The notes under the pieces: model-generated
Databases searched by the model: none
Told to the model about the DNA's origin: nothing
Seen by the model: only the letters and a program-made list of their open reading frames with translations
In this document: positions 1-64,000 of the stretch, piece by piece
Numbering within the stretch: the stretch's first letter is position 1
Layout: every line of letters begins with the position of its first letter
Position numbers and translations under genes: made by a program
NCBI RefSeq assembly: GCF_016592555.1
Contig: NZ_AP014546.1
Coordinates: forward strand, 62,001 to 126,000
DNA: 64,000 nt
Direction: 5' to 3'
Source: Neptunomonas japonica JAMM 1380
GTDB taxonomy: Bacteria; Pseudomonadota; Gammaproteobacteria; Pseudomonadales; Balneatricaceae

Positions 1-378
1 AGCAGATTCGAGTTCAACAGCGCTGTGGCAGCGAGTGCAAATCAAAAAGGTATTGTTGCACTGGTGTTCTGGGTGGCTACAGCCAATAAAAGCGTTGAGA
101 GAAGCAATGCGGTGGACTAAACCTTGCTCTTGAAGAAAGTCTAGTGCTCGATAAACAGTAGGAGGCGCAGAGTTAAAACCTGCTTTAGCTAACGCCGGTA
201 AAATATCATAAGCCCCCAGTGGCTTATGGCTTTGCCAAATGAGTTGTAGTACCAGTTCTCGAACAGGCGTTAAGCGCTGTTGACGGCTAGAGCAAAGTTC
301 CGCTGCGTCTTTTAACGCCTGTGTAATGCAGCGGCTATGGTCATGTTCTGGTTGGAAAGCAATGTCTGAGTTATTCAT
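1..378 (-). CDS. zur: Zinc uptake regulator Zur (Fur family), 3' end outside the window
   Basis: Fur-family repressor that senses Zn(II) and shuts off zinc uptake. The first 126 codons are present; the C-terminal dimerisation part lies beyond base 1. Visible are the winged-helix segment (TPVRELVLQLIW and PPTVYRALDFLQEQGLVHRI) and the start of the metal-site region with C-S-H-P-E-H-Q-C and the C-T-R-C pair of the structural zinc site. The histidine-rich start (E-H-D-H) and the HPEHQC spacing are typical of Zur rather than Fur. The ATG at 378 faces znuA, with two palindromic boxes between them. In related bacteria znuC and znuB follow zur on the same strand, which would be outside this window. 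Family call is firm; Zur rather than another Fur paralogue is supported by the neighbour. Confidence 0.9.
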   Translation of the reverse strand, partial: MNNSDIAFQPEHDHSRCITQALKDAAELCSSRQQRLTPVRELVLQLIWQSHKPLGAYDILPALAKAGFNSAPPTVYRALDFLQEQGLVHRIASLNAFIGCSHPEHQCNNTFLICTRCHSAVELESA

Positions 379-408
379 AGGTAATGAGCCATGGGCAACA
401 ATTAAGCT

Positions 409-452
409 TTGTTATATTGTAACAACTATATGAGCTTGTTATATTGTAACAT
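409..452. promoter_or_regulatory. Two tandem Zur boxes between zur and znuA
   Basis: Two near-identical 17-bp imperfect palindromes, TTGTTATATTGTAACAA at 409-425 and TTGTTATATTGTAACAT at 436-452, lie 27 bp apart (centre to centre) between zur and znuA. The half sites TTGTTA and TAACAA match the known gammaproteobacterial Zur box (TGTTATA...TATAACA type). Their position would allow zinc-loaded Zur to block both divergent promoters. A TTG-initiated reading frame that begins at 409 runs through these boxes and is therefore not used as the znuA start. Confidence 0.8.
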
Positions 453-474
453 CAAATTACGCTGGAAAAAGAGC

Positions 475-1422
475 ATGCACCTACAAAGATTATTATCGTC
501 ATTATTACTTACTTTATTTATACCTGTTGCAGGGGCCGCAGAGTTAAAAGTTCTCACGAGTATCACGCCTGTACAGCTCATAGCGAGTGAAGTCCTAGCT
601 GGTGTATCACAGCCCGAGGTGCTATTGCCCCCGGGTGCCTCACCGCATCAATACTCGTTACGCCCTTCGGATGTACGCAAAGTGAAACAAGCGGATCTGA
701 TTTTTTGGATTGGGCCTGAGTTGGAGCGTTTTTTAGAAAAAACGCTCAGTAAAACAGATGCGACAGTCTTGTCTTTTCTAGAAGAGGAGGAAGGGCATCA
801 ACACGAAGGTGAAGCGGCTCATGAAGATGAGCATGAGTCACCGCATCACGATAGCGATGAAAACCTTTTAGAAAGCAGCCAGGAACATGACGAGCATGAC
901 CACGGAGGTATTGACCCTCATCTTTGGCTTGACCCTGTGCATGCATTAGAAATGGCCGAAATAATTCGTGATGCAGCGATCAAAGTCGCTCCAAACAAGC
1001 AAGCGTTACTCGAACAAAACTATGCAGAATTTGCAGCCGCTTTATTAGAAAAAGACCAACTAATAATGTCTCAGCTGGCTCCTTTCAGTGATCGGGGTTT
1101 TGTTGTATTTCACGATGCATACAGCCGCTTTGTTAAGCATTACAACCTGAAACAACTAGGTGCGGTGACTATTAACCCGTCACGTAAAGCCGGGGCAAAG
1201 CACTTAAGCGAGTTACGTGAGGCGGTCATTCAAAGTAAAGCAGTCTGTATTTTTAGTGAGCCGCAATTTAGTGGGTCTATACTGAAAACAATTGCTTCTG
1301 GGACGAGTGTTCGTACTGCAGAGCTAGACCCTCTGGGGCAAAAAATAAAGCCTGAAAAAGGTGCGTATCTGGCATTTCTTACTGATTTTGCACAGGTCTT
1401 TGAGGAGTGTTTACAGGATTAA
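475..1422 (+). CDS. znuA: Zinc ABC transporter periplasmic binding protein ZnuA
   Basis: Cluster A-I metal-binding protein of the ZnuABC high-affinity zinc importer, acting in the periplasm. Starting at ATG 475 the protein is 315 residues with a clear signal peptide (MHLQRLLSSLLLTLFIPVAGA). The metal site is recognisable: the PHQYSLRPSDV histidine, a long His/Asp/Glu-rich loop at about residues 105-145 (repeated HEDEH, HHDSDE, EHDEHDHGG), then DPHLWLDP and the C-terminal E-P-Q-F. The His-rich loop marks zinc rather than manganese binding. Translation from an upstream TTG at 409 is possible but would put the Zur boxes inside the gene and spoil the signal peptide. Divergent from zur; znuB and znuC are not in this window. 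Confidence 0.92.
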   Translation: MHLQRLLSSLLLTLFIPVAGAAELKVLTSITPVQLIASEVLAGVSQPEVLLPPGASPHQYSLRPSDVRKVKQADLIFWIGPELERFLEKTLSKTDATVLSFLEEEEGHQHEGEAAHEDEHESPHHDSDENLLESSQEHDEHDHGGIDPHLWLDPVHALEMAEIIRDAAIKVAPNKQALLEQNYAEFAAALLEKDQLIMSQLAPFSDRGFVVFHDAYSRFVKHYNLKQLGAVTINPSRKAGAKHLSELREAVIQSKAVCIFSEPQFSGSILKTIASGTSVRTAELDPLGQKIKPEKGAYLAFLTDFAQVFEECLQD

Positions 1423-1476
1423 AAAAAGCCTAGCAGCTGTGGTTTATTGAAATAGCTAAATTACATTCTGAACGGC

Positions 1477-1505
1477 TTCCAAAAGACAAAGCTGGTCTAT
1501 ATAAT
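1477..1505 (+). promoter_or_regulatory. Promoter of the tRNA-Leu pair
   Basis: TATAAT at 1500-1505 lies 17 bp after TTCCAA (1477-1482) and is followed by a C-rich discriminator (ACCGCCC) 15 bp before the first tRNA. A consensus -10 with a GC-rich discriminator is the pattern of a growth-rate-controlled stable RNA promoter. The -35 is only a partial match. Confidence 0.55.
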
Positions 1506-1520
1506 ACCGCCCACTTTCGA

Positions 1521-1607
1521 GCAGATGTGGTGGAATTGGTAGACACGCTAGCTTCAGGTGCTAGTGCCTTCACGGGCGTGGGAGTTCGAGTCTCCCCATC
1601 TGCACCA
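1521..1607 (+). tRNA. tRNA-Leu (anticodon CAG), first copy
   Basis: 87-nt class II tRNA with encoded CCA. The acceptor arms GCAGATG and CATCTGC pair, the D-arm is TGGTGGAATTGGTAGACAC, the anticodon stem-loop CTAGC-TTCAGGT-GCTAG carries CAG, the long variable arm GTGCCTTCACGGGCGT is the leucine/serine type, and the T-arm contains GTTCGAGTC. It closely resembles the E. coli tRNA-Leu(CAG) genes. Confidence 0.95.
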
Positions 1608-1691
1608 AACTCTGAGCTTTCAGGTTTGGTGCCCAAAGTAGAAAGTTAAGAGGTGTGTTTTCTGCATGCCTTCTTTAAAAGTAAGACCGAT

Positions 1692-1778
1692 GCAGATGTG
1701 GTGGAATTGGTAGACACGCTAGCTTCAGGTGCTAGTGCCTTCACGGGCGTGGGAGTTCGAGTCTCCCCATCTGCACCA
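1692..1778 (+). tRNA. tRNA-Leu (anticodon CAG), second copy
   Basis: Base-for-base repeat of the 87-nt tRNA-Leu(CAG) that ends at 1607, separated by 84 bp of unrelated spacer. No separate promoter is obvious in the spacer, so the two are probably transcribed together. Tandem identical tRNA genes are common and maintained by gene conversion. Confidence 0.95.
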
Positions 1779-1942
1779 ATCGGTTAATGCTTTGTTTATA
1801 GCATCCCTATTTTGTATCTCCCACCCTAACCTTGTTATGCCTATCAACTGTTATTTTTGCTGCTTTTTGCCTTGATAATTTTCGTGCGCATGGCTGTATT
1901 TATTCGAGCTTAGCTAAGGTGTGTTATTGATTTTTAGGCATG

Positions 1943-1969
1943 AAAAAGCCGGGACAAACCCGGCAAAAA
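1943..1969 (-). terminator. Rho-independent terminator of the 41-residue peptide gene
   Basis: Perfect 6-bp GC stem GCCGGG (1948-1953) and CCCGGC (1959-1964) with a 5-nt loop, flanked on both sides by five A residues on the + strand. Read on the minus strand it is a hairpin followed by TTTTT, 20 bp after the stop of the small gene at 1989. The symmetrical A/T flanks would let it work in both directions and also stop read-through from the tRNAs only weakly. Confidence 0.75.
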
Positions 1970-1988
1970 GGTGAGTAGAAAAGTGGGC

Positions 1989-2114
1989 TTACTTAGCGAG
2001 AATAATAACCTGCATAATGGCGGGTAAAATAGCGATAGCTAACCCACCTAACACCATTAGGATAGAGGGAACTACACCAATTACTTCAACGCCTTCTTCA
2101 TGTGTATGTGTCAT
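1989..2114 (-). CDS. 41-residue single-span membrane peptide, unrecognised
   Basis: Small open reading frame of 41 residues starting at ATG 2114 with a good ribosome site (TGGAGA 8-9 nt upstream) and its own terminator downstream. The N-terminus is short, charged and His-containing (MTHTHEEGVEV). The rest is one long hydrophobic stretch (about residues 12-40, GVVPSILMVLGGLAIAIL... ending K) that must span or lie in the inner membrane. I do not recognise the family. The combination of start signal, hydrophobic design and terminator argues that it is expressed; small subunits of respiratory complexes look similar, but no such complex is next to it. Confidence 0.55.
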   Translation of the reverse strand: MTHTHEEGVEVIGVVPSILMVLGGLAIAILPAIMQVIILAK

Positions 2115-2186
2115 TGTCGTATCTCCACGCATGTATGTTTAATTACCATAGATATTGCAATGACAATGCCAGTTTTGTGGTTTTAG

Positions 2187-2396
2187 CTATAAGTATCTGT
2201 TTCTAGATGATTTTATTAATTGGCGGTAATAAATACGCGGCAGTAAAGTGATGTGGGGTGATATAGCGATGGTCAAAAATGGCATTTGTTTGTCATATTT
2301 GTCTTTGTTTTTAGTGGCAAACAACTCTCTGTTCCGCGCATCCTTTAAGCGCTCATAACGTTCCCCATTAATAAAGAAAAAATAGCGATAACTCAT
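2187..2396 (-). CDS. Doubtful 69-residue hypothetical protein
   Basis: Reading frame with ATG at 2396 and no convincing ribosome-binding site. The first half (SYRYFFFINGERYERL and a Lys/Asp/Arg-rich part) looks protein-like, whereas the C-terminal third is low in structure signal. I recognise no family. It is kept only because nothing else explains 2187-2396; it may be a chance frame. Confidence 0.25.
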   Translation of the reverse strand: MSYRYFFFINGERYERLKDARNRELFATKNKDKYDKQMPFLTIAISPHITLLPRIYYRQLIKSSRNRYL

Positions 2397-2642
2397 TGAT
2401 CTTTAAAGTGGAGAGGTTTATTCGTGAGCCTTACGATAGAGGCCAATATGATTAAGGTGAATACCACTCTCTAATTTAGAGTTAGAGATTGAGTGCACAG
2501 TGGAAGGGAGTTACGGTACAAAAAGTTCTAGGTTCACCAAGTATTCCGCTCTCCAGCTTAGCTAAAGCACTCGGTAGCGAGCGCCATAGAAGAGCCAAAT
2601 TAACCTGTTTGCGCGCTTGATAGCGCGCATATAGGTGGTTTT

Positions 2643-3386
2643 TTACTGCTGATGTAACTTGTTGACCAGTGCGGGTATTTCAGAGGGATGTACGATCGTA
2701 TGGCTTGGGTTGATACCCAGTTCTGCATCCAGTGGGCGCTGGTGTTGAATCCACACCGAAGTGATACCGCTGTTGTTAGCGCCAGCAATATCTGATGCCA
2801 GACTATCGCCTACATGGATAGCTTCATGGGCCTCGCAGTTGGCGAGTCTAAGGGCTTTTTCAAAGATGGAGGGGAAGGGTTTTTCCTCTGGCTCCTGGCC
2901 GCCGATAATCAGATGATCCACATGTTCGATCATATTCACTTGCTCGACCTTGGGGATCTGTGAAAACGCTGGCCCGTTGGTGATCACGACCAGTGTGAAA
3001 ATCTTACGCGCCTGGGCTAGCCATTCTTTAATGCCGGGATAAAAATCAAAGGCGTCGATACGGTCCTGATCAAATTTGTTCTGCAGGCTTTGAATTGATT
3101 CGTCGCTCAGGTCATTCACGCCGTACTCGGCCATCAGGTCGCGAATGAGTTGTACGCGAAAAGCCTCTTCACTTTGTTGTTCAATAATCGGCATATAGCG
3201 CGATCGTTGTGCGCTGCTCCATTCACGGTAAATGCCTGTTACATAGGCGTCGGCAAACCCCTGTCCATTAAATTTGTTGCCATGCTGTGTTTGTAATGCC
3301 TGTGCCATTAATAACTTGGCCTTCTCATTAGCGCCAGGTGTATCGCAGAGGGTTTCATCCATATCGAGGAAGAGGGCTTTTAGCAT
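2643..3386 (-). CDS. HAD-superfamily (subfamily IA) phosphatase
   Basis: 247-residue haloacid dehalogenase hydrolase, most like the YjjG / N-acylneuraminate-9-phosphatase group of small-metabolite phosphatases. All four motifs are visible: motif I DMDET (D8, D10), motif II VVITNG, motif III lysine in EEKPFPSIFEKA, motif IV HVGDSLASDIAGA. The helical cap lies at about residues 18-110. The ATG at 3386 is chosen because GGAG sits 6 nt upstream and motif I is then at its usual distance from the start; a longer frame reaches back to 3434 without a ribosome site. Substrate unknown. Confidence 0.85.
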   Translation of the reverse strand: MLKALFLDMDETLCDTPGANEKAKLLMAQALQTQHGNKFNGQGFADAYVTGIYREWSSAQRSRYMPIIEQQSEEAFRVQLIRDLMAEYGVNDLSDESIQSLQNKFDQDRIDAFDFYPGIKEWLAQARKIFTLVVITNGPAFSQIPKVEQVNMIEHVDHLIIGGQEPEEKPFPSIFEKALRLANCEAHEAIHVGDSLASDIAGANNSGITSVWIQHQRPLDAELGINPSHTIVHPSEIPALVNKLHQQ

Positions 3387-3592
3387 GGGGGCTCCGTGAA
3401 CTTTTAATAACGAAGTGCATGATAACTTAAGCAAGGGGAAGGGCCCAGTAGCAAGTGCTTGCTTTATTCATTGCTCATGTCACCTTGTAAGCGGGTATTA
3501 AGACAGGTTTTATTAGATACAGCAGGTGTTAGTCCAAAGCACAGTCTTGCTATGCTGCTAGGAGCCTTAGGGCATTAAAAGAGAATACAATA

Positions 3593-4312
3593 TTGAAATC
3601 TTCTGTGGATAAGTCCGATATGGAAAATAGTCAGTTTTTTAAGCAGGTTTGGCGCATTAATGGCGTCATCATTATGGTGGCTGGTTTGTTGGCCATCGGT
3701 GTTTTGATGTTTGCTGCGTATCAGATTTTTAAAGAGACAATACGTGAACGTGGTGTTAGCGGTATTGTGAATATCGAAGCATCAGGTGAAGTTAAAGAGA
3801 AGTGGCAGTTGGGTTATCTCTCGTCAATACAGGGCACTTCTTTTGTGATGATTCCGTTAAGCTCGGATCAGCAGTATTCACAGTCATATTATGATAAATC
3901 GGCGTTATCCATACGTAATTACTTGTTTATCAACAAGCAGGAAAACCAGCAGCATTGGCTGTTAAGCAGTAATGATCATCTCATCATGAAAGCCGATGTG
4001 CTGTCTGATAGCGCAAGTTCTGGTCAACGATCTGCGGCACTGGCTATTCTCTTTACGGTGATAGCTTCAGATACAAACGGTGATGACAGGCTTACGGCGA
4101 AAGATGTTAAAAACGTAGCGTTATCGCAGCCAAGTGGCCAAGCCTATCGTGAAGTGTTGCAGGGTATCGATCGTGTGGTTGGTTACTCTTTAACGGGTAA
4201 AGAGTCATTACTGCTTGTGTATCAACGAGGAGATGTTGGCTACACAATGACTATAAATTTGACCGATTTCAGTACGTCTAATGAAGCAGTATTGCCAAAG
4301 ATACAGAATTAA
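3593..4312 (+). CDS. Membrane-anchored protein with an EF-hand-like loop, unrecognised
   Basis: Up to 239 residues. A single N-terminal transmembrane helix (about residues 23-46) is followed by a periplasmic or cytoplasmic domain with beta character. Residues 160-171 (DTNGDDRLTAKD) have Asp, Asn, Asp and Asp at calcium-coordinating positions 1, 3, 5 and 12 of an EF-hand loop. The start is uncertain: TTG at 3593 has AAAAGAG 9 nt upstream, and ATG at 3620 is the other choice; both keep the membrane helix. It stands alone between the HAD gene and the pqq operon. I do not recognise the family. Confidence 0.65.
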   Translation: MKSSVDKSDMENSQFFKQVWRINGVIIMVAGLLAIGVLMFAAYQIFKETIRERGVSGIVNIEASGEVKEKWQLGYLSSIQGTSFVMIPLSSDQQYSQSYYDKSALSIRNYLFINKQENQQHWLLSSNDHLIMKADVLSDSASSGQRSAALAILFTVIASDTNGDDRLTAKDVKNVALSQPSGQAYREVLQGIDRVVGYSLTGKESLLLVYQRGDVGYTMTINLTDFSTSNEAVLPKIQN

Positions 4313-4382
4313 AGCGGGCGCTAAAACAGAAGAGCGCTAGTGGCTAATCAGGTTTAGCGTTGCATTACACTACAACCTTACG

Positions 4383-4414
4383 ACCAAAACAGGTGATTTC
4401 TCGTTCCAAAGTAC
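4383..4414 (+). promoter_or_regulatory. 32-bp shared element upstream of pqqA
   Basis: Begins ACCAAAAC, has a T-rich core (ATTTCTCG) and ends TTCCAAAGTAC. It matches the element in front of the c550 gene (30899-30930) at 21 of 32 aligned positions and the one in front of the aldehyde dehydrogenase (37476-37507) at 19 of 32, without gaps. The -10 hexamer TATGAT (4440-4445) follows after 25 nt and no good -35 is present at the matching distance, as expected for an activator-dependent promoter. Role inferred; likely ligand is the ErbR/AgmR-type regulator. Confidence 0.6.
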
Positions 4415-4439
4415 CATATAGGTATCTATTGACCTCTCA

Positions 4440-4445
4440 TATGAT
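4440..4445 (+). promoter_or_regulatory. -10 hexamer of the pqqA promoter
   Basis: TATGAT, five of six bases of the consensus, 59 bp upstream of the pqqA start. The -35 position (about 4417-4422, ATATAG) is poor, which fits dependence on the adjacent 32-bp element. Confidence 0.5.
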
Positions 4446-4504
4446 TTAGTGAGTCTTCGGACATTTATCGATATCACTTAATAACAACAATAGAGGTACC
4501 TACT

Positions 4505-4576
4505 ATGTGGACCAAACCAGCTTATCAAGATCTGCGTATCGGCTTCGAAGTAACAATGTACTTCGCAAACCGCTAA
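4505..4576 (+). CDS. pqqA: PqqA, precursor peptide of pyrroloquinoline quinone
   Basis: A 23-residue peptide, [20 protein letters not shown] followed by A-N-R, and the first gene of the PQQ operon. The conserved E-V-T-M-Y motif supplies Glu15 and Tyr19, which PqqE cross-links and from which PQQ is built. The start has AGAGG 8 nt upstream. Length and sequence are those of PqqA from Pseudomonas, with Gln8 in a position that is usually Thr. It is separated from pqqB by 134 bp containing a strong hairpin, so it is probably made in excess over the enzymes. Confidence 0.97.
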
Positions 4577-4625
4577 GTGTTGATGGTGTTCTGTGTTCAG
4601 AATTAAGAGCACAGAGTGCCTAGGT

Positions 4626-4654
4626 CAGCACCGGGTTCATGCTCACCGGTGCTG
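4626..4654 (+). terminator. Attenuator-like hairpin between pqqA and pqqB
   Basis: Perfect 9-bp stem CAGCACCGG (4626-4634) and CCGGTGCTG (4646-4654) with an 11-nt loop, followed by CGCTTCTAGCATTTTATA rather than a clean T-run. Placed 50 nt after pqqA it would stop part of the transcripts or shield the short pqqA mRNA from 3' decay. Similar hairpins are known after pqqA in other bacteria. Confidence 0.6.
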
Positions 4655-4710
4655 CGCTTCTAGCATTTTATAATAATAACGATTAAACGCTTCTGAGCCA
4701 TGAGTCTTTT

Positions 4711-5643
4711 ATGAAAATACAGGTGTTAGGTTCTGCCGCCGGTGGCGGTTTCCCGCAATGGAACTGTAATTGTCGTAACTGTAAGGGATTTCGTGATGGC
4801 ACCTTAAATGCCAAAGCACGCACACAATCTTCTATTGCGGTGAGTATTGATGGTGTTGAGTGGATTTTGTTCAATACCTCGCCCGATATTCGCGAACAAT
4901 TAGCCGCGTTTGCTCCCATGCAACCCGCCAGAACTATCCGCGATACGGGTATTGCCGCTATTGTCTATATGGACAGTCAGATAGACCACACCACGGGCTT
5001 GTTGATGCTACGTGAAGGTTGTCCGCATCAGGTGTGGTGTACCGATATGGTGTATCAGGATCTGACATCAGGCTTTCCGGTGTTCTCTATGTTGAAACAC
5101 TGGAATGGTGGCATTGAGCGCCACACTATTCCTGTTAGTAGCGATAGCAATGTAGAGGGTAGTAGTTTTGTGGTGCCTCAAGTTCCGCAGCTAAAGCTAA
5201 CGGCTATTCCTTTGCGTAGCAGTGCACCACCATATTCGCCACACCGAAATGATCCTCACCCTGGGGATAACATTGGTATTCTCATAGAAGATACACGCAG
5301 CGGAAAAACCCTGTTCTATGCACCGGGTTTAGGAAAAATAGAACCTCATTTGAACCCTCTTATGTCTAATGCTGACTGTTTACTTATGGACGGCACCTTG
5401 TGGCGTGAAGACGAGATGATAACAGCCGGTGTTGGCGATAAGTTAGGTGTCACCATGGGGCATTTACCGCAATCCGGAAAGGGTGGCATGATTGAGTATC
5501 TAGATACGCTTACTAAGCCGCGCAAGATACTTATCCACATCAATAATACTAACCCGATTCTGGATGAAGACTCTGCCGAGCGCAAAGAAGTGATAGCGCA
5601 CGGTATTGAGATCTCATATGACGGGATGAGTATAGAATTGTAG
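4711..5643 (+). CDS. pqqB: PqqB, PQQ biosynthesis protein (metallo-beta-lactamase fold)
   Basis: 310-residue PqqB, usual length about 305. It belongs to the metallo-beta-lactamase superfamily and acts late in PQQ synthesis, hydroxylating the excised Glu-Tyr intermediate. Recognised from the N-terminus [20 protein letters not shown] with the clustered cysteines (C20, C22, C25) of a structural metal site, [17 protein letters not shown], the [12 protein letters not shown] loop and the [11 protein letters not shown] segment. ATG at 4711 gives the family N-terminus; its ribosome site is weak. Second gene of the operon, 8 bp before pqqC. Confidence 0.96.
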
Positions 5644-5651
5644 GTGTTCCT

Positions 5652-6425
5652 ATGAGCCATCAAGCAGATAAAATAGAAACATTGCCTATGACACGTAAAG
5701 AGTTTGAAATTGCTTTACGTGCTAAGGGGAATTTTTATCATACGCAGCATCCATACCAAATAGCGATGTATGAAGGGCGTTGTACGCCAGAACAAATTAA
5801 GGGCTGGGTAGCGAACCGTTTCTATTACCAAATCAGTATTCCGGTAAAAGATGCAGCGATTATGGCCAATTGCCCAGACCGTGATGCACGCCGCCAATGG
5901 GTGCAACGGATTTTGGATCATGATGGTTATGAAGGTGCTGAGGGCGGTATTGAAGCATGGTTGCGTTTAGGTGAGTCTGTCGGTTTAACGCGTGAAGAGA
6001 TACTTTCTGAAGAGCACGTATTACCCGGTGTTCGCTTTGCCGTTGATGCATACATTAACTTTGCTCGCCGGGCTAATTGGAAAGAAGCTGCTAGCTCCTC
6101 ATTAACGGAGCTATTTGCTCCCACGATTCACCAAAACCGCTTAGATACTTGGCCGACACACTATCCGTGGATAAAAGCGGAGGGTTATCAGTACTTTCGT
6201 AACCGTTTAACGGAAGCTCGCCGTGATGTTGAGCATGGATTAACCATTACATTGGATCACTACACAACGCGTGAACAACAAGATCGGATGCTAGAGATAC
6301 TGCAGTTCAAACTTGACATTCTCTGGAGCATGTTAGATTCGATGACCATGGCCTACGAATTAAACCGGCCACCGTACCATACCGTCACGGATCAACGCGT
6401 TTACCATCGAGGGCTGTCTGTATGA
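5652..6425 (+). CDS. pqqC: PqqC, pyrroloquinoline-quinone synthase
   Basis: 257 residues. Cofactor-free oxidase of the TenA/heme-oxygenase-like fold that carries out the final ring closure and eight-electron oxidation to PQQ. Recognised from [57 protein letters not shown] and the [20 protein letters not shown] stretch holding active-site His and Arg residues. AGGTG 6 nt before the ATG serves as ribosome site. Its stop overlaps the pqqD start in an ATGA, implying translational coupling. Confidence 0.97.
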
Positions 6426-6697
6426 TGAGTATGGAGATGATCCCCGCATTGGAAAGTATGTTTCGTTTTCAGTGGGAAGAAGCCCAGCAGTGCTATGTGT
6501 TGCTCTATCCAGAGGGGATGGTGAAGCTAAATGGCCCGGCTGGTGAGATTTTGTCATTAGTCGATGGGAAGCGTAACTTAGTCGATATCATTGATCTGCT
6601 TGTTAATAAATATCCGCAGGCTGAAGATCTTGATAAAGATGTAGTGGCGTTTATTGATGACGCCCTAGAGCAAAATTGGATTAGAGGTGTGGTATGA
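6422..6697 (+). CDS. pqqD: PqqD, PqqA-binding chaperone (RRE domain)
   Basis: 91-residue RiPP recognition element protein that binds PqqA and presents it to PqqE. Typical features: [20 protein letters not shown] at the N-terminus, [21 protein letters not shown], and a C-terminal helical part. It overlaps both neighbours by 4 bp (ATGA), as expected for a protein that works in a complex with PqqE. A second ATG directly follows the first and may be the actual start. Confidence 0.96.
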
Positions 6698-7851
6698 GTG
6701 GAAGTTGCCAGGGGAAACCCTCTTCATTGCCTGAAACCCCTACTCATGGACAGCCATTATGGTTGTTAGCTGAGCTAACCTATAAATGCCCCTTACAGTG
6801 CCCGTATTGCTCTAATCCGAAAGACTTCGCCGACTTTTCTGAAGAATTAACGACACAAGAGTGGATAAAAGTATTTGAGGAAGGCCGTAAGCTGGGTGCA
6901 GTGCAGCTAGGCTTCTCTGGTGGCGAGCCTTTGGTGCGTCAAGACCTGAGCAGGCTAATTCATGAAGCACGCAAGCTAGGTTATTATACTAACTTGATCA
7001 CCTCGGGTGTTGGTCTGAACGAGCGCAAAGTCGCGGAGTTTCGTGATGCGGGGCTCGATCATATCCAAGTAAGCTTCCAAGCCAGTGACGAAAGCGTTAA
7101 CAATATGTTGGCAGGCTCACAAAAGGCTTTTCAACAGAAATTGAAAATGGCCCGCGAGGTAAAAGCGCAGGGTTATCCGATGGTGCTTAATTTTGTGACA
7201 CATCGGCATAACATCGACCAAATTGACCGTATTATCGAGCTTTGTGTTGAGTTAGAGGCGGATTATGTTGAGTTAGCGACGTGCCAGTATTACGGCTGGG
7301 CGTATGAAAATCGCCAGCAATTGATGCCCACACGGGCTCAACTAGAACGCGCTGAGCGTATTACTAACGAATATCGCGCTAAGCTGGCCGCTGCGGGTAA
7401 TCCAATTAAGCTAATTTTTGTTACTCCAGACTATTACGAAGAGCGCCCTAAGGGCTGTATGAATGGTTGGGGACAAGTGTTTTTGACAGTGACACCAGAT
7501 GGGCAAGCCTTGCCGTGTCATAGCGCAAGAATGCTGCCTATCGAGTTTCCTAATGTACGTGAACACTCGCTTGATCATATCTGGAATGAATCATTTGGTT
7601 TTAATCACTTTCGTGGTTATGAGTGGATGAAAGAGCCGTGTCGCTCGTGTGATGAGAAAGAGAAAGACTTCGGCGGTTGTCGTTGTCAGGCGTATATGAT
7701 GACAGGTGATGCGCATAATACTGACCCTGTGTGCAGTAAATCCCCGAATCACGACATCATCCTAAACGCCAGAGCTGAGGCCGAACAGCCCGCCGCTGAG
7801 CCGTTCTTATACCGTAATGAGCGTAATTCACGTGTCTTCTGTAAAGGCTAA
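6694..7851 (+). CDS. pqqE: PqqE, PqqA radical SAM cross-linking enzyme
   Basis: 385-residue radical SAM enzyme that forms the carbon-carbon bond between Glu15 and Tyr19 of PqqA. The radical SAM cluster motif is C32-P-L-Q-C36-P-Y-C39, followed by [14 protein letters not shown]. The C-terminal SPASM domain supplies the auxiliary cluster cysteines in [44 protein letters not shown] and DPVCSKS. Length matches the family. It starts inside the end of pqqD and its last 35 bases overlap the start of pqqH. Confidence 0.97.
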
Positions 7852-9712
7852 AGCGCCATTAACACCACTGACTGCTAAGCAGGCCGTTGTCGGCCTTAAA
7901 GATTATGGGCAGCTAGCTTATGATGACGAAGGCGTTTTATTTTGGGTTGAGTACCGTCCAGAAGAGGCGGGACGAAATTGCCTCATTCGTTATGCAAATG
8001 GACACCAGCAGAACTTAACACCCCCTGAGTTTGATGTACGTAGTGCTGTGCATGAATACGGTGGTTTAAGTTGGTGTTTAATTGATTCACAGAGCTGGGT
8101 CTTTGTGAATAAGCAGGATCAACAGCTATACCTGCAAACACTTCTCACTGAGTTGCCTAAACAGATAACATTCCAGATGGAATCTCGATTTGGTGAGCCT
8201 CATTATGATGCGCAGCATCACCGTGTTATCATGCTTGAGGAACTACATTCCGATAAGAATGTGTTAAATCGAGTGGTGTCTTTGTGCTTGTCTAGTGGTA
8301 GGTTCACGGTATTGCACCAAGGCCACGATTTTTATAGCTCTATAGCACTTTCACAGGATGGCCGGCAGTGCCTATTTATTAGCTGGGATCACCCCCATCA
8401 GCCATGGGTAGCGACGCAGCTACATCACTGCTCATTTGATTCAACAGGCAATGTTATTGATGCTTGCGTCTTATCTGGGAACCGTGCTGTTGAGGAGTCT
8501 ATTTTACAGCCGTCGTTTGATGAAGAAGGCAATATTTGGGCGATCACTGATCAGTCAGGGTGGTGGAACCTGAGTTGTTACGATCGTAAAGAGCAAGCAC
8601 TCAAACCCTACTGGACAGTAGAAGCAGATTGCACCACCGCGCCTTGGCAGTTTGGTGGTTATCATTATGTGATTACGCAGCGCCAAGTCACACTGGTGCG
8701 TCTTCAGCAAGCTTCTGCGGCATTATTACAGTTGCACAAAGGTGAAGTGATTCGCCAGCTAGGCAGCGAGTACAGCCAGTTTAGAGCAGTCGTTGGCTCT
8801 GAGCATAAAATATATGCCGTTGCGAATTCTCCCTCGAGCTTGCCAGTGGTGATCGAAATTGATCAGTTAAGTGGTGAGGCGCTAGAGCTCACTGGCTCTG
8901 ATGATAATGTTACTGTCGCTGAGCTTTCCTTACCACGGCATGTTAGTTTTCCCGTAAAAAACGCTGAAGCATTCGGTTTGTTTTATCTGCCAGTTGATGA
9001 TTATCTTGCGCAGCAAGCGGATGATTTTTCACCGCCCTTAGTGTTATTTTTTCATGGAGGGCCTACGGCGTGCGCCTATCCTGTGCTTAACCCGCGTATT
9101 CAGTATTGGACACAGCGAGGTTATGCGGTAATGGATCTGAATTACCGTGGTAGCAGCGGTTATGGCCGTGCTTATCGGTTATTACTTCATAAGCAGTGGG
9201 GTATTAGTGATGTGGAAGATGCAGAGGCTGCCGTCGATTTTTTATCACAAAGAGGCTTAATCAACGTAAAGAAGGTATTTGTTCGCGGTAGCAGTGCGGG
9301 TGGTTTTACAGCGCTAGCGTCTTTAGCTTTTTCAAATCGCTTTACCGCAGGGGCCAGCTTGTATGGCGTTACAGATCCTTTAGCCCTTGCTAAGGCTACG
9401 CATAAGTTTGAATCGCATTATTTGGATTGGTTGATTGGTTCGCCTCTTACAGAGCAAGAGGTTTATCAGATTCGTTCTCCTTTAGCGCATGCTAAGCAGA
9501 TTCAGGTGCCGGTTATTTTCTTTCAAGGGGAGCGAGATGCGGTGGTTGTACCAGAGCAGACAAGGGCTATGGTGCAGGCATTACAAGATCAATCGATACC
9601 CGTTGAAGCCTATTACTATGCACAAGAGGGGCATGGCTTTAGGTCGAGTGAGAACTTGGCTGACGCACTGGAAAAAGAGTATGATTTCTACCAGCGCATT
9701 GTTGACGCATGA
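7817..9712 (+). CDS. pqqH: S9 prolyl-oligopeptidase family protein PqqH
   Basis: 631-residue serine peptidase: an N-terminal beta-propeller (about residues 30-370) and a C-terminal alpha/beta-hydrolase. The nucleophile is Ser493 in GSSAGG; the acid lies in [11 protein letters not shown] and the histidine in EEGHGFR-type EGHGF near residue 605. No signal peptide, so cytoplasmic. In P. aeruginosa a homologue (PqqH) follows pqqE in the same place; processing of the PqqA peptide has been suggested but is not settled. The 35-bp overlap with pqqE supports one operon. No pqqF-type M16 peptidase is present in this window. Confidence 0.85.
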
Positions 9713-9728
9713 TTTGGGCTCTTCTGCT

Positions 9729-10988
9729 TTACCCCATTTTCTTTTTGTGAGCCGCTACCATCTTCTTAAAAGCAGTACGGTCTCTGCCTTCAATCTCGGT
9801 CATGATAGGAATATCTGAGCTCATAGCATTTACAGCACGGTTATTTTTATGTAGTTCGTAATGTAGATGGGCCCCTGTCGAGCGTCCTGAGTTACCTGAT
9901 AAGGCAATTTTTTGGCCACGAGACACGCGCTGGCCTTTACGAACATAAGCCTTCTTTAGATGTAAATAGCGTGTTTTGTACTTCTGGCCATGCTTTATTT
10001 TGATGTAAAGGCCTGCATACGTGTGTTTCTTTACTTCAGTGACAATGCCATCTCCGGTTGATAATACCGGTGTACCAATCGGAGTGGCAAAATCGGTACC
10101 ATTGTGTGGCCTAATTAAGCGAGTAATGGGATGGCGGCGTCTAGGGTTAAAGCCAGAAGTAATACGGAACTTTTTAACCAAAGGATAGCGTGAAAAAGCA
10201 CGCTCTAGGCCCACACCCTTTTTATCGTAATAGCTGTCTTTATAGAGGTAAGCAGTGACTTCTTGTTTGCGATTAATGATACGGATGGCTTCAACACGTG
10301 TTTCGCCTGTCTCTTGGCCTTCCACCGCTTGCTTGGAGCGGATAATCTGAAACGTATCCCCCAGACGGAAACCTTTATTAAAATTGATTTTCTCTTTCAA
10401 TAAAGAGGATATTTCCATTATGTCGCCAGCTTTAAGGCCTGCGCGCGATGCTGAGTTATAAAAACTGCCCTTAACATCACCAGCCAGTACTTCTTGCTTC
10501 CAGGTGCCTGGAATAATCAACTCTTGGTACTCAAATCCACCAGCAGCGACCTGTTGATAAACAACCCGGTGTGCCAAGCTGAACTCAATCTCTAATTTGT
10601 CTAGCTTGTGAGTTTCTGGGTTTAACCAGAAGTGTAATGTATTACCTGGCTTTAACGTGTCCAGTGCAAGAATGGCAAGGTCTGTTTCCAGAATGGCATA
10701 CATGGTTGATTGCGGGATACGTAGCAGCTCAAAAATCGAGCTAAGAGAGTCTCCTTTGGAGATACTGTAGGCGTAATTTGCGGGATCTTTAGTGTCTGTT
10801 TTGTATTCAAAGTTGTTAAGGTCAACTTCTGAAGAAACAAGTTTTGGTAGTGTCAGAGTTTTACTGGAATCGCTTCCACCCAAAAACAGTATTAGAAATA
10901 CTAATAGAGCAAGAAGCACAGATAGAAATTTGTGGAGCGAAGGTAAACGGGACCAAAAAAGATCCGCATTCATCATAACTTGGCGCAT
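9729..10988 (-). CDS. mepM: M23-family murein endopeptidase, MepM-like
   Basis: 419-residue peptidoglycan DD-endopeptidase. An N-terminal membrane anchor (about residues 20-38, FLSVLLALLVFLILFLGG) precedes an OapA/LysM-like part (about 65-115), a central Csd3-type domain, and the C-terminal LytM/M23 domain with HNGTDFATPIGTPV (first zinc ligands H, D) and GAHLHYELH (H-x-H). It cuts D-Ala-meso-DAP cross-links so that the wall can expand. Three in-frame ATGs occur within 16 codons and none has a clear ribosome site. It converges with pqqH with a 16-bp gap and no visible terminator. Confidence 0.85.
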   Translation of the reverse strand: MRQVMMNADLFWSRLPSLHKFLSVLLALLVFLILFLGGSDSSKTLTLPKLVSSEVDLNNFEYKTDTKDPANYAYSISKGDSLSSIFELLRIPQSTMYAILETDLAILALDTLKPGNTLHFWLNPETHKLDKLEIEFSLAHRVVYQQVAAGGFEYQELIIPGTWKQEVLAGDVKGSFYNSASRAGLKAGDIMEISSLLKEKINFNKGFRLGDTFQIIRSKQAVEGQETGETRVEAIRIINRKQEVTAYLYKDSYYDKKGVGLERAFSRYPLVKKFRITSGFNPRRRHPITRLIRPHNGTDFATPIGTPVLSTGDGIVTEVKKHTYAGLYIKIKHGQKYKTRYLHLKKAYVRKGQRVSRGQKIALSGNSGRSTGAHLHYELHKNNRAVNAMSSDIPIMTEIEGRDRTAFKKMVAAHKKKMG

Positions 10989-11167
10989 ATAAGCGTAAAA
11001 CCATACAAAAGATGAGATATATGGCCGTTAAAGTAGCTGATTAGGCCTTATATGCCAAGTCTGAAGGCCTATTTACGGGTGCAAAGAGTGGATTAATGGG
11101 CTTTTCATCGGGGAAGGCATCCCGCAGAATGTATTTAGTTTAAATATTATTAGAGAAGCACACGTCA

Positions 11168-11785
11168 ATGAATACGCTAAATAAGCACTATATTTTTGGC
11201 TATGGCAGTTTAATCAATAGCCTTAGCCGAGCAGTAACAGGAGAGTCTGGTGCTGTATTACCTGTAAAAGTGATGGGATACGAAAGATCTTGGTCAGTGA
11301 TGTCACCTGACTTTGGCATGAGTTCTGTTGCTGTGGTGCAGCGTGAAGGTGCTTTTTGTAATGGCGTGTTAGTCGAGGTGCCTGAGAGCGAAATTCCTCA
11401 TTTTGATTTACGTGAGCAGGGTTACGAGCGTTCGAGAATCGAACCTCATCAAATAGAGGCTTATCAAGAGATTGTTTTGCCTGAAGGGATCTTGTGGATC
11501 TACCACGCCTGTGAAATCACTCCCCCTACCCAAGACTGCCCGATCGCTTTGAGTTATGCCGACGTAATTTTAGCGGGTTGTATTGAGCATGGTCACGAGT
11601 TTGCTTTGGAATTCATATCTCTAACAAAAGGCTGGGAGTTTCCGGCACTTAATGATCGCATCACTCCTCGCTACCCACGTGTGCAGCCGCAGCTCTGCAC
11701 GCGCACAATTAACACGCTAGTGGCTGAGGCGATTAATTTAACGGATGAAGAGCTATCTGTGGCTTATAAAAAAGCTGAGAAGTAA
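11168..11785 (+). CDS. Gamma-glutamylcyclotransferase-fold protein
   Basis: 205-residue protein with the gamma-glutamylcyclotransferase/AIG2-like fold. The signature IFGYGSLI at residues 9-16 forms the substrate cavity, and the segment LREQGYERSRI carries a likely catalytic Glu. Members release 5-oxoproline from gamma-glutamyl compounds, but many in bacteria have unknown substrates. Cytoplasmic. Single gene divergent from the M23 peptidase. Confidence 0.75.
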   Translation: MNTLNKHYIFGYGSLINSLSRAVTGESGAVLPVKVMGYERSWSVMSPDFGMSSVAVVQREGAFCNGVLVEVPESEIPHFDLREQGYERSRIEPHQIEAYQEIVLPEGILWIYHACEITPPTQDCPIALSYADVILAGCIEHGHEFALEFISLTKGWEFPALNDRITPRYPRVQPQLCTRTINTLVAEAINLTDEELSVAYKKAEK

Positions 11786-11922
11786 TTAAAGGCTCCCTTC
11801 TCGAATTAATACTAAAGCAGCAACTCGACAGTAGTAGCCTATTTGAGCTTTTGCAGAAGAGCGTTAAATCACAAGAAACCGCATAATGTACCTGTTGTTT
11901 CTTCAACTCATCCCTGTTTTTT

Positions 11923-11947
11923 TGTTGGTGTTCTACTGTTACCAACA
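11923..11947 (+). other. Hairpin upstream of a strong terminator, possible small RNA
   Basis: TGTTGGT (11923-11929) pairs with ACCAACA (11941-11947) around an 11-nt loop, 10 bp before a strong terminator hairpin. The 172-bp space between the cyclotransferase gene and that terminator has no reading frame that I can support. Two successive hairpins with a T-run are what a small RNA 3' end looks like, but a plain long 3' UTR is as likely. Confidence 0.25.
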
Positions 11948-11957
11948 GGTCTTTTTG

Positions 11958-11981
11958 CCCGCATTTAATGCGGGTTTTTTT
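11958..11981 (+). terminator. Rho-independent terminator
   Basis: CCCGCA (11958-11963), loop TTTAA, TGCGGG (11969-11974), then seven T. It ends transcription coming from the cyclotransferase gene or from a separate short transcript. Confidence 0.85.
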
Positions 11982-12066
11982 ATGCCTGAAGGCTTATAGA
12001 GTCAGACATTATTCATCGTAATCCGCTATGATTTAGCTCTTTGTGTTTCTTTAAGTAGGATGAAAG

Positions 12067-13014
12067 ATGGCCGGTTCTAGCCTGTTAACCTTAATTGATG
12101 ATATTGCGACGCTGCTTGATGATGTGGCGTTAATGACCAAGATCGCGGCTAAAAAAACAGCCGGGGTCTTAGGTGATGACCTTGCTCTTAATGCCGAGCA
12201 GGTCTCGGGTGTCAAAGCCGACCGTGAGTTACCCGTTGTTTGGGCTGTTGCCAAAGGCTCGTTACTTAATAAAGTTATATTGGTGCCCGGTGCTTTAGCG
12301 ATTAGCTATTTTCTACCGTGGCTCATTATTCCTATGCTTATGCTAGGAGGGTTGTTTCTTTGTTACGAGGGCTTTGAGAAGGTCGCTCACAAGTATCTTC
12401 ACAGTGCGGATGAAGATAAAGCGCACCATGCTGAGCTTGAAGCTGCAATCGATGACGCCAGTGTTGATATGGTGGCGTTTGAAGAAAAGAAAATCAAAGG
12501 TGCCATTCGTACCGATTTTATATTATCCGCAGAAATTATTGTGATCACTCTGGGAACGGTTGCAGGAGCGCCATTGGTGACTCAGTTGGCCGTGCTCATC
12601 GCAATAGCATTGGCGGTAACGGTTGGTGTTTATGGGATTGTTGCTGGCATCGTGAAATTAGACGATTTAGGTTTTTATCTGAACGCTAAAAAAGGCATGA
12701 GTGCTTGGGTTAGTTTTCAGAAAAAACTGGGGCACTGGATTATTATTGCAGCGCCTTACCTGATGAAAGGGTTAGCAACGGTAGGTACGATCGCTATGTT
12801 TCTTGTTGGTGGCGGTATTATTTCGCATGGAGTCCCTGTACTACATCACTTGATTGAAGGCGCTGAAACTAAAGCTGAAATGCTACCGGCAGTCGGTTCT
12901 ATTTTAGGTGCTTTAACGCCGACGTTATTGAATTTTGGTATTGGTATAGTTGCCGGTGCTTTAACTGTTGGGGTTGTGAGCTTGGGACAGAAAATATTTA
13001 GTAAGGATAAGTAG
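12067..13014 (+). CDS. DUF808 (YedI-like) inner-membrane protein
   Basis: 315 residues beginning [19 protein letters not shown], the signature start of the DUF808 family. Several membrane helices follow (about residues 68-105, 155-200, 225-260 and 275-305) with a soluble acidic loop between residues 108 and 145. Function unknown in all members. A ribosome site AGGATG precedes the ATG at close distance. It stands alone and ends just before a bidirectional terminator shared with the porin gene. Confidence 0.9.
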
Positions 13015-13021
13015 TGTAAAA

Positions 13022-13059
13022 ACCACAGAGTGAAGTGAAGGGGGGCCGCACTCTGTGGT
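13022..13059. terminator. Long bidirectional terminator hairpin
   Basis: Perfect 11-bp inverted repeat ACCACAGAGTG (13022-13032) and CACTCTGTGGT (13049-13059) with a 16-nt loop, between the convergent DUF808 and porin genes. T-runs are weak (ATTTTT on the + side a few bases later), so it may act as a 3' stabilising hairpin as well. Confidence 0.65.
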
Positions 13060-13067
13060 AGGTATTT

Positions 13068-14192
13068 TTACCAGGTCAATACGGCACCCAATGCAACAGT
13101 GTCCGTTTCACGAGCGTCACTTTCGGTACGGTCGTATTCTGCGACTAGTTTGAGGTTGTTATTCACCGTATGGAACCAAGCAACGGCTGTATTTTGCGCA
13201 TCTAGATCATTAGTGGCTGCCGTTGTGCCACCTGAGTTTTCTCCATAAGATGCTACTAGGCGCTCATTACCCATTGTATAAGAAGCCTGCACTAAATAGC
13301 CGTCTACATCAGCACTGTCAGAGGTGACTAAATTGGCTAAACCCGCAGTACCAACACCGTTAGCACTAAAGCCAGAAGCAGTTATAGAGATATCCGATAC
13401 CTTAATATTGACACCATAAGCCACGCCGCTAGAGTCAACATCAGCTGAACCAGAGTCGGAGCTTTGTGCCATACCACTGACCCATGCTTTAAGGGGTACG
13501 TTCTCACTTAACTGTGTAGCAAAAGTTAGTTCTGCTTCTACTCGAGGTGCGCTTTCTTCTGAGCCTGCACTTGATTTACTTGGGTCCATTAAACCTATGG
13601 CCAGCTGGAAACCATTAGATGTAGGGGTACGGTAAGTAATCTGTGCATTAGGGAAAGGATATAAGTAACCTGTACCAATGTTACCAAATGATACGCCTTG
13701 TCCATCAACGAGACCATCAGTGCCTACTTGTCCGTAACCGAGTAATAGCTCATCACCCAGAATGTTGCTGCGGCCAAATAACGAGAAGTCTTTACCGATG
13801 AGTATTTGTCCCCACTCGCCGTCTACGGTGCCGTAAAATTGACGAACATCGATACCGGTAGAGGTAAGGTTGGTATTTGCATCATTCACAGAGACCCAAA
13901 AAGAAGAGCGGGCCCCCAGTTTAAGATCGTCTACCTGTTTTCCAAAGTTGAAACCAATATAGTTAGGTAAGAAACCCATTTTCACACGCGACTGGCTACG
14001 GTCTAGTGTGTTGTCGACATCATCAATTTGGCTATTCACGTAAAAAGTGTTGATGAGCCCATCGGTACTAAAAGTAGTTTCATCTTTATCATAAAGGTTA
14101 AGGCCTGCTGATGCTTGGCTGCAGAGGCCAACGGCCACCGCGCAGGTTAATAGCTTTAGATGTGACTTAAGGTGTGGCTTTTTATTTTTCAT
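13068..14192 (-). CDS. Outer-membrane porin
   Basis: 374 residues. A signal peptide ends at QASA before GLNLYDKDETTFS; the mature chain is rich in alternating beta-strand pattern and Gly/Ser/Thr/Asp, and the C-terminus VALGAVLTW ends in an aromatic residue recognised by the BAM complex. Size and the Asp-rich loops fit a trimeric 16-strand general or substrate-preferring porin of the Gram-negative type. Substrate unknown; because it is divergent from the alcohol-oxidation genes it could serve uptake of their substrates, but this is only positional. Confidence 0.85.
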   Translation of the reverse strand: MKNKKPHLKSHLKLLTCAVAVGLCSQASAGLNLYDKDETTFSTDGLINTFYVNSQIDDVDNTLDRSQSRVKMGFLPNYIGFNFGKQVDDLKLGARSSFWVSVNDANTNLTSTGIDVRQFYGTVDGEWGQILIGKDFSLFGRSNILGDELLLGYGQVGTDGLVDGQGVSFGNIGTGYLYPFPNAQITYRTPTSNGFQLAIGLMDPSKSSAGSEESAPRVEAELTFATQLSENVPLKAWVSGMAQSSDSGSADVDSSGVAYGVNIKVSDISITASGFSANGVGTAGLANLVTSDSADVDGYLVQASYTMGNERLVASYGENSGGTTAATNDLDAQNTAVAWFHTVNNNLKLVAEYDRTESDARETDTVALGAVLTW

Positions 14193-14533
14193 ATTGTCCC
14201 CGAAAGTGTGTGTTTAGCTTAGCGCTGTGACGCACATATCATCAGGTTTAGCAGGCAATTGGCGAATGCCTCTTTGGCACTGGATGGCTCGGCTCTTAGC
14301 CGTGTTGTGCTCATGTCTTAAAGCTTATAACTCTTTGTAATATAGTGGCTTAGTGCCAAGGTCTTGGGTCTAGGTGTAATACTGTGAGGGGGCTTTTAGT
14401 GGTAGTTTATTGGGCAGGTGCAGCATAGCCTTAGATACCGGCTTGATTGTAAAAACTGTGTAAACTTCATATCCTCTCTAATACGTCAGGTTCATTGTGG
14501 CGTCTAAGATAATAAGAAAGTTGAGTACGGGTC
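14193..14533. promoter_or_regulatory. Divergent intergenic region, porin and ercA
   Basis: 341 bp without a gene. It contains an 8-bp inverted pair, TTGGCACT (14274-14281) and AGTGCCAA (14352-14359), and a small hairpin CGGCT-CTT-AGCCG. I see no convincing copy of the 32-bp element here; AGTGGTAGTTTATT at 14398-14411 resembles only its middle. Both promoters must lie here. Confidence 0.5.
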
Positions 14534-15697
14534 ATGAGCACTGATATTTCTAACTTACGTAAATTTGTATCACCGGAAATTATCTTCGGTGCAGGCGCAC
14601 GCCACACGGTTGCAAATTATGTGCGAACCTTTGGAGCACGTAAGGTACTGATTGTTTCTGATCCTGGTGTGATGACAGCGGGATGGGTTGATGATGTTAT
14701 CACCAGCTTGGAAGATCAACAGATCCCCTATGCTGTGTTTACAGGTGTCTCGCCAAATCCGCGTTGTGAAGAAGTGATGAACGGTGCCCAGTTTTATGAG
14801 CAGCAAGGCTGCGATGTTATTGTTGGTATTGGTGGTGGCAGTCCTATGGATTGTGCTAAGGGTATCGGTATTGTGAGCGCGCATGGCCGTCATATTTTAG
14901 AGTTTGAGGGTGTCGATACCATCGATGTGGCTATCCCTCCGCTTATCTTTATTCCCACCACCGCGGGCACCTCGGCAGATGTCTCCCAGTTTGCGATTAT
15001 TTCTGATCAAAATGAGAAGGTGAAATTCTCGATTGTCAGCAAAGCAGTCGTGCCAGATGTATCGCTTATTGACCCTGAAACTACTTCGACAATGGATGGA
15101 TTTTTGAGTGCCTGTACGGGTATTGATGCACTCGTTCATGCCATTGAGGCCTTTGTTTCTACGGGTGCAGGTCCATTAACGGATATGCATGCGCTGGATG
15201 CTATTCGCCTGATCAATATGAACATTGTTCCTTTAGTGGAAGACCCAAGTGATATGCATCTGCGTGAGCAGATTATGCTGGGTTCAATGAAAGCCGGTTT
15301 AGCCTTCTCTAATGCTATTTTGGGAGCCGTACATGCTATGTCTCATAGTTTGGGTGGTTTTTTAGATCTACCACATGGTTTATGCAATGCCATGCTGTTA
15401 GAGCATGTGATTGATTTTAACTACTCAGAAGCGACAGATCGCTTTAAAGTTGTTGCCCAAACGATGGGTATTGATACGCGTGGCTTAACTACTTCGCAGA
15501 TAAAGCAACGCTTAATGCAGCATGTAATCTTACTCAAAGCCGATGTCGGGCTGACGCAAAAATTAGCCGCTCAAGGGGTGAGTCTCACGGATATACCCAC
15601 CCTGTCGTCTAAGGCGATGCAGGACCCTTGTATCGTGACAAACCCGCGTAAATCAAACCAGAGAGATGTTGAAGCGGTCTATGAAGAAGCGCTCTGA
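14534..15697 (+). CDS. ercA: Iron-containing alcohol dehydrogenase ErcA
   Basis: 387-residue group III (iron-type) NAD-dependent alcohol dehydrogenase. Metal ligands are in place: D198 and H202 in GIDALVHAIEA, H267 in GAVHAMSH and H281 in LPHG. The nucleotide site shows GIGGGSPMDCAKG. In P. aeruginosa the homologue ErcA is needed for ethanol growth and acts in the regulation of the PQQ ethanol oxidation system, next to pqqABCDEH and ercS, the arrangement seen here apart from the inserted 9.7-14.2 kb block. It overlaps the downstream kinase frame by up to 32 bp, so the two are probably co-expressed. Confidence 0.88.
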   Translation: MSTDISNLRKFVSPEIIFGAGARHTVANYVRTFGARKVLIVSDPGVMTAGWVDDVITSLEDQQIPYAVFTGVSPNPRCEEVMNGAQFYEQQGCDVIVGIGGGSPMDCAKGIGIVSAHGRHILEFEGVDTIDVAIPPLIFIPTTAGTSADVSQFAIISDQNEKVKFSIVSKAVVPDVSLIDPETTSTMDGFLSACTGIDALVHAIEAFVSTGAGPLTDMHALDAIRLINMNIVPLVEDPSDMHLREQIMLGSMKAGLAFSNAILGAVHAMSHSLGGFLDLPHGLCNAMLLEHVIDFNYSEATDRFKVVAQTMGIDTRGLTTSQIKQRLMQHVILLKADVGLTQKLAAQGVSLTDIPTLSSKAMQDPCIVTNPRKSNQRDVEAVYEEAL

Positions 15698-17417
15698 TGA
15701 CAATAACCCCTCTTTTGAAGACCTGATTGGTCTTGGTGATCACTCTGCTCGTAAGAACTACTACCCTGAGCTTGCGCAGAAACTAGAGGAACTAGAAACT
15801 GAACGTAATCGTTACAAGTGGCTGTTTGAAAATGCTTTACACGGTATTTTTCAGGCAGATCTTAGCGGGCATTTTCGGGCGGCTAACCCAGCTATGGCAA
15901 CCTTGTGTGGTTATCGCTCAGAAAGCCAATTGGTTCACCGTATTAGAGCGATTGATCAGCAGCTATTTGTTGAGCCACAGGACTACCAAATATTGCTGGA
16001 ACGGTTGCGTCGCGACGGCAAAGTTTATCGTTTTGAAACGCGGTTACTTAAATCGAATGGTGAAGCGTTGCCGGTGTCGATGAATGTTTTGTTAAAACAG
16101 GAAGAGGGCGACATCACTATTGAGGCATTTGTACAGGATATTAGTGAACGTGTGCGTGACCAGGCACGTTTAAAAAACCTCAATGAAGAGCTTGAGCAAC
16201 GTGTAGAAGATCGTACGAATGCATTGGCTGCGGTGAACTCGAAGCTCTGGGAAGAGATTCGCGAGCGAGAAGTCGCGCAGCAACAGCTGATTGTCGCTAA
16301 AGACCAAGCCGAAGCGGCCAATCACAGTAAAGATAAATATTTAGCGGCGGCAAGCCATGATTTATTACAGCCAATGAATGCCGCACGCTTGCTGGTTGCC
16401 GCGTTACGTGAGCGAGACATGGCAGCAAAAGATGGCCATTTGGTTGAACGTGTTCATGTTGCTCTAGAAGGTGCAGAGAGCTTGCTAACTGACCTACTTG
16501 ATATCTCAAAGCTGGATCAAAATGCGGTGCAGTCTGACCCCTCTGCATTTTACTTGTCACAGCTAATGAGTACGCTTGAGAGTGAGTTTAAACCCGTCGC
16601 CGAGAGTGCGGGCTTGCGTTTGAAAATACGAACTACGACGTGCGTTGTTAACTCTGACGCACGTTTATTGATGCGAGTGCTTCGCAATTTTGCGAGCAAT
16701 GCGTTGCGCTACACCAATAGTGGTGGCGTCTTGGTGGGTTGCCGAAAGCGGGGTGAGCATCTTGATATTCAGGTATGGGATAGTGGGGAAGGCATCCCAG
16801 ACGGGTGCCTCGTGGATATCTTTCAAGAGTTCAACCAGTTGGCCCAACATCGTAATGGAATGCGCACAGGAGTCGGGCTTGGTTTAGCCATTGTTGAGCG
16901 TACCGCCCGGGTGCTTGAACATCCTATTTATGTTGAATCAAAAACCAATAAGGGGTCTGTATTTTCTATAAGAGTACCTTTGGCGGCAGCTAGTAATAGA
17001 CCACCGTTGCCGATTTCTCATGTGCAGAGCAATAGCCATTTTAGCGATGAAGTAGTCTTGGTCGTCGATAATGATCGTGATATTTTGCTAAGCATGGGCA
17101 CTTTACTAAAGCAGTGGGGGCTTAGGCCATATACCGTCACTGATGCTGCTAACGCTATTAAATTGTGCCAGCAATACAAGGTAGTCCCGCGCGTGCTATT
17201 GCTGGATTATCATCTAGATAATGATGAAACCGGTATCGATGTGTTGGAACAATTAGAGCAACACTTTGATGAAAGAATACCCGCAGCAATGCTAACAGCC
17301 GAGCGAGCAGATCAAAGTTTGAAGTTGTTTCGTGAACTTGGGTTACAAGTGTTAAATAAACCGGTTAAACCCGGAAAGTTGCGTGCGTTCATAACGCATG
17401 CGTTATCAGCACCTTGA
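15666..17417 (+). CDS. ercS: Hybrid sensor histidine kinase ErcS-like
   Basis: 583 residues (from ATG 15666; ATG 15681 is an equally likely start). One PAS domain (about 50-165), a coiled coil (about 170-215), a HisKA domain with phospho-accepting H231 in ASHDLLQPMNAARL, a HATPase with the GVGLGLAIVERTA box, and a C-terminal receiver with phosphorylation site D514 in LLLDYHL. No membrane helices, so cytoplasmic. The SHDLLQPxNAARL H-box is shared with the NahK-like kinase at 18656-21220, showing the two are paralogues. With ErcA it is expected to control PQQ-dependent alcohol oxidation. Confidence 0.85.
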   Translation: MLKRSMKKRSDDNNPSFEDLIGLGDHSARKNYYPELAQKLEELETERNRYKWLFENALHGIFQADLSGHFRAANPAMATLCGYRSESQLVHRIRAIDQQLFVEPQDYQILLERLRRDGKVYRFETRLLKSNGEALPVSMNVLLKQEEGDITIEAFVQDISERVRDQARLKNLNEELEQRVEDRTNALAAVNSKLWEEIREREVAQQQLIVAKDQAEAANHSKDKYLAAASHDLLQPMNAARLLVAALRERDMAAKDGHLVERVHVALEGAESLLTDLLDISKLDQNAVQSDPSAFYLSQLMSTLESEFKPVAESAGLRLKIRTTTCVVNSDARLLMRVLRNFASNALRYTNSGGVLVGCRKRGEHLDIQVWDSGEGIPDGCLVDIFQEFNQLAQHRNGMRTGVGLGLAIVERTARVLEHPIYVESKTNKGSVFSIRVPLAAASNRPPLPISHVQSNSHFSDEVVLVVDNDRDILLSMGTLLKQWGLRPYTVTDAANAIKLCQQYKVVPRVLLLDYHLDNDETGIDVLEQLEQHFDERIPAAMLTAERADQSLKLFRELGLQVLNKPVKPGKLRAFITHALSAP

Positions 17418-17450
17418 TAATTTCTGCAAGTGCGAAAATATTTAGGTCGC

Positions 17451-17466
17451 AAGTAGTATTTTCTCT
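17451..17466 (+). promoter_or_regulatory. Partial copy of the shared element upstream of the FIST gene
   Basis: AAGTAGTATTTTCTCT resembles the middle of the 32-bp element (compare AAGTAGTAGTTTTTCG in front of the aldehyde dehydrogenase), 57 bp upstream of the FIST gene. The CCAAAG end of the element is missing and no -10 is evident at the expected distance. Confidence 0.3.
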
Positions 17467-17523
17467 AGCTAATAGTCTGCCTAGACTGAAGAAAGATCTC
17501 ATCAGATAAGGATAGTCATATTT

Positions 17524-18666
17524 ATGTCTGAACCAGCCGTGTCTTGTTTTTCCAATCAGAGCGACCCATTTTCTGCAGCAGCAGAGTTACGTCACCAACT
17601 ATGTTTTGACGATTTGAGCTTCGTGTTGTTCTTCTGCTCGACAGAATATGATCTAGAACAGCTAGCGGAGGCGATGAATTTAGCATTTCCTGATATAGCA
17701 TTAGCTGGGTGTACAACGGCAGGAGAGATTACTTCTGAAGGTTATGCTCAAGGGGCTATCAGTGCTATAGGTTTTAGCCGTGGTCACTTCACGGTAGAGA
17801 CTTGCCTTATTGAGGCGATGGATAATTTCACCCTAACTCAAGCACAGTCGGTGGTTGAGTCTTTTATTAATAAAGGCCGGAAAAAGCAGTTAGCACCGAT
17901 TAAAGGCAATAGCTTTGTATTAACACTCCTTGATGGCTTGTCGGTTCAGGAGGAGCAAGTATTAGCAACGTTGAGCTCTGCACTGGGAAACATCCCGCAT
18001 TTTGGTGGATCTGCAGGTGACGATGTTCATTTGGCTCACACACATGTTTTCGCCCACGGCGCTTTTCACACTGGGGCCGCCGTTGTACTGCTCTTTAATA
18101 CGGACTGTGAATTTGAAGTGTTTACCACGCATCATCTTGAATCACTCAGTGAAAAGTTGGTGGTGACGGCCGCAGAGCGTGATAACCGTCGAGTATTTGA
18201 GCTAAATGCTGAACCCGCAGCTCAAGAGTATGCCAACCTAATTGGTGTGCCCGTAGAAAAGTTAACCCCAGAAGTGTTCGCACTAAACCCTTTAGCGGTC
18301 AAAATTGGCGAAGTCTTTTATGTACGCTCCATTCAAAAGGTCAACTCGGACCTGAGCCTGACGTTTTACTGTGCTGTTGAGAATGGCATCGTACTCACGC
18401 GGATGCAGCGTGGCGATATGTTGAAAAACCTAACTACGCAACTGGAGCGTATCGAAGAGAAAGTCGGTTCACCACAGCTCATCATTGGTTGTGACTGTTT
18501 TTTACGTCGTCTTGAAATTGAGCATTTGGGTATATCTGCACAAGCTTCTAAGCTGTTACGTCAGCATAAAGTGGTTGGTTTTAATACCTATGGTGAACAC
18601 CTAGAAGGTATGCATATCAACCAGACATTTACCGGTGTTGTCATAGGGAGGCCTTGTGATGACTGA
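17524..18666 (+). CDS. nosP: FIST-domain sensor, NosP-like
   Basis: 380 residues made of a FIST_N domain (about 30-225; motifs LAGCTTAGEITSEGY and HFGGSAGDDVHLAHTHV) and a FIST_C domain (about 230-365; LAVKIGEVFYVRSIQKV, IGCDCFLRRLEIE). In P. aeruginosa the FIST protein PA1975 (NosP) binds heme and nitric oxide and inhibits the kinase NahK encoded next to it. Gene order is the same here: the stop overlaps the start of a NahK-like hybrid kinase by 11 bp. No signal peptide or membrane helix. FIST assignment is firm; heme/NO sensing is inferred from the neighbour. Confidence 0.78.
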   Translation: MSEPAVSCFSNQSDPFSAAAELRHQLCFDDLSFVLFFCSTEYDLEQLAEAMNLAFPDIALAGCTTAGEITSEGYAQGAISAIGFSRGHFTVETCLIEAMDNFTLTQAQSVVESFINKGRKKQLAPIKGNSFVLTLLDGLSVQEEQVLATLSSALGNIPHFGGSAGDDVHLAHTHVFAHGAFHTGAAVVLLFNTDCEFEVFTTHHLESLSEKLVVTAAERDNRRVFELNAEPAAQEYANLIGVPVEKLTPEVFALNPLAVKIGEVFYVRSIQKVNSDLSLTFYCAVENGIVLTRMQRGDMLKNLTTQLERIEEKVGSPQLIIGCDCFLRRLEIEHLGISAQASKLLRQHKVVGFNTYGEHLEGMHINQTFTGVVIGRPCDD

Positions 18667-21220
18667 GGTAGAGCAAGCACGCTTGGCTCAGTTAGAAAAG
18701 GAGAACTACAAACTCCAACGTATAAACCAAGCGCTGATTGAACGAGTGGAATCCAGTACTGCTCAAGGGGCCAACCCATATGCGGCGTTTGAGCACTCCG
18801 TTGTATTGGCCGATCAAGTACGTGAACGCACAGAAGCGTTAAACGAAGCATTATCAGAGCTTAAAATTAGCCACAGAGCTTTAAAAAATGCTAATCAAAT
18901 AGCCGATCTTGCCAACCAGCGCTTGGTCGATGCGATTGAAAGCATTTCTGATGCTTTTGTGCTGTTTGATCGTGAGCGGCGTATTGTTCTGTTTAATAGT
19001 CAGTTTCAGTCTGTTTGGAAAAATACGGGACAGGTTATTGCCACCGGAACCACTATTCAGGATGTGCGTCGTTTAGCAGACGAACATGGCCTAATAGCAG
19101 AAGAGTATGGTGAAACCGGCGATGGCAATAAAGTGTTTCGCTTGTCTTCTGGGCAATGGGTACAGATGAGTGAACGCTCCACTGCGGATGGCGGTATGGT
19201 TGTTTTGTATACTGATATCAGCCAATTGAAGGCATCCGAAACACAGCGTAGGGAAGCGGCCTTAGCGCAAAAATCTGAATTGCTGCAGCGTACTGTGGAT
19301 AACTTGTCACAAGGTGTGGCTTTGGTTAATGCCAGTGATCAGCTTGAGATTTGGAATGATCGTTTTTTGAAGCTAACTGGCGTTTCTCGCTCTGAAGCTG
19401 AATCTTATCCACCGTTTCGAGCGCTAAATGTTAGGCACTTTCATGATATGAAAGCCAAAGGCGGTCAATCGACTACCTCAAATGTGATGCACCATGATGA
19501 GCATATTATAGAAGTAAGGACTCACGCTATGCCTGATGGCTGGTATGTAAATACTTACACCGATATTACCGAGCGCTACCAATATGCAGAAACATTAAAA
19601 GAAAGTGAGCAATGGATACGTTTAATAACTGACCACGTACCTGCACTGATTGCATATATGGGTGATGATCTTTGTTATCGTTTTACCAATAAAGTATATG
19701 ATGAATGGTATGGCTGGGAGAGAGGGGCTTTAGCAGGAGAAAGTATCACTCAGGTGCATGGAGAGCAAAGCTTTCTCGAGTTACTGCCTTATATCAAACA
19801 AGCGCTTTCTGGCGAAAATGTTACCTTTGATATTGCTGAACGTAATGGTGCCGGTGAGCAGCGTCACATGCTGAAATCCTATGTGCCCAATATAGGTTCG
19901 GATGGTAAAACGGTCGGTTTCTTTGTCATGATTCGAGATATCACTGATCGTCGTAGAGTGGCTTTAGAGCTTGAGGCTGCTTACCAAAATCTTGAGCAGC
20001 GTGTCGATGAGCGTACGTCAGAGCTGACCGCAGTGAATGAGCACTTACTTTCTGAAATAGAAGAGCGAACACAAGTAGAAGCACGGCTACGTGAAGCAAA
20101 AAAAGATGCAGAACAGGCGAATTTATCTAAGACTAAGTTTTTGGCGGCCGTTAGCCATGACTTGTTACAACCATTAAATGCGGCGCGCCTATTTACCGGA
20201 GCTCTTGCCGAAAAGCAGCTAAGTGAAGCGACTCGTCCTCTGGTTAACTCTGTGTCGCATGCTCTGAGCGATGTTGAATCATTACTTGGTACATTGGTGG
20301 ATATCTCTAAGCTGGATGCCGGTGTTGTAACGCCGGATATCACAACATTTAGAGTGCGAGAGTTAATGGCGAATATCGCTAATGAATTTGGTCAATTTGC
20401 ACAGCAAGCAGGACTAAAAATGTCCTATGTTCCATCATCTGCGGTGATATCCACTGATTCACAATTGTTGGCACGTATTATTAGGAACTTTCTTTCAAAT
20501 GCCATTCGTTATACCTCTTCTGGCCGTATTTTGTTTGGCTGTCGGCGTAAGCAGCAGTCACTTGTTATTGAAGTGTGGGATACCGGTATGGGTATTCATG
20601 AGACGCAATTACAGGAGGTTTTTCAGGAGTTCAGGCGGCTTAACCCGCAAGACCAGGGGCAAGATAAAGGCCTGGGGTTGGGACTCGCTATTGTGGATAA
20701 GATTTCAAGAGTTTTGGGGCATGCTATTTCAGTTCAGTCTATCAAAGGCAAAGGCTCAGTTTTCTCTGTAGAGGTACCGTACGGTGAACTCGCGTTGTAT
20801 TCTGCCATGCCTGTGCTAGGTCATGAGATTGCTCAGGATTGCCTGCGAGGCGCACATATATGGGTGATAGATAATGACCTAGCAATCTGTCAGGGTATGC
20901 AAACGTTACTGGAAGGTTGGGGTTGTTGTGTGACAACTGCTTTATCGTCAGAACATTTGTTGGCTACGGTTGACCCTGCTAGTGATCGTGTTGACCTGCT
21001 GATTGCAGATTATCACTTGGATAATGGTAAGAATGGCGTTGATGCGGCAGGTTCGATCTCACAACGAATGGCAGGAGAGCTGTCAGTATTAATGATTACG
21101 GCTAATTACAATAAGGACTTGAAACAAGAGATTCGTGAACGGGGCTACATTCTGATGAACAAGCCCGTTAAGCCGCTAAAACTAAAAACGACGCTATTGC
21201 ACCTATTGAAAAATCGTTAG
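18656..21220 (+). CDS. nahK: Hybrid sensor histidine kinase NahK / ErcS'-like
   Basis: 854-residue cytoplasmic hybrid kinase. N-terminal coiled coil (about 1-90), three successive PAS-type domains (about 95-190, 205-305 and 315-430), a coiled coil, HisKA with H501 in [14 protein letters not shown], HATPase with [13 protein letters not shown], and a receiver with D785 in IADYHLDNG. The P. aeruginosa counterpart PA1976 is described both as ErcS' (ethanol oxidation) and NahK (NO-controlled, acting through a phosphotransfer protein on biofilm formation). Overlaps the FIST gene by 11 bp. Its stop overlaps by 4 bp the stop of the convergent response regulator. Confidence 0.82.
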
Positions 21221-21885
21221 CGTTTTAGGTATTCACTAAAATTGATATTACCTGCTGATAAAACCGCCTGAATACGATTGTGTACGTTCAGCTTGCGCAA
21301 GATTGCAGATACATGGGCTTTTACGGTTGTCTCTGCAATATTGAGATTATAGGCAATCTGTTTATTTGATTCACCCGTGGACATTCTTTCTAAGACGAGT
21401 AGCTGACGACGGGTAAGTGATGATAAAGCTTCAGGTGCAATGCGGTTGTCATCGTGACGTGGCGCACGGCGTGTTTCAGGTGAGTTGCTGCGAATAATAT
21501 CGGAAGGTAAATACACATTGCCTGCCAAAATTTGCTTCAACGCATCGGTCATCTGCTCGCGAGAAGATGACTTAGTAATAAAGCCTACAGCACCGTAAGT
21601 AATGGCTTGAAGTACGATCTGTTTATCTTCTTCTGCTGAAACAATCACGACAGGAATCGTTGGGGACTCGTTGCGTAAGGTAATAAGGCCATTCAAACCA
21701 TTCATACCGGGCATATTTAAGTCTAATAGAATAAGGTCTAAATCGTCATGATCTAGTGTGGTCTCAAGTGCGCTTTCTAGGGTTTGGGTTTCAAGTAGCT
21801 CACACTCAGGAAAACTGGTATGAATGACATTGCTAATCGCTTCCCTAAACAGAGGGTGGTCATCCGCAATCAGTATTTTATACAC
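21217..21885 (-). CDS. erbR: LuxR/NarL-type response regulator, ErbR/AgmR-like
   Basis: 222 residues: receiver domain (1-120) with ADDHPLF, phospho-acceptor Asp in [12 protein letters not shown] (about residue 56) and the lysine in GFITKSS, then a LuxR helix-turn-helix (about 155-215; [40 protein letters not shown]). Members named AgmR, ExaE or ErbR activate quinoprotein alcohol dehydrogenase and pqq promoters; the close paralogue ErdR controls acetate use, and sequence alone does not let me separate them. Context of ErcS/NahK-type kinases and PQQ genes favours ErbR/AgmR. It is the obvious candidate to bind the 32-bp element. Converges with the kinase gene. Confidence 0.75.
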
Positions 21886-21944
21886 AAGACTCTCCCGTAC
21901 TTATTGTTATTATTGATCAGACAGCAAGAAATACAAGCTGAAGA

Positions 21945-22541
21945 TCAGGGTGTAAATTTTTCTGGTTTTCCTTCTGCTGTTTCTAGGTCAGCTTCTTGCC
22001 AACCATCGGAACCATCCCGGTACCAGTAAAGATGAGAGTATCCCCATTGTGCCGCACGCTTGACTGCATTCCAAGACATCCAGCAATCTGCAGTGCAGTA
22101 AATCACAATAGGGTAGTCTTGTCGTCCTTGTGTTAAATCTTGTAAATACTGCAGAAAATAATCTGCCCATGCCTCTTCTAACTCGCCTTGCCCGACATTG
22201 GGTAGCCAATAACTACTAGGAATGTGTAAGCGAGGTTCTTTTTCTATAAAAAAACCACTCTTCCAGATCAGTGGCTGCACATCTAGTAATATCGGTGCGG
22301 GCAGTTGTTTTAATAAAGTGACCAGCTGTTGGGTAGAAACCGTTATTGCTTGGTCGTGCTGTTTAGGTGTTGGGCTGCGATAGCGAAAAAGCCGATAGCC
22401 TTCCATGGTGTAAAGCTCACTTTCATTTTCTAGTGAGCTTGGCCAGGGCGTTGTTTCACTATGAATAGCCTGTTGTTCTTGCGCCGTCAGTGCTTGAGGG
22501 CACGAGTACAGTAAACAAAACCAAGCGATCATTTTTTTCAT
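21945..22541 (-). CDS. PQQ-associated rhodanese-like CXXCW-family protein
   Basis: 198 residues with a signal peptide (MKKMIAWFCLLYSCPQALTA), so periplasmic. The C-terminal half is rhodanese-like with the hallmark YCTADCWMSWNAVKRA, here spelled C-x3-C-W, which identifies the PQQ-dependent catabolism-associated CXXCW family. Members occur only beside quinoprotein dehydrogenase genes; their biochemical role is not known. The two closely spaced cysteines next to a Trp suggest sulfur or redox chemistry. It lies upstream of the response regulator on the same strand with a 59-bp gap and may share its transcript. Confidence 0.85.
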   Translation of the reverse strand: MKKMIAWFCLLYSCPQALTAQEQQAIHSETTPWPSSLENESELYTMEGYRLFRYRSPTPKQHDQAITVSTQQLVTLLKQLPAPILLDVQPLIWKSGFFIEKEPRLHIPSSYWLPNVGQGELEEAWADYFLQYLQDLTQGRQDYPIVIYCTADCWMSWNAVKRAAQWGYSHLYWYRDGSDGWQEADLETAEGKPEKFTP

Positions 22542-22613
22542 GCAGCTGCACTCTTTCTAGCAGTCTGTATTACACCGCGCTACTGAGGGTGAGGTACATT
22601 CTGCATTGGAGTG

Positions 22614-22641
22614 AAAAAACCAGTACTAAAGTACTGGTTTT
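22614..22641 (-). terminator. Terminator after the LysE-family gene
   Basis: Perfect 11-bp inverted repeat AAAACCAGTAC (22616-22626) and GTACTGGTTTT (22631-22641) with a TAAA loop. On the minus strand the hairpin ends in a run of six T, 25 bp after the LysE-family stop codon. Confidence 0.8.
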
Positions 22642-22666
22642 GAGCGTTTGGAATAAAAGATGGTGA

Positions 22667-23284
22667 CTAGTGACGAGTAGCAAGATAGGTACCAGCACCT
22701 ATCATAATAGACCCCGCTGAACGGTTTAGGTTACGCATGGACTTTTCTGACTTAAAGAAGCTTCTGGCTTTGGATGCCATATAAGCAACGATCATTAAGC
22801 CCAGCATGAGAGCGACAAGTTGCAGAGTGGAAGCCAAGACAATATCGGTGGCACTTAGTGCCGATAAGTCCATGAATGTAGGTAAGAAAGCAATATAAAA
22901 TAGAATGACTTTAGGGTTTGATGCAGAGATCAAAAAGCCTTGTACAAAGCTCATGATGCCATGTCTAGGTTTGGCAACACAAGCGTCATCTGATAAGTCT
23001 ATCGGTGTAGTCCAGAGCTTCCAGCCAAGGTAACAAAGGTAGGCAGCACCGGCAAAACGAATCACCGTAAATACGCCTCCCCAATGCTCAGCAATGGCGG
23101 CTAAACCAAAGCAGGCCAGCACTAGATAAATAATGTCACTGATGGTCATCCCTAAGGCGAGCGAAAAACATGAGCGGCTACCTTCAGTCATGGCTCGCGC
23201 TAGAATCGCGAAGATGCCAGGGCCTGGAGTAATACCAAAAATAAAAATGGCGATAAAGAATGTAATAGCACTTTCGAAAGACAC
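22667..23284 (-). CDS. LysE/RhtB-family amino-acid exporter
   Basis: About 205 residues with five to six membrane helices. The N-terminus (ITFFIAIFIFGITPGPGIFAILARAM) contains the P-G-P signature of the LysE/RhtB family, followed by ALGMTISDIIYLVLACFG and the NPKVILFYIAFLPTFM segment. These inner-membrane proteins export amino acids such as threonine, homoserine or lysine. The GTG at 23284 is taken as start because it has GAGG 9 nt upstream and begins directly before the first helix; the longer frame from 23407 would add an unlikely Cys-rich leader. Monocistronic, with its own terminator. Confidence 0.85.
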   Translation of the reverse strand: MSFESAITFFIAIFIFGITPGPGIFAILARAMTEGSRSCFSLALGMTISDIIYLVLACFGLAAIAEHWGGVFTVIRFAGAAYLCYLGWKLWTTPIDLSDDACVAKPRHGIMSFVQGFLISASNPKVILFYIAFLPTFMDLSALSATDIVLASTLQLVALMLGLMIVAYMASKARSFFKSEKSMRNLNRSAGSIMIGAGTYLATRH

Positions 23285-23427
23285 GGGGTTAGCCTCGCTA
23301 CTGGTCGCTGGAGTGAGTTGCCAGCAACATAATATGAATTTATAACATGTATCAAACACTACTGACACAACGCTGTCAGTAGCGGGGCAATATGCTGGGT
23401 ACTTCAATTAGTTAAGGAGTAGACAGC

Positions 23428-23748
23428 ATGACAACAGTCGTTGAGATGGTCACGTTTAAGTTAGCAGCAGGTATAAACGAAGCACAGGTGGCAGAAACTT
23501 ATGAGGGTGTGAATAATATTTTGGTTGCCCAGCCAGGGTTTCACTATCGCTCTCAAAGTCATGATGGGAAAGGGAATTGGTTTGATGTGATTTATTGGGA
23601 AAATATGGAGATGGCTAAAGCAGGCTCTGCCGCCTTTATTGATAGCTCAGCTGGACAAGCATTGTGCGCTCTGATTGATGAAGAAAGCTGTAAAGTGCTT
23701 CATATGCCAGTTGCTACCAGTACCATGGGGTGTGATCCAGATAACTAA
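23428..23748 (+). CDS. Dimeric alpha/beta-barrel (Dabb/EthD-like) small protein
   Basis: 106 residues. The pattern VVEMVTFKLAAGINEAQV followed by QPGFHYRSQSHDGKGNWFDV is that of a ferredoxin-like dimeric alpha/beta barrel as in antibiotic-biosynthesis monooxygenase or EthD proteins. No catalytic residue can be assigned. GGAG 9 nt upstream of the ATG. It precedes a WYL regulator by 52 bp on the same strand and may be co-transcribed. Confidence 0.6.
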   Translation: MTTVVEMVTFKLAAGINEAQVAETYEGVNNILVAQPGFHYRSQSHDGKGNWFDVIYWENMEMAKAGSAAFIDSSAGQALCALIDEESCKVLHMPVATSTMGCDPDN

Positions 23749-23800
23749 TTAAAACTAAGCATAAACAGCTTCAATTCGAGGTTAGAGGTAATTAAATAAG

Positions 23801-24490
23801 ATGAGAAAAGCGGAGCGTCTGTTTCAACTATTAACGATATTACGTAGCCGGCGAACAGTGGTTACTGCCTGCTATCTTGCTGAGCGTTTGCAGGTGTCGG
23901 AACGAACAATTTATCGTGATATACAGGCGTTATCGCTTTCTGGTGTGCCGATTGAAGGAGAGGCAGGAGTCGGATATCGATTACATCCTGGCTTTACTGT
24001 GCCTCCGATCATGTTTGATCAGGATGAATTGGAAGCACTACTACTAGGGGTGCGGATGGTTCAGGGGTGGAGTGATGAAGCGCTTGGCAAAGCAGCGGAC
24101 AGTGCTTTTCAAAAAATTCGTGCAGTACTGTCTGAGCAACAATACCATGAACATACGATTAAACCTGAGTGGCTACTCGTGCCTGATATGCACCGTGAGC
24201 AAAGTGCTCCGTATAGTGACCAACTGCGTGCAGCGATTAAGCAACAGCAAATAATAGAACTTGATTACAGCCGAGAAGATAAAGCTTTATCAACGCGAGT
24301 AGTTTGGCCTTTAGGGCTAGTTTTTTGGGGGCGTGCGTGGACACTCGTTGCTTGGTGCGAGTTGCGACAAGCGTATCGGATGTTTCGATTGGATAGAATT
24401 GGCCGTTTACAGCTAGTTGCAAAAAATTTCGAGACAAGTGAAAGCATCAATTTGCAGCATTACCTTGAGCAGGTTAAATGTTCAGAGTAA
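23801..24490 (+). CDS. WYL-domain transcriptional regulator (YafY-like)
   Basis: 229 residues: N-terminal helix-turn-helix (about 1-60; RLQVSERTIYRDIQALSLSG) and a WYL domain (about 135-205; ELDYSREDKA...RVVWPLGLVFWG). WYL proteins sense ligands, often nucleotides or nucleic acids, and regulate nearby genes. The likely target is the Dabb-fold gene in front. Ordinary length for the family. Confidence 0.85.
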   Translation: MRKAERLFQLLTILRSRRTVVTACYLAERLQVSERTIYRDIQALSLSGVPIEGEAGVGYRLHPGFTVPPIMFDQDELEALLLGVRMVQGWSDEALGKAADSAFQKIRAVLSEQQYHEHTIKPEWLLVPDMHREQSAPYSDQLRAAIKQQQIIELDYSREDKALSTRVVWPLGLVFWGRAWTLVAWCELRQAYRMFRLDRIGRLQLVAKNFETSESINLQHYLEQVKCSE

Positions 24491-24577
24491 TTAAGAAAGT
24501 GGCTGCTTAAGGATAGTTGGTTATAGGTCTGTGTGTGGTAAAATAGCAATATACTTTATAAAGATGACGGAACAACG

Positions 24578-24745
24578 ATGTTAGAAAAACCTACTCCTCC
24601 AGGGGATTATGAATGTTGCGAAAGCGCGTGTGAGCCATGCGTCTGGGATATCTATTACGAAGATATGCGTGAATGGAAAGAGGCTCAAGCGAAACTAAAA
24701 GCAACCGAAAGCGCTGATGAAAATAACGAGCCCGCACAAGCGTAG
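24578..24745 (+). CDS. Oxidoreductase-like domain protein, 55 residues
   Basis: Small protein with the Cys-rich core PPGDYECCESACEPCVWDIY, which is the conserved oxidoreductase-like N-terminal domain found as a free-standing small protein in many proteobacteria and fused in mitochondrial proteins. The four cysteines (C13, C14, C18, C21) and the W-D-x-Y-Y end are conserved in the family; the function is unknown, metal binding is plausible. The tail is charged and Ala-rich. Confidence 0.75.
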   Translation: MLEKPTPPGDYECCESACEPCVWDIYYEDMREWKEAQAKLKATESADENNEPAQA

Positions 24746-24821
24746 GTAGTACCTTCGAAAGTTTGATATTATTCTGCTCTTTTATTGAAAAGCAGTCTTT
24801 AGATAGAAGGGCGAATGCGTT

Positions 24822-26303
24822 ATGGGAAGTGCGGCTGTGCTAGATAGGGAGAAGCATCACCTCTTTATTCTGCTTGGGTTAGTGTTTGTTTATTTCCTTG
24901 GTAACCAGGTAGCACAGTTTGTGTTTTCAGGTACTGCCGATTTAGATCAAGCTGAGCAGTTGATAGTCAGTCAAGACTTCAAGCTAGGCTACTCCGCACA
25001 GCCACCGTTATATACTTGGATAGTGCAACTTCTCTTCTCTATTACTGGCCCCAGCCTTGTATTATTACTCGTTTTAAAATCCATTATTTTAAGTATGCTG
25101 GCGGTTTCAATCGTTTTTATTGGCAGGCTATTTTCTTTTACGACCCAGCAACAAGTTATAGCGGTTATTTCTATCGCTTTTATTCCTCAGGTTATTTGGG
25201 AGTCGCAAAGAGACCTTACCCATTCGCCTCTAGCTACGGCCATGGCAGCCGTTACGCTACTCCAAGTTGTGATCCTACAAAGAGTGCCTTCTGTCGTAAA
25301 TTACATAGTGGCAGGCTGCTTGGTAGGCTTGGGGTTACTCAGTAAATACAATTACTTTATTTTTTTGATGGCGCTTACGTTTGCTGTTTTACTGACACCT
25401 CAATATCGCTTTGTATTATTGAATAAGCGTGTTTTATTCGCTTTTATTCCGGTATTTTTGATTATTTCTCCGCATTATTATTGGGTGCTAAATCACCTCG
25501 ATATTGTATCGGGCAGTGTCCATAAGCTGCAGTCTGAGGGTGGTGGTTTTTTCTCCGGTATCGGCCATGCGCTGCTGTCAGCGTTAGCGTTTTTATCTCC
25601 TTTATGGTTGTTCTCTCTTGTATTACTAGGGCGCAAGAATTCGGCTAGTAATGTCGAAATTCCTGATAAAAAAATGCTCATAAACCTACTGGTATTAGAG
25701 CTAGTTTTTGTCGCTATTTTTGTGTGGTTAACTGGCGCTCAAGAGATAAAAGACAGGTGGTTTCAGCCACTATTGTTTTTTATTCCGCTGGCGATTGCTG
25801 CTTTCTATAAGCCATCTAGGCGTGGGTTTAAAATTTTCTGTTTGTTAGGTGTGATATTCGCAGTTCTTGTGTCTGTAGCGCTGAGTGCGCGTATTATTTT
25901 ATTTGATGACGTTAAACGTTCCAGCCGGCCTAACGTTCCTTATGAAAGTATCAATCAATCACTATCATCTTCGCTAGGTAGTCCCACTGTTATTTTTGCA
26001 GAATCAAGGTTGATCGGAGGTAATGCGCGTAATTACTTTAAAAAGGCGCGAGTCATTACCCCAGAATATGCTGAAGGTTTTCGCAAAGAAGAAAGCAGTC
26101 TTGGAGCAAAAAGTAAGCTTGTAGCAGTGCTGTTGTGTGAATCATTGGAATGCAATAAAGATGGTTTCTCTGAGCTGATGAAGCATAAATTTAATGTGGA
26201 TATCGCTTCATTAGAGTTACATGCAATAGAGAGAAATTATTACTTCAGTGATGTTAAAAAGCACACCTTGTATTGGACACGAGTTGCGCCTGTTTTACAG
26301 TGA
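24822..26303 (+). CDS. GT39-family (ArnT/PMT-like) membrane glycosyltransferase
   Basis: 493 residues, about ten to eleven membrane helices followed by a soluble C-terminal part (about 360-493). The first periplasmic loop holds FSGTADLDQAEQLIVSQDF and GYSAQPPLYTWI: an acidic pair followed by the aromatic-P-P-L-Y motif is typical of GT39/ArnT-like enzymes that move sugars from polyprenyl phosphate donors to lipid A, proteins or glycans outside the inner membrane. Substrate unknown. Single gene. Confidence 0.8.
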   Translation: MGSAAVLDREKHHLFILLGLVFVYFLGNQVAQFVFSGTADLDQAEQLIVSQDFKLGYSAQPPLYTWIVQLLFSITGPSLVLLLVLKSIILSMLAVSIVFIGRLFSFTTQQQVIAVISIAFIPQVIWESQRDLTHSPLATAMAAVTLLQVVILQRVPSVVNYIVAGCLVGLGLLSKYNYFIFLMALTFAVLLTPQYRFVLLNKRVLFAFIPVFLIISPHYYWVLNHLDIVSGSVHKLQSEGGGFFSGIGHALLSALAFLSPLWLFSLVLLGRKNSASNVEIPDKKMLINLLVLELVFVAIFVWLTGAQEIKDRWFQPLLFFIPLAIAAFYKPSRRGFKIFCLLGVIFAVLVSVALSARIILFDDVKRSSRPNVPYESINQSLSSSLGSPTVIFAESRLIGGNARNYFKKARVITPEYAEGFRKEESSLGAKSKLVAVLLCESLECNKDGFSELMKHKFNVDIASLELHAIERNYYFSDVKKHTLYWTRVAPVLQ

Positions 26304-26323
26304 GCGTATCGCTAATTTGATGA

Positions 26324-27121
26324 CTATTTTCCTTTTGCAGCACGTTGTGGATTAAATCCGTTAATAGCCAATAAAGAGAAAAGTAACGTAGTACCCAGAG
26401 TCACGCTTGCGGCGAGAAGATCAAACTTCATATACAGCGCATGTCTCACTAGCTCTACTGCATAGGTAAAAGGGTTGGTAGAACAGATCCAATAAAGCCA
26501 CTCGCTTGCTTCTTGCATTTTCCATAATGGGTAAAGTGCTGATGAGAGAAAAAACATCGGGAAAATTACAAAGTTCATCACCCCCGCAAAATTTTCTAAC
26601 TGTTTTATCCACGATGAAATAAACAGGCCAATAGCGCCGAGCATAACAGCGACCAGCAGAAGTGCGGGTAGAGCCGTAAGGTATCCCCACAAGGGCGGTT
26701 CAACATCGACTAACAGCGCTATGAGTAAGAAAGCATAGACTTGCAGTAAAGATACTAGCGCGATAGAAAGAAGCTTACAGACCAGCAGAAACCAGCGTGG
26801 TAGAGGGCTCATCAAAAGTACCCGCATACTACCCATCTCGCGATCATAGACCATAGATAGCGAACTTTGCATACCGTTAAATAGCAAGATCATGCAGCAA
26901 AGCCCGGGTGCAATATACACTTCATAAGTGATGTAGGTTTCGTAGGGCTCGATAATAGCAATGCCAAGTGCTGCGCGAAATCCTGCCGCAAATACCACAA
27001 GCCACAAAAGGGGGCGCACCAGCGCACTAAAAAAGCGTGTGCGCTGTTGTATAAAACGTAGGTATTCGCGTATCAGAATGCCTTTAAAGCAGTGCCAGTA
27101 CTGTGCTGAAGTCATATTCAT
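26324..27121 (-). CDS. pedC: ABC-2 permease of the PQQ alcohol dehydrogenase system
   Basis: 265 residues with six membrane helices of the ABC-2 type (for example LFNGMQSSLSMVYDREMGSMRVLL and FPMFFLSSALYPLW). Such permeases form an exporter with the ATPase encoded just upstream; the two overlap by 4 bp (ATGA). The same set (permease, ATPase, beta-propeller, binding-like protein) accompanies PQQ alcohol dehydrogenases in Pseudomonas (ped cluster). The transported compound is not known. Last gene of a four-gene operon. Confidence 0.82.
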   Translation of the reverse strand: MNMTSAQYWHCFKGILIREYLRFIQQRTRFFSALVRPLLWLVVFAAGFRAALGIAIIEPYETYITYEVYIAPGLCCMILLFNGMQSSLSMVYDREMGSMRVLLMSPLPRWFLLVCKLLSIALVSLLQVYAFLLIALLVDVEPPLWGYLTALPALLLVAVMLGAIGLFISSWIKQLENFAGVMNFVIFPMFFLSSALYPLWKMQEASEWLYWICSTNPFTYAVELVRHALYMKFDLLAASVTLGTTLLFSLLAINGFNPQRAAKGK

Positions 27122-27852
27122 GCGGCGGCTACCGTGTGTTGTGTTAGATACTCAAAAGCATGAGCTAATTGCTTCTTACCACTGAGAGTGCATAAGTCCC
27201 CTCCTGTACCAGAGGAGAGCAAGCTTCCTTGATGTAGCAATAAAACCCGGTCTTGAGAGTGGATTTCGTCAATCAGGTGGGTGGCCCACAGCACGGTGAG
27301 TTGTTGGTCTTCACAGAGTTGGCGGACATGTTGGTTTAATATCTTTCTGGTTTGCGGATCGAGCCCAGACGTGGGTTCGTCCAATAACAGCACGCTGGGT
27401 TGATGTAGCAGTGCTCTGGCAATCTCAACGCGTCTTCGGTGACCTCCATTGAGTGCTCTCACTTTTTCATTGGCTCTGTCGGCCATCGACATTCGTTCAA
27501 GCTCTAGTGCTATACGTATGTTGGCTTCTGCGCTGCTAAATCCATGTAATGCCGCATGGTAGGCGAGATTCTGTTGCACGCTAAGATCAAGATCCAGCGT
27601 GCTTTGCTGAAAGACTACGCCTACTTGCTGCATGACTTGTGTGGGTGTTTTTTGTAGGTCTAAGCCTTGTAATTGGATGCTGCCACTTTGTAATGAGTAA
27701 AGGCGTGTTAGTAGAGCAAATAAGGTACTTTTTCCTGCACCGTTTGGGCCGAGCAACGCACTAAACTGGCCACTCTCTAATGTGAAGTTAAGAGTGTTTA
27801 GGGCCTTTTTTTTACCGTAATTAAAGCTTACTTGCTCAACGTTAATGCTCAT
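27118..27852 (-). CDS. pedB: ABC transporter ATPase of the PQQ alcohol dehydrogenase system
   Basis: 244 residues from ATG 27852. Walker A LGPNGAGKST, Q-loop VVFQQSTLDLDL, a signature segment VRALNGGHRRRVEIARALLH in which the usual LSGGQ reads LNGGH, Walker B LLLDEPTSGLD and the H-switch ATHL. It pairs with the ABC-2 permease downstream. ATG 27852 is chosen because it overlaps the stop of the beta-propeller gene in an ATGA and has GGTGA 8 nt upstream; an upstream ATG at 27876 would lie inside that gene. The LNGGH signature is seen in this subgroup. Confidence 0.88.
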   Translation of the reverse strand: MSINVEQVSFNYGKKKALNTLNFTLESGQFSALLGPNGAGKSTLFALLTRLYSLQSGSIQLQGLDLQKTPTQVMQQVGVVFQQSTLDLDLSVQQNLAYHAALHGFSSAEANIRIALELERMSMADRANEKVRALNGGHRRRVEIARALLHQPSVLLLDEPTSGLDPQTRKILNQHVRQLCEDQQLTVLWATHLIDEIHSQDRVLLLHQGSLLSSGTGGDLCTLSGKKQLAHAFEYLTQHTVAAA

Positions 27853-28829
27853 TGTGATTTCACCACAATGCCCCAAGGGTAGCGGCCTACCTTGATGGAT
27901 TTTATGGCTTTCATTTTAGCAACATCAACCACAGTCACATCGCCACTAATGCCGTTGGTAGTGAGTAGTAGTGACTGGTCTGCGTTAAACGCCATATGCC
28001 ATACACGGCGCCCTACCAAAATGTATTCTAAGACTTCAAATGTTTTTGTATCGATGACAGCAATGTGGTTGGCGGGGCCTAGTGCAACAAAGGCATATTT
28101 CCCATCATCACTAAGCTTAATACCGACGGGTTGAACCTTATCGGGATGAACGCCGCGAATTTTGAATGAAACCTTGTGCGTGATTTGGCGACTGGCAACA
28201 TCAATGATGGAGACATTCCCGCCAATCTCTGAGCTGGCCCATAGTACTTTGCTATCTTTTGAAAACTCTACATGACGAGGACGTTGATCAACCAGTGTGT
28301 TATCCACAAGCTGCATGGTTTCTGTATCGATCCAATGCACCATGTTAGTGGTTTCGCTGGTGTTGACTGCTATTTTTCCATCGGGGCTAACGGCCATGCC
28401 CTCAGGCTCAACACCGACATCTATTTGTGCCAGCACTTCACTCGTTTGTGTGTCCACAATGGTAGCGAGAGCATCATCTTCATTGGCAATATAGAGGTGA
28501 CGGTCATTAGGGTGCAAAGCAAACTGCTCCGGATCTTCACCAGAGGGTAGTTCTTTAATGATCTGGTGTGTGGATAAGTCCATTACTTGAACGGTGTCAG
28601 AATCTGAAGCACAGATATACAGCTTACTTTGATCTTTGGAGAGGATAATGCCACGTGGGCGCTGCCCTACATCAATGGTAGCGGTAACTTCATAGGTATC
28701 AAGGTTGATAACAGATAGCGTGTCATCTTTCTCGTTAGACACATAAGCCGTTTGAGCAAGTGCTGTTTGCACACACAATAACAATACTGAGATAGAAAAA
28801 AATTGAGTGAGGCGCTGTGATGTTTTCAT
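27849..28829 (-). CDS. PQQ-associated periplasmic YVTN beta-propeller protein
   Basis: 326 residues. Signal peptide to ALAQ, then seven 40-residue YVTN/NHL-like repeats (AYVSNEKDDTLSVINLDTYE; LYICASDSDTVQVMDLST; LYIANEDDALATIVDTQTSE and so on). It belongs to the PQQ-dependent catabolism-associated beta-propeller family, of unknown function, possibly a partner of the ABC exporter or a redox protein scaffold. ATG 28829 has AGGA 7 nt upstream. Overlaps the ATPase gene (ATGA) and starts 14 bp after the binding-protein gene. Confidence 0.85.
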   Translation of the reverse strand: MKTSQRLTQFFSISVLLLCVQTALAQTAYVSNEKDDTLSVINLDTYEVTATIDVGQRPRGIILSKDQSKLYICASDSDTVQVMDLSTHQIIKELPSGEDPEQFALHPNDRHLYIANEDDALATIVDTQTSEVLAQIDVGVEPEGMAVSPDGKIAVNTSETTNMVHWIDTETMQLVDNTLVDQRPRHVEFSKDSKVLWASSEIGGNVSIIDVASRQITHKVSFKIRGVHPDKVQPVGIKLSDDGKYAFVALGPANHIAVIDTKTFEVLEYILVGRRVWHMAFNADQSLLLTTNGISGDVTVVDVAKMKAIKSIKVGRYPWGIVVKSQ

Positions 28830-28843
28830 AGTTTTTCCTGTCG

Positions 28844-30064
28844 CTATAAGCGCTTTGCTAGACGGCATTGGCTCTCTGGTGCATCAAATCCCAACGTATC
28901 CAGTTCAGATATCGGGTGCAAAAAACCAGCCTGTGGTGATTGTGAGACAAGTGAGCGTGGATGGATCAGCGGTATTGGTTGGCGCAGCTGGCCATTCCAC
29001 GCCCGAAAATTAAGCTTGCGGCCTTTAAAGCCTGCCAGCTCGAATTTATCTGAAATAATGTACTGCTTGAGTGTGCTTATGTCCGTGGTATTGGTGCGCG
29101 TGACCGCTTCAGCAATAGAGCGCACAGCCAGCCAGCTGGCATAATCTTGGCCGTTCATCCAGCGGCCAGTGAGCTTGTCAAAACGACTCTGCAATTGCGC
29201 TGCTCCCCACTGTTCAACAACGCGATGCCAAGCAACAGGGGTGAGGCCTTGAGTGCCTACGACAGGGCGTGGATACCAGGTGTTATACAAGACGTACTCA
29301 CCAAAATCTCCTTGCTCATCGGCCACGACGACCACATCGTATTCCTCTGTTTGCGTGAACAGAGGCATCTCTTTTTGTGCTAGACGCCGCAGGTCTGTGT
29401 CAAAGCTCCATTGCTTCTCGGCGACTATCTTATGACCAAAGCGTTTTGCGGCTCTTTGCATTGATTGTGCATAAGCCTGATCACCCTCTGTACTGCCTTT
29501 AATCAGTAACCACTTATTCAAGCGCTTCTCTGTTAGCCATTGGGCGAGCGCGTCGGCTAACATGGCACGGCTAGGGATCGTGTGCAGTACATTGCTTATG
29601 CATTGATCAACGCGTAGGGCATTTTCTTTGGCGCGGGTGTTAAAAATGAGTACATCATCGGTTGGGCCAGAGTTAAGTGATGCTTTGTTAAGCCACGCTG
29701 AAGCCGCTTTTAGCGCCTCGATGGGCAGGTCGAAAACAAATAAGCGTATGCCTTGTGCGTAGCGAGACTGTATCTGTGTGAGGGTCTCTTCAAGAGTGTC
29801 GTTAATATCTACCTTTAGATGGAAAGACTGTTTAAGAAATCGTCCTGTGGTGTTGCTGTCTTGCAGGGCTAACTCAGCACCACGCAGACCCGCATCCCCC
29901 GGCTCAGGCAATATATTTGACAGCACCGGGCGGTGTTCTTGCTGTAGCTTTATATAGGCAATATCAACGTCGAGCTGCGCATGTGCAGAAGGCATAAAAA
30001 ATAGCAGGCTACAGAGTAGAAAGCGCAACAGATACGAGCCTGGCCAACCTATGTAGTTATTCAT
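28844..30064 (-). CDS. Periplasmic binding-protein-like component of the PQQ ABC system
   Basis: 406 residues, signal peptide (LLRFLLCSLLFFMPSAHA), then a type I periplasmic binding fold related to branched-chain amino-acid binding proteins (DVDIAYIKLQQEHRP, GLRGAELALQDSN, NTRAKENALR). It matches the substrate-binding family found with PQQ alcohol dehydrogenase ABC systems. A binding protein with an ABC-2 exporter is unusual, so it may sense or deliver rather than import. First gene of the four-gene minus-strand operon; its promoter region is shared with the divergent cupredoxin-like gene. Confidence 0.82.
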   Translation of the reverse strand: MNNYIGWPGSYLLRFLLCSLLFFMPSAHAQLDVDIAYIKLQQEHRPVLSNILPEPGDAGLRGAELALQDSNTTGRFLKQSFHLKVDINDTLEETLTQIQSRYAQGIRLFVFDLPIEALKAASAWLNKASLNSGPTDDVLIFNTRAKENALRVDQCISNVLHTIPSRAMLADALAQWLTEKRLNKWLLIKGSTEGDQAYAQSMQRAAKRFGHKIVAEKQWSFDTDLRRLAQKEMPLFTQTEEYDVVVVADEQGDFGEYVLYNTWYPRPVVGTQGLTPVAWHRVVEQWGAAQLQSRFDKLTGRWMNGQDYASWLAVRSIAEAVTRTNTTDISTLKQYIISDKFELAGFKGRKLNFRAWNGQLRQPIPLIHPRSLVSQSPQAGFLHPISELDTLGFDAPESQCRLAKRL

Positions 30065-30159
30065 GATGACTCATTCATATTTTTATTCGTAAAGTGGAAT
30101 ACCCAGCATAAGCAGGAAGCACAGAGGGGGGAATATGAAGAAAGTACAAAACTTTTAGT

Positions 30160-30191
30160 ACTGAAGTAGTATTTTGTTGTCAGGTGGGCGC
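30160..30191 (+). promoter_or_regulatory. Partial shared element between the ABC operon and the cupredoxin-like gene
   Basis: ACTGAAGTAGTATTTTG matches the first half of the 32-bp element in front of the aldehyde dehydrogenase at 14 of 16 positions; the second half (TTGTCAGGTGG) differs. It lies 50-80 bp before the cupredoxin-like start and about 100 bp before the divergent ABC operon, so it could serve both. GTACAAAACTTTTAGTAC just upstream (30144-30161) is a further dyad. Confidence 0.4.
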
Positions 30192-30240
30192 TTTAGCATG
30201 AATAAGAGAAAATTACAGATGCTATGCACGGGGTGATGAA

Positions 30241-30678
30241 ATGCGATTGATTAATAAGTTACTTACACCGGCCATTTGTGCCGCTATGTTATTGTCAGGG
30301 CAGCAGGCGCTTGCCGAAGGAGACTTAACTCGCCGCCCTGTAAAGTTGCCAAATTTGGTACTTGGCACGGAAGATAATCGTTACTATCTATCGCAAACGC
30401 GTTATGAACTGGAGACAGGTAAGTCTTATAAATTGAAAATAATTTCTAGCGGCCAAACCGAATATGCAATAAAAGCACCCAGATTTTTCCAGTCTATATT
30501 TCTTCGAAAAGTAGAAGCAGGTGATATGGAAATTAAAGCAATGAGCTTAACTGAGCTGGAGTTTGAGCAGGAAGGTGAAGCTGAGATTTACTTCGTACCT
30601 ATAAAAACGGGCGAGTTTGAGTTTTACTCAGCGGGTTTGGAAGTGAAAGGTATGAAAGGAATTTTTAGCGTGAAGTAG
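30241..30678 (+). CDS. Cupredoxin-fold periplasmic protein lacking copper ligands
   Basis: 145 residues with a signal peptide ending at ALA before EGDLTRRPVKLPN. The remaining 120 residues are all-beta and end like a cupredoxin (EIYFVPIKTGEFEFYSAGLE...GIFSV), where blue copper proteins have the Cys-His-Met loop. The mature chain has no Cys and no His, so a type 1 copper site is impossible. It lies between the ABC operon and the c550 gene and is therefore presumably part of the quinoprotein system. Function unknown. Confidence 0.7.
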   Translation: MRLINKLLTPAICAAMLLSGQQALAEGDLTRRPVKLPNLVLGTEDNRYYLSQTRYELETGKSYKLKIISSGQTEYAIKAPRFFQSIFLRKVEAGDMEIKAMSLTELEFEQEGEAEIYFVPIKTGEFEFYSAGLEVKGMKGIFSVK

Positions 30679-30721
30679 GGCGCCGTTCTCCCTTGCTGGC
30701 ACAAATATCCACTTCCCCATG

Positions 30722-30753
30722 CCCTCGATGAATGTGCTCGCATTCATAGAGGG
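30722..30753. other. Large hairpin after the cupredoxin-like gene
   Basis: CCCTCGATGAATG (30722-30734) pairs with CATTCATAGAGGG (30741-30753), 12 of 13 bp, loop TGCTCG. It lies 44 bp after the stop codon in a 355-bp gene-free stretch (30679-31033). There is no T-run, so it is a stabiliser or a rho-dependent end rather than a classic terminator. Confidence 0.55.
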
Positions 30754-30898
30754 TATGTTGGTATCAAATGTCCCTCTCCAATACTCAAGCCCCGTTTGTT
30801 CTAGTTTCAATATTTACTTAAGTTACCTTTTGATAATTAATAAAAAACACTCAGCTACAAAGGTGCGTGTTGTCCGTGCATTGACGTTACAACCTAGT

Positions 30899-30930
30899 AC
30901 CAAGGAACTAGTTTTTGCGCGCCAAAGTAC
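30899..30930 (+). promoter_or_regulatory. 32-bp shared element upstream of the c550 operon
   Basis: Begins ACCAAGGAACTAG, has the core TTTTTGCGCG and ends CCAAAGTAC. Its final nine bases are identical to those of the pqqA element. GTACCAAGG at its left and CCAAAGTAC at its right form an imperfect dyad (7 of 9). The -10-like CATGAT (30956-30961) follows after 25 nt, and the start codon of the c550 gene is 103 bp downstream. Confidence 0.6.
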
Positions 30931-31033
30931 ACTTTTTGGATTGGCAGGCTTGCGTCATGATTTGATGAAGAGTGAAACACTGTCTACTTAAAATCGGCAG
31001 ATGTGTCGTGAAAACAAAAAAGTGGTGAATCTG

Positions 31034-31477
31034 ATGTTCCTGAAAAATAAACTATTACTATCGACGGCTGCACTAGTGTTTTGTGCGGGTCTTTCAACTC
31101 AAGCGATGGCACATGGAGATGTGACACCTCAAGGTGTTGATACACAGGGATTGGATCCACTTGGCGAAGAATGGCGTGAAGAGAACCCATACCGTCCTCC
31201 TTATGAAAAGAATGCACAGGCTATCAAGATTGGCTTCTCTGCCTATACGCAAAACTGCGCTCGTTGTCATGGTTTGGAAGGGATTTCTGGAGGTATCGCG
31301 CCTGATTTACGTATGCTTGAAGCCGGTCTTGAGGGTGATGAGTGGTATCAGTATCGTGTTGTCAACGGTGCGGTACGAGACGGTGCTGTTTACATGCCAA
31401 AAATGGCCGATTACCTGAGCCAGGAAGCGCTATGGGCGATCCGTACTTGGTTAGAGTCGGTGAGTGTTGATGAGTAA
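31034..31477 (+). CDS. pedF: Cytochrome c550 of the PQQ alcohol dehydrogenase (PedF/ExaB-like)
   Basis: 147 residues, signal peptide MFLKNKLLLSTAALVFCAGL...AMA, then one heme c site CARCH and a Met in VYMPKMADYL as the axial ligand. It takes electrons from the periplasmic PQQ dehydrogenase to the respiratory chain. The ATG at 31034 is preferred over 31001 because it gives a normal signal peptide and has GGTGA 6 nt upstream. It overlaps the next gene by 8 bp. The order c550, MxaJ-like, SoxYZ-like, metallohydrolase, PQQ dehydrogenase matches the ped cluster of P. putida. Confidence 0.92.
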   Translation: MFLKNKLLLSTAALVFCAGLSTQAMAHGDVTPQGVDTQGLDPLGEEWREENPYRPPYEKNAQAIKIGFSAYTQNCARCHGLEGISGGIAPDLRMLEAGLEGDEWYQYRVVNGAVRDGAVYMPKMADYLSQEALWAIRTWLESVSVDE

Positions 31478-32378
31478 GCTCTGCGTACTGGCAATCAGTA
31501 TCTGTCTGGTGTTATCCGGGCAGGTACAAGCGCGAGCCTACGATGACGTGATTGCCTCAAGGTATCTTACGGTAGGCGTTTATCATGATTTCCCCCCCTA
31601 TTCTTACCTTGTTGATGGTCAGCCTAAGGGTGTTGATATCGAACTCGGTAAAGCAATAGCCGCCGCATTTGATCTTGAGCTGAAGTTACACTGGATTACG
31701 CCAGATGAAAATCTGGAAGATGATCTGCGTAATAATGTTTGGAAAGGTCATTATCTCGACAAGAATACAGAAAACCCATTGGCGATGAAAAAGCTCGCTG
31801 ATGTAATGATGCGGGTTCCTTATGATCGCGAGTTTGCTTATCGACAAGATCCCCAGACCGGTGAAGTGGTGAATGAGCAGGTTGTTATGTTTGGGCCGTA
31901 TCAGCGTGAGTCTTGGCGGGTCTCGTTTGATGCTGAAAAGATAGAAGCAGTAAAAACCATGGCTGTTTTTCAGTATTACCCCATTGGTGTTGAGATAGAC
32001 AGCCTGCCTGATTTTTATCTGACATCGGGTTTTCGGGGACGTATGCGCAAAAATGTTCATCATTACGGCAACGCACGAAAAGCCTTTAGCGCCATGCAAG
32101 AGGGTAAGGTTGATGCAGTGATGGCGATGCGCTCAGAGATCGATCATCTGTTATTTGAAGCGAATAACCCGCGTTATCAGGTGGCTGAAAATGGTTTTCC
32201 GTCGATGGGTAAGCAGAAGTGGGATGTGGGTATGGCAGTAAAAAGTACATACCGACAGCTAGGCTATGCTATTGAAGAAGTCGTGGATGGCATGGTGCGT
32301 TCTGGTGAAATGGAAACACTGTTTAGCAAGTATGGATTAACGTACGAACTGCCGGGGCTGTATCAAGAAATACAATAG
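31470..32378 (+). CDS. pedG: MxaJ/PedG-like periplasmic binding-fold protein
   Basis: 302 residues from ATG 31470 (within the end of the c550 gene). Signal peptide to QARA, then a type II (SBP_bac_3-like) binding fold: LTVGVYHDFPPYSYLVDGQP, GVDIELGKAIAAAF and DVGMAVKSTYRQLG. This is the quinoprotein dehydrogenase-associated binding protein family (XoxJ, MxaJ, PedG). In methanol dehydrogenases the homologue is thought to help maturation of the enzyme rather than to feed a transporter, and no permease is adjacent here. Confidence 0.88.
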   Translation: MSKLCVLAISICLVLSGQVQARAYDDVIASRYLTVGVYHDFPPYSYLVDGQPKGVDIELGKAIAAAFDLELKLHWITPDENLEDDLRNNVWKGHYLDKNTENPLAMKKLADVMMRVPYDREFAYRQDPQTGEVVNEQVVMFGPYQRESWRVSFDAEKIEAVKTMAVFQYYPIGVEIDSLPDFYLTSGFRGRMRKNVHHYGNARKAFSAMQEGKVDAVMAMRSEIDHLLFEANNPRYQVAENGFPSMGKQKWDVGMAVKSTYRQLGYAIEEVVDGMVRSGEMETLFSKYGLTYELPGLYQEIQ

Positions 32379-32427
32379 AGAAACGGAATAGCTGGCTACC
32401 CGCCGTGAGTGTTATTAGGAGGTTTAG

Positions 32428-33192
32428 ATGCATTTTGCCAATGTGATTTTGTGTCGTGTCACTATGCTGCTCTGTTTTGTTGCTAGCCCGATTATTCACG
32501 CCTCTGATGACCCGCTTCAGTCTCCTATGTGGGACTATTTACGTAATGTGTTTTTAGGCGATACGCCTTATCAATTTGATGATCGTATTGTTGTTTCTGT
32601 GCCTCCTTTTGCTGAAGACCCAACGCAAGTGCCGGTGACGGTAGATGCCACTGCGCTGTCTGAGAAGATAGAAAAAATCGTGGTGTGGGCAGACTTAAAT
32701 CCCATTCAGCATATCTATACTTATTATCCGCTTAAAGATGTAAAACCTAACGTTTCTTTACGTATCAAGGTACAACAGGCCACTCCTATACGTGCCGCGG
32801 TCTTAACAAAAAAAGGTCAGTGGCTGGTGGGTGGCATCTATCTGGATGCGGCGGGTGGCGGTTGTACAACACCCAGTGTAGCTAATGCTGCTCCATACTG
32901 GGAAAGCCACCTAGGTGAGATTAGCGCTAAGAAATTCCAACGAGAAACGTTTGGCCGTTATAAGTTCAAAGTGGTCCACCCTATGGATACTGGGCTGGTG
33001 GATGCTATTCCTGAGTTTTATCTGCAACAGCTTGAGCTACGCGATGCACAAGGCGCAGCCCTTGTGAAAATGGACCTGTCGCAACCTGTCAGTGAGAATC
33101 CGGTTTTTTCCTTTGATGTCACTCAACCAAGTGCGCAGCATAGCTTATGGCTGCGGGATAACAATGGTAATGAGTTTGAGCAGCCACTCTAG
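32428..33192 (+). CDS. Quinoprotein-associated SoxYZ-like carrier
   Basis: 254 residues with a signal peptide. The N-terminal part is SoxY-like and ends in GGGCTTPSV (about residues 147-155), whose single cysteine sits where SoxY carries sulfur intermediates on its swinging arm; the C-terminal part (about 175-254) is SoxZ-like. This fused family occurs with PQQ dehydrogenases and not with thiosulfate oxidation. Its cargo is unknown. AGGAGG 8 nt before the ATG is a strong ribosome site. It is followed by its usual partner, the zinc metallohydrolase. Confidence 0.85.
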   Translation: MHFANVILCRVTMLLCFVASPIIHASDDPLQSPMWDYLRNVFLGDTPYQFDDRIVVSVPPFAEDPTQVPVTVDATALSEKIEKIVVWADLNPIQHIYTYYPLKDVKPNVSLRIKVQQATPIRAAVLTKKGQWLVGGIYLDAAGGGCTTPSVANAAPYWESHLGEISAKKFQRETFGRYKFKVVHPMDTGLVDAIPEFYLQQLELRDAQGAALVKMDLSQPVSENPVFSFDVTQPSAQHSLWLRDNNGNEFEQPL

Positions 33193-33201
33193 GAGAGATC
33201 A

Positions 33202-34137
33202 ATGAAACAACTACAGTACTTGCTATTCTCTTTGTTGATGAGCCTTTCTTGTTCTGTATTTGCCGCCAAATTAAGCTATTCGCTTGAGCCTCAGAAAATT
33301 GCTGATGATACCTGGCTTTTACAAGGCAAGTTAGAGGATTTTACACGTAAAAATGGCGGCAATATTGTCAATACAGCCTTTATTGTCACTGAAGAGGGAG
33401 TAGTAGTTTTTGATACTGGGCCCTCTAAACGCTATGGCGAGGCAATGCGCCAAGCGATAGATTCCGTGACGGATAAAGCGATTATTCATGTGTTTAATAG
33501 CCACCATCACCCGGACCATTTTTTGGGAAATCAGGCTTTTAGTGACAGCAAAATCTGGGCGTTACCCGAAACCGGTAAGCTCATAGCGCAACAGGGTAAT
33601 GCTTTCGCTGAAAACATGTATCGTTTGGTGGGAGACTGGATGCGCTCTACTGAGGTGCAGTTACCGACTGAGCCGCTGGATCTAGCCGCTACGCCGCTGA
33701 TGGATGTGGGGAAACATCGTTTTCGGTTTATTCAAATGAAGGGGCACAGCGGTGCCGACCTTCTTATGTTAGATGAAACGACAGGCGTACTTTTTGCCTC
33801 CGATATTGTGTTTTTTAAACGCGCTTTAACGACACCACATACACCCAGCTTAAGTGCGTGGATAGAGAATTTAGAGCAACTTAAAAACTGGCAATACCAT
33901 ACGCTTGTACCAGGCCACGGTCCTATAGATACAACAGGGTTGGCGGTAGAGCAGATGGCCGACTATTTGCGTTGGCTGGATAAAACGTTAACTGCTGCAG
34001 CGTCACAAGGGCTTAGTATGAATGAGGTTATGGAATTACCTATCGATGCACGTTTTAGTGATATATCCCTGACAAGATTAGAGTTTGTGCGTTCGGTATT
34101 TCACCTTTATAGCCGCTACGAAGAAGCCTCTTTTTAA
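33202..34137 (+). CDS. Quinoprotein relay system zinc metallohydrolase
   Basis: 311 residues with a signal peptide to VFAA. Metallo-beta-lactamase fold: HHHPDHFLGN is the H-x-H-x-D-H zinc motif, GHSGADL and ASDIVF supply further ligands, and VPGHGP the last histidine. It belongs to the SoxH-related hydrolases found in the same set as the SoxYZ-like carrier. A thiol-ester or sulfur-bound substrate on the carrier is plausible but unproven. GGAGAG 8 nt before the ATG, 9 bp after the previous gene. The terminator at 34172-34195 closes the operon. Confidence 0.87.
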   Translation: MKQLQYLLFSLLMSLSCSVFAAKLSYSLEPQKIADDTWLLQGKLEDFTRKNGGNIVNTAFIVTEEGVVVFDTGPSKRYGEAMRQAIDSVTDKAIIHVFNSHHHPDHFLGNQAFSDSKIWALPETGKLIAQQGNAFAENMYRLVGDWMRSTEVQLPTEPLDLAATPLMDVGKHRFRFIQMKGHSGADLLMLDETTGVLFASDIVFFKRALTTPHTPSLSAWIENLEQLKNWQYHTLVPGHGPIDTTGLAVEQMADYLRWLDKTLTAAASQGLSMNEVMELPIDARFSDISLTRLEFVRSVFHLYSRYEEASF

Positions 34138-34171
34138 AGACATCATATGACAAAACATCTGCAAGACTTTT

Positions 34172-34195
34172 GGCGCCCTCGTGGCGTCTTTTTTT
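34172..34195 (+). terminator. Terminator of the c550-metallohydrolase operon
   Basis: GGCGCC (34172-34177) with GGCGTC (34183-34188), one G-U pair, 5-nt loop, followed by seven T. Upstream AAGAC can pair with GTCTT as an alternative base. Confidence 0.8.
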
Positions 34196-34218
34196 GTCTC
34201 TTTGGAGCAGGTAGTAGT

Positions 34219-34250
34219 ACTAAGTAACGAGAAAAGTTGTTCTGGGGTGT
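34219..34250 (+). promoter_or_regulatory. Diverged copy of the shared element upstream of the PQQ dehydrogenase
   Basis: Placed as in the other operons (its end is 101 bp before the start codon). Read forward it begins ACTAAGTAACGAG and matches the pqqA element at 14 of 32 positions. Read on the opposite strand, CTTTTCTCGTTACTTAGTAC matches the right part of the pqqA element at 15 of 20 positions. A -10-like CACAAT (34275-34280) follows. Confidence 0.4.
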
Positions 34251-34351
34251 AATTGTTGGAATCTACCAAAACTTCACAATGAGAGACATGATTCGGGGAA
34301 GCTTTCCCGGCTCACCCCACAATAAAAAACGATTCCGTAAAGGAGCTAGTG

Positions 34352-36142
34352 ATGAACAAAACGACTTTAGGCACAGGTTTCGCGATTAGCACGCTCGCCG
34401 CAGCCATCTCGTTCTCTGCTGTTGTCTCGGCCGGTGTAACTGATAAAGATATTATGAATGACCAGGCAACAACGGGTGATGTTGTTTCCAATGGTATGGG
34501 TTTACGCGGGCAGCGCTATAGCTCATTGACGGCTGTAAACCCAGATACCGTAAAAGACCTTCGCCCAGTGTGGGCGTTCTCGTTTGGTGGTGAAAAACAA
34601 CGTGGGCAAGAATCCCAACCTGTTGTTAAAGATGGTGTGATGTTTGTAACGGGTTCTTATTCACGTGTTTTTGCTATTGATGTTAAAACCGGTGATGAGT
34701 TGTGGCAGTATGATGCCCGCTTACCTGATGCCATCATGCCGTGCTGTGATGTCATCAACCGCGGTGTAGCTTTGTACGGTGATCTGGTTATTTTTGGTAC
34801 GTTGGATGCCAAGCTAGTCGCACTGAACAAAGATACCGGTAAAGTGGTATGGAAAAAGAAAGTTGAAGATTACAAAGCGGGCTATTCATTAACCGCTGCT
34901 CCTATCATTGTTAAAGGTAAAGTCATTACCGGCGTTTCCGGTGGTGAGTTCGGTGTTGTCGGTAAAGTAGAAGCGTATGACGCTAAAACAGGACAGTTAG
35001 CCTGGACACGTCCTACGGTTGAAGGCCACATGGGTTATGTGTGGAAAGATGGTAAAAAAGTTGAAAACGGTATTTCCGGTGGCGAAGCGGGTAAAACCTG
35101 GCCTGGCGACTTATGGAAAACGGGTGGTGCTGCTACATGGCTAGGCGGCACCTATGATGCGGATGTAGATCTGCTCTTCTTTGGTACAGGTAACCCCGCA
35201 CCATGGAACTCTCACTTGCGCCCTGGGGATAATCTATTCTCCTCTTCTCGTTTGGGGATTGACCCTGACGATGGAAAAATCGTATGGCATTTTCAGACTA
35301 CGCCACATGATGGTTGGGATTATGATGGCGTAAACGAGTTAATCTCGTTTGACTACAAAGCTGACGGGAAAACCATTAAGGCGGCAGGTACTGCTGACCG
35401 TAACGGTTTTTTCTATGTCTTGAACCGTGAGAATGGCGGCTTTATCCGTGGATTCCCCTTTGTCGATAAAATGACATGGGCTAAAGGTCTGGATGAAAAC
35501 GGGCGCCCAATTTATAACGAGGCATTTCGTCCAGGAAATCCGGCAGCATCTGCTGATGGTAAGCAGGGTAGCCCTGTGGCAGCAGCGCCTGCGTTCTTAG
35601 GTGGTAAAAATTGGATGCCGATGTCATATAGTAAAGACACGGGCTTGTTCTATGTGCCTTCTAATGAGTGGGAAATGGATATCTGGAATGAACCAGTATC
35701 GTACAAGAAAGGTGCAGCATATCTAGGTGCAGGCTTTACTATTAAAGCCGTTAATGAAGACTACATTGGTGTATTGCGTGCGATAGATCCTAAGACCGGT
35801 AAAGTGGTTTGGGATTACAAGAACTACTCACCACTGTGGGGTGGCACTATGGTTACTAAGGGTAACTTAGTGTTTATGGGTACGCCTGAAGGCTACCTGA
35901 AAGCCTTTAATGCTAAAACTGGCGAAGAGATGTACAAGTTCAACACAGGTTCTGGGATTGTTGGTACGCCAATTACCTGGGATATGGGTGGCGAACAGTA
36001 TGTTTCCGTTGTTTCCGGTTGGGGTGGAGCGGTTCCATTGTGGGGCGGTGAAGTGGCTAAACGTATTAAAAACTTAAACCAAGGGGGCACGGTCTGGACG
36101 TTTAAGTTACCAAAGCAGAACGCTAACCTCGCAAATAACTAA
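34352..36142 (+). CDS. pedH: PQQ-dependent alcohol dehydrogenase, lanthanide type (PedH/ExaA family)
   Basis: 596-residue periplasmic quinoprotein: signal peptide to VVSA, then an eight-bladed propeller with W-motif repeats. The PQQ-facing vicinal disulfide is C131-C132 in [10 protein letters not shown]. The catalytic Asp323 in GWDYDGVNE has a second Asp two residues later (D325); this extra Asp is the ligand that marks lanthanide-dependent enzymes (XoxF, PedH), whereas calcium enzymes have Ala, Ser or Thr. Oxidises primary alcohols to aldehydes, passing electrons to c550. ATG 34352 has AAGGAG 6 nt upstream. The position after the metallohydrolase is that of pedH in P. putida. Family certain; metal inferred. 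Confidence 0.93.
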
Positions 36143-36191
36143 GTGATTTAAGGACTAGCGCTTTAAATTTGATCCTTGAAATAGGAATGCT

Positions 36192-36227
36192 AAAAAGCCT
36201 GAACTCGTAAGAGCCAGGCTTTTTTTA
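36192..36227. terminator. Bidirectional terminator between pedH and the LysR gene
   Basis: AAAAAGCCTG (36192-36201) with CAGGCTTTTTTT (36215-36226). The A-run on one side and the T-run on the other allow use on both strands; the end of the LysR gene lies inside it. Confidence 0.85.
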
Positions 36228-37121
36228 ACGCTTTAGTAATGCTCTACAGCGTTGGCGCAACATATCACGGAACATGATTACTGCGGGTGTGACCTGTTTT
36301 CTATTGGGGCAGACCAGCCATAAATTAGCTGCTTCTGTTGAGTACCCCTGCATTAATTCAACCACTCTCCCTGCTTGAAGATCTTCAGCCATATCTAGTC
36401 TAGATTTGAAAGCAATTCCTTGGCCTGATACGGCCCAACGGTGAACGAGGTCAGCATCATTGCAAATACGGTTGCCTTGTACCCTGATACGCATTAGCTC
36501 TTGGTCATCGCGAAAAGTCCACAAATCGTATGTGCGATCTCCTAACAAGTATAAAAGACAGTTGTGTTCGGTGAGATCGTTAGGGTGTCTTGGCTGGCCA
36601 TGACGCTCAATGTATGTGGGTGATGCGCAGACCACTCGATCAGATTCGCAGATGGGAAAGGCAATCAGGGAAGAGTCTTCGGGTTTCCCGTAACGTAATG
36701 CGATATCCACTCGATCATGATAAAAGTCAGAGAGGCTATCGCTGGCATTTAGGCTTATCGAAAGTTGAGGATGTAGTTGCATAAAGTCATCTAGCCAAGG
36801 CAGTAAAACATTTCTTCCAAAATCGGAAGAAACAGATATGCGCAACGCACCATTGAGTTGCGTTTTGTCTTGTTCAATCGCTTGTTGAGCTTCTTTAAGT
36901 TCAGATAGTGCACGCCGACAGTGAGGAAGGTAGCGCTCTCCAGTCTCTGTTAAGCGTAGTTTGCGAGTGGAGCGGATAAACAAGCTGGTATCTAATTGTT
37001 GCTCTAAACGTTTCAGTGCGGCACTGGCAGTGGCGGGTGATATGTCTAGTTCTCGGGCTGCCGCTGTAATATTACCGCTATCGGCAGTGCGAACAAAAAG
37101 ATCTAGATCAGATAGCTTCAT
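36225..37121 (-). CDS. LysR-family transcriptional regulator
   Basis: 298 residues: N-terminal winged helix (1-62; NITAAARELDISPATASAAL) and a co-inducer domain (about 90-290). It lies between the PQQ dehydrogenase and the aldehyde dehydrogenase on the opposite strand and is divergent from the latter by 488 bp, so the aldehyde dehydrogenase is a possible target. LysR regulators usually bind T-N11-A sites in such a gap; I could not single one out in the AT-rich sequence. Confidence 0.88.
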   Translation of the reverse strand: MKLSDLDLFVRTADSGNITAAARELDISPATASAALKRLEQQLDTSLFIRSTRKLRLTETGERYLPHCRRALSELKEAQQAIEQDKTQLNGALRISVSSDFGRNVLLPWLDDFMQLHPQLSISLNASDSLSDFYHDRVDIALRYGKPEDSSLIAFPICESDRVVCASPTYIERHGQPRHPNDLTEHNCLLYLLGDRTYDLWTFRDDQELMRIRVQGNRICNDADLVHRWAVSGQGIAFKSRLDMAEDLQAGRVVELMQGYSTEAANLWLVCPNRKQVTPAVIMFRDMLRQRCRALLKR

Positions 37122-37475
37122 GAAAAGATGATTCCATAAATATAATCAAAATTATTTTGATAAAAAAGCAAAAATTACCCTACTTATTTTATCCTTTTTT
37201 CAATAAAGGCACCTTAACTATTGAGCCCGCTTCCTTATTAGGAAATGTTTTTCGAGGTTTGAAAATATTCAGATAGAGGGATGAAAAGACTTTAAAGGTG
37301 GTTTTTTAGGGAAAAAAGAGAGCGCGATGATAAGTGACATAAAAATAAAACATGCGAAAAAAATAATAACTTTATTATTTATAAGTCTTTAATAGTTATA
37401 AGTATTTTAAAGTTTTTCTGGGTTTCTCTATATGATTTTACTGAGCTTCTGTAAGGCCCTTCTCTTATTATAAGC
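37122..37475. other. AT-rich gene-free stretch upstream of the aldehyde dehydrogenase
   Basis: Very AT-rich, with runs such as TTTATTATTTATAAG near 37371 and several poly-A tracts. No reading frame is supportable. Likely holds the LysR promoter and bent DNA for H-NS-like or activator binding. Confidence 0.4.
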
Positions 37476-37507
37476 ACTAAAGTAGTAGTTTTTCGCTTCC
37501 AAAGGGT
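37476..37507 (+). promoter_or_regulatory. 32-bp shared element upstream of the aldehyde dehydrogenase
   Basis: Begins ACTAAAGTAGTAG, core TTTTTCGC, ends TTCCAAAGG. It agrees with the c550 element at 20 of 32 positions and with the pqqA element at 19 of 32. The -10-like TAATAT (37534-37539) follows after 26 nt, and the start codon is 102 bp downstream. Confidence 0.6.
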
Positions 37508-37609
37508 GATACCTGACTTGGCTTCTGAATCGCTAATATCGAACTGTGATTAATTGAATGGCGCCTGCTGGTTGGGCAGGGCTGATATAACAAGAAAGAG
37601 GCCAATAAG

Positions 37610-39130
37610 ATGATTTATGCACAGCCAGGAGCTGAAGGCTCAGTTGTTACTTTTCAAGAGCGCTATGGTAACTACATCGGTGGCGAATGGGTTGCACCGG
37701 TTAATGGACAATATTTTAAAAACGTATCACCTGTAGATGGTGAGTCTTTTTGTGAAATCCCTCGCTCAACAGAAGCCGATATTAATTTAGCACTGGATGC
37801 AGCACATGCAGCCAAAGATGCATGGGCGGCAACCTCTGTTACAGCACGTTCAAATATCTTACTCAAAATTGCTGACAGAATTGAAGCTAACCTCGAAAGG
37901 CTGGCTGTAGCAGAAACATGGGATAACGGTAAAGCCGTTCGTGAAACCCTAAATGCTGACGTCCCTTTATGTGTTGATCACTTCCGTTACTACGCGGGTT
38001 GTATTCGTGCACAAGAAGGTTCTATCGGTGAAATTGACGGCAACACTGTTGCTTACCATTTCCATGAGCCGTTGGGGGTTGTTGGTCAGATCATTCCTTG
38101 GAACTTCCCTCTATTGATGGCTGCTTGGAAACTTGCTCCAGCACTTGTTGCAGGTAACTGTGTTGTACTGAAACCAGCAGAGCAGACGCCAGCATCAATT
38201 CTTGTGCTTATGGAAGTCATTGGTGATTTACTGCCAGCGGGTGTGCTGAATGTTGTCAATGGTTACGGTGCAGAAGCCGGTCAAGCACTGGCGACTAGCA
38301 AGCGTATTGCCAAAATTGCTTTCACTGGATCAACGCCAGTTGGTTCGCATATTTTGAAATGTGCAGCAGAAAATATTATTCCTTCAACAGTAGAGCTAGG
38401 GGGTAAGTCTCCGAATATCTACTTCGAAGATATCATGAACTATGAAGACGAGTTCATTAGTAAGTGCGTAGAAGGAACGGTACTCGCATTCTTTAATCAG
38501 GGTGAAGTATGTACTTGCCCTTCACGCTTGTTGGTTCAGGAATCGATTTACGACAAGTTCATCGAGATGGTCATTCAGCGTATTGGCCAGATTAAACGTG
38601 GTAACCCTCTTGATACTGAAGTTATGGTGGGTGCTCAGGCTTCACAAGAACAGTTTGATAAGATCTTGAGCTACTTCGAAATTGGTCGTGATGAAGGAGC
38701 AGAGGTATTGATAGGTGGCGGTGCTGAAAGCTTAAGTGATGGTTTAAATAACGGTTACTATATTCAGCCAACGTTACTGAAAGGTAACAATAGTATGCGT
38801 GTATTCCAGGAAGAAATTTTTGGTCCTGTCGTGTCTGTGACAACCTTTAAAGATGAAGCAGAAGCGTTGGAAATTGCTAACGATACTGAGTTTGGTTTGG
38901 GTGCAGGCTTATGGACACGTGATATGAATCGTTCATACCGCATGGGTCGTGGTATTCAAGCGGGTCGTGTGTGGACTAACTGTTATCACCATTATCCAGC
39001 ACATTCTGCATTCGGAGGTTACAAAAAATCGGGTGTTGGCCGTGAAACACATAAAATGATGTTGGACCACTATCAGCAGACCAAAAATATGTTGGTTAGC
39101 TACGATATTAATCCGATGGGCTTCTTCTAA
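37610..39130 (+). CDS. exaC: NAD-dependent aldehyde dehydrogenase (ExaC/PedI type)
   Basis: 506-residue cytoplasmic aldehyde dehydrogenase that oxidises the acetaldehyde or other aldehyde made by the quinoprotein enzyme. The general base Glu is in [11 protein letters not shown] (about residue 268), the nucleophile Cys in [11 protein letters not shown] (about residue 302), the NAD fold shows FTGSTPVG and the [20 protein letters not shown] segment. The length and the C-terminus [14 protein letters not shown] are typical of ExaC/AldB enzymes. AAAGAGG 8-9 nt before the ATG. Preceded by the 32-bp element, followed by a terminator, so it is a single-gene unit. Confidence 0.92.
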
Positions 39131-39154
39131 GCTTACGCTCTACTTGGATCTTTT

Positions 39155-39178
39155 AGAGGGCTTAGGCCCTCTTTTTTT
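39155..39178 (+). terminator. Terminator of the aldehyde dehydrogenase gene
   Basis: AGAGGGC (39155-39161), loop TTAG, GCCCTCT (39166-39172), then a T-run to 39178. Confidence 0.88.
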
Positions 39179-39187
39179 GCTTAAAAA

Positions 39188-41506
39188 CTATGGTGTTAAG
39201 TCCATTCCTTTTTTTACGGACACTTTATCTCTATCTGCTTGCTTAGATTGGTAAAGGGCTTGGTCGACGTTATAGAGGGCTTCTTTAATCGTGATAGATG
39301 GTAAGAAGTTTGAAACCCCTGCGCTGGCGGTCATTTTTCCAATATGTTTGTAGGAATGTTCGCGTATTTTTGCCAGTAATTTTTCTGCTAGGTTTTTGCC
39401 TTCTTCAACATCGATATGAGGGCAGACAATAATAAACTCTTCTCCTCCCCATCGGCCGACATAATCGGTGCTACGAACGTTTTTTTGTAGAACGCTAGCA
39501 AATTCAACTAGGACGGCATCACCCATGGCATGTCCGTAGGTGTCGTTTACACGCTTAAAGAAATCTATATCGAGCAAGATGATAGAGGCATTAACGCTAT
39601 AACGGTCAACCTCTGCTTTTTGTTCGATTAAAACATCATCCATTTTTACGCGGTTATAAAGCCCCGTTAACTTGTCGGTAACGGATAACTTTTTAAGGCG
39701 TTGATTAAGCCTTCTTAACTGATGGTAGTGATAGATAAAAGCGAGTGATAATAGACATATGCCAATGATAATCTTCCACATGAGAGAATAATCAAAGGAG
39801 ACTTCTTGCTTAATAGGTACCCATTTATTGAATGTGGACTGTTTAAATTCTGGATCAATATTGTATATAAGTTTTTGAAATACCTCCTGCAGCAGAGGTT
39901 CATCATTTCGTGTGGCTATTGATAAGTTGATATCATCTTCTAGCCTAGATGATATTTTTAGGCTGCCAGTAAAGTCTTTCTGTATGGCTGTCGCAATCGT
40001 CATGAGGTTATCAATGTAGCCAAAGAGCTGGCCATTCTCTACTTGTTGTAACCCGTCATTTATAGATTTAACCTCTATAATATTGATCCCTGGTACTGCT
40101 TTACGCAGACTTTCTTCTACGGAATAGCCCTTTACCACGCCAATCTTTTTATCTTTGATGTCAGCAATGTCACTGATAAAAAACTTATCGGTGGTGGTTG
40201 CCATTACGACAGGAAAGGTCGTGTAGGATGTCGTGAAATCCATATAGAGTGAGCGTTCTGGTGTATGTGATGCCATTGAAAAAATATCACACTGCCTATT
40301 TTTTGCTTTTTTTATAGACTCTTGCCAGCTTTGAGTCGGTATCAAATGAATTGGTATAGGTAGTTGTTTAGCTAAGGAAGAAATTATATCGGCGGCAATG
40401 CCAACATGTTTGCCGTTTTGAATGCTTTCAAATGGCATCCAATCGGGATCTACACAAAGGTTAATGAATTTTTTATTTTGTAAGTACAGTTGCTGCTTTT
40501 CGTTAAAGATCACATTGTGGTTGTATGTTAATAGTAGGTCGTCAAATAGAAAGGTACCCAGTTCTTGAGTGGCGGGTAATAGGCCGCTGTGGTGTAACTG
40601 TTTTACTGTTCTAAGGCTTAAATCTGTATTAATTGCACCAATTTCAAAAAAATCTAATAGCATCATTTTTTTTGTGACGGCCACTTCGTAAGCAAGTGCG
40701 TCGATGGATTTTTTCTGGGAGTACTTTTTGTAGATGGTGGCAATAGTTTCTCGTGGATGCTTTAGGGCGTACGTCCAGCCTCGATTTGATGCATCGATAA
40801 ATTTTCGCGTTCTTTCTGGGTGTTGCAATGCTTCAGTTTGTGATGTGAATAGATTAACAGCACTCATTAAGAAGCCGTAATCGGCAGGGTCAATAATATT
40901 GTATTCAATATTTTGTTTGTCGAGTTCAAATAACTGATTGGTTCTAAAAGCACTCATTGCATCTACTTCATGGTTAATAAAGTCTTCGATATTAAAAGAG
41001 TGCTCAATTAATTTTGAGTTGTTTTTGGTTATAAAAAAGTGGTCTAACATCAGTGCTAATGAACTGTATTTAAGTTCATCTTTGGTGCCCATAATAGTTT
41101 TACCTATTAGGTCCTTAGGGGTTTTTATCTCTTTAGAAGTGACAAATATAAGTGGCGACTGTTGGTAATAAGTCGCTAATAAAATGATGGGTTGTAGTTC
41201 TCCTTCGTGGATAATGACACTGGAGTTATGAATACCGTAATTATTTTCTTGAGAAAGCACTTTTTCAACGGTATCAAAGCCTGCTTGGTATTCTAGTAGC
41301 TCTACATCTAACCCTGCTTCTTGATAAAAACCTTTCTCCTTTGCCATGATGAAACCAGCAAACTCAAATTGAAATTTCCAGTCTAGCTGTAAAGAAATTT
41401 TTTCCAGTGCAAGTGCTTTAGTACTCATGATCAGCATTACAAAAAGAGTAATAAGAGGGAGTAAGTAAAGGCGATGTTTAATGTCTAGTAAATGCTGAGT
41501 TCGCAT
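39188..41506 (-). CDS. Diguanylate cyclase with two periplasmic binding-protein domains
   Basis: 772 residues. N-terminal signal/anchor (about 14-33), an NMT1/THI5 (SsuA-like) binding domain (about 36-270; LQLDWKFQFEFAGFIMAKEKG), a second SBP_bac_3-type domain (about 345-565; INLCVDPDWMPFESIQNGKH), a membrane helix (about 578-597) and a GGDEF domain. The active-site loop is GGEEF (687-691), and RSTD five residues before it is an RxxD inhibitory site, so it should be an active, product-inhibited cyclase. The two extracytoplasmic domains imply control by a small periplasmic ligand, pyrimidine-like or amino-acid-like. Monocistronic. Confidence 0.87.
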   Translation of the reverse strand: MRTQHLLDIKHRLYLLPLITLFVMLIMSTKALALEKISLQLDWKFQFEFAGFIMAKEKGFYQEAGLDVELLEYQAGFDTVEKVLSQENNYGIHNSSVIIHEGELQPIILLATYYQQSPLIFVTSKEIKTPKDLIGKTIMGTKDELKYSSLALMLDHFFITKNNSKLIEHSFNIEDFINHEVDAMSAFRTNQLFELDKQNIEYNIIDPADYGFLMSAVNLFTSQTEALQHPERTRKFIDASNRGWTYALKHPRETIATIYKKYSQKKSIDALAYEVAVTKKMMLLDFFEIGAINTDLSLRTVKQLHHSGLLPATQELGTFLFDDLLLTYNHNVIFNEKQQLYLQNKKFINLCVDPDWMPFESIQNGKHVGIAADIISSLAKQLPIPIHLIPTQSWQESIKKAKNRQCDIFSMASHTPERSLYMDFTTSYTTFPVVMATTTDKFFISDIADIKDKKIGVVKGYSVEESLRKAVPGINIIEVKSINDGLQQVENGQLFGYIDNLMTIATAIQKDFTGSLKISSRLEDDINLSIATRNDEPLLQEVFQKLIYNIDPEFKQSTFNKWVPIKQEVSFDYSLMWKIIIGICLLSLAFIYHYHQLRRLNQRLKKLSVTDKLTGLYNRVKMDDVLIEQKAEVDRYSVNASIILLDIDFFKRVNDTYGHAMGDAVLVEFASVLQKNVRSTDYVGRWGGEEFIIVCPHIDVEEGKNLAEKLLAKIREHSYKHIGKMTASAGVSNFLPSITIKEALYNVDQALYQSKQADRDKVSVKKGMDLTP

Positions 41507-41646
41507 TGATAATCATATCCCTATGTTATTTACCATGCGGCTTCCTAACAGAGCAGAAAGAAAACGGCTTATGAAGTGTAAGCTAATTTAATATTAGCAC
41601 AGGATCGATTTCACCGTTTTTAAATACGAAGAAGACTATAGTCATA

Positions 41647-44600
41647 TTAAACTTCTTCGGAAGGCAGAGGGCGAGAATAGAGGTACCCTTGTGCAGAAAA
41701 ACAGCCAAGCGATAGTAGTAGGTTTTTTTGCTCTTGTGTCTCAACGCCCTCAGCAATAACTTCTAAGCCAAGCGCTCGCCCCAGGGCAATCACGGTTTGC
41801 ACAATCGCTCGGTCTTTATGTGAACCTGGCAGGTGTTGAATGAATGAACGATCAATTTTAAGCTTATCAATGGGTAGTTGTTTTAGATAGTTGAGTGATG
41901 AATAACCTGTTCCAAAGTCGTCAATAGCGATATGTATGCCCATGTTGCGTAAATGGCTGAGTACTCGGGTGGCTTCTAGCTCATTGCCCATCAAGAATGA
42001 CTCAGTTATTTCTATCTCAAGCTTATTGGCTGGGAAGCCCGTTTCTGTGAGTGCTGTTTTTACTGAAGAGAGAAAGTCCCCTTTTTTTAGTTGCGGGACT
42101 GATACATTGATAGCGATGTAATCAAATGATTTGCCTGACTCGAGTAACTGCTTTCCTTTTCGACAGGCTTCGAAAAGTACCCATTCACCCAACGCTAAAA
42201 TGATATTGCTCTCTTCTGCAATCGCAATAAATTTATCAGGCATCACTAGCCCTAAACTGGGATGTTCCCAGCGAATAAGTGCTTCATAACCGACGAGTTG
42301 CTCATCGGCTAAGCGAATTTGAGGCTGATAGTAGAGGGTAAAGTCGTTTGCTTGTAATGATTGTCTCATCATTGCTTCAAAGCTTAAGCGCTCGAAAGCC
42401 AGGCTGGTCATCTCTTTTGAATAGTACTGGTAAGTGTTACGTCCTTCCGCTTTTGCTTGAAACATGGCTGCATCAGCATTGCTAATAAGTTCATCATACG
42501 TTTCTTTATTTTTAGAGGTGAGGCTAATACCAATACTCACTGAAATATAAACTTCTTGGTCCACAATGGTGAAGGGAAGAGAGAACTGGTTAATGATTTT
42601 TTCGGCCATTACCGCTGATTCTTTTACTTGTCGTATATCTTCCATTACAAAGACAAATTCATCTCCGCCAAGCCTTGCTAGAGTATCATCCTTGCGAATA
42701 CATTTTTGCAGTCTTTCTGTGACTGCGACTAATAGCGTGTCGCCAGCCACGTGACCGAGGCTATCATTAATATTTTTAAAGTGGTCAAGATCAAGAAATA
42801 AGATGGCAAACTGCCCGCCTGCACGTTGGAGGTGTTCTAGAAGGTGTAACACACGTGCTTCTAGTAGCAATTTGTTTGGCAACCCTGTTAGAGAGTCATA
42901 ATGTGCCTGATGCTCTAACGCTTGCTGGGATGCCTTAAGCGCTGAAACATCTGAAAAAACCGCTACATAGTTTTGTACATCTCCTTGTTTATCCACAATG
43001 GCGGTGATAGTTAATAACTGCGGGTATATTTCACCATTTTTACGGCGGTTCCATACTTCGCCAGTCCATCTTCTGTTACGGCGGACTTCGGACCACATTG
43101 TATGATAAAAATCACTATTATGGCGGCCAGAGCGTAGAATGGCAGGCTTTTGGCCGAGAGCATCTTTCTCTGAATAGCCTGTAATACTTTCGAATGCTTT
43201 ATTGATAGAAATGATGCGTGTGAAAGCGTCAGTAATAATCACGCCTTCCAAGCTGTTTTCAAATACTGCGGCAGATTGTTGTAATCGCTCCTCAGCATCA
43301 ACTTGAAAACTCTGATCATGTAGCGTCGCAATTACCATTGTATGATTTTGAATATTAAGCTGTGTTGCTGATATTTCGACAGGTATACGTTGCCCCGAGC
43401 AAGAGACGCAATAGCCATGACCGCGATAATCTTTGCCTCCCTTACTAAAAGCCACCTGCATATTATCAAATACAGTATTTTTGAATGGGCTTAGCTCAGT
43501 AATAATGACTTTAGATTTGAACTGCCCATCTTTAGGTTGCTTGTTAGTCGATTGTTCTGTGTGCGAGGGGAAGCCAAACATCTGGGTTGCTTTTGGATTT
43601 ACTTCAAAAATACTCCAATCTTTCGGGTTCAAAACAAGAATCGCGTCGTTAGAATCTTCAAAGAATGTTTGGTACTTATGCTCGCTGTCTTCTAGAGCCT
43701 TGAGCGCGGCTTTACTCGCCGTTATGTCTCTTTGAACACCAATAAAGTGTGTCAGTGTGCCTGAATCATTATAAACAGGAGATATGCTGATTCTTACCCA
43801 CATCAGCTGGCCATTTTTTTTATAGTTTCGAAGCTCGACTGAGCAAGAGTCGCCTTTTTCTATGGCTTCTCTAATAGTGTCTAAAGAGGGCTGGTCTCGG
43901 TCTTCATTTTGCATGAACCGACAATTTCTTCCTAGCAACTCCTCTTGAGGGTAGCCCGTCATCTCTTCAATTGCCGGGTTAGCATAAATAATAGGTAAGT
44001 CGCCCTGTGCAGAAGTAATAAGAATGCCATCTTCTGTGGAACGAACGGCGCGATCCTTTATCAACAGCTCATGCTCAATAAGGTTCTGTTGGGTGATATC
44101 AGTTATTACCGAAAGAAAGCCTGTTAGACCTCCTTGCGGGTCATATTGATAAGACCAGTTAAGGCGAATATCAATCGGGCTTCCATCTTTATGGGCTTTG
44201 GTTGTTTCAATTGGAAAAGGGGCGGGTTGTTGCGCTAATATTTTACTGAAGAGTGCTTTGGTTTTTGTGCGCTCTTGTGTGTTGAAGGCTAGGTCCCATA
44301 CATATTTACCGATGAGTTCCCCTGCGTTATACCCAAGTATTTTATGGTACGCAGGGTTGCTGAAGGTAATACGCCCATGAAGATCATGTTCCTGAATGCC
44401 GTGGGGCAATGTATTCAGAATTGCCTGCAGGTGCTGTTCAGTGGTTTCTCTTGTTTTAATATCTTGGGCTAAGCGTTCCTGTAAATACTGGCTCGTCATA
44501 GCTGAAGAGAAGTAGGCCGTAAATTCTTGCAGTAAACGCAGTTCTGATGAAGACGGTTGGCGTGTTTCCTTGCAAAAGTGCACAGATAGAAAAGCAGGGT

Positions 44601-45831
44601 TCGTTTGTGGGATCCGAAGAGGCGCATTAAAGAGTGTTTTTATTTTCCACTGTTGATAAATACTGTGCAGAGGTGAAGTAGGAGAGTCATGATCAATGAG
44701 AATACTCTGTTGTTTCAGTGTCTGCTGAACAGCCTCTCTCATTGCATCTGTAAAGGGCAATTGGTTTGACTGAGCAAGTGCACCAGGAAAGTCGGGAGAA
44801 CAGCTTTCATAAAGAATGGTCGCCGATGAGAGCTCAATATCGTTTGCCAGTAATAGGCTTACGCGGTCTGCACAGAGCACTCTACATAGGTCTGTAATAG
44901 ACTCTGATAAAAGAGTATTGATGTCTGTGGCACTTAGCATACGAGCCGCCACATGCTCTAAAGCTTGGGCAAAGTGACTTTCCTTTATCTCTTTTTCTGC
45001 AACTTCTAGCTGGTGATTTAATTTGAGAACTGATTCTTGTAACAGCGCTATATAGCGTGACTCTATGCCGCTGATTAACCCTTTTCGGGTAATTATACCG
45101 GCGGCAAAGCCATGTTCATCTGTTACGAGTAACTGGTGGCAACCTTGGGCAATCATTTGTGCCCGAGCGTCACTCAGTGGTGTGCCATAGCTAACTTGTA
45201 AAACAGGTGTACTCATTACCGTTTGGACAGTTGTGGTATCGAGATCTGTCTTTTCATCGAGTAAGCGTACAATATCTTTTTCGGTCAGTATGCCTTGTAC
45301 GTTGCTACGTGAGCCAATGAGAAGGCAGTTCGCTTTGTTTTTTGAAAGTAGCTGGACTGTTTCTTTAAGGCTGGCATTGCTCGGAACAAATTGAAGCTTA
45401 TGGTCGAAGACATTATCAACAAATTGTACATCCATCAGGTATTCAATACCCAGATGATGAATAAAGTTGGTCGGTGTGGCGATACCTATAGGCTGCGCTT
45501 CACTATTGACAACCACTAAGTGTCTAATGTCATGCTGAGTGAGCAAATGATAAGCTTCGTGATATAGCATATCTGAGGATGCAGAGATAACAGGGGATGT
45601 CATCACATCTGCGGCTAGTAGCGAACGAATATCTGTAGAGCTGGCCACATGGATAATATTACTTTCTGTCACTATACCGACTAGCTTTTCTGCTAAATCG
45701 AGCACAACCAAAGAACTTAGCCGCTGTTCTCTCATTATGCGGACAATGTCTGGCACTGAGGTATCTATGGTTATTGCTACTAATGAGCCAGAGCAAATAG
45801 ATTGTAATGTGAGCCTGTGAAAGTTATCCAT
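41647..45831 (-). CDS. CBS-GAF-PAS-GGDEF-EAL c-di-GMP signalling protein
   Basis: 1394 residues, no membrane helices. Four CBS motifs at the N-terminus (about 1-265; for example MREQRLSSLVVLD and LLTQHDIRHLVVVN), a GAF domain (about 290-450), four PAS domains with PAC repeats (about 465-960), GGDEF with GGDEF intact and an RKDD inhibitory site, and EAL with EALIRWEHP, EITESFL, DDFGTGYSSL and EGVET, all residues needed for phosphodiesterase activity. It could make and break c-di-GMP. CBS pairs usually bind adenine nucleotides, so energy charge may be one input. Monocistronic. Confidence 0.88.
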   Translation of the reverse strand: MDNFHRLTLQSICSGSLVAITIDTSVPDIVRIMREQRLSSLVVLDLAEKLVGIVTESNIIHVASSTDIRSLLAADVMTSPVISASSDMLYHEAYHLLTQHDIRHLVVVNSEAQPIGIATPTNFIHHLGIEYLMDVQFVDNVFDHKLQFVPSNASLKETVQLLSKNKANCLLIGSRSNVQGILTEKDIVRLLDEKTDLDTTTVQTVMSTPVLQVSYGTPLSDARAQMIAQGCHQLLVTDEHGFAAGIITRKGLISGIESRYIALLQESVLKLNHQLEVAEKEIKESHFAQALEHVAARMLSATDINTLLSESITDLCRVLCADRVSLLLANDIELSSATILYESCSPDFPGALAQSNQLPFTDAMREAVQQTLKQQSILIDHDSPTSPLHSIYQQWKIKTLFNAPLRIPQTNPAFLSVHFCKETRQPSSSELRLLQEFTAYFSSAMTSQYLQERLAQDIKTRETTEQHLQAILNTLPHGIQEHDLHGRITFSNPAYHKILGYNAGELIGKYVWDLAFNTQERTKTKALFSKILAQQPAPFPIETTKAHKDGSPIDIRLNWSYQYDPQGGLTGFLSVITDITQQNLIEHELLIKDRAVRSTEDGILITSAQGDLPIIYANPAIEEMTGYPQEELLGRNCRFMQNEDRDQPSLDTIREAIEKGDSCSVELRNYKKNGQLMWVRISISPVYNDSGTLTHFIGVQRDITASKAALKALEDSEHKYQTFFEDSNDAILVLNPKDWSIFEVNPKATQMFGFPSHTEQSTNKQPKDGQFKSKVIITELSPFKNTVFDNMQVAFSKGGKDYRGHGYCVSCSGQRIPVEISATQLNIQNHTMVIATLHDQSFQVDAEERLQQSAAVFENSLEGVIITDAFTRIISINKAFESITGYSEKDALGQKPAILRSGRHNSDFYHTMWSEVRRNRRWTGEVWNRRKNGEIYPQLLTITAIVDKQGDVQNYVAVFSDVSALKASQQALEHQAHYDSLTGLPNKLLLEARVLHLLEHLQRAGGQFAILFLDLDHFKNINDSLGHVAGDTLLVAVTERLQKCIRKDDTLARLGGDEFVFVMEDIRQVKESAVMAEKIINQFSLPFTIVDQEVYISVSIGISLTSKNKETYDELISNADAAMFQAKAEGRNTYQYYSKEMTSLAFERLSFEAMMRQSLQANDFTLYYQPQIRLADEQLVGYEALIRWEHPSLGLVMPDKFIAIAEESNIILALGEWVLFEACRKGKQLLESGKSFDYIAINVSVPQLKKGDFLSSVKTALTETGFPANKLEIEITESFLMGNELEATRVLSHLRNMGIHIAIDDFGTGYSSLNYLKQLPIDKLKIDRSFIQHLPGSHKDRAIVQTVIALGRALGLEVIAEGVETQEQKNLLLSLGCFSAQGYLYSRPLPSEEV

Positions 45832-45953
45832 CCGGCCATTCAGTTTCCGTTCAGAAATTAAAGCTCCATATACTATATTAACAACCTAATCGCATAGTTG
45901 ATGAGAGTCAATAACTTAGCATTTAACTAGGTTATTAGTGGTATCTACTTATC

Positions 45954-46976
45954 TTATTTGATATTACGGAGAATGGATTGCGTCACGGAGGCTAGTTGCA
46001 GTTGCTCACTCGGCTCTTGTGGAAGAGGGCGACACAGCTTTATGGCCTGTAAACCCGACCGAGCGGTGAACAAGCCCGCGCCTATTCCTTGTCCTGCTCT
46101 TGCCGAAATAGTGGAGGTTAGCGAGCTTCCTAATATGTGCGAACTGGCGTGTATCGTCATCTCACTCAAGCCAGCAAAAGCAATGTTATGTAATACTTTT
46201 TTTAGTAAACTCCACTGTGTTGTCGCTCCGGCTGAGATTCCATAAATATTTGTTATTTCGCGTAGCATCTTAAGGTTCCGCCAACCAACTAGCCACATAT
46301 CAAATGTTGCGTAGGGACTTAGCGCTACCATGATGCCTGACTGTACGCTGTAGCGGTGAACGCATTGATGGGCAGCCTCATCTTGCTCTTGTAGCGCATG
46401 TTGGGAGATATAGCTGATAATTTCGCCATCATTGTAAGCGGAATCTACTTGTCGAACGGCCTCTTTAAAGGATTTATTAATCGGTGTGTTTTCGTAATAT
46501 GCATCTAACTTCTTGAGTAAGGGCTGGGCTTGCCCATGAGTTTTTTGACCTCGCAAGGCTTCTGCTTGAGTATGTAACTCTTCGGTTTTTTTGAGTTGAC
46601 GTAGTCCTTTCAAACCCTGCCATATCCAGAATAGACCACTGATAATGGTTACTCCGGTTAATGCGCTAAAGGTGATACCCAGTGCCGGGTGTATAACGAA
46701 CCCCCAGTTAATAAGGCGATATATTTCACCAATAACACCTGCCGATAACAACAGGATAATGGATGCCGTAAAGACCGTTGTCCAGCGGCTGCGTTTTTTA
46801 TCTGTACGGGGTTGCTTGTCAGTCTGCAGAGTGTCGTTGTTGTCTTCTGTTACCACTGATACTGATTGCAGAGGAATCTCTTGTGCCTTGGGTGTTTCCT
46901 GTTCTTTGTCTGTGTGACTTTGCAGTTTGTCTGGATCGATTAATACAGGCTCTTTCCATTCTGTTCGCTTGCTCAT
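45954..46976 (-). CDS. ycjF: YcjF-like inner-membrane protein (DUF697)
   Basis: 340 residues. An acidic, Gln-rich cytoplasmic N-terminus (1-65) is followed by two membrane helices (about 68-118) and a C-terminal DUF697 region (about 200-320; TNIYGISAGATTQWSLLKK, LSEMTIHASSHILGS). It is the standard partner of YcjX; its start shares one base with the ycjX stop (TGATG). The pair belongs to envelope-stress regulons in enterobacteria; biochemical function is not known. Confidence 0.88.
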   Translation of the reverse strand: MSKRTEWKEPVLIDPDKLQSHTDKEQETPKAQEIPLQSVSVVTEDNNDTLQTDKQPRTDKKRSRWTTVFTASIILLLSAGVIGEIYRLINWGFVIHPALGITFSALTGVTIISGLFWIWQGLKGLRQLKKTEELHTQAEALRGQKTHGQAQPLLKKLDAYYENTPINKSFKEAVRQVDSAYNDGEIISYISQHALQEQDEAAHQCVHRYSVQSGIMVALSPYATFDMWLVGWRNLKMLREITNIYGISAGATTQWSLLKKVLHNIAFAGLSEMTIHASSHILGSSLTSTISARAGQGIGAGLFTARSGLQAIKLCRPLPQEPSEQLQLASVTQSILRNIK

Positions 46977-48412
46977 CAGAATATATCTCCTGTTAAGTAC
47001 TCTAGTGCTTGGTCTAAACGGATATGGTGCGCAGGTTTTAAATCAGTTTGTGGGAGCTTTTGAGGGGCAAAGTCGAGAAAGCGGAAGCGGCTGCTATTCC
47101 AGTCGAGCTCAGTAGGTAGTTCAGTCGGTACTTCGCCAGGGAAAAGGGCTATTGTTTCACCTGTTTGTTTGTTGATTCCTTTCAAACAGGAAATGGTTTG
47201 GCCATCGAGTACGGCTTCAGCGGCTTCAGTTGAGCGGATCGATGCGAGCGCCATGCAGCGGGTATCTATACCTTCAAAGCGAATCTCACGTTGAGCATCT
47301 TGAATGATTAACTCAAGAAATTTGTCTAAATTATGGTGTTGATTTGATGTTACATGATCCGCTTTAGAGGAAGCAAAAAGGACTTTATCAATACGTGGGC
47401 TGAAGAGTCGACGTAAGAAGCCTGAGGATCCATAGTTGAAGCTTTGAAGTATATCGGTGAGTGCGAGTTTCATGTCATCGAAGCATGGCTTGCCATGATT
47501 TAATGCTTTGAGGCAATCCACGAGAACGACTTGTCGGTCAAAGCGAGAGAAGTGCTCGCGATAAAAACGTTTAACGATCTCCTCTCGATAAGCTTCGTAA
47601 CGTTGCTCTAATAGCTGATACATCGACCCTTCGGGAATGCTCTCCAGGTCGCTTGGAGGGTGCAAGACCGGAAATAGCTGCAATAAGGGGCTAGATGCTA
47701 AATCACCTGGTAAAACGCAGCGCCCCGGCTGGATCATACTTAATGCGTTCTCATTATTGCGCAGTAGGTGCAAAAGCTTAGTGTACTCGTCACTCAAAAC
47801 AGACAGCAGCTGCTTATCAGCAGGAGCGCACCAGTCGATCGTATTTTGTGCCGTTACCCAGTTTTTAGCCAGCGTTGCTCTAGGCTCCAGCAAGAATAGT
47901 TTTTGCTGCTTATTGCACCACTGCTCAAAGTTTAAGTGAAGTAATGGAAGGTCTAGTAACCACTCTCCGGGGTAATCAATAATGTCGAGATACAAGGTGG
48001 CCGTATCGTTTACTAAGCGTTTCAGGCGGCTAGCGGGTTTGTATTTTATAGCGAGCTTTACTTCAGATAAGCCTGTTGTCGATTCTGGCCAGCTGGGAGG
48101 TTCCTGCCCTAATGCTTGAATAGATTGTTCTAAAGGAAAAGGGCTATTTGATGAACTGCTGAGGTTTTTAACGCTGATAATTCGCTGTTCACTGGCGACG
48201 TCAAAAAAAGGTAAAGAGCGGCTTTGGCCCGCCTCCAATAAGTGATGAACCAACGAGGTAATAAAGACGGTCTTACCACTACGGCTAAGCCCTGTTACGG
48301 CAATTTTTAAATGCTTGTCTAGGCCTTGGGTGGCGACTTCTTTAAGTTGATGCTGGATATCATCCAGTAGTTCTTCACCAATAAGGTTTTTTAACTTGGA
48401 GCCCAAACCCAT
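46976..48412 (-). CDS. ycjX: YcjX-family P-loop NTPase (DUF463)
   Basis: 478 residues. P-loop GLSRSGKTVFI (about 41-51), LYLDIIDYPGEWLLDLPLL as the Walker B/switch region, and the C-terminal FLDFAPQKLPQ. GTPase-like DUF463 family, found with ycjF in most gammaproteobacteria. Cytoplasmic. First of the two genes; translationally coupled to ycjF. Confidence 0.92.
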   Translation of the reverse strand: MGLGSKLKNLIGEELLDDIQHQLKEVATQGLDKHLKIAVTGLSRSGKTVFITSLVHHLLEAGQSRSLPFFDVASEQRIISVKNLSSSSNSPFPLEQSIQALGQEPPSWPESTTGLSEVKLAIKYKPASRLKRLVNDTATLYLDIIDYPGEWLLDLPLLHLNFEQWCNKQQKLFLLEPRATLAKNWVTAQNTIDWCAPADKQLLSVLSDEYTKLLHLLRNNENALSMIQPGRCVLPGDLASSPLLQLFPVLHPPSDLESIPEGSMYQLLEQRYEAYREEIVKRFYREHFSRFDRQVVLVDCLKALNHGKPCFDDMKLALTDILQSFNYGSSGFLRRLFSPRIDKVLFASSKADHVTSNQHHNLDKFLELIIQDAQREIRFEGIDTRCMALASIRSTEAAEAVLDGQTISCLKGINKQTGETIALFPGEVPTELPTELDWNSSRFRFLDFAPQKLPQTDLKPAHHIRLDQALEYLTGDIF

Positions 48413-48520
48413 GCTTTATATCCCCAATAATAACGATACCCTAGTGTGACAGAATAAAGCTGAATCAGTGCCAACAAAAGTATCGGTGCTGAGTTTTTAA
48501 GGTTTCGGTTTCGCGCCTCT

Positions 48521-48934
48521 TTATATACAAAGGATCAAGCCAATCAACAGAATATAGGGAAAAGCGATAGTTGGGCGAACAGCGTGGCATAAGTACTCTT
48601 TTATAAGCCCAACAAATCCGGAACGTTTCGCTAACCACTCTGAATTAAGCTGGCAGGGCGGGAGGTTATTAGCCGAATTAGTCTCTTGTAATGCTGTTTC
48701 TACTTTAATTAGACGGTCAGAAATTCTTGCTTGAAAGGTTTTCCAGATAGCGTCTTGTAGCCATAAAATTGCAAGAATGATGACTATGTACAGGCTAGTT
48801 TTAGCTATTAGTAGAGCTGTGCTGGCTGTAATAGCAATGGCCAATAGCTTGATATAAAGTGAGTGCTTTTCATAAGAATCTGATTGGGTCTGTAGGGTGT
48901 TCCACTCATTGACCAGCGTATTAGATATATCCAT
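48521..48934 (-). CDS. Small membrane protein, unrecognised
   Basis: 137 residues. Two closely spaced membrane helices (about 28-65, IKLLAIAITASTALLIA and LYIVIILAILWLQDAIW) and one at the C-terminus (about 118-137). Predicted helical cytoplasmic linker between them. I do not recognise a family. GGGAAAG upstream of the ATG gives a plausible ribosome site. Same strand as the neighbouring DUF3087 gene, 47 bp apart. Confidence 0.6.
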   Translation of the reverse strand: MDISNTLVNEWNTLQTQSDSYEKHSLYIKLLAIAITASTALLIAKTSLYIVIILAILWLQDAIWKTFQARISDRLIKVETALQETNSANNLPPCQLNSEWLAKRSGFVGLIKEYLCHAVRPTIAFPYILLIGLILCI

Positions 48935-48981
48935 ATTGCTTTCCCTTTATGGCTTTTATGACAAGCAAAAAAACTCGATGA

Positions 48982-49485
48982 TTAATATTCTTTAACCCAT
49001 TCGGCTTGATAAGGTTCTAAATCTTCGATATTGAATTTCTGTTGCAATGTTAGCAAATCATTCTGATTTTTAGTGAGGTCATCGAGTGTGATGGTGTTGT
49101 TGTCTAATTCAAAAACATGCCTAGAGGCACGGTAACTGAAGTCTAAAATTGCCATGGCGCGAGCATCGCCTTCGGCTGCAGCGGCCTTAATTTGGCGCTG
49201 CTTTCGGTAGATTCGGTTTAGCTCAGCTTTTACTTTACGCATATACACCGCTTCGTAAAGAAACGGGTGCTGTTTATAAGTAATAAGTATTTTCGCAAGT
49301 AAAAGAGCTGCGATGACCACTCCCGCAATATTCCAATGCAGATTTTCGCCTTCAGGGCCTCCCCAAAAGTGGATGAATAAGGAAGATATTGTTAACGAGA
49401 CGGCTAGCATGAAAATACAGATAGCAATAAATGTGATTTTTATATGCTTGTTATAGCGGGCCTTATTAATATCTTCCAGCTGCAT
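48982..49485 (-). CDS. DUF3087-family membrane protein
   Basis: 167 residues beginning MQLEDINKARYNKH, with two membrane helices (about 17-40 and 50-68) and a helical cytoplasmic part including YMRKVKAELNRIYRKQRQIK and the C-terminal PYQAEWVKEY. The pattern is that of the DUF3087 family, common in marine gammaproteobacteria and without known function. Confidence 0.75.
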   Translation of the reverse strand: MQLEDINKARYNKHIKITFIAICIFMLAVSLTISSLFIHFWGGPEGENLHWNIAGVVIAALLLAKILITYKQHPFLYEAVYMRKVKAELNRIYRKQRQIKAAAAEGDARAMAILDFSYRASRHVFELDNNTITLDDLTKNQNDLLTLQQKFNIEDLEPYQAEWVKEY

Positions 49486-49618
49486 TTGTTTATTAATTCC
49501 GGTTTGTGTATGGGTGAAGTGGACAGAGATAAAACAGGTAACGACGCTCTATCAGTATAAAGTAAAGTATTTATGCACAGGTATCTTTTTCAGCGTTCAC
49601 AGTGTAATTGCCTGCTCC

Positions 49619-50578
49619 TCACGTAATAGGCGAGGGTGTTATCCAAGTATCATTGTAATGCCCTAAAACACTGTTGCGGCCTGACTGTTTCGCTCTGTAC
49701 AGCGTACTATCAGCACGTAAAATAAAGCTGGAAGCACTCTCATTATTGAACTCATCCCAGCAGGCCGCACCAATGGTTATGGTGACACAAGAGGCGATCT
49801 CATTTTTGGGGTGAGGCATGTCTAATGCGTAGATTATTGCACGTAAGCTTTCTGCCGTATCTACTGCCGTTTGAATATTGGTATCAGGCAGAATAATACA
49901 AAATTCATCTCCACCATAGCGAGATATTTGATCACTGCCGCGGCGTATTCGTTGTAGTAACGTGTTGACGACGGTAATTAAGCAGTTGTCTCCTGCTAAA
50001 TGCCCTAATGAGTCGTTATATGACTTAAAGAAATCAATATCTAAAAAAATAAGTGATAAGGGTTTTTTATCCCTGGTGGCAAGGTGGATCTCTTTATCCA
50101 GTGTAATATTAAATTGTCGGCGGTTAGCGATATTGGTGAGTTCATCGGTTAAAGCAAGGTTACTAAATCTTTTGGTGAGATTGCTCAGCGCTTTTTCTCG
50201 CTTCACCATGTTGCTAACATCTGTAATTTCAATCATGCAGCAGATTTGAGTCTCATCAAATGGAATGGGAAGAATGCGAATAAGTTGCTCTATGGGTTCT
50301 ACCTTGTGTTGCCCTTTATAAAGAGGAAAAGGGCGGTGGTTCAGGCTGGGAGATAATAAAGAGGAAAGATGATTCACAAGGGCGTCAGCAATCGCAAAAT
50401 GGAGCCGGCTATCATTGGTTTCAGGGAAGAGCTCAATAAATGATCGATCAAGAATATCCGTTGGCGACATCTTGAGTGCTTTCTTGAACCAGCGGTTCAC
50501 AAAAACTATTGAAAGGTTTTGATCGACAACTAGCACGCCTGCATTGAGGTTTTCTAAGACTTCTTTGTACAGCTTCAT
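49619..50578 (-). CDS. PAS-GGDEF diguanylate cyclase
   Basis: 319 residues: PAS domain (about 5-125; VLVVDQNLSIVFVNRWFKKA) and GGDEF domain (about 150-310). The active site is GGDEF in SRYGGDEFCII and RGSD five residues before it is an inhibitory RxxD site. Soluble. ATG 50578 is preferred to the TTG just before it; GAGG lies 8 nt upstream inside the end of the CheC-like gene. It is the third gene of an operon with a CheY-like receiver and the CheC-like phosphatase, so its activity is likely tied to that pair. Confidence 0.88.
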   Translation of the reverse strand: MKLYKEVLENLNAGVLVVDQNLSIVFVNRWFKKALKMSPTDILDRSFIELFPETNDSRLHFAIADALVNHLSSLLSPSLNHRPFPLYKGQHKVEPIEQLIRILPIPFDETQICCMIEITDVSNMVKREKALSNLTKRFSNLALTDELTNIANRRQFNITLDKEIHLATRDKKPLSLIFLDIDFFKSYNDSLGHLAGDNCLITVVNTLLQRIRRGSDQISRYGGDEFCIILPDTNIQTAVDTAESLRAIIYALDMPHPKNEIASCVTITIGAACWDEFNNESASSFILRADSTLYRAKQSGRNSVLGHYNDTWITPSPIT

Positions 50579-50581
50579 CAA

Positions 50582-51193
50582 TTAAGCCTCAACGTTAGAA
50601 AGAAATAACTTTATTGCTTTATGTAAGCTGGTTTGTGATTCATTCCCTAAAAGAAATGCCAGAAATCCTTCGATTTTATGGTTTTCTAGCCCAAGCCTGA
50701 TTTGCAGGATTAGCACTTGTTTCTCTGACATTGAGGGCTTAAGAATATCCGAAATATATCCAGTCGAAAATGTTGGCAATTGGCATTTGAAACGCTCATT
50801 CAGCATTTCAGCGATGATTGCAAAGCAGGCATTAAGAATAATATTACCGACCTCACTCATCGCGTCTTGTTCTATTTCAGATAGTTGTTCTGCTGGTGCG
50901 TCGGAGCCAAGCATGAGGCGAACTACTTCTAAGCTGTTGATGCTGGGAAAGATCAATAAGGCTCGGCCAGAGAAGCTTCCATTGAAGTGCTGAGAAACAC
51001 TCGTAAGGTTTTGGTCATGTCGGGGGTCTAAAAATTCAGCAGCTCGTTGAGGTGAAAGAATATGAATAACTGGTACTGACATAGAGACAGGTTCGTTGGT
51101 CAGCATACTTAGGCTGGCAGCGGCTCGGCCAACACCAACATTAAAAACCTCTTGTAAGGCGTCTAATTCTAGAGCATTCATCTCATCAGTCAT
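50582..51193 (-). CDS. CheC/CheX-like receiver phosphatase
   Basis: 203 residues from ATG 51193 (GGAGA 7 nt upstream). Two CheC-type active-site helices are present: LDALQEVFNVGVGRAAASLS near residue 10-30 and QDAMSEVGNIILNACFAII near residue 105-125, each with the E-x2-N pair that attacks phospho-aspartate. The likely substrate is the CheY-like receiver encoded immediately upstream, with which it overlaps by 8 bp. No CheD or flagellar genes are nearby. Confidence 0.87.
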   Translation of the reverse strand: MTDEMNALELDALQEVFNVGVGRAAASLSMLTNEPVSMSVPVIHILSPQRAAEFLDPRHDQNLTSVSQHFNGSFSGRALLIFPSINSLEVVRLMLGSDAPAEQLSEIEQDAMSEVGNIILNACFAIIAEMLNERFKCQLPTFSTGYISDILKPSMSEKQVLILQIRLGLENHKIEGFLAFLLGNESQTSLHKAIKLFLSNVEA

Positions 51194-51557
51194 GCTCGGC
51201 TCTCCAAAATGATAATGCTTGTTGTACAACGGCCTCAGTAATCGGTTTTTCAACGAAGTGGACGCCTAGGTCGTTAACTTTGGCTTTATTAGACGCTTGG
51301 ATATCCGCTGTCAGAATGATGATGGTTGATGTCGCCATTTGTGGTTTCATTATTAATGCTGCCTCAAGTCCGTTTAGTACAGGCATATTAAGGTCCATGA
51401 TGACTAATGATGGCTGGTGCTCAGAGGCTAAAGTAATGGCTTCCTGACCATTTGGTGCTTCGATAATAATCCAGTCTGATACCAGCGATTGGAACACTTT
51501 AGAAAGTATCATTCTTGAGACGCGGCTATCGTCTACAATCAGTAAAACGTTGCTCAT
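51186..51557 (-). CDS. Single-domain CheY-like response regulator
   Basis: 123-residue stand-alone receiver. Acidic pair D9/D10 in IVDDSRVSR, phospho-acceptor Asp in VIMDLNMPVLNG (about 55), Thr in IIILTADIQ and Lys in FVEKPI. First gene of a three-gene operon with the CheC-like phosphatase and a PAS-GGDEF cyclase. Its kinase is not encoded here. Confidence 0.9.
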   Translation of the reverse strand: MSNVLLIVDDSRVSRMILSKVFQSLVSDWIIIEAPNGQEAITLASEHQPSLVIMDLNMPVLNGLEAALIMKPQMATSTIIILTADIQASNKAKVNDLGVHFVEKPITEAVVQQALSFWRAEHD

Positions 51558-51720
51558 GCACGATTATCCATATTCATTAGAAGTTTCTTAATTAAAAGGC
51601 AAACTATTCCCTTTGCAGTGATAGGGAATAGTTTGCTGTTTTAATGGGAAAAAGCCAAGAGAAGCAGATACCTTCTAATGTATTTATCCGCCTTAGAAGG
51701 TGCCATTTAGAGGAAGGTGT

Positions 51721-53259
51721 TTAGAACGCTTTGACAGTAGACTTGAGGTCCAATATGAGTTCATTTAAGTCTTTAGATGCGTCGGCAGTTTTACCCGCAG
51801 CAGATAGGTTATGAGACGAAATGTTTCTGATATTTTGAATATTTCGGCTGACTTCTTCTGAAACTGCGCTTTGTTCTTCTGAGGCAGCTGCAACTTGAGT
51901 GCTTCTATCAGTAATTTCGATCATGGCGAGGTTGGCTTTTTGAAAAGCATCACCAGCTTCTTCAGCGCATTGAATATTGGTAGCTGCATGCCGGTGACAG
52001 CGCTCCATTGCTTGTGCAGTAAGGTCTACTTTGTCTTGGATTGATTCAACGGTTTGTCTTATTTCACTTGTTGATTGTTGAGTGCGTTGTGCCAGTACAC
52101 GAACTTCATCTGCGACAACAGAGAAGCCTCGTCCTTGCTCGCCTGCTCGTGCCGCTTCAATGGCGGCATTAAGTGCTAATAAATTGGTTTGGTCAGCAAT
52201 GCCGTTAATGATGTTGACAACATCTTCAATTGAGATTGCTTCTTTCTTCAGTTCCAAAGATGCATGGCTAGCGTTCTGCACATCTTCTACAAGTAGTTGA
52301 ATACCCGATACCATTTCTTCCACTTTGCTTTTTCCGGCTCTCGCCAGTGCTGCTGTTTTTTGAGTTGCTTCTGATGTTTGCGCTGTATTTTTGGCAACCT
52401 GATGAGCAGTTGACGACATCTGGTTGGCGGCCGTCGCTAGCATATCGCTTTCTTGATCTTGCTGTTGAATACCTGATGTTGTTTGGTCGATGGATTCATT
52501 AGTATGCTGCATGACATCTGCTAGCGTATTAATACTGTCTTCTACTCTTCCTATCACGGTTCTTAATCGGGCTCTCATCATTAATAGTGATAGCTCTACC
52601 GCTCCAGACTCATTCATATTGTCTGTCATTACCCATTGAGCAAGTTTATTGTTATACACTTCGTCGGTGAGGGATAATACTTTCCTGAAAGGTGCTGTTA
52701 GCCAAGTAATACTTGCGATTAATACTAATGCGAGAGCTATGATCAGAGAATGTTGTAAGAATGTAGCGATAGGCAAGAAGTGAGTAATGACTAATAGAGC
52801 TGCTAAGATACTTGTAACAATAGTGAGCTTATTAGCTGTATTGACGCGCTGTATTTTGATATTAGGATTGTTGTTTATTTTGGCATACACGCTTTCAGCG
52901 TGCGCAATCATCTCATCGCTTGGACGTGTGCGTACCGACTGATAACCAACTTTTTGACCGTTGATATCAAAAAGCGGCATGACGTAGGCTTGCACCCAAT
53001 AATACTCTTTATTTTTACAAAGATTCTTAACCATGCCCATCCATGGCTGATCACTGTTTAGGTGGCTCCATAGATCTGAAAAAGCAGCAGGTGGCATATC
53101 TGGGTGTCTTACCATACTGTGGGGTTGGCCTATTAACTCTTCAGATGTGTAACCTGAAACGTTACAAAACTCGGGGTTGGCATAAATGATATTTCCACGT
53201 AAATCGGTTGTTGAAATTAACCTTACATCGTTGGAAAATTTACGTTCAATGCTAGCCAT
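51721..53259 (-). CDS. PAS-containing methyl-accepting chemotaxis protein, Aer-like
   Basis: 512 residues. PAS domain at the N-terminus (about 10-120; [22 protein letters not shown]), two adjacent membrane helices (about 148-190), then the signalling domain with the conserved hairpin tip [20 protein letters not shown]. The PAS sequence [12 protein letters not shown]...[10 protein letters not shown] is of the Aer type, whose FAD reports redox or oxygen status. No C-terminal NWETF pentapeptide. Confidence 0.9.
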
Positions 53260-53421
53260 TTTCTCTGCTTCCTTTAGAGACTTTTTGTAGGTGTGCTGAC
53301 TTATTTGAAATTCAGAACATTGTTGCTATGAGCGGTAGTTACTATACGCTATGTTGCGATGCAATAAATGCATTTTCCTTTACTTATGTATCTTAGCTGA
53401 ACAATGTGCGTATTGTAGTCA

Positions 53422-53458
53422 TTAATTGTTGGTTGTGTACTACATAACCAACAATTAA
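53422..53458. other. Long perfect hairpin
   Basis: TTAATTGTTGGTT (53422-53434) pairs perfectly with AACCAACAATTAA (53446-53458), and the inner bases extend it to 17 pairs with one G-U. It lies between the chemoreceptor start and the end of the GGDEF-EAL gene. No T-run on either strand. Confidence 0.6.
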
Positions 53459-53470
53459 GGTACCTGAATA

Positions 53471-53494
53471 CCAAGTGGTTACGAATCCACTTGG
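53471..53494. other. Second hairpin next to the long one
   Basis: CCAAGTGG (53471-53478) and CCACTTGG (53487-53494) with an 8-nt loop, 12 bp from the long hairpin and 36 bp after the GGDEF-EAL stop. Probably part of that gene's 3' end. Confidence 0.55.
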
Positions 53495-53530
53495 CTCAAA
53501 TCTAGAAAAGAAAGGTGAAAAGCAGCTTTT

Positions 53531-56026
53531 TTAGCTACTTATCTTTGCGCTGTATTTGTGGGATAAATCTGTTAAAGATAGCGGCCTATCAAAATAGTAT
53601 CCCTGAGCAATGTGGCAGTGATAATTGCTCAGTTGTGCCAGTTGCTCTGCTGTTTCCACACCTTCCGCTACCATAGTGAGACGGTATGATTCCCCAATAG
53701 CAATGATGGCTCTTACCAAGTTATCGCTCTCACTACTGGTTAATAATTTATCAACAAATGAACGATCTATTTTTATTTCATTTATAGGTAAGTTGCTTAA
53801 ATAGCTCAGTGATGAATACCCGGTACCAAAATCATCGAGGGATAGGTTAAACCCATGGTCTCTTAACTGTTGCAATATTGGAGATGCATAGGTTAAGTCT
53901 TCAATGAGAAGGCTCTCTGTTATTTCTAAGGTAATCAGTTGGTTATCTAAGTCATGCTGGGATACAGTTGTAACGAGATTTTCCACGAATTGGGGGGCAT
54001 TTAACTGTCGTGGAGACAGGTTTACAGAAAGTGCAATGGGGTGCTCTTGACTGGTATTGAAGTAACTTATATCTGCTAGAGACTGCTCTAACACGAACAT
54101 GCCAATCTCGTGAATGAGTCCTGTATCTTCAGCAATACCAATAAAGTCTACGGGGGAAATCTGCCCTAGTTGCTCACTGTTCCAGCGAACGAGTGCTTCC
54201 ACGCCATGTATTTTACCGCTTTGGATAAGAATTTGCGGTTGGTAAACTACGCTAATTTCGTTGTTTTTTAATGCTAACCGCAGCGCCGATTCTACTTGTA
54301 GGTCTTTATGTACTTGTTGGTTGATCTGCGTGTTAAAAAATAGAAAGCCTCCCTTTTGTCGTGCTTTAGACTTGTACAAGACGATATCGGATTTACTAAT
54401 GAGTTTTTCTGGATCATCGCCGTCATCGGGGTACATGGTCACACCGATGCTACAACTGGAGTGAATGACTTTACCTGCGATAGAGAATGAGTTTCTAAAA
54501 ATACTCTGAATGCGTTCTACTTTTTTCTCAGCGGCTCGCAAGTCTTGTAACTCAGGAAAGCAAAAAATAAACTCATCACCCCCAAATCGGATAATGCTGT
54601 CGCCTGCTTGTAAGACGTGTTCAAACTCATGACTTACCGCTTGGAGTAGTTCATCACCGGTGGAGTGCCCATAAAGGTCGTTAATTTTCTTGAAATCATC
54701 AAGATCAACAAACATTAGCGCGAACTGCGTACCACTATGTTTTGAGCGCTCTATGCCTTGTGTTATTCGTTCTTTCAATAATAGGCGGTTTGGTAATTGA
54801 GTAAGAGCGTCATGGTGGGCAACATGGTGAAGTTGATCTTTGGTGCGCTGCAATTCATCAATATTGCTGCTTATATGTTGTTGAAACCTTTCAAACCTTT
54901 TAGAAATACTGCGACTTAAATAGACTAATACGACTATCAGAATCAGAGTGGCTAAAAAACTGAGTAGTAATATTTTTTGTAGTTCATCTTTATTTTGGCC
55001 GCGAACAATGGCTTCTCGCTTCAATAAGTAGTTTTCGACTTCTTTTATATACACGCCAGTGCCAATAGCCCAATTCCAGTCTGTAATACCTTTTACATAA
55101 CTTATTTTTTTTGCAGGTTGGCCTGTAGTAGGCATAACTGAACCGATGTATTGAACATAATCGCCACCTTGCTGAGCTGTTTGAATAATTTTTCTAACGA
55201 AGGGAAAGCCATTCGCACCTCTACCATCGAGGTTGTTTGTGCCTACAAGTGACTTTTTGAAATGTGAAAGATAGTTACCTTGGTAATCAATGACAAAAAC
55301 ATAGCCATTATCACCGTAGCGGATATTACTAATTCTTTTCAAGAGGCGTGACTTTATGTCGTTTTCAACATCAATCAGGTACTCACCTGTACCAATAAAC
55401 CAGTCATAGGGAGCAAAGTACTTTCCAAAGCCAATCTTTTCGAATTCGTCATTCTTATTTTGGGGCTTAACAAACCACCAATGGTAAAAGCTTTCGCCAT
55501 TGGTTTTGACTAATTCCCCCATCTCTCGGACGATATAACGGCCTCTTATATCTTTTAAATCCCACTTTGATGTGCCTTCCATTTGTGGAAGTAGCGGATG
55601 CATCACATTGATGCCATTGGTTTTATAGATAAAGAAGTAACCGCGGCCACCATTGAAGGATATTCGACGTAAGCTGTCGGTTATGAGCTGGGTTACTTCG
55701 GCTTCTGGCTTATCTTTATTTTGTTGGTAAATGTTTTTAGCAATCGCATAGGCTTCATGAACACGTTGCTTAATATCATTTTTAAGAGTGCTTTTAGTTT
55801 GGCTCTTTTCGAACTGAATATCTTGAAAAACTTGATTTACCTGGCTTTTAGCGACTGCTTTTTGAAGGTCCATAAAGTTATCGCGTAGCGAGGTGATATC
55901 ACTTTTTGCTTTCGTATGATTATTGTAAATGGTGATAGTACTGAGCAATACGATAAAAATCCCAACGACCAGAACAGGAGCTACTTTGATAAGACGTATA
56001 AGTTTCTGATCGGATATTATTTTCAT
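53531..56026 (-). CDS. Cache-GGDEF-EAL transmembrane c-di-GMP protein
   Basis: 831 residues. Two membrane helices (about 12-32 and 350-370) enclose a periplasmic part with two Cache_2-type domains (RGYFFIYKTNGINVMHPLL...YDWFIGTGEYL; NGYVFVIDYQGNYLSHFKK...WNWAIGTGVYI). Then GGDEF (FGGDEFIFCFPE, intact) and EAL (EALVRWNSE, EITESLL, DDFGTGYSSLSYL, EGVET, all present). The inhibitory RxxD position reads QAGD, so product inhibition is probably lost. Senses a small extracellular ligand. Confidence 0.88.
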   Translation of the reverse strand: MKIISDQKLIRLIKVAPVLVVGIFIVLLSTITIYNNHTKAKSDITSLRDNFMDLQKAVAKSQVNQVFQDIQFEKSQTKSTLKNDIKQRVHEAYAIAKNIYQQNKDKPEAEVTQLITDSLRRISFNGGRGYFFIYKTNGINVMHPLLPQMEGTSKWDLKDIRGRYIVREMGELVKTNGESFYHWWFVKPQNKNDEFEKIGFGKYFAPYDWFIGTGEYLIDVENDIKSRLLKRISNIRYGDNGYVFVIDYQGNYLSHFKKSLVGTNNLDGRGANGFPFVRKIIQTAQQGGDYVQYIGSVMPTTGQPAKKISYVKGITDWNWAIGTGVYIKEVENYLLKREAIVRGQNKDELQKILLLSFLATLILIVVLVYLSRSISKRFERFQQHISSNIDELQRTKDQLHHVAHHDALTQLPNRLLLKERITQGIERSKHSGTQFALMFVDLDDFKKINDLYGHSTGDELLQAVSHEFEHVLQAGDSIIRFGGDEFIFCFPELQDLRAAEKKVERIQSIFRNSFSIAGKVIHSSCSIGVTMYPDDGDDPEKLISKSDIVLYKSKARQKGGFLFFNTQINQQVHKDLQVESALRLALKNNEISVVYQPQILIQSGKIHGVEALVRWNSEQLGQISPVDFIGIAEDTGLIHEIGMFVLEQSLADISYFNTSQEHPIALSVNLSPRQLNAPQFVENLVTTVSQHDLDNQLITLEITESLLIEDLTYASPILQQLRDHGFNLSLDDFGTGYSSLSYLSNLPINEIKIDRSFVDKLLTSSESDNLVRAIIAIGESYRLTMVAEGVETAEQLAQLSNYHCHIAQGYYFDRPLSLTDLSHKYSAKISS

Positions 56027-56253
56027 CGTTCTAATAGGGTTCCAGCATTACTCAATATTGTCTGCGCTACTAACACGCAAGGATGTATAACTAGTATTGA
56101 TAAAAAGCATCCGCTGCTTCTTTGACTATAGACTAGGTTGCAAATATTTACATTGAGATAGCTAACACTATTTGCAGGTATTTATAGAAATACAGCTTTT
56201 TTAACAATGGGTTAGGGTTTTCCAGACCAGGTTCTGTCTACAGTTGTGTAGAA

Positions 56254-57879
56254 TTAAAAGTTAAAAACTTTGTCCGAGTTGCTCATTAGTGATGAGTCAT
56301 GGCTGTTGATGACGACAAGCTTTCCTGTCCAGTGCTGATGAAGTTTGTTGAGTATGCGTGCTGCGCGTGGCTGGTCAATACCTGCCGTAGGTTCGTCCAG
56401 CAATAATATACGGCTATCTTGGAGCAACAGTCGTGCAATGCCGAGCCGTTTTAATTCCCCTCCTGATAGCATGCGCTCGCCATGGCCAAGCCAGGTATTG
56501 AGCCCGTCAGGTAGCTGTTGTAGCCAATCATCTAATTCGACCAGCGTTAATACTTCAATAAGGGCTTCATCAGTATGTATTTGGTGCAAGCAGAGGTTAT
56601 ATCGTACAGTGCCACGTAGCAGGTCGATTTTCTGAGGCATGCTGTTGATTTGCTCGGCATGGCAGCCGTGAATACTTATATTCCCAGTGTGAGGCATGAG
56701 TTGGCCTGTTATCAAATGCTGCAATGTTGTTTTTCCATGTCCACTGGGTGCTGTTAGCCAGTACCAATGGGGAGCAGTTAAAGTGCCGCTGAACTGAGAA
56801 ATGACTGCTGATGTTTGTTGAGGGTAGTAGTAACTTAGGTTAGATATTTTTACTGAAACCTCTTCGGTATCAACAGATTGTCTAGCCTTGTCTTCATTCT
56901 TAGGCTGGTTGTGAGAGGGCGAAAGGCTCTCAATTCTTTCTAATGCGGCGTACCCTAACCCAAAGTTTGCCAATGCACTGGTGCCGTTTAACATTATTTC
57001 TTGTGTGCCTAGTGTCAGTAACAGCAACATAAATAATTGCGAGCCTTCAATCTGATCTGCTGATAAAGCGAGCAGGCCTTGCCAGAGAACAACGAGCGAG
57101 AGAATGGCCAGTATTACTTGGTTGATTGAAAGTACGGTTTCTCGGGCAAGACTGGTTTGTTTTTCGGTAGCATCGGCAATACTTGCTTGATCCAATAGTG
57201 CAGTGCCAACCTTTTCAAGACGTTGATGTAGGGTGAGTAAGCGTAGGTTATTGAATATAGAGCTGGCAGTGCTCCATTGTTGGTTGCGCTCTCTATGGAG
57301 TTTGTCTTGCGGTGCCAGTACTTTACGCAGGTACAGCCAAGGCATGAATAAGATTGAGGTGAGTACTAATGGCACTAACCAAATGCCGCTATTAGGTAAA
57401 AAAATAGCCATGGTGAAAAGATACAACAGGCTACATAGAAGCATCACAAAGCCGGGAACGAGAGCTGATAAATACAGTGCCTCGGCATGTTTAATATCTT
57501 CTAATAAACGGCTGCTGGTATCGTGGCTATTGAGTGGGTTTTCTTGCCAGTTTTTACTGGCTATCGTCTTGAACAGCTCTGCTCTAAGCTTGGATATTAC
57601 ACGTAACGTTGCTTCGTGAGTCGTAACTCGTTCTCCATAACGGCCCACGGTACGTGTTATTGATAGCCCCCTAACGATAGCGCCTGGGGCAAAGTAGTTA
57701 AAGCTGTGTGCTCCTGCGATACTTAATCCTGCTAATGCTGTGGCGCTAATAAACCAACCGGATACTGCTAGCAGCGCAATTCCTGCGATAGCAGTGATAG
57801 CCGCTAGTAATAGTCCGATAACGGCCATTGAGCGTTCTTCCCACAATAAGCTGAAATAACGTGCGACTAACCTAGGCAT
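56254..57879 (-). CDS. cydC: CydC, subunit of the CydDC thiol exporter
   Basis: 541 residues: six-helix ABC-exporter membrane domain and a C-terminal ATPase (Walker A APSGHGKTT, signature MLSGGELKRLGIARLL, Walker B ILLLDEPTAG). CydDC exports cysteine and glutathione and is needed to assemble cytochrome bd. Overlaps the upstream cydD by 8 bp. Somewhat shorter than E. coli CydC (573), mainly from a short N-terminus. Confidence 0.9.
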   Translation of the reverse strand: MPRLVARYFSLLWEERSMAVIGLLLAAITAIAGIALLAVSGWFISATALAGLSIAGAHSFNYFAPGAIVRGLSITRTVGRYGERVTTHEATLRVISKLRAELFKTIASKNWQENPLNSHDTSSRLLEDIKHAEALYLSALVPGFVMLLCSLLYLFTMAIFLPNSGIWLVPLVLTSILFMPWLYLRKVLAPQDKLHRERNQQWSTASSIFNNLRLLTLHQRLEKVGTALLDQASIADATEKQTSLARETVLSINQVILAILSLVVLWQGLLALSADQIEGSQLFMLLLLTLGTQEIMLNGTSALANFGLGYAALERIESLSPSHNQPKNEDKARQSVDTEEVSVKISNLSYYYPQQTSAVISQFSGTLTAPHWYWLTAPSGHGKTTLQHLITGQLMPHTGNISIHGCHAEQINSMPQKIDLLRGTVRYNLCLHQIHTDEALIEVLTLVELDDWLQQLPDGLNTWLGHGERMLSGGELKRLGIARLLLQDSRILLLDEPTAGIDQPRAARILNKLHQHWTGKLVVINSHDSSLMSNSDKVFNF

Positions 57880-59608
57880 TAGTGGCTTCCTCTTTACTAT
57901 GTAGGGTAACTATTTGCTGGAAAAATGCCGTATCACTGGTGCGGTGGCTCGCCATAATTAGCATACCTCCTTGCTGGGTAAACTGTTGCAGCGCTTTTAA
58001 AAGTAGGCCTGCGGTATCGTTATCTAGGTTGGCTGTTGGTTCATCCAACAAGAGTAAATCGGGTTGATGCAAAAATATACGTGCCAGTGCAATACGTTGT
58101 GCCTGCCCACCTGATAAGTAACCGCCGCTGTCGCTGATGTGATAATCCAATTGTTTAGGAAGTTCTTTTACCAGAGCGTCAGCTTGTGCCGCCGCGAGTG
58201 CGGCAAAGAGCTGTTCATCAGTAAATGCTCTGCCCAGACAAAGGTTGTGACGAATACTGTCAAACAGCAATTCTGGTTGCTGTGCTATATAGCCAATCCT
58301 GCTTTGCCATGCCGTATGATTAAAAACGTCGATTGTCTGCTGGTTTATGAGTAGTTGCCCTGCTGCAATCGGTAAAAACCCTGCTAACGTATCCAGTAAT
58401 GTGCTTTTCCCTATACCAGAAGAGCCGCGTAATAGGAGGCTTTGTCCGGGAGTTAGCGTTAGGTTTAGCGGTTTATTAAGAAGTTGGCCGTGTCGTGCTG
58501 TTTGTAGATCGCGAAACGTAATGGCGTTAATTTTTACGGGTAATCTTTTATGCTGGTTCTCTGTAGTTGGGTATCTGGCAGAGGTACTGTCGTTAGATGG
58601 ATTGTTGCTAAATAAACGCAACAGGTGTTCGGCCACACTGATTGCATCTGCGCGTGCATGGTATAACGTGCCTAAGCGACGAAGTGGGAGGTAAAACTCG
58701 GGTGCTAGCATCAGTAAAAATATACCGTGCCCTAGCGAGATCTCGCCACTCCATGTACCAATTTGATACTTTCCAAGAAATAATAAACCTAGATAGACGG
58801 CGACTAAGGCGACGCTAATAGCGCTAAAAAACTCGAGTAGCGTCCCTGATAAGAACGCTAACCGGAGAACTTGCATAGTAGAGCGCCGGTAATTCTCGGA
58901 CTGCGCATAGACACTCTCTGTTTCGTGAACAGTTGTCCTGGCTAACTGCAGAGCGTTGATTCCTTTTATGCGATCAGCGAGCAAGTTACCTAGACGATTT
59001 AATTGTGTCAGGTTTCGCTGGCTGGCCTCTGCTGCTTTATGGCCGGCGATGATCATAAATAATGGAACCAATGGCGCTGTCAGTGCAAAAATGAGCGGTA
59101 CTAGCCAATTAATGCTGCTACAAGCAATGATAATGAGCAATGGAGCCAGTACGGCGAGTCGTTGCTGCGGGAGAAATTCTGCAAAGTAATCTCGAGTGCT
59201 ATCAATTTCAGTACTGATTAAGCTGCTGAGTTCTGCCGCACTAAAGGATGGGTATAAGTGAATGTGATGGTGTTGGCAATGCTGAAATGTCGCAGTGCGT
59301 AAAGCATTGCGAATTTTGGCGCTGGCTTTATCGGCCAGCCGAGATTGAACTAATGGTAAAAGCGCTTTAATGCTGAGAACTAATGTTAACAGCCACCACC
59401 AGTGAGTTTGTTGCCAAATACTTTGTTGTAGGTAAACCGCATTATTAATGAGCAGTGCAATGGTGGCTGCAAAAACAATAGTCGATAAAGTTTGGACTAT
59501 GCCAATGCCGGTGAGCCAATAGTTCTCTTGGCGCGCTATCTTGCCCGCGTTACGCAATAGCGTTTTAGCAGTGGGGCTGTCATATAAATGTGCTGTGCGG
59601 TTATTCAT
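57872..59608 (-). CDS. cydD: CydD, subunit of the CydDC thiol exporter
   Basis: 578 residues, ABC exporter with membrane domain (about 25-330) and ATPase (about 365-575): Walker A LRGSSGIGKSTLL, signature YLSGGQAQRIALARIF, Walker B LLLLDEPTANLD. Forms the heterodimer with CydC encoded immediately downstream. Divergent from the sigma-54 activator, which is a candidate regulator. Confidence 0.9.
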   Translation of the reverse strand: MNNRTAHLYDSPTAKTLLRNAGKIARQENYWLTGIGIVQTLSTIVFAATIALLINNAVYLQQSIWQQTHWWWLLTLVLSIKALLPLVQSRLADKASAKIRNALRTATFQHCQHHHIHLYPSFSAAELSSLISTEIDSTRDYFAEFLPQQRLAVLAPLLIIIACSSINWLVPLIFALTAPLVPLFMIIAGHKAAEASQRNLTQLNRLGNLLADRIKGINALQLARTTVHETESVYAQSENYRRSTMQVLRLAFLSGTLLEFFSAISVALVAVYLGLLFLGKYQIGTWSGEISLGHGIFLLMLAPEFYLPLRRLGTLYHARADAISVAEHLLRLFSNNPSNDSTSARYPTTENQHKRLPVKINAITFRDLQTARHGQLLNKPLNLTLTPGQSLLLRGSSGIGKSTLLDTLAGFLPIAAGQLLINQQTIDVFNHTAWQSRIGYIAQQPELLFDSIRHNLCLGRAFTDEQLFAALAAAQADALVKELPKQLDYHISDSGGYLSGGQAQRIALARIFLHQPDLLLLDEPTANLDNDTAGLLLKALQQFTQQGGMLIMASHRTSDTAFFQQIVTLHSKEEATNA

Positions 59609-59758
59609 ATAGAGTAACTCTTATGTAAGCCTTATGTTGGTGCGTTAGTACAGGCAAGTCTGTGCTGCTCCCTTGCCAGTCGGGACAAGGTTTCTGGCAG
59701 AGAATCAATTTTTTTGTCATTATCGTCATATACAAGACAATATTGACGGGACACGATT

Positions 59759-61093
59759 ATGACCAATGCCAGCTGGTTGGAAACAATGCGCAATGTATTG
59801 GATAGCTATAACAACCCTGCCGTTTTGGTGGATGCTGACTACAACGTGGTGGCTACCAATAGTAACTATGATTTTCGCTTTGGCGAGTTGGATAGCCGTG
59901 GCCCTGCAAAATGTTATTACCTCTCGCATGGTTATCAACGCCCTTGCGACTTGGAAGGTGAGACATGCCCAATGCAAGAAGCGCGCGATACCGGTAAGCG
60001 TGCCAGTGTGTTGCATATTCATAATACACCTCAAGGTAAAGAGCATGTTGGGATAGAGACTATCCCGATTGTTGATGAGGAGCAGCGTGCTTATTTTATC
60101 GAAGTCATGAAACCGATTCTTGAGGTGAGTGCAGAGCCCATTGCCAATAAAATGATTGGGCGTAGTAAAGCTTTTAATAGGCTGGTTGATCTGATTCAGC
60201 GTGTGGGCAAAACCAATACCAATGTTCTTTTGATGGGGGCTTCGGGAACGGGTAAAGAGCTGGCTGCTCAAGCTATTCACTCGGTTAGTCCCAGAGCCAG
60301 CAAGCCATTTGTCACCGTTGAGTGTTCGGGGCTGACAGACACTTTGTTTGAAAGTGAGCTGTTTGGCCATATGAAGGGGGCTTTTACAGGCGCTACCTAC
60401 ACGCGGACAGGGCTGGTGAAGTCGGCTCATGGTGGTACCTTGTTTCTTGACGAGGTCGGTGATGTGCCTTTGCATCTTCAAGTTAAATTGCTGCGCTTGA
60501 TTGAAACTAAAACTTTTCGTCCTGTCGGAGACAGTAAGCCGGCTGCTGCTGATTTTAGGTTGGTTTGTGCTACACATAAAGACTTGTTGGATATGGTGGA
60601 GAAAGGCGAATTTCGTGAAGATCTTTACCATCGAATCAGTACGTTCCCGATTCGTTTGCCTTCGTTGGCTGAACGAAGAGAGGATCTGCCGTTGCTGGTA
60701 AAAAGCATTTTGTTGCGTATCTCTGAGAACCAACCTTTGAGTCTGACCGAAACAGCGCAAGCGTTGCTTTCCCAGCAAGCGTTTAAGGGCAATATTCGGG
60801 AGCTGAAGAACATTCTTGAACGTGCGGTTGTGCTGCGTAATGACGATCAGATAGATGTTGAGGTTATACAGCAAAGTTTGCACCTGTTACCGGTAAACAA
60901 GGCTGCACATCATGATGCTCTAAGTGCAACGTCAGAAAGTGCTCTTCAGCTTTTAGCTGATAAGAAGCTGAACCTAGAGCAGTTGGAGCAAGCATACTTA
61001 CACACACTGCTACAAACATACCCGGATAAAGGGCTGGTGGCCGACATTGCCGGATGCAGCTTGCGTACCTTGTATCGAAAACTGGAGCAGTAA
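59759..61093 (+). CDS. Sigma-54-dependent activator with a Cys-containing PAS sensor
   Basis: 444 residues. PAS-type sensor (1-120) with a cysteine triad C52, C63, C70 (K-C-Y...R-P-C...T-C-P). AAA+ domain (about 135-370): Walker A GASGTGKE, the sigma-54 loop GAFTGA at 207-212, Walker [13 protein letters not shown]-terminal Fis-type helix-turn-helix (about 405-444; [20 protein letters not shown]). It lies in the middle of the bd-oxidase genes, divergent from cydDC and convergent with cydX, and probably activates one or both. The Cys triad may bind metal or a cluster and report oxygen, NO or redox state. Confidence 0.88.
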
Positions 61094-61112
61094 ACTGGAA
61101 AATGCCAGTTTA
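61091..61112. terminator. Hairpin between the sigma-54 activator and cydX
   Basis: TAAACTGG (61091-61098, includes the activator stop codon) pairs with CCAGTTTA (61105-61112), 6-nt loop. It serves the convergent gene ends; no clear T-run. Confidence 0.5.
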
Positions 61113-61133
61113 CTGCTGCTCATGTATGCAGTT

Positions 61134-61232
61134 TTATTCTTCATCTTCCATCTGGTTTTCTAACCACATGGCGTTAATAATGCCAAAACTGCAGGCGAGT
61201 AAAACACCTAAGACCCAAGCGAAATACCACAT
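61134..61232 (-). CDS. cydX: CydX, small subunit of cytochrome bd oxidase
   Basis: 32-residue single-span membrane peptide MWYFAWVLGVLLACSFGIIN followed by AMWLENQMEDEE. The sequence MWYFxWxLG and the C-terminal acidic tail are those of CydX (YbgT family), which stabilises the heme arrangement of the CydAB complex. Strong ribosome site AGGAG before the ATG, 12 bp after the cydB stop, so it ends the cydABX operon. Confidence 0.95.
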   Translation of the reverse strand: MWYFAWVLGVLLACSFGIINAMWLENQMEDEE

Positions 61233-61244
61233 GATGATCTCCTA

Positions 61245-62381
61245 TTAATAAAATGAAATACTGTTACTTTCGATCGCTTCTGGTTCAACACGGCCCCACA
61301 TTTTGTAATAACTCCAAACGGTATAGGCTAAGATTAGCGGCACGAAAAAGATCACCACCCATAGCATTATTTCTAGCGTAAGTTGGCTAGATGTTGCGTC
61401 CCACAGCGTTAAGCTACTCGCTAAGTCCAATGATGATGGCATTAAGAAGGGAAACAGCGTGGTGCCTGCCAGTAAAATAATGGCCGTTATTGAGAGCGCA
61501 CTGCTTAGAAACGCCCAGCCGTAGAGCGCTAGTTTTGTCAGTAGGCTCGTTAATAAAGGTAAGGCCACAGCGAAAGCGGGTAGTAACCAGAGTTGTGGAT
61601 AAGTCGCAAAATTTGCAAACCAGTCATCGGTACGAGTAACGGTTTTACTTAATGGGTTAGAGCTAGCGTCGCCTATAACAGCACTGCTAATTTCGTATCC
61701 GGGGATCGCCGTTACTAGCCAAGCACCTGCAAGAATAAGTAATAGGCTTAGCATGGGCGCAGTTAAGGCTGCAGCTGTTCTGGCGCGGTTTTGCACCTCG
61801 CCTCCTGCGCGCATTTGTAACCACGTAGCACCATGTGAAATAAGCATGACTACACTGGTTAAGCCACACAGCAGAGCAAATGGGTTGAGTAGTGCCCAAA
61901 AAGACCCGGTATAAGTTGGGCGGGTAAACTCATCAAAGCTAAAAGGCACACCTAAGAATAAATTCCCAAAGGCGACGCCAAACACTAATGCAGGCACAAA
62001 TGAGCCTATGCACAGGCCTCGGTCCCAATGGTTTCGCCAGCGTTGACTCGGCATTTTACTGCGATATTCAAAGCCAATAGGGCGAAAGAACAGAGCAAAC
62101 AATACCAGTAGCATCGCCCAGTAAAAGCCAGAAAATGCTGTGGCATATACGAGTGGCCAGGCGGCAAAGAGCGCCCCGCCGGCTGTCACAAACCAGACTT
62201 GGTTACCGTCCCAGTGTGGCGCTATGGTGTTAATAATGACACGGCGTTCAGTATCCGTTTTGCCGAGCAAAGGTAGCAACATAGCAGCACCAAGGTCAAA
62301 ACCGTCGGTAATAGCAAAACCAATCAATAAAATGCCAACAAGTAACCACCACACTAGTCGCAGAGTTTCGTAATCAAACAT
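61245..62381 (-). CDS. cydB: Cytochrome bd ubiquinol oxidase subunit II CydB
   Basis: 378 residues, usual length about 379, nine membrane helices. N-terminus [25 protein letters not shown] and the [22 protein letters not shown] segment are the family signatures. Forms the quinol oxidase with CydA and CydX; carries no heme itself. Start overlaps the cydA stop by 8 bp. Confidence 0.96.
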
Positions 62382-63942
62382 GCTGCAGTCCTCCCTGTTG
62401 TTCGTTGTCGTAGCGGCCAGTTTCTAATGCACTTGGGCCTTTGCGGATATACTTCACCATTAAGTAAACTTCGATAACTAGAAATAGTGAGTAAAGGCTG
62501 ACAAAGCCTGCAATGCTCATCCATAAATCAGTTTCAGTGAGGTTCGATGTGGCTACATAGGTGGGTAGGATTTCACCAATGGCCCAAGGTTGGCGGCCAA
62601 ACTCTGCGATAAACCAGCCAGTTTCAATCGCAACCCACGGCAGAGGCAAACTGATTAGACAGAGCTTTAACAGCCATGGGGTCTTATGCTCACGGCGTCG
62701 TGCAGTGAAGTAAAAAGCTGCCGCGAAGGTTAGTAGCATGGTAAAGCCTGATGCCACCATAATACGGAAGGTCCAAAAAATGGGTGCCACCTGCGGAATA
62801 GTATCTCGGGCAGCCGCTTTGATCTGCGTCTCGCTTGCATCGACAACATTTTCGGTAAAACGCTTTAATAGTAACCCATAGCCGAGATCATCACTTACGG
62901 CACTAAATGCGGCACGGTTTTCAGCATTGTCTTCACCATTGCGTAGTTTCTGTAGTAAACCATAGGCGATCATCCCGTTACGAATGCGCACTTCACTGGC
63001 AGCAATTAAGTCTTTTATGCCAGTAACCTCTGTATCGGTGGAGCGGGTAGCTATCAAGCCCAGTAAATAGGGAATTCGCACCGCGTAATCTGTGGTTTGG
63101 TTTTCCTGATCAGGTAAGCCAACGAGAGTAAATGCGGCAGGCGCTGGGTGTGTTTCCCATTCAGATTCGATGGCCGCTAATTTTACTTTTTGCACATCGC
63201 CGACCTCATAGCCACTTTCATCGCCAAGAATGATGACCGATATAATAGAAGCTAGGCCAAAGGCTGAAGCAATTGCAAAGGAGCGCCGAGCAAAACCTAC
63301 ATCTTTATTACGTAACAGGTAGAGAGCACTGATCGACAGCACAAACATGGCGCCGGTGACATAGCCTGCTGATACGGTATGCACAAACTTGACTTGCGCA
63401 ACCGGATTAAAAATCACTTCTGTAAAGCTCTCCATCTCCATACGCATGGTTTCAAAGTTGAAATAAGCGCCAACAGGGTTCTGCATCCAGCCATTAGCGA
63501 TAAGAATCCACAGGGCAGAGAAATTGGAGCCGATGGCAACTAGCCAGGTGACTGAAAGATGCTGCACTCGAGAGAGGCGGTCCCAACCGAAGAAGAACAA
63601 ACCAATAAAGGTGGATTCTAAAAAGAAAGCCATGAGGCCTTCTATGGCCAGTGGTGCACCAAAAACATCACCCACATAATGTGAATAGTAGGCCCAGTTA
63701 GTGCCAAATTGAAACTCCATGGTTAGGCCGGTAGTCACGCCTAGTGCGAAGTTGATACCAAAGAGTTTTCCCCAGAAACGGGTCATGTCTTTGTAGATTT
63801 GCTTGTTGGTCATCACGTAAACGGATTCCATGATAGCCAACATAAATGACAACCCTAAAGTTAGGGGGACAAATAAAAAGTGATACAACGCTGTTAGGGC
63901 AAACTGCCAGCGGGAAAGCTCCACAACTGTTTCGGAAACCAT
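62374..63942 (-). CDS. cydA: Cytochrome bd ubiquinol oxidase subunit I CydA
   Basis: 522 residues from ATG 63942; E. coli CydA has 522. Heme ligands are in [14 protein letters not shown] (H21) and [13 protein letters not shown], with the Met ligand before the GRQPW motif in [18 protein letters not shown]. The central Q-loop (about 250-380) is present at the long, proteobacterial length ([19 protein letters not shown]). A TTG six bases upstream gives two extra residues; the ATG is taken because the ribosome site AAAGG is then at 9 nt. Reduces oxygen with high affinity using ubiquinol. The promoter lies just outside the window. Confidence 0.96.
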
Positions 63943-64000
63943 AAACAATGACCTTTTATCAAATGTAAATCTGGCTTATGCCGGAAGTAGTGAACAATGG

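Follow-up and report, generated by a model that had tools for sequence, protein, structure and literature searches.

The ped/exa locus of Neptunomonas japonica

The window, by which we mean the whole 64-kb stretch of DNA analysed here, corresponds to G000:C1:62001-126000 of a single-contig genome of 4,095,481 bp, and its cytochrome PedF has its closest named relative in Neptunomonas japonica (99% identity). The window houses a ped/exa cluster, which extends from pqqA and pqqB onward to a PQQ-dependent alcohol dehydrogenase (PQQ-ADH) gene and exaC. The pathway of PQQ-dependent alcohol oxidation is used in the synthetic biology of Pseudomonas.

The pqqA coding sequence (4505–4576, plus strand) lies upstream of pqqB (TIGR02108; window 4714–5640, corresponding to G000:C1:66714–67640). 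Cytochrome c-550 is encoded by pedF (TIGR04494; 31034–31477, plus strand). The start at 31034, implied by a preliminary description of this DNA, falls downstream of the longest-ORF start at 31001 and gives the better fit to a signal peptide. SoxYZ-like and SoxH-like genes appear in the gene list between pedF and the pair formed by the PQQ-ADH gene (TIGR03075; 34349–36142, plus strand) and exaC, the acetaldehyde dehydrogenase gene (NF050026, above cut-off; 37610–39130, plus strand). The ped genes pedC-B-A2-A1 occupy the minus strand, with pedA1 (TIGR03863; 28844–30064) leading pedA1-A2-B-C. Also on the minus strand, a PQQ_CXXCW rhodanese-like gene (TIGR03865; 21945–22541) leads a pair with the gene for the ErbR/AgmR response regulator (21217–21885), which carries Response_reg and GerE HTH domains and is the ligand proposed below. 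The cluster further encodes an Fe-ADH (ErcA-like), a hybrid kinase, NosP and a NahK/ErcS-family kinase; NosP and the NahK-family kinase, a nitric-oxide sensing pair (17524–21220), directly adjoin erbR.

A shared element upstream of pqqA, pedF and exaC

The preliminary description had aligned a 32-mer upstream of pqqA, c550 and exaC. Its sequences and coordinates were correct on recomputation, with 21 (pqqA/c550), 20 (c550/exaC) and 19 (pqqA/exaC) identical positions of 32. The -10-like hexamers also lie at the distances given, namely TATGAT (4440–4445), CATGAT (30956–30961) and TAATAT (37534–37539), all on the plus strand and 25, 25 and 26 nt past the respective 32-mers.

We compared these similarities with those expected by chance. 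When the three 300-bp upstream regions were compared, the best three-way match of 32-mers gave 61 summed identities, a value reached by 0 of 60 dinucleotide shuffles (mean 52.0, s.d. 1.8, maximum 59). With leave-one-out matrices the held-out site ranked third, third and fourth in the 64-kb window on both strands; ranks 1 and 2 were taken by the two training sites, and the held-out site was thus the first or second among new matches. A search of the whole genome (4,095,481 bp) with the pattern ACYAA-N9-TTT-N6-CCAAAG returned three exact matches, which are the three sites themselves, and seven matches with one mismatch. At up to two mismatches the genome showed no excess for this pattern (95 matches versus 116 for the reversed-pattern control). 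The 30 of these 95 matches that had a locus were scored by a combined model, and the sole non-site match above 10, at G000:C1:364975 (15.5), was rejected because of its position within an open reading frame that spans at least 968 aa. We claim sites for the cluster only, the combined matrix having been applied to the window, the reversed window and these 30 located genome matches.

The element is a pair of boxes followed by a predicted -10

The 32-mer is part of a real shared site, the true start of which is 4 bp earlier. The element is about 39 bp long and comprises two NarL-type boxes 22 bp apart, with the predicted -10 about 61 bp from the element start. Before pqqA the distal ErbR-type box, TACGACCAAAACAGGTG, occupies 4379–4395 and the proximal box, TCGTTCCAAAGTACCAT, 4401–4417 (plus strand), with the predicted -10 at offset 61 from the distal box start; related pqq promoters occur in other genomes. 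Before pedF, the distal box TAGTACCAAGGAACTAG (30895–30911, plus strand) is the top match of the window and is followed by the proximal box GCGCGCCAAAGTACACT (30917–30933, plus strand), again with the -10 at offset 61. Before exaC, the distal box AAGCACTAAAGTAGTAG (37472–37488, plus strand) is weak in cross-genus models (5.4 and 7.3), the proximal box CGCTTCCAAAGGGTGAT (37494–37510, plus strand) scores 12.8, and the -10 is at offset 62.

The distal box has the consensus TACTACC-AA-GGGAGTA, a 16-bp imperfect palindrome in a 7-2-7 register with its axis at 8.5 (r 0.61 over 8 pairs, against 0.36 at the next-best axis), and thus shows the inverted arms of ~7 bp around 2 bp that characterise NarL/FixJ-type operators. 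Symmetry in the proximal box is faint, with r 0.35 at the expected axis against 0.32 at another. Aligned c550 promoters read TACTACCAAGGgAcTAg at the distal box and then, 22 bp downstream, CCAAAGcAg.AT; an ErbR logo would be expected to resemble TACTACCAAGGGAGTA.

Of 70 distinct c550 promoters, two lack a CCAAAG-like half and were left aside; in all of the other 68, the boxes were 22 bp apart when a range of 15–28 bp was searched. Within a range of 22–45 bases after CCAAAG, the best -10 started at 34 (47 promoters) or 35 (19), and elsewhere in 2 of the 68. In a range-free -10 profile, offset 61 ranked first for PQQ-ADH, exaC and pedA1 (the last being three sequences only); with c550 and rhodanese-erbR the leading offset was 33, within the proximal box, and 61 came second. 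If the -10 is taken as -12 to -7, the box centres would fall at about -65.5 and -43.5 from the predicted start, with the proximal box at about -51 to -36.

The proximal half differs between gene classes. Only 5 of 29 exaC promoters have a CCAAAG-like proximal half, all five at 22 bp. The PQQ-ADH promoters keep the distal box, have a different proximal half and possess a better promoter, TTGTTG-17-AAGAAT. In the window, the distal box TAGTACTAAGTAACGAG lies at 34215–34231 (plus strand), the proximal place at 34237–34253 fails the proximal model and the predicted -35 TTGTTG is at 34253–34258 (plus strand).

Conservation in related genomes

PedF was found above cut-off in 20 of the 194 genomes of the order, counting our own, and the PqqB, ExaC, ErbR and PQQ-ADH loci were gathered from these 20. 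A matrix built solely from the three window sites was applied unchanged, with a threshold of >9. It matched upstream of c550 in 15 of 19 other genomes (in-gene control 0/19, reversed 0/19), upstream of pqq in 13 of 18 (one in each control) and upstream of exaC in 8 of 25, including second copies (none in either control). Three of the 15 c550 matches (G019, G192 and G123) sit 240–265 bp upstream, farther than the others. There was no excess of the full 32-bp form before PQQ-ADH, where 3 of 29 exceeded 9, equal to the reversed control (3/29; in-gene 0), or directly upstream of erbR (2/18; reversed 2, in-gene 1), where the box instead precedes the rhodanese gene.

Among 80 named loci, three of which were dropped for upstream sequence that was too short, the same matrix exceeded 9 in 72 of 77 c550 upstream regions (reversed 4/77, in-gene 0/77). 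These matches span Neptunomonas, Amphritea, Marinobacterium, Pontibacterium, Motiliproteus and many Pseudomonas species. Seven of the 72 (L211, L214, L215, L218, L226, L233 and L244), in which the match was out of register or untrusted, were excluded from the 17-bp model described below. Like elements precede c550, exaC, pqqA, rhodanese-erbR and, in the form of the distal box, PQQ-ADH in other Pseudomonadales.

Target promoters

The preliminary description held for its three promoters and had overlooked the two-box structure, the further promoters and the resemblance to ACTU, the motif bound by ErdR, which is considered below. A model trained without Neptunomonas gave as the top five matches of the window c550 (39.7), exaC (20.0), pqqA (17.3), rhodanese-erbR (14.9) and PQQ-ADH (14.8); the next match scored 8.8 and the maximum in the reversed window was 8.3. 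The 17-bp model, built from 30 distinct c550 sites, was run over the 80 named loci and yielded 224 matches above 14, comprising 75 at pedF (partly by construction), 70 at PQQ-ADH, 31 at exaC, 3 at pedA1 and 45 others. In the last group, 23 lie no more than 260 bp from the start of pedA1 and 11 precede the rhodanese gene, which leaves 11 unassigned.

In the loci inspected, the 23 boxes near pedA1 face a 148-aa gene that has a sensor kinase gene behind it. From the gene order this operon is probably eraSR, and boxes are thus located before the genes reported to be controlled by ErbR, namely c550, pqq and, by this assignment, the kinase operon. At L221:943-2728 and similar Pseudomonas loci, the box is single and strong, with a putative -10 at offset 39 and a predicted centre of -43.5. 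The 148-aa gene behind this single-box promoter has no NCBIfam match.

Before rhodanese-erbR, the distal box CAGTACTTTAGTACTGG (22620–22636, minus strand) and the proximal box TCACTCCAATGCAGAAT (22598–22614, minus strand) were located, with similar boxes at the same place in G177 and G037. This box suggests that erbR may be autoregulated. At 22601–22641 the erbR-operon box forms a perfect hairpin followed by a T run, and may double as the terminator of a LysE-type gene; the Pseudomonas copies inspected carry no comparable T run.

Two genes are weaker candidate targets. The first is pedA1, with a candidate distal box TACTACTTCAGTACTAA (30155–30171, minus strand) and a -10-like TATGCT at offset 61. 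This box is outside the top matches of the Neptunomonas-free model, and its geometry is common to three named pedA1 promoters. At 30133–30171 (minus strand), the distal box of the pedA1 promoters is centred differently and the proximal half-site is seemingly inverted (GTACTTT). The second is a porin-like gene (13068–14192, minus strand) without a Pfam match, named from its positional likeness to PP_2662/PA1974. It is preceded by a proximal-type box, CAGTGCCAAAGAGGCAT (14266–14282, minus strand), which scores 8.8 in total, has a weak distal half and resembles a proximal box in G177.

Comparison with known systems

Work on AgmR/ErbR as an activator of alcohol oxidation by the PQQ-dependent route goes back to 1991 (references in PMC12997753). 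In experiments by others, both the ped and the pqq operon are activated by AgmR (PMC12997753), and ErbR is described as taking part in the regulation of EraSR, c550 and PQQ synthesis (PMC8913705). The present element shares with this Pseudomonas regulon the regulator and the target operons; the covered text of both papers gives no operator consensus, and the present element is a candidate for one. ErbR/AgmR is not mentioned in the main text of PMC8041468 and PMC13086498, and the covered text of PMC9023270 uses an ErbR regulon list and gives no site. The motif of EmaR from Acinetobacter, as given in the covered part of PMC9603970, differs from the present element. No ErbR operator consensus was found in the literature searched, which comprised papers rather than their supplements. 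Priority for an ErbR operator cannot be claimed.

A 2021 DAP-seq study of P. aeruginosa response regulators in Nucleic Acids Research may contain an ErbR logo. NarL binds pairs of heptamers (TACYYMT) in a 7-2-7 arrangement. The present site likewise has a 7-2-7 inverted repeat of TAC-headed heptamers, but differs in sequence and in its fixed tandem pair at two helical turns.

The closest published operator in the literature covered is ACTU, the motif recognised by ErdR/CrbR (Sepulveda and Lupas 2017, PMC5715377). As far as that paper was covered, ACTU resembles the present site in being a 17-bp imperfect inverted repeat in a 7-2-7 register with an AA centre and in belonging to a paralogous NarL-type regulator; by prediction, the present site would also share its location immediately 5' of the -35. 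It differs in that the right arm and inner bases read TAC..GGGAGTA in the present site and GAC..GTC in ACTU, and in that the present site usually consists of two boxes 22 bp apart and serves alcohol/PQQ genes, whereas ACTU serves acs/actP.

Co-occurrence of the box with ErbR

When the best 15 first-pass candidates per genome were scored, ErbR was found in 26 of 194 genomes (E ≤ 1e-60); ExaC was found in 69 of 194 (E ≤ 1e-240). We scored the 300 bp upstream of exaC (shorter at a contig end) with the 17-bp model, taking the best copy per genome and excluding our own genome. A box above 10 was present in 19 of 25 genomes with ErbR versus 3 of 43 without (Fisher 5.6e-9), while the reversed control gave two and none, respectively. 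Above 12, the counts were 14/25 and 3/43 (1.3e-5). Six of the 25 ErbR-bearing genomes scored below 10, as does our own exaC distal box (5.4).

The three exceptions without ErbR are G130 and G155, in which a 50%-identity ErbR-like gene just under the E-value limit is divergent from and adjoins exaC, and G052, a 75%-complete assembly. G176 and G036 belong to the family that includes G130 and G155, but show only a 44–45% paralog and no box. In genus g24, the ExaC-bearing G146 has no ErbR match and no box (-2.5), and four of the five ErbR-bearing genomes score 23–26 at exaC, the fifth, G019, scoring 2.4. The co-occurrence is partly confounded by descent.

Identity of the regulator

The preliminary description proposed that one activator binds all three promoters immediately 5' of the -35, with ErbR/AgmR as the most likely ligand. 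This reading is favoured by the comparative data, namely like elements before the same genes in other Pseudomonadales, a box before exaC that tracks the ErbR gene, and no clear EraR ortholog in this genome (best match 34% identical). We consider it very probable, judging from these sequence comparisons, that this element serves ErbR (AgmR, PedR1), a LuxR/NarL-type response regulator, as its operator.

The site could instead belong to ErdR/CrbR, a paralogous regulator that controls acetate use; the element shares with its ACTU motif the 7-2-7 register and, by prediction, the position. The distal matrix correlates best with the seven ACTU sequences at the exact register (r 0.52 at offset 0, next 0.25), both have their palindrome axis at 8.5, and ACTU lies at -52 to -36 of acs in the covered text of PMC5715377. 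The C-terminal helix of ErbR, its putative recognition helix, and that of a 45%-identical ErdR-like paralog are nearly the same. However, the ACTU arms GAC...GTC are not conserved in the present elements, and ExaC-bearing genomes with a 43–45%-identical paralog and no ErbR score -3.5 (G176), -4.7 (G036) and 8.6 (G097) at exaC. The covered part of PMC12997753 also reports that ethanol use by P. putida is unaffected by erdR deletion, and we regard assignment to ErdR as improbable. An ACTU matrix (seven sequences, Table 4 of PMC5715377) was tried and rejected as a description of the three elements, which it misses (at most 2.0–3.0), its best window score of 14.0 being elsewhere. This top ErdR-type match, TATGACTATAGTCTTCT at 41630 (minus strand), lies ~110 bp upstream of the minus-strand ORF 39188–41506.

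Slightly less probable still is that EraR/PedR2 binds the distal box of the PQQ-ADH promoters, or all of the boxes. EraSR drives exaA in P. aeruginosa, and the ADH promoters have a distinct proximal half. Yet with an EraR-like query (L213:6296-6892, named EraR by its place after a kinase) our genome has no clear ortholog, the best match being 34% identical (101 bits), and the ADH box is nonetheless present; nor does the window contain an ORF of at least 150 aa between pedA1 and pedF. Chance similarity of T-rich intergenic DNA, for which one might cite that three sites are few and that one-mismatch matches occur elsewhere, one (G000:C1:364975) in a coding region, is hardly credible against the conservation at the same genes across genera, the shuffles, the Neptunomonas-free model and the co-occurrence with ErbR.

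A model for ErbR-dependent promoters

Returning to ErbR, the paired site before alcohol-oxidation genes is most likely the place at which this regulator would bind to switch the pathway on. In the model that we infer, which adds binding, dimers, transcription starts, activation, phosphorylation and autoregulation to the computed element, its spacing, conservation, target genes and erbR co-occurrence, each 7-2-7 box would take one ErbR dimer. In the standard promoter, a strong distal box precedes by 22 bp, or two helical turns, a weaker proximal box whose CCAAAG half is strong. Should the predicted -10 be correct, the centres would lie near -65.5 and -43.5, so that the proximal dimer would abut the poor -35 and the distal dimer would support it from the same face of the DNA. 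Phosphorylated ErbR would bind both boxes and recruit sigma-70 polymerase to pqqA, c550, exaC, PQQ-ADH and its own rhodanese-erbR operon.

We see about an even prospect that a stricter scheme holds over several Pseudomonadales families. ErbR promoters would then follow a fixed grammar, either a strong palindrome at -65.5 with a weak half-site at -43.5 or, for the kinase operon beside pedA1, a single strong palindrome at -43.5; the proximal half would vary by gene class and set the output, and a few arm bases would separate ErbR from ErdR, leaving alcohol and acetate oxidation under sister codes. Both the nearly identical C-terminal helix and the coincident box register fit this picture of sister regulators. 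With a two-box site defined, regulons can be predicted across genomes and reporters designed for laboratory strains, and one can test directly how the paralogous response regulators ErbR and ErdR separate their targets.

Finally, we noted some compact variants. An ErbR-like regulator gene (50–54% identity) is divergent from an adjoining exaC at G155:C33:187866-190169, G130:C21:1866-4181 and G103:C8:307740-310136, and in G155 and G130 these minimal units have the box between the two genes. In G156 (L260) and G074 (L266), which combine ErbR and ExaC with no PedF above its cut-off, exaC is preceded by a perfect 7-2-7 palindrome, CAGTACT-AA-AGTACTG.
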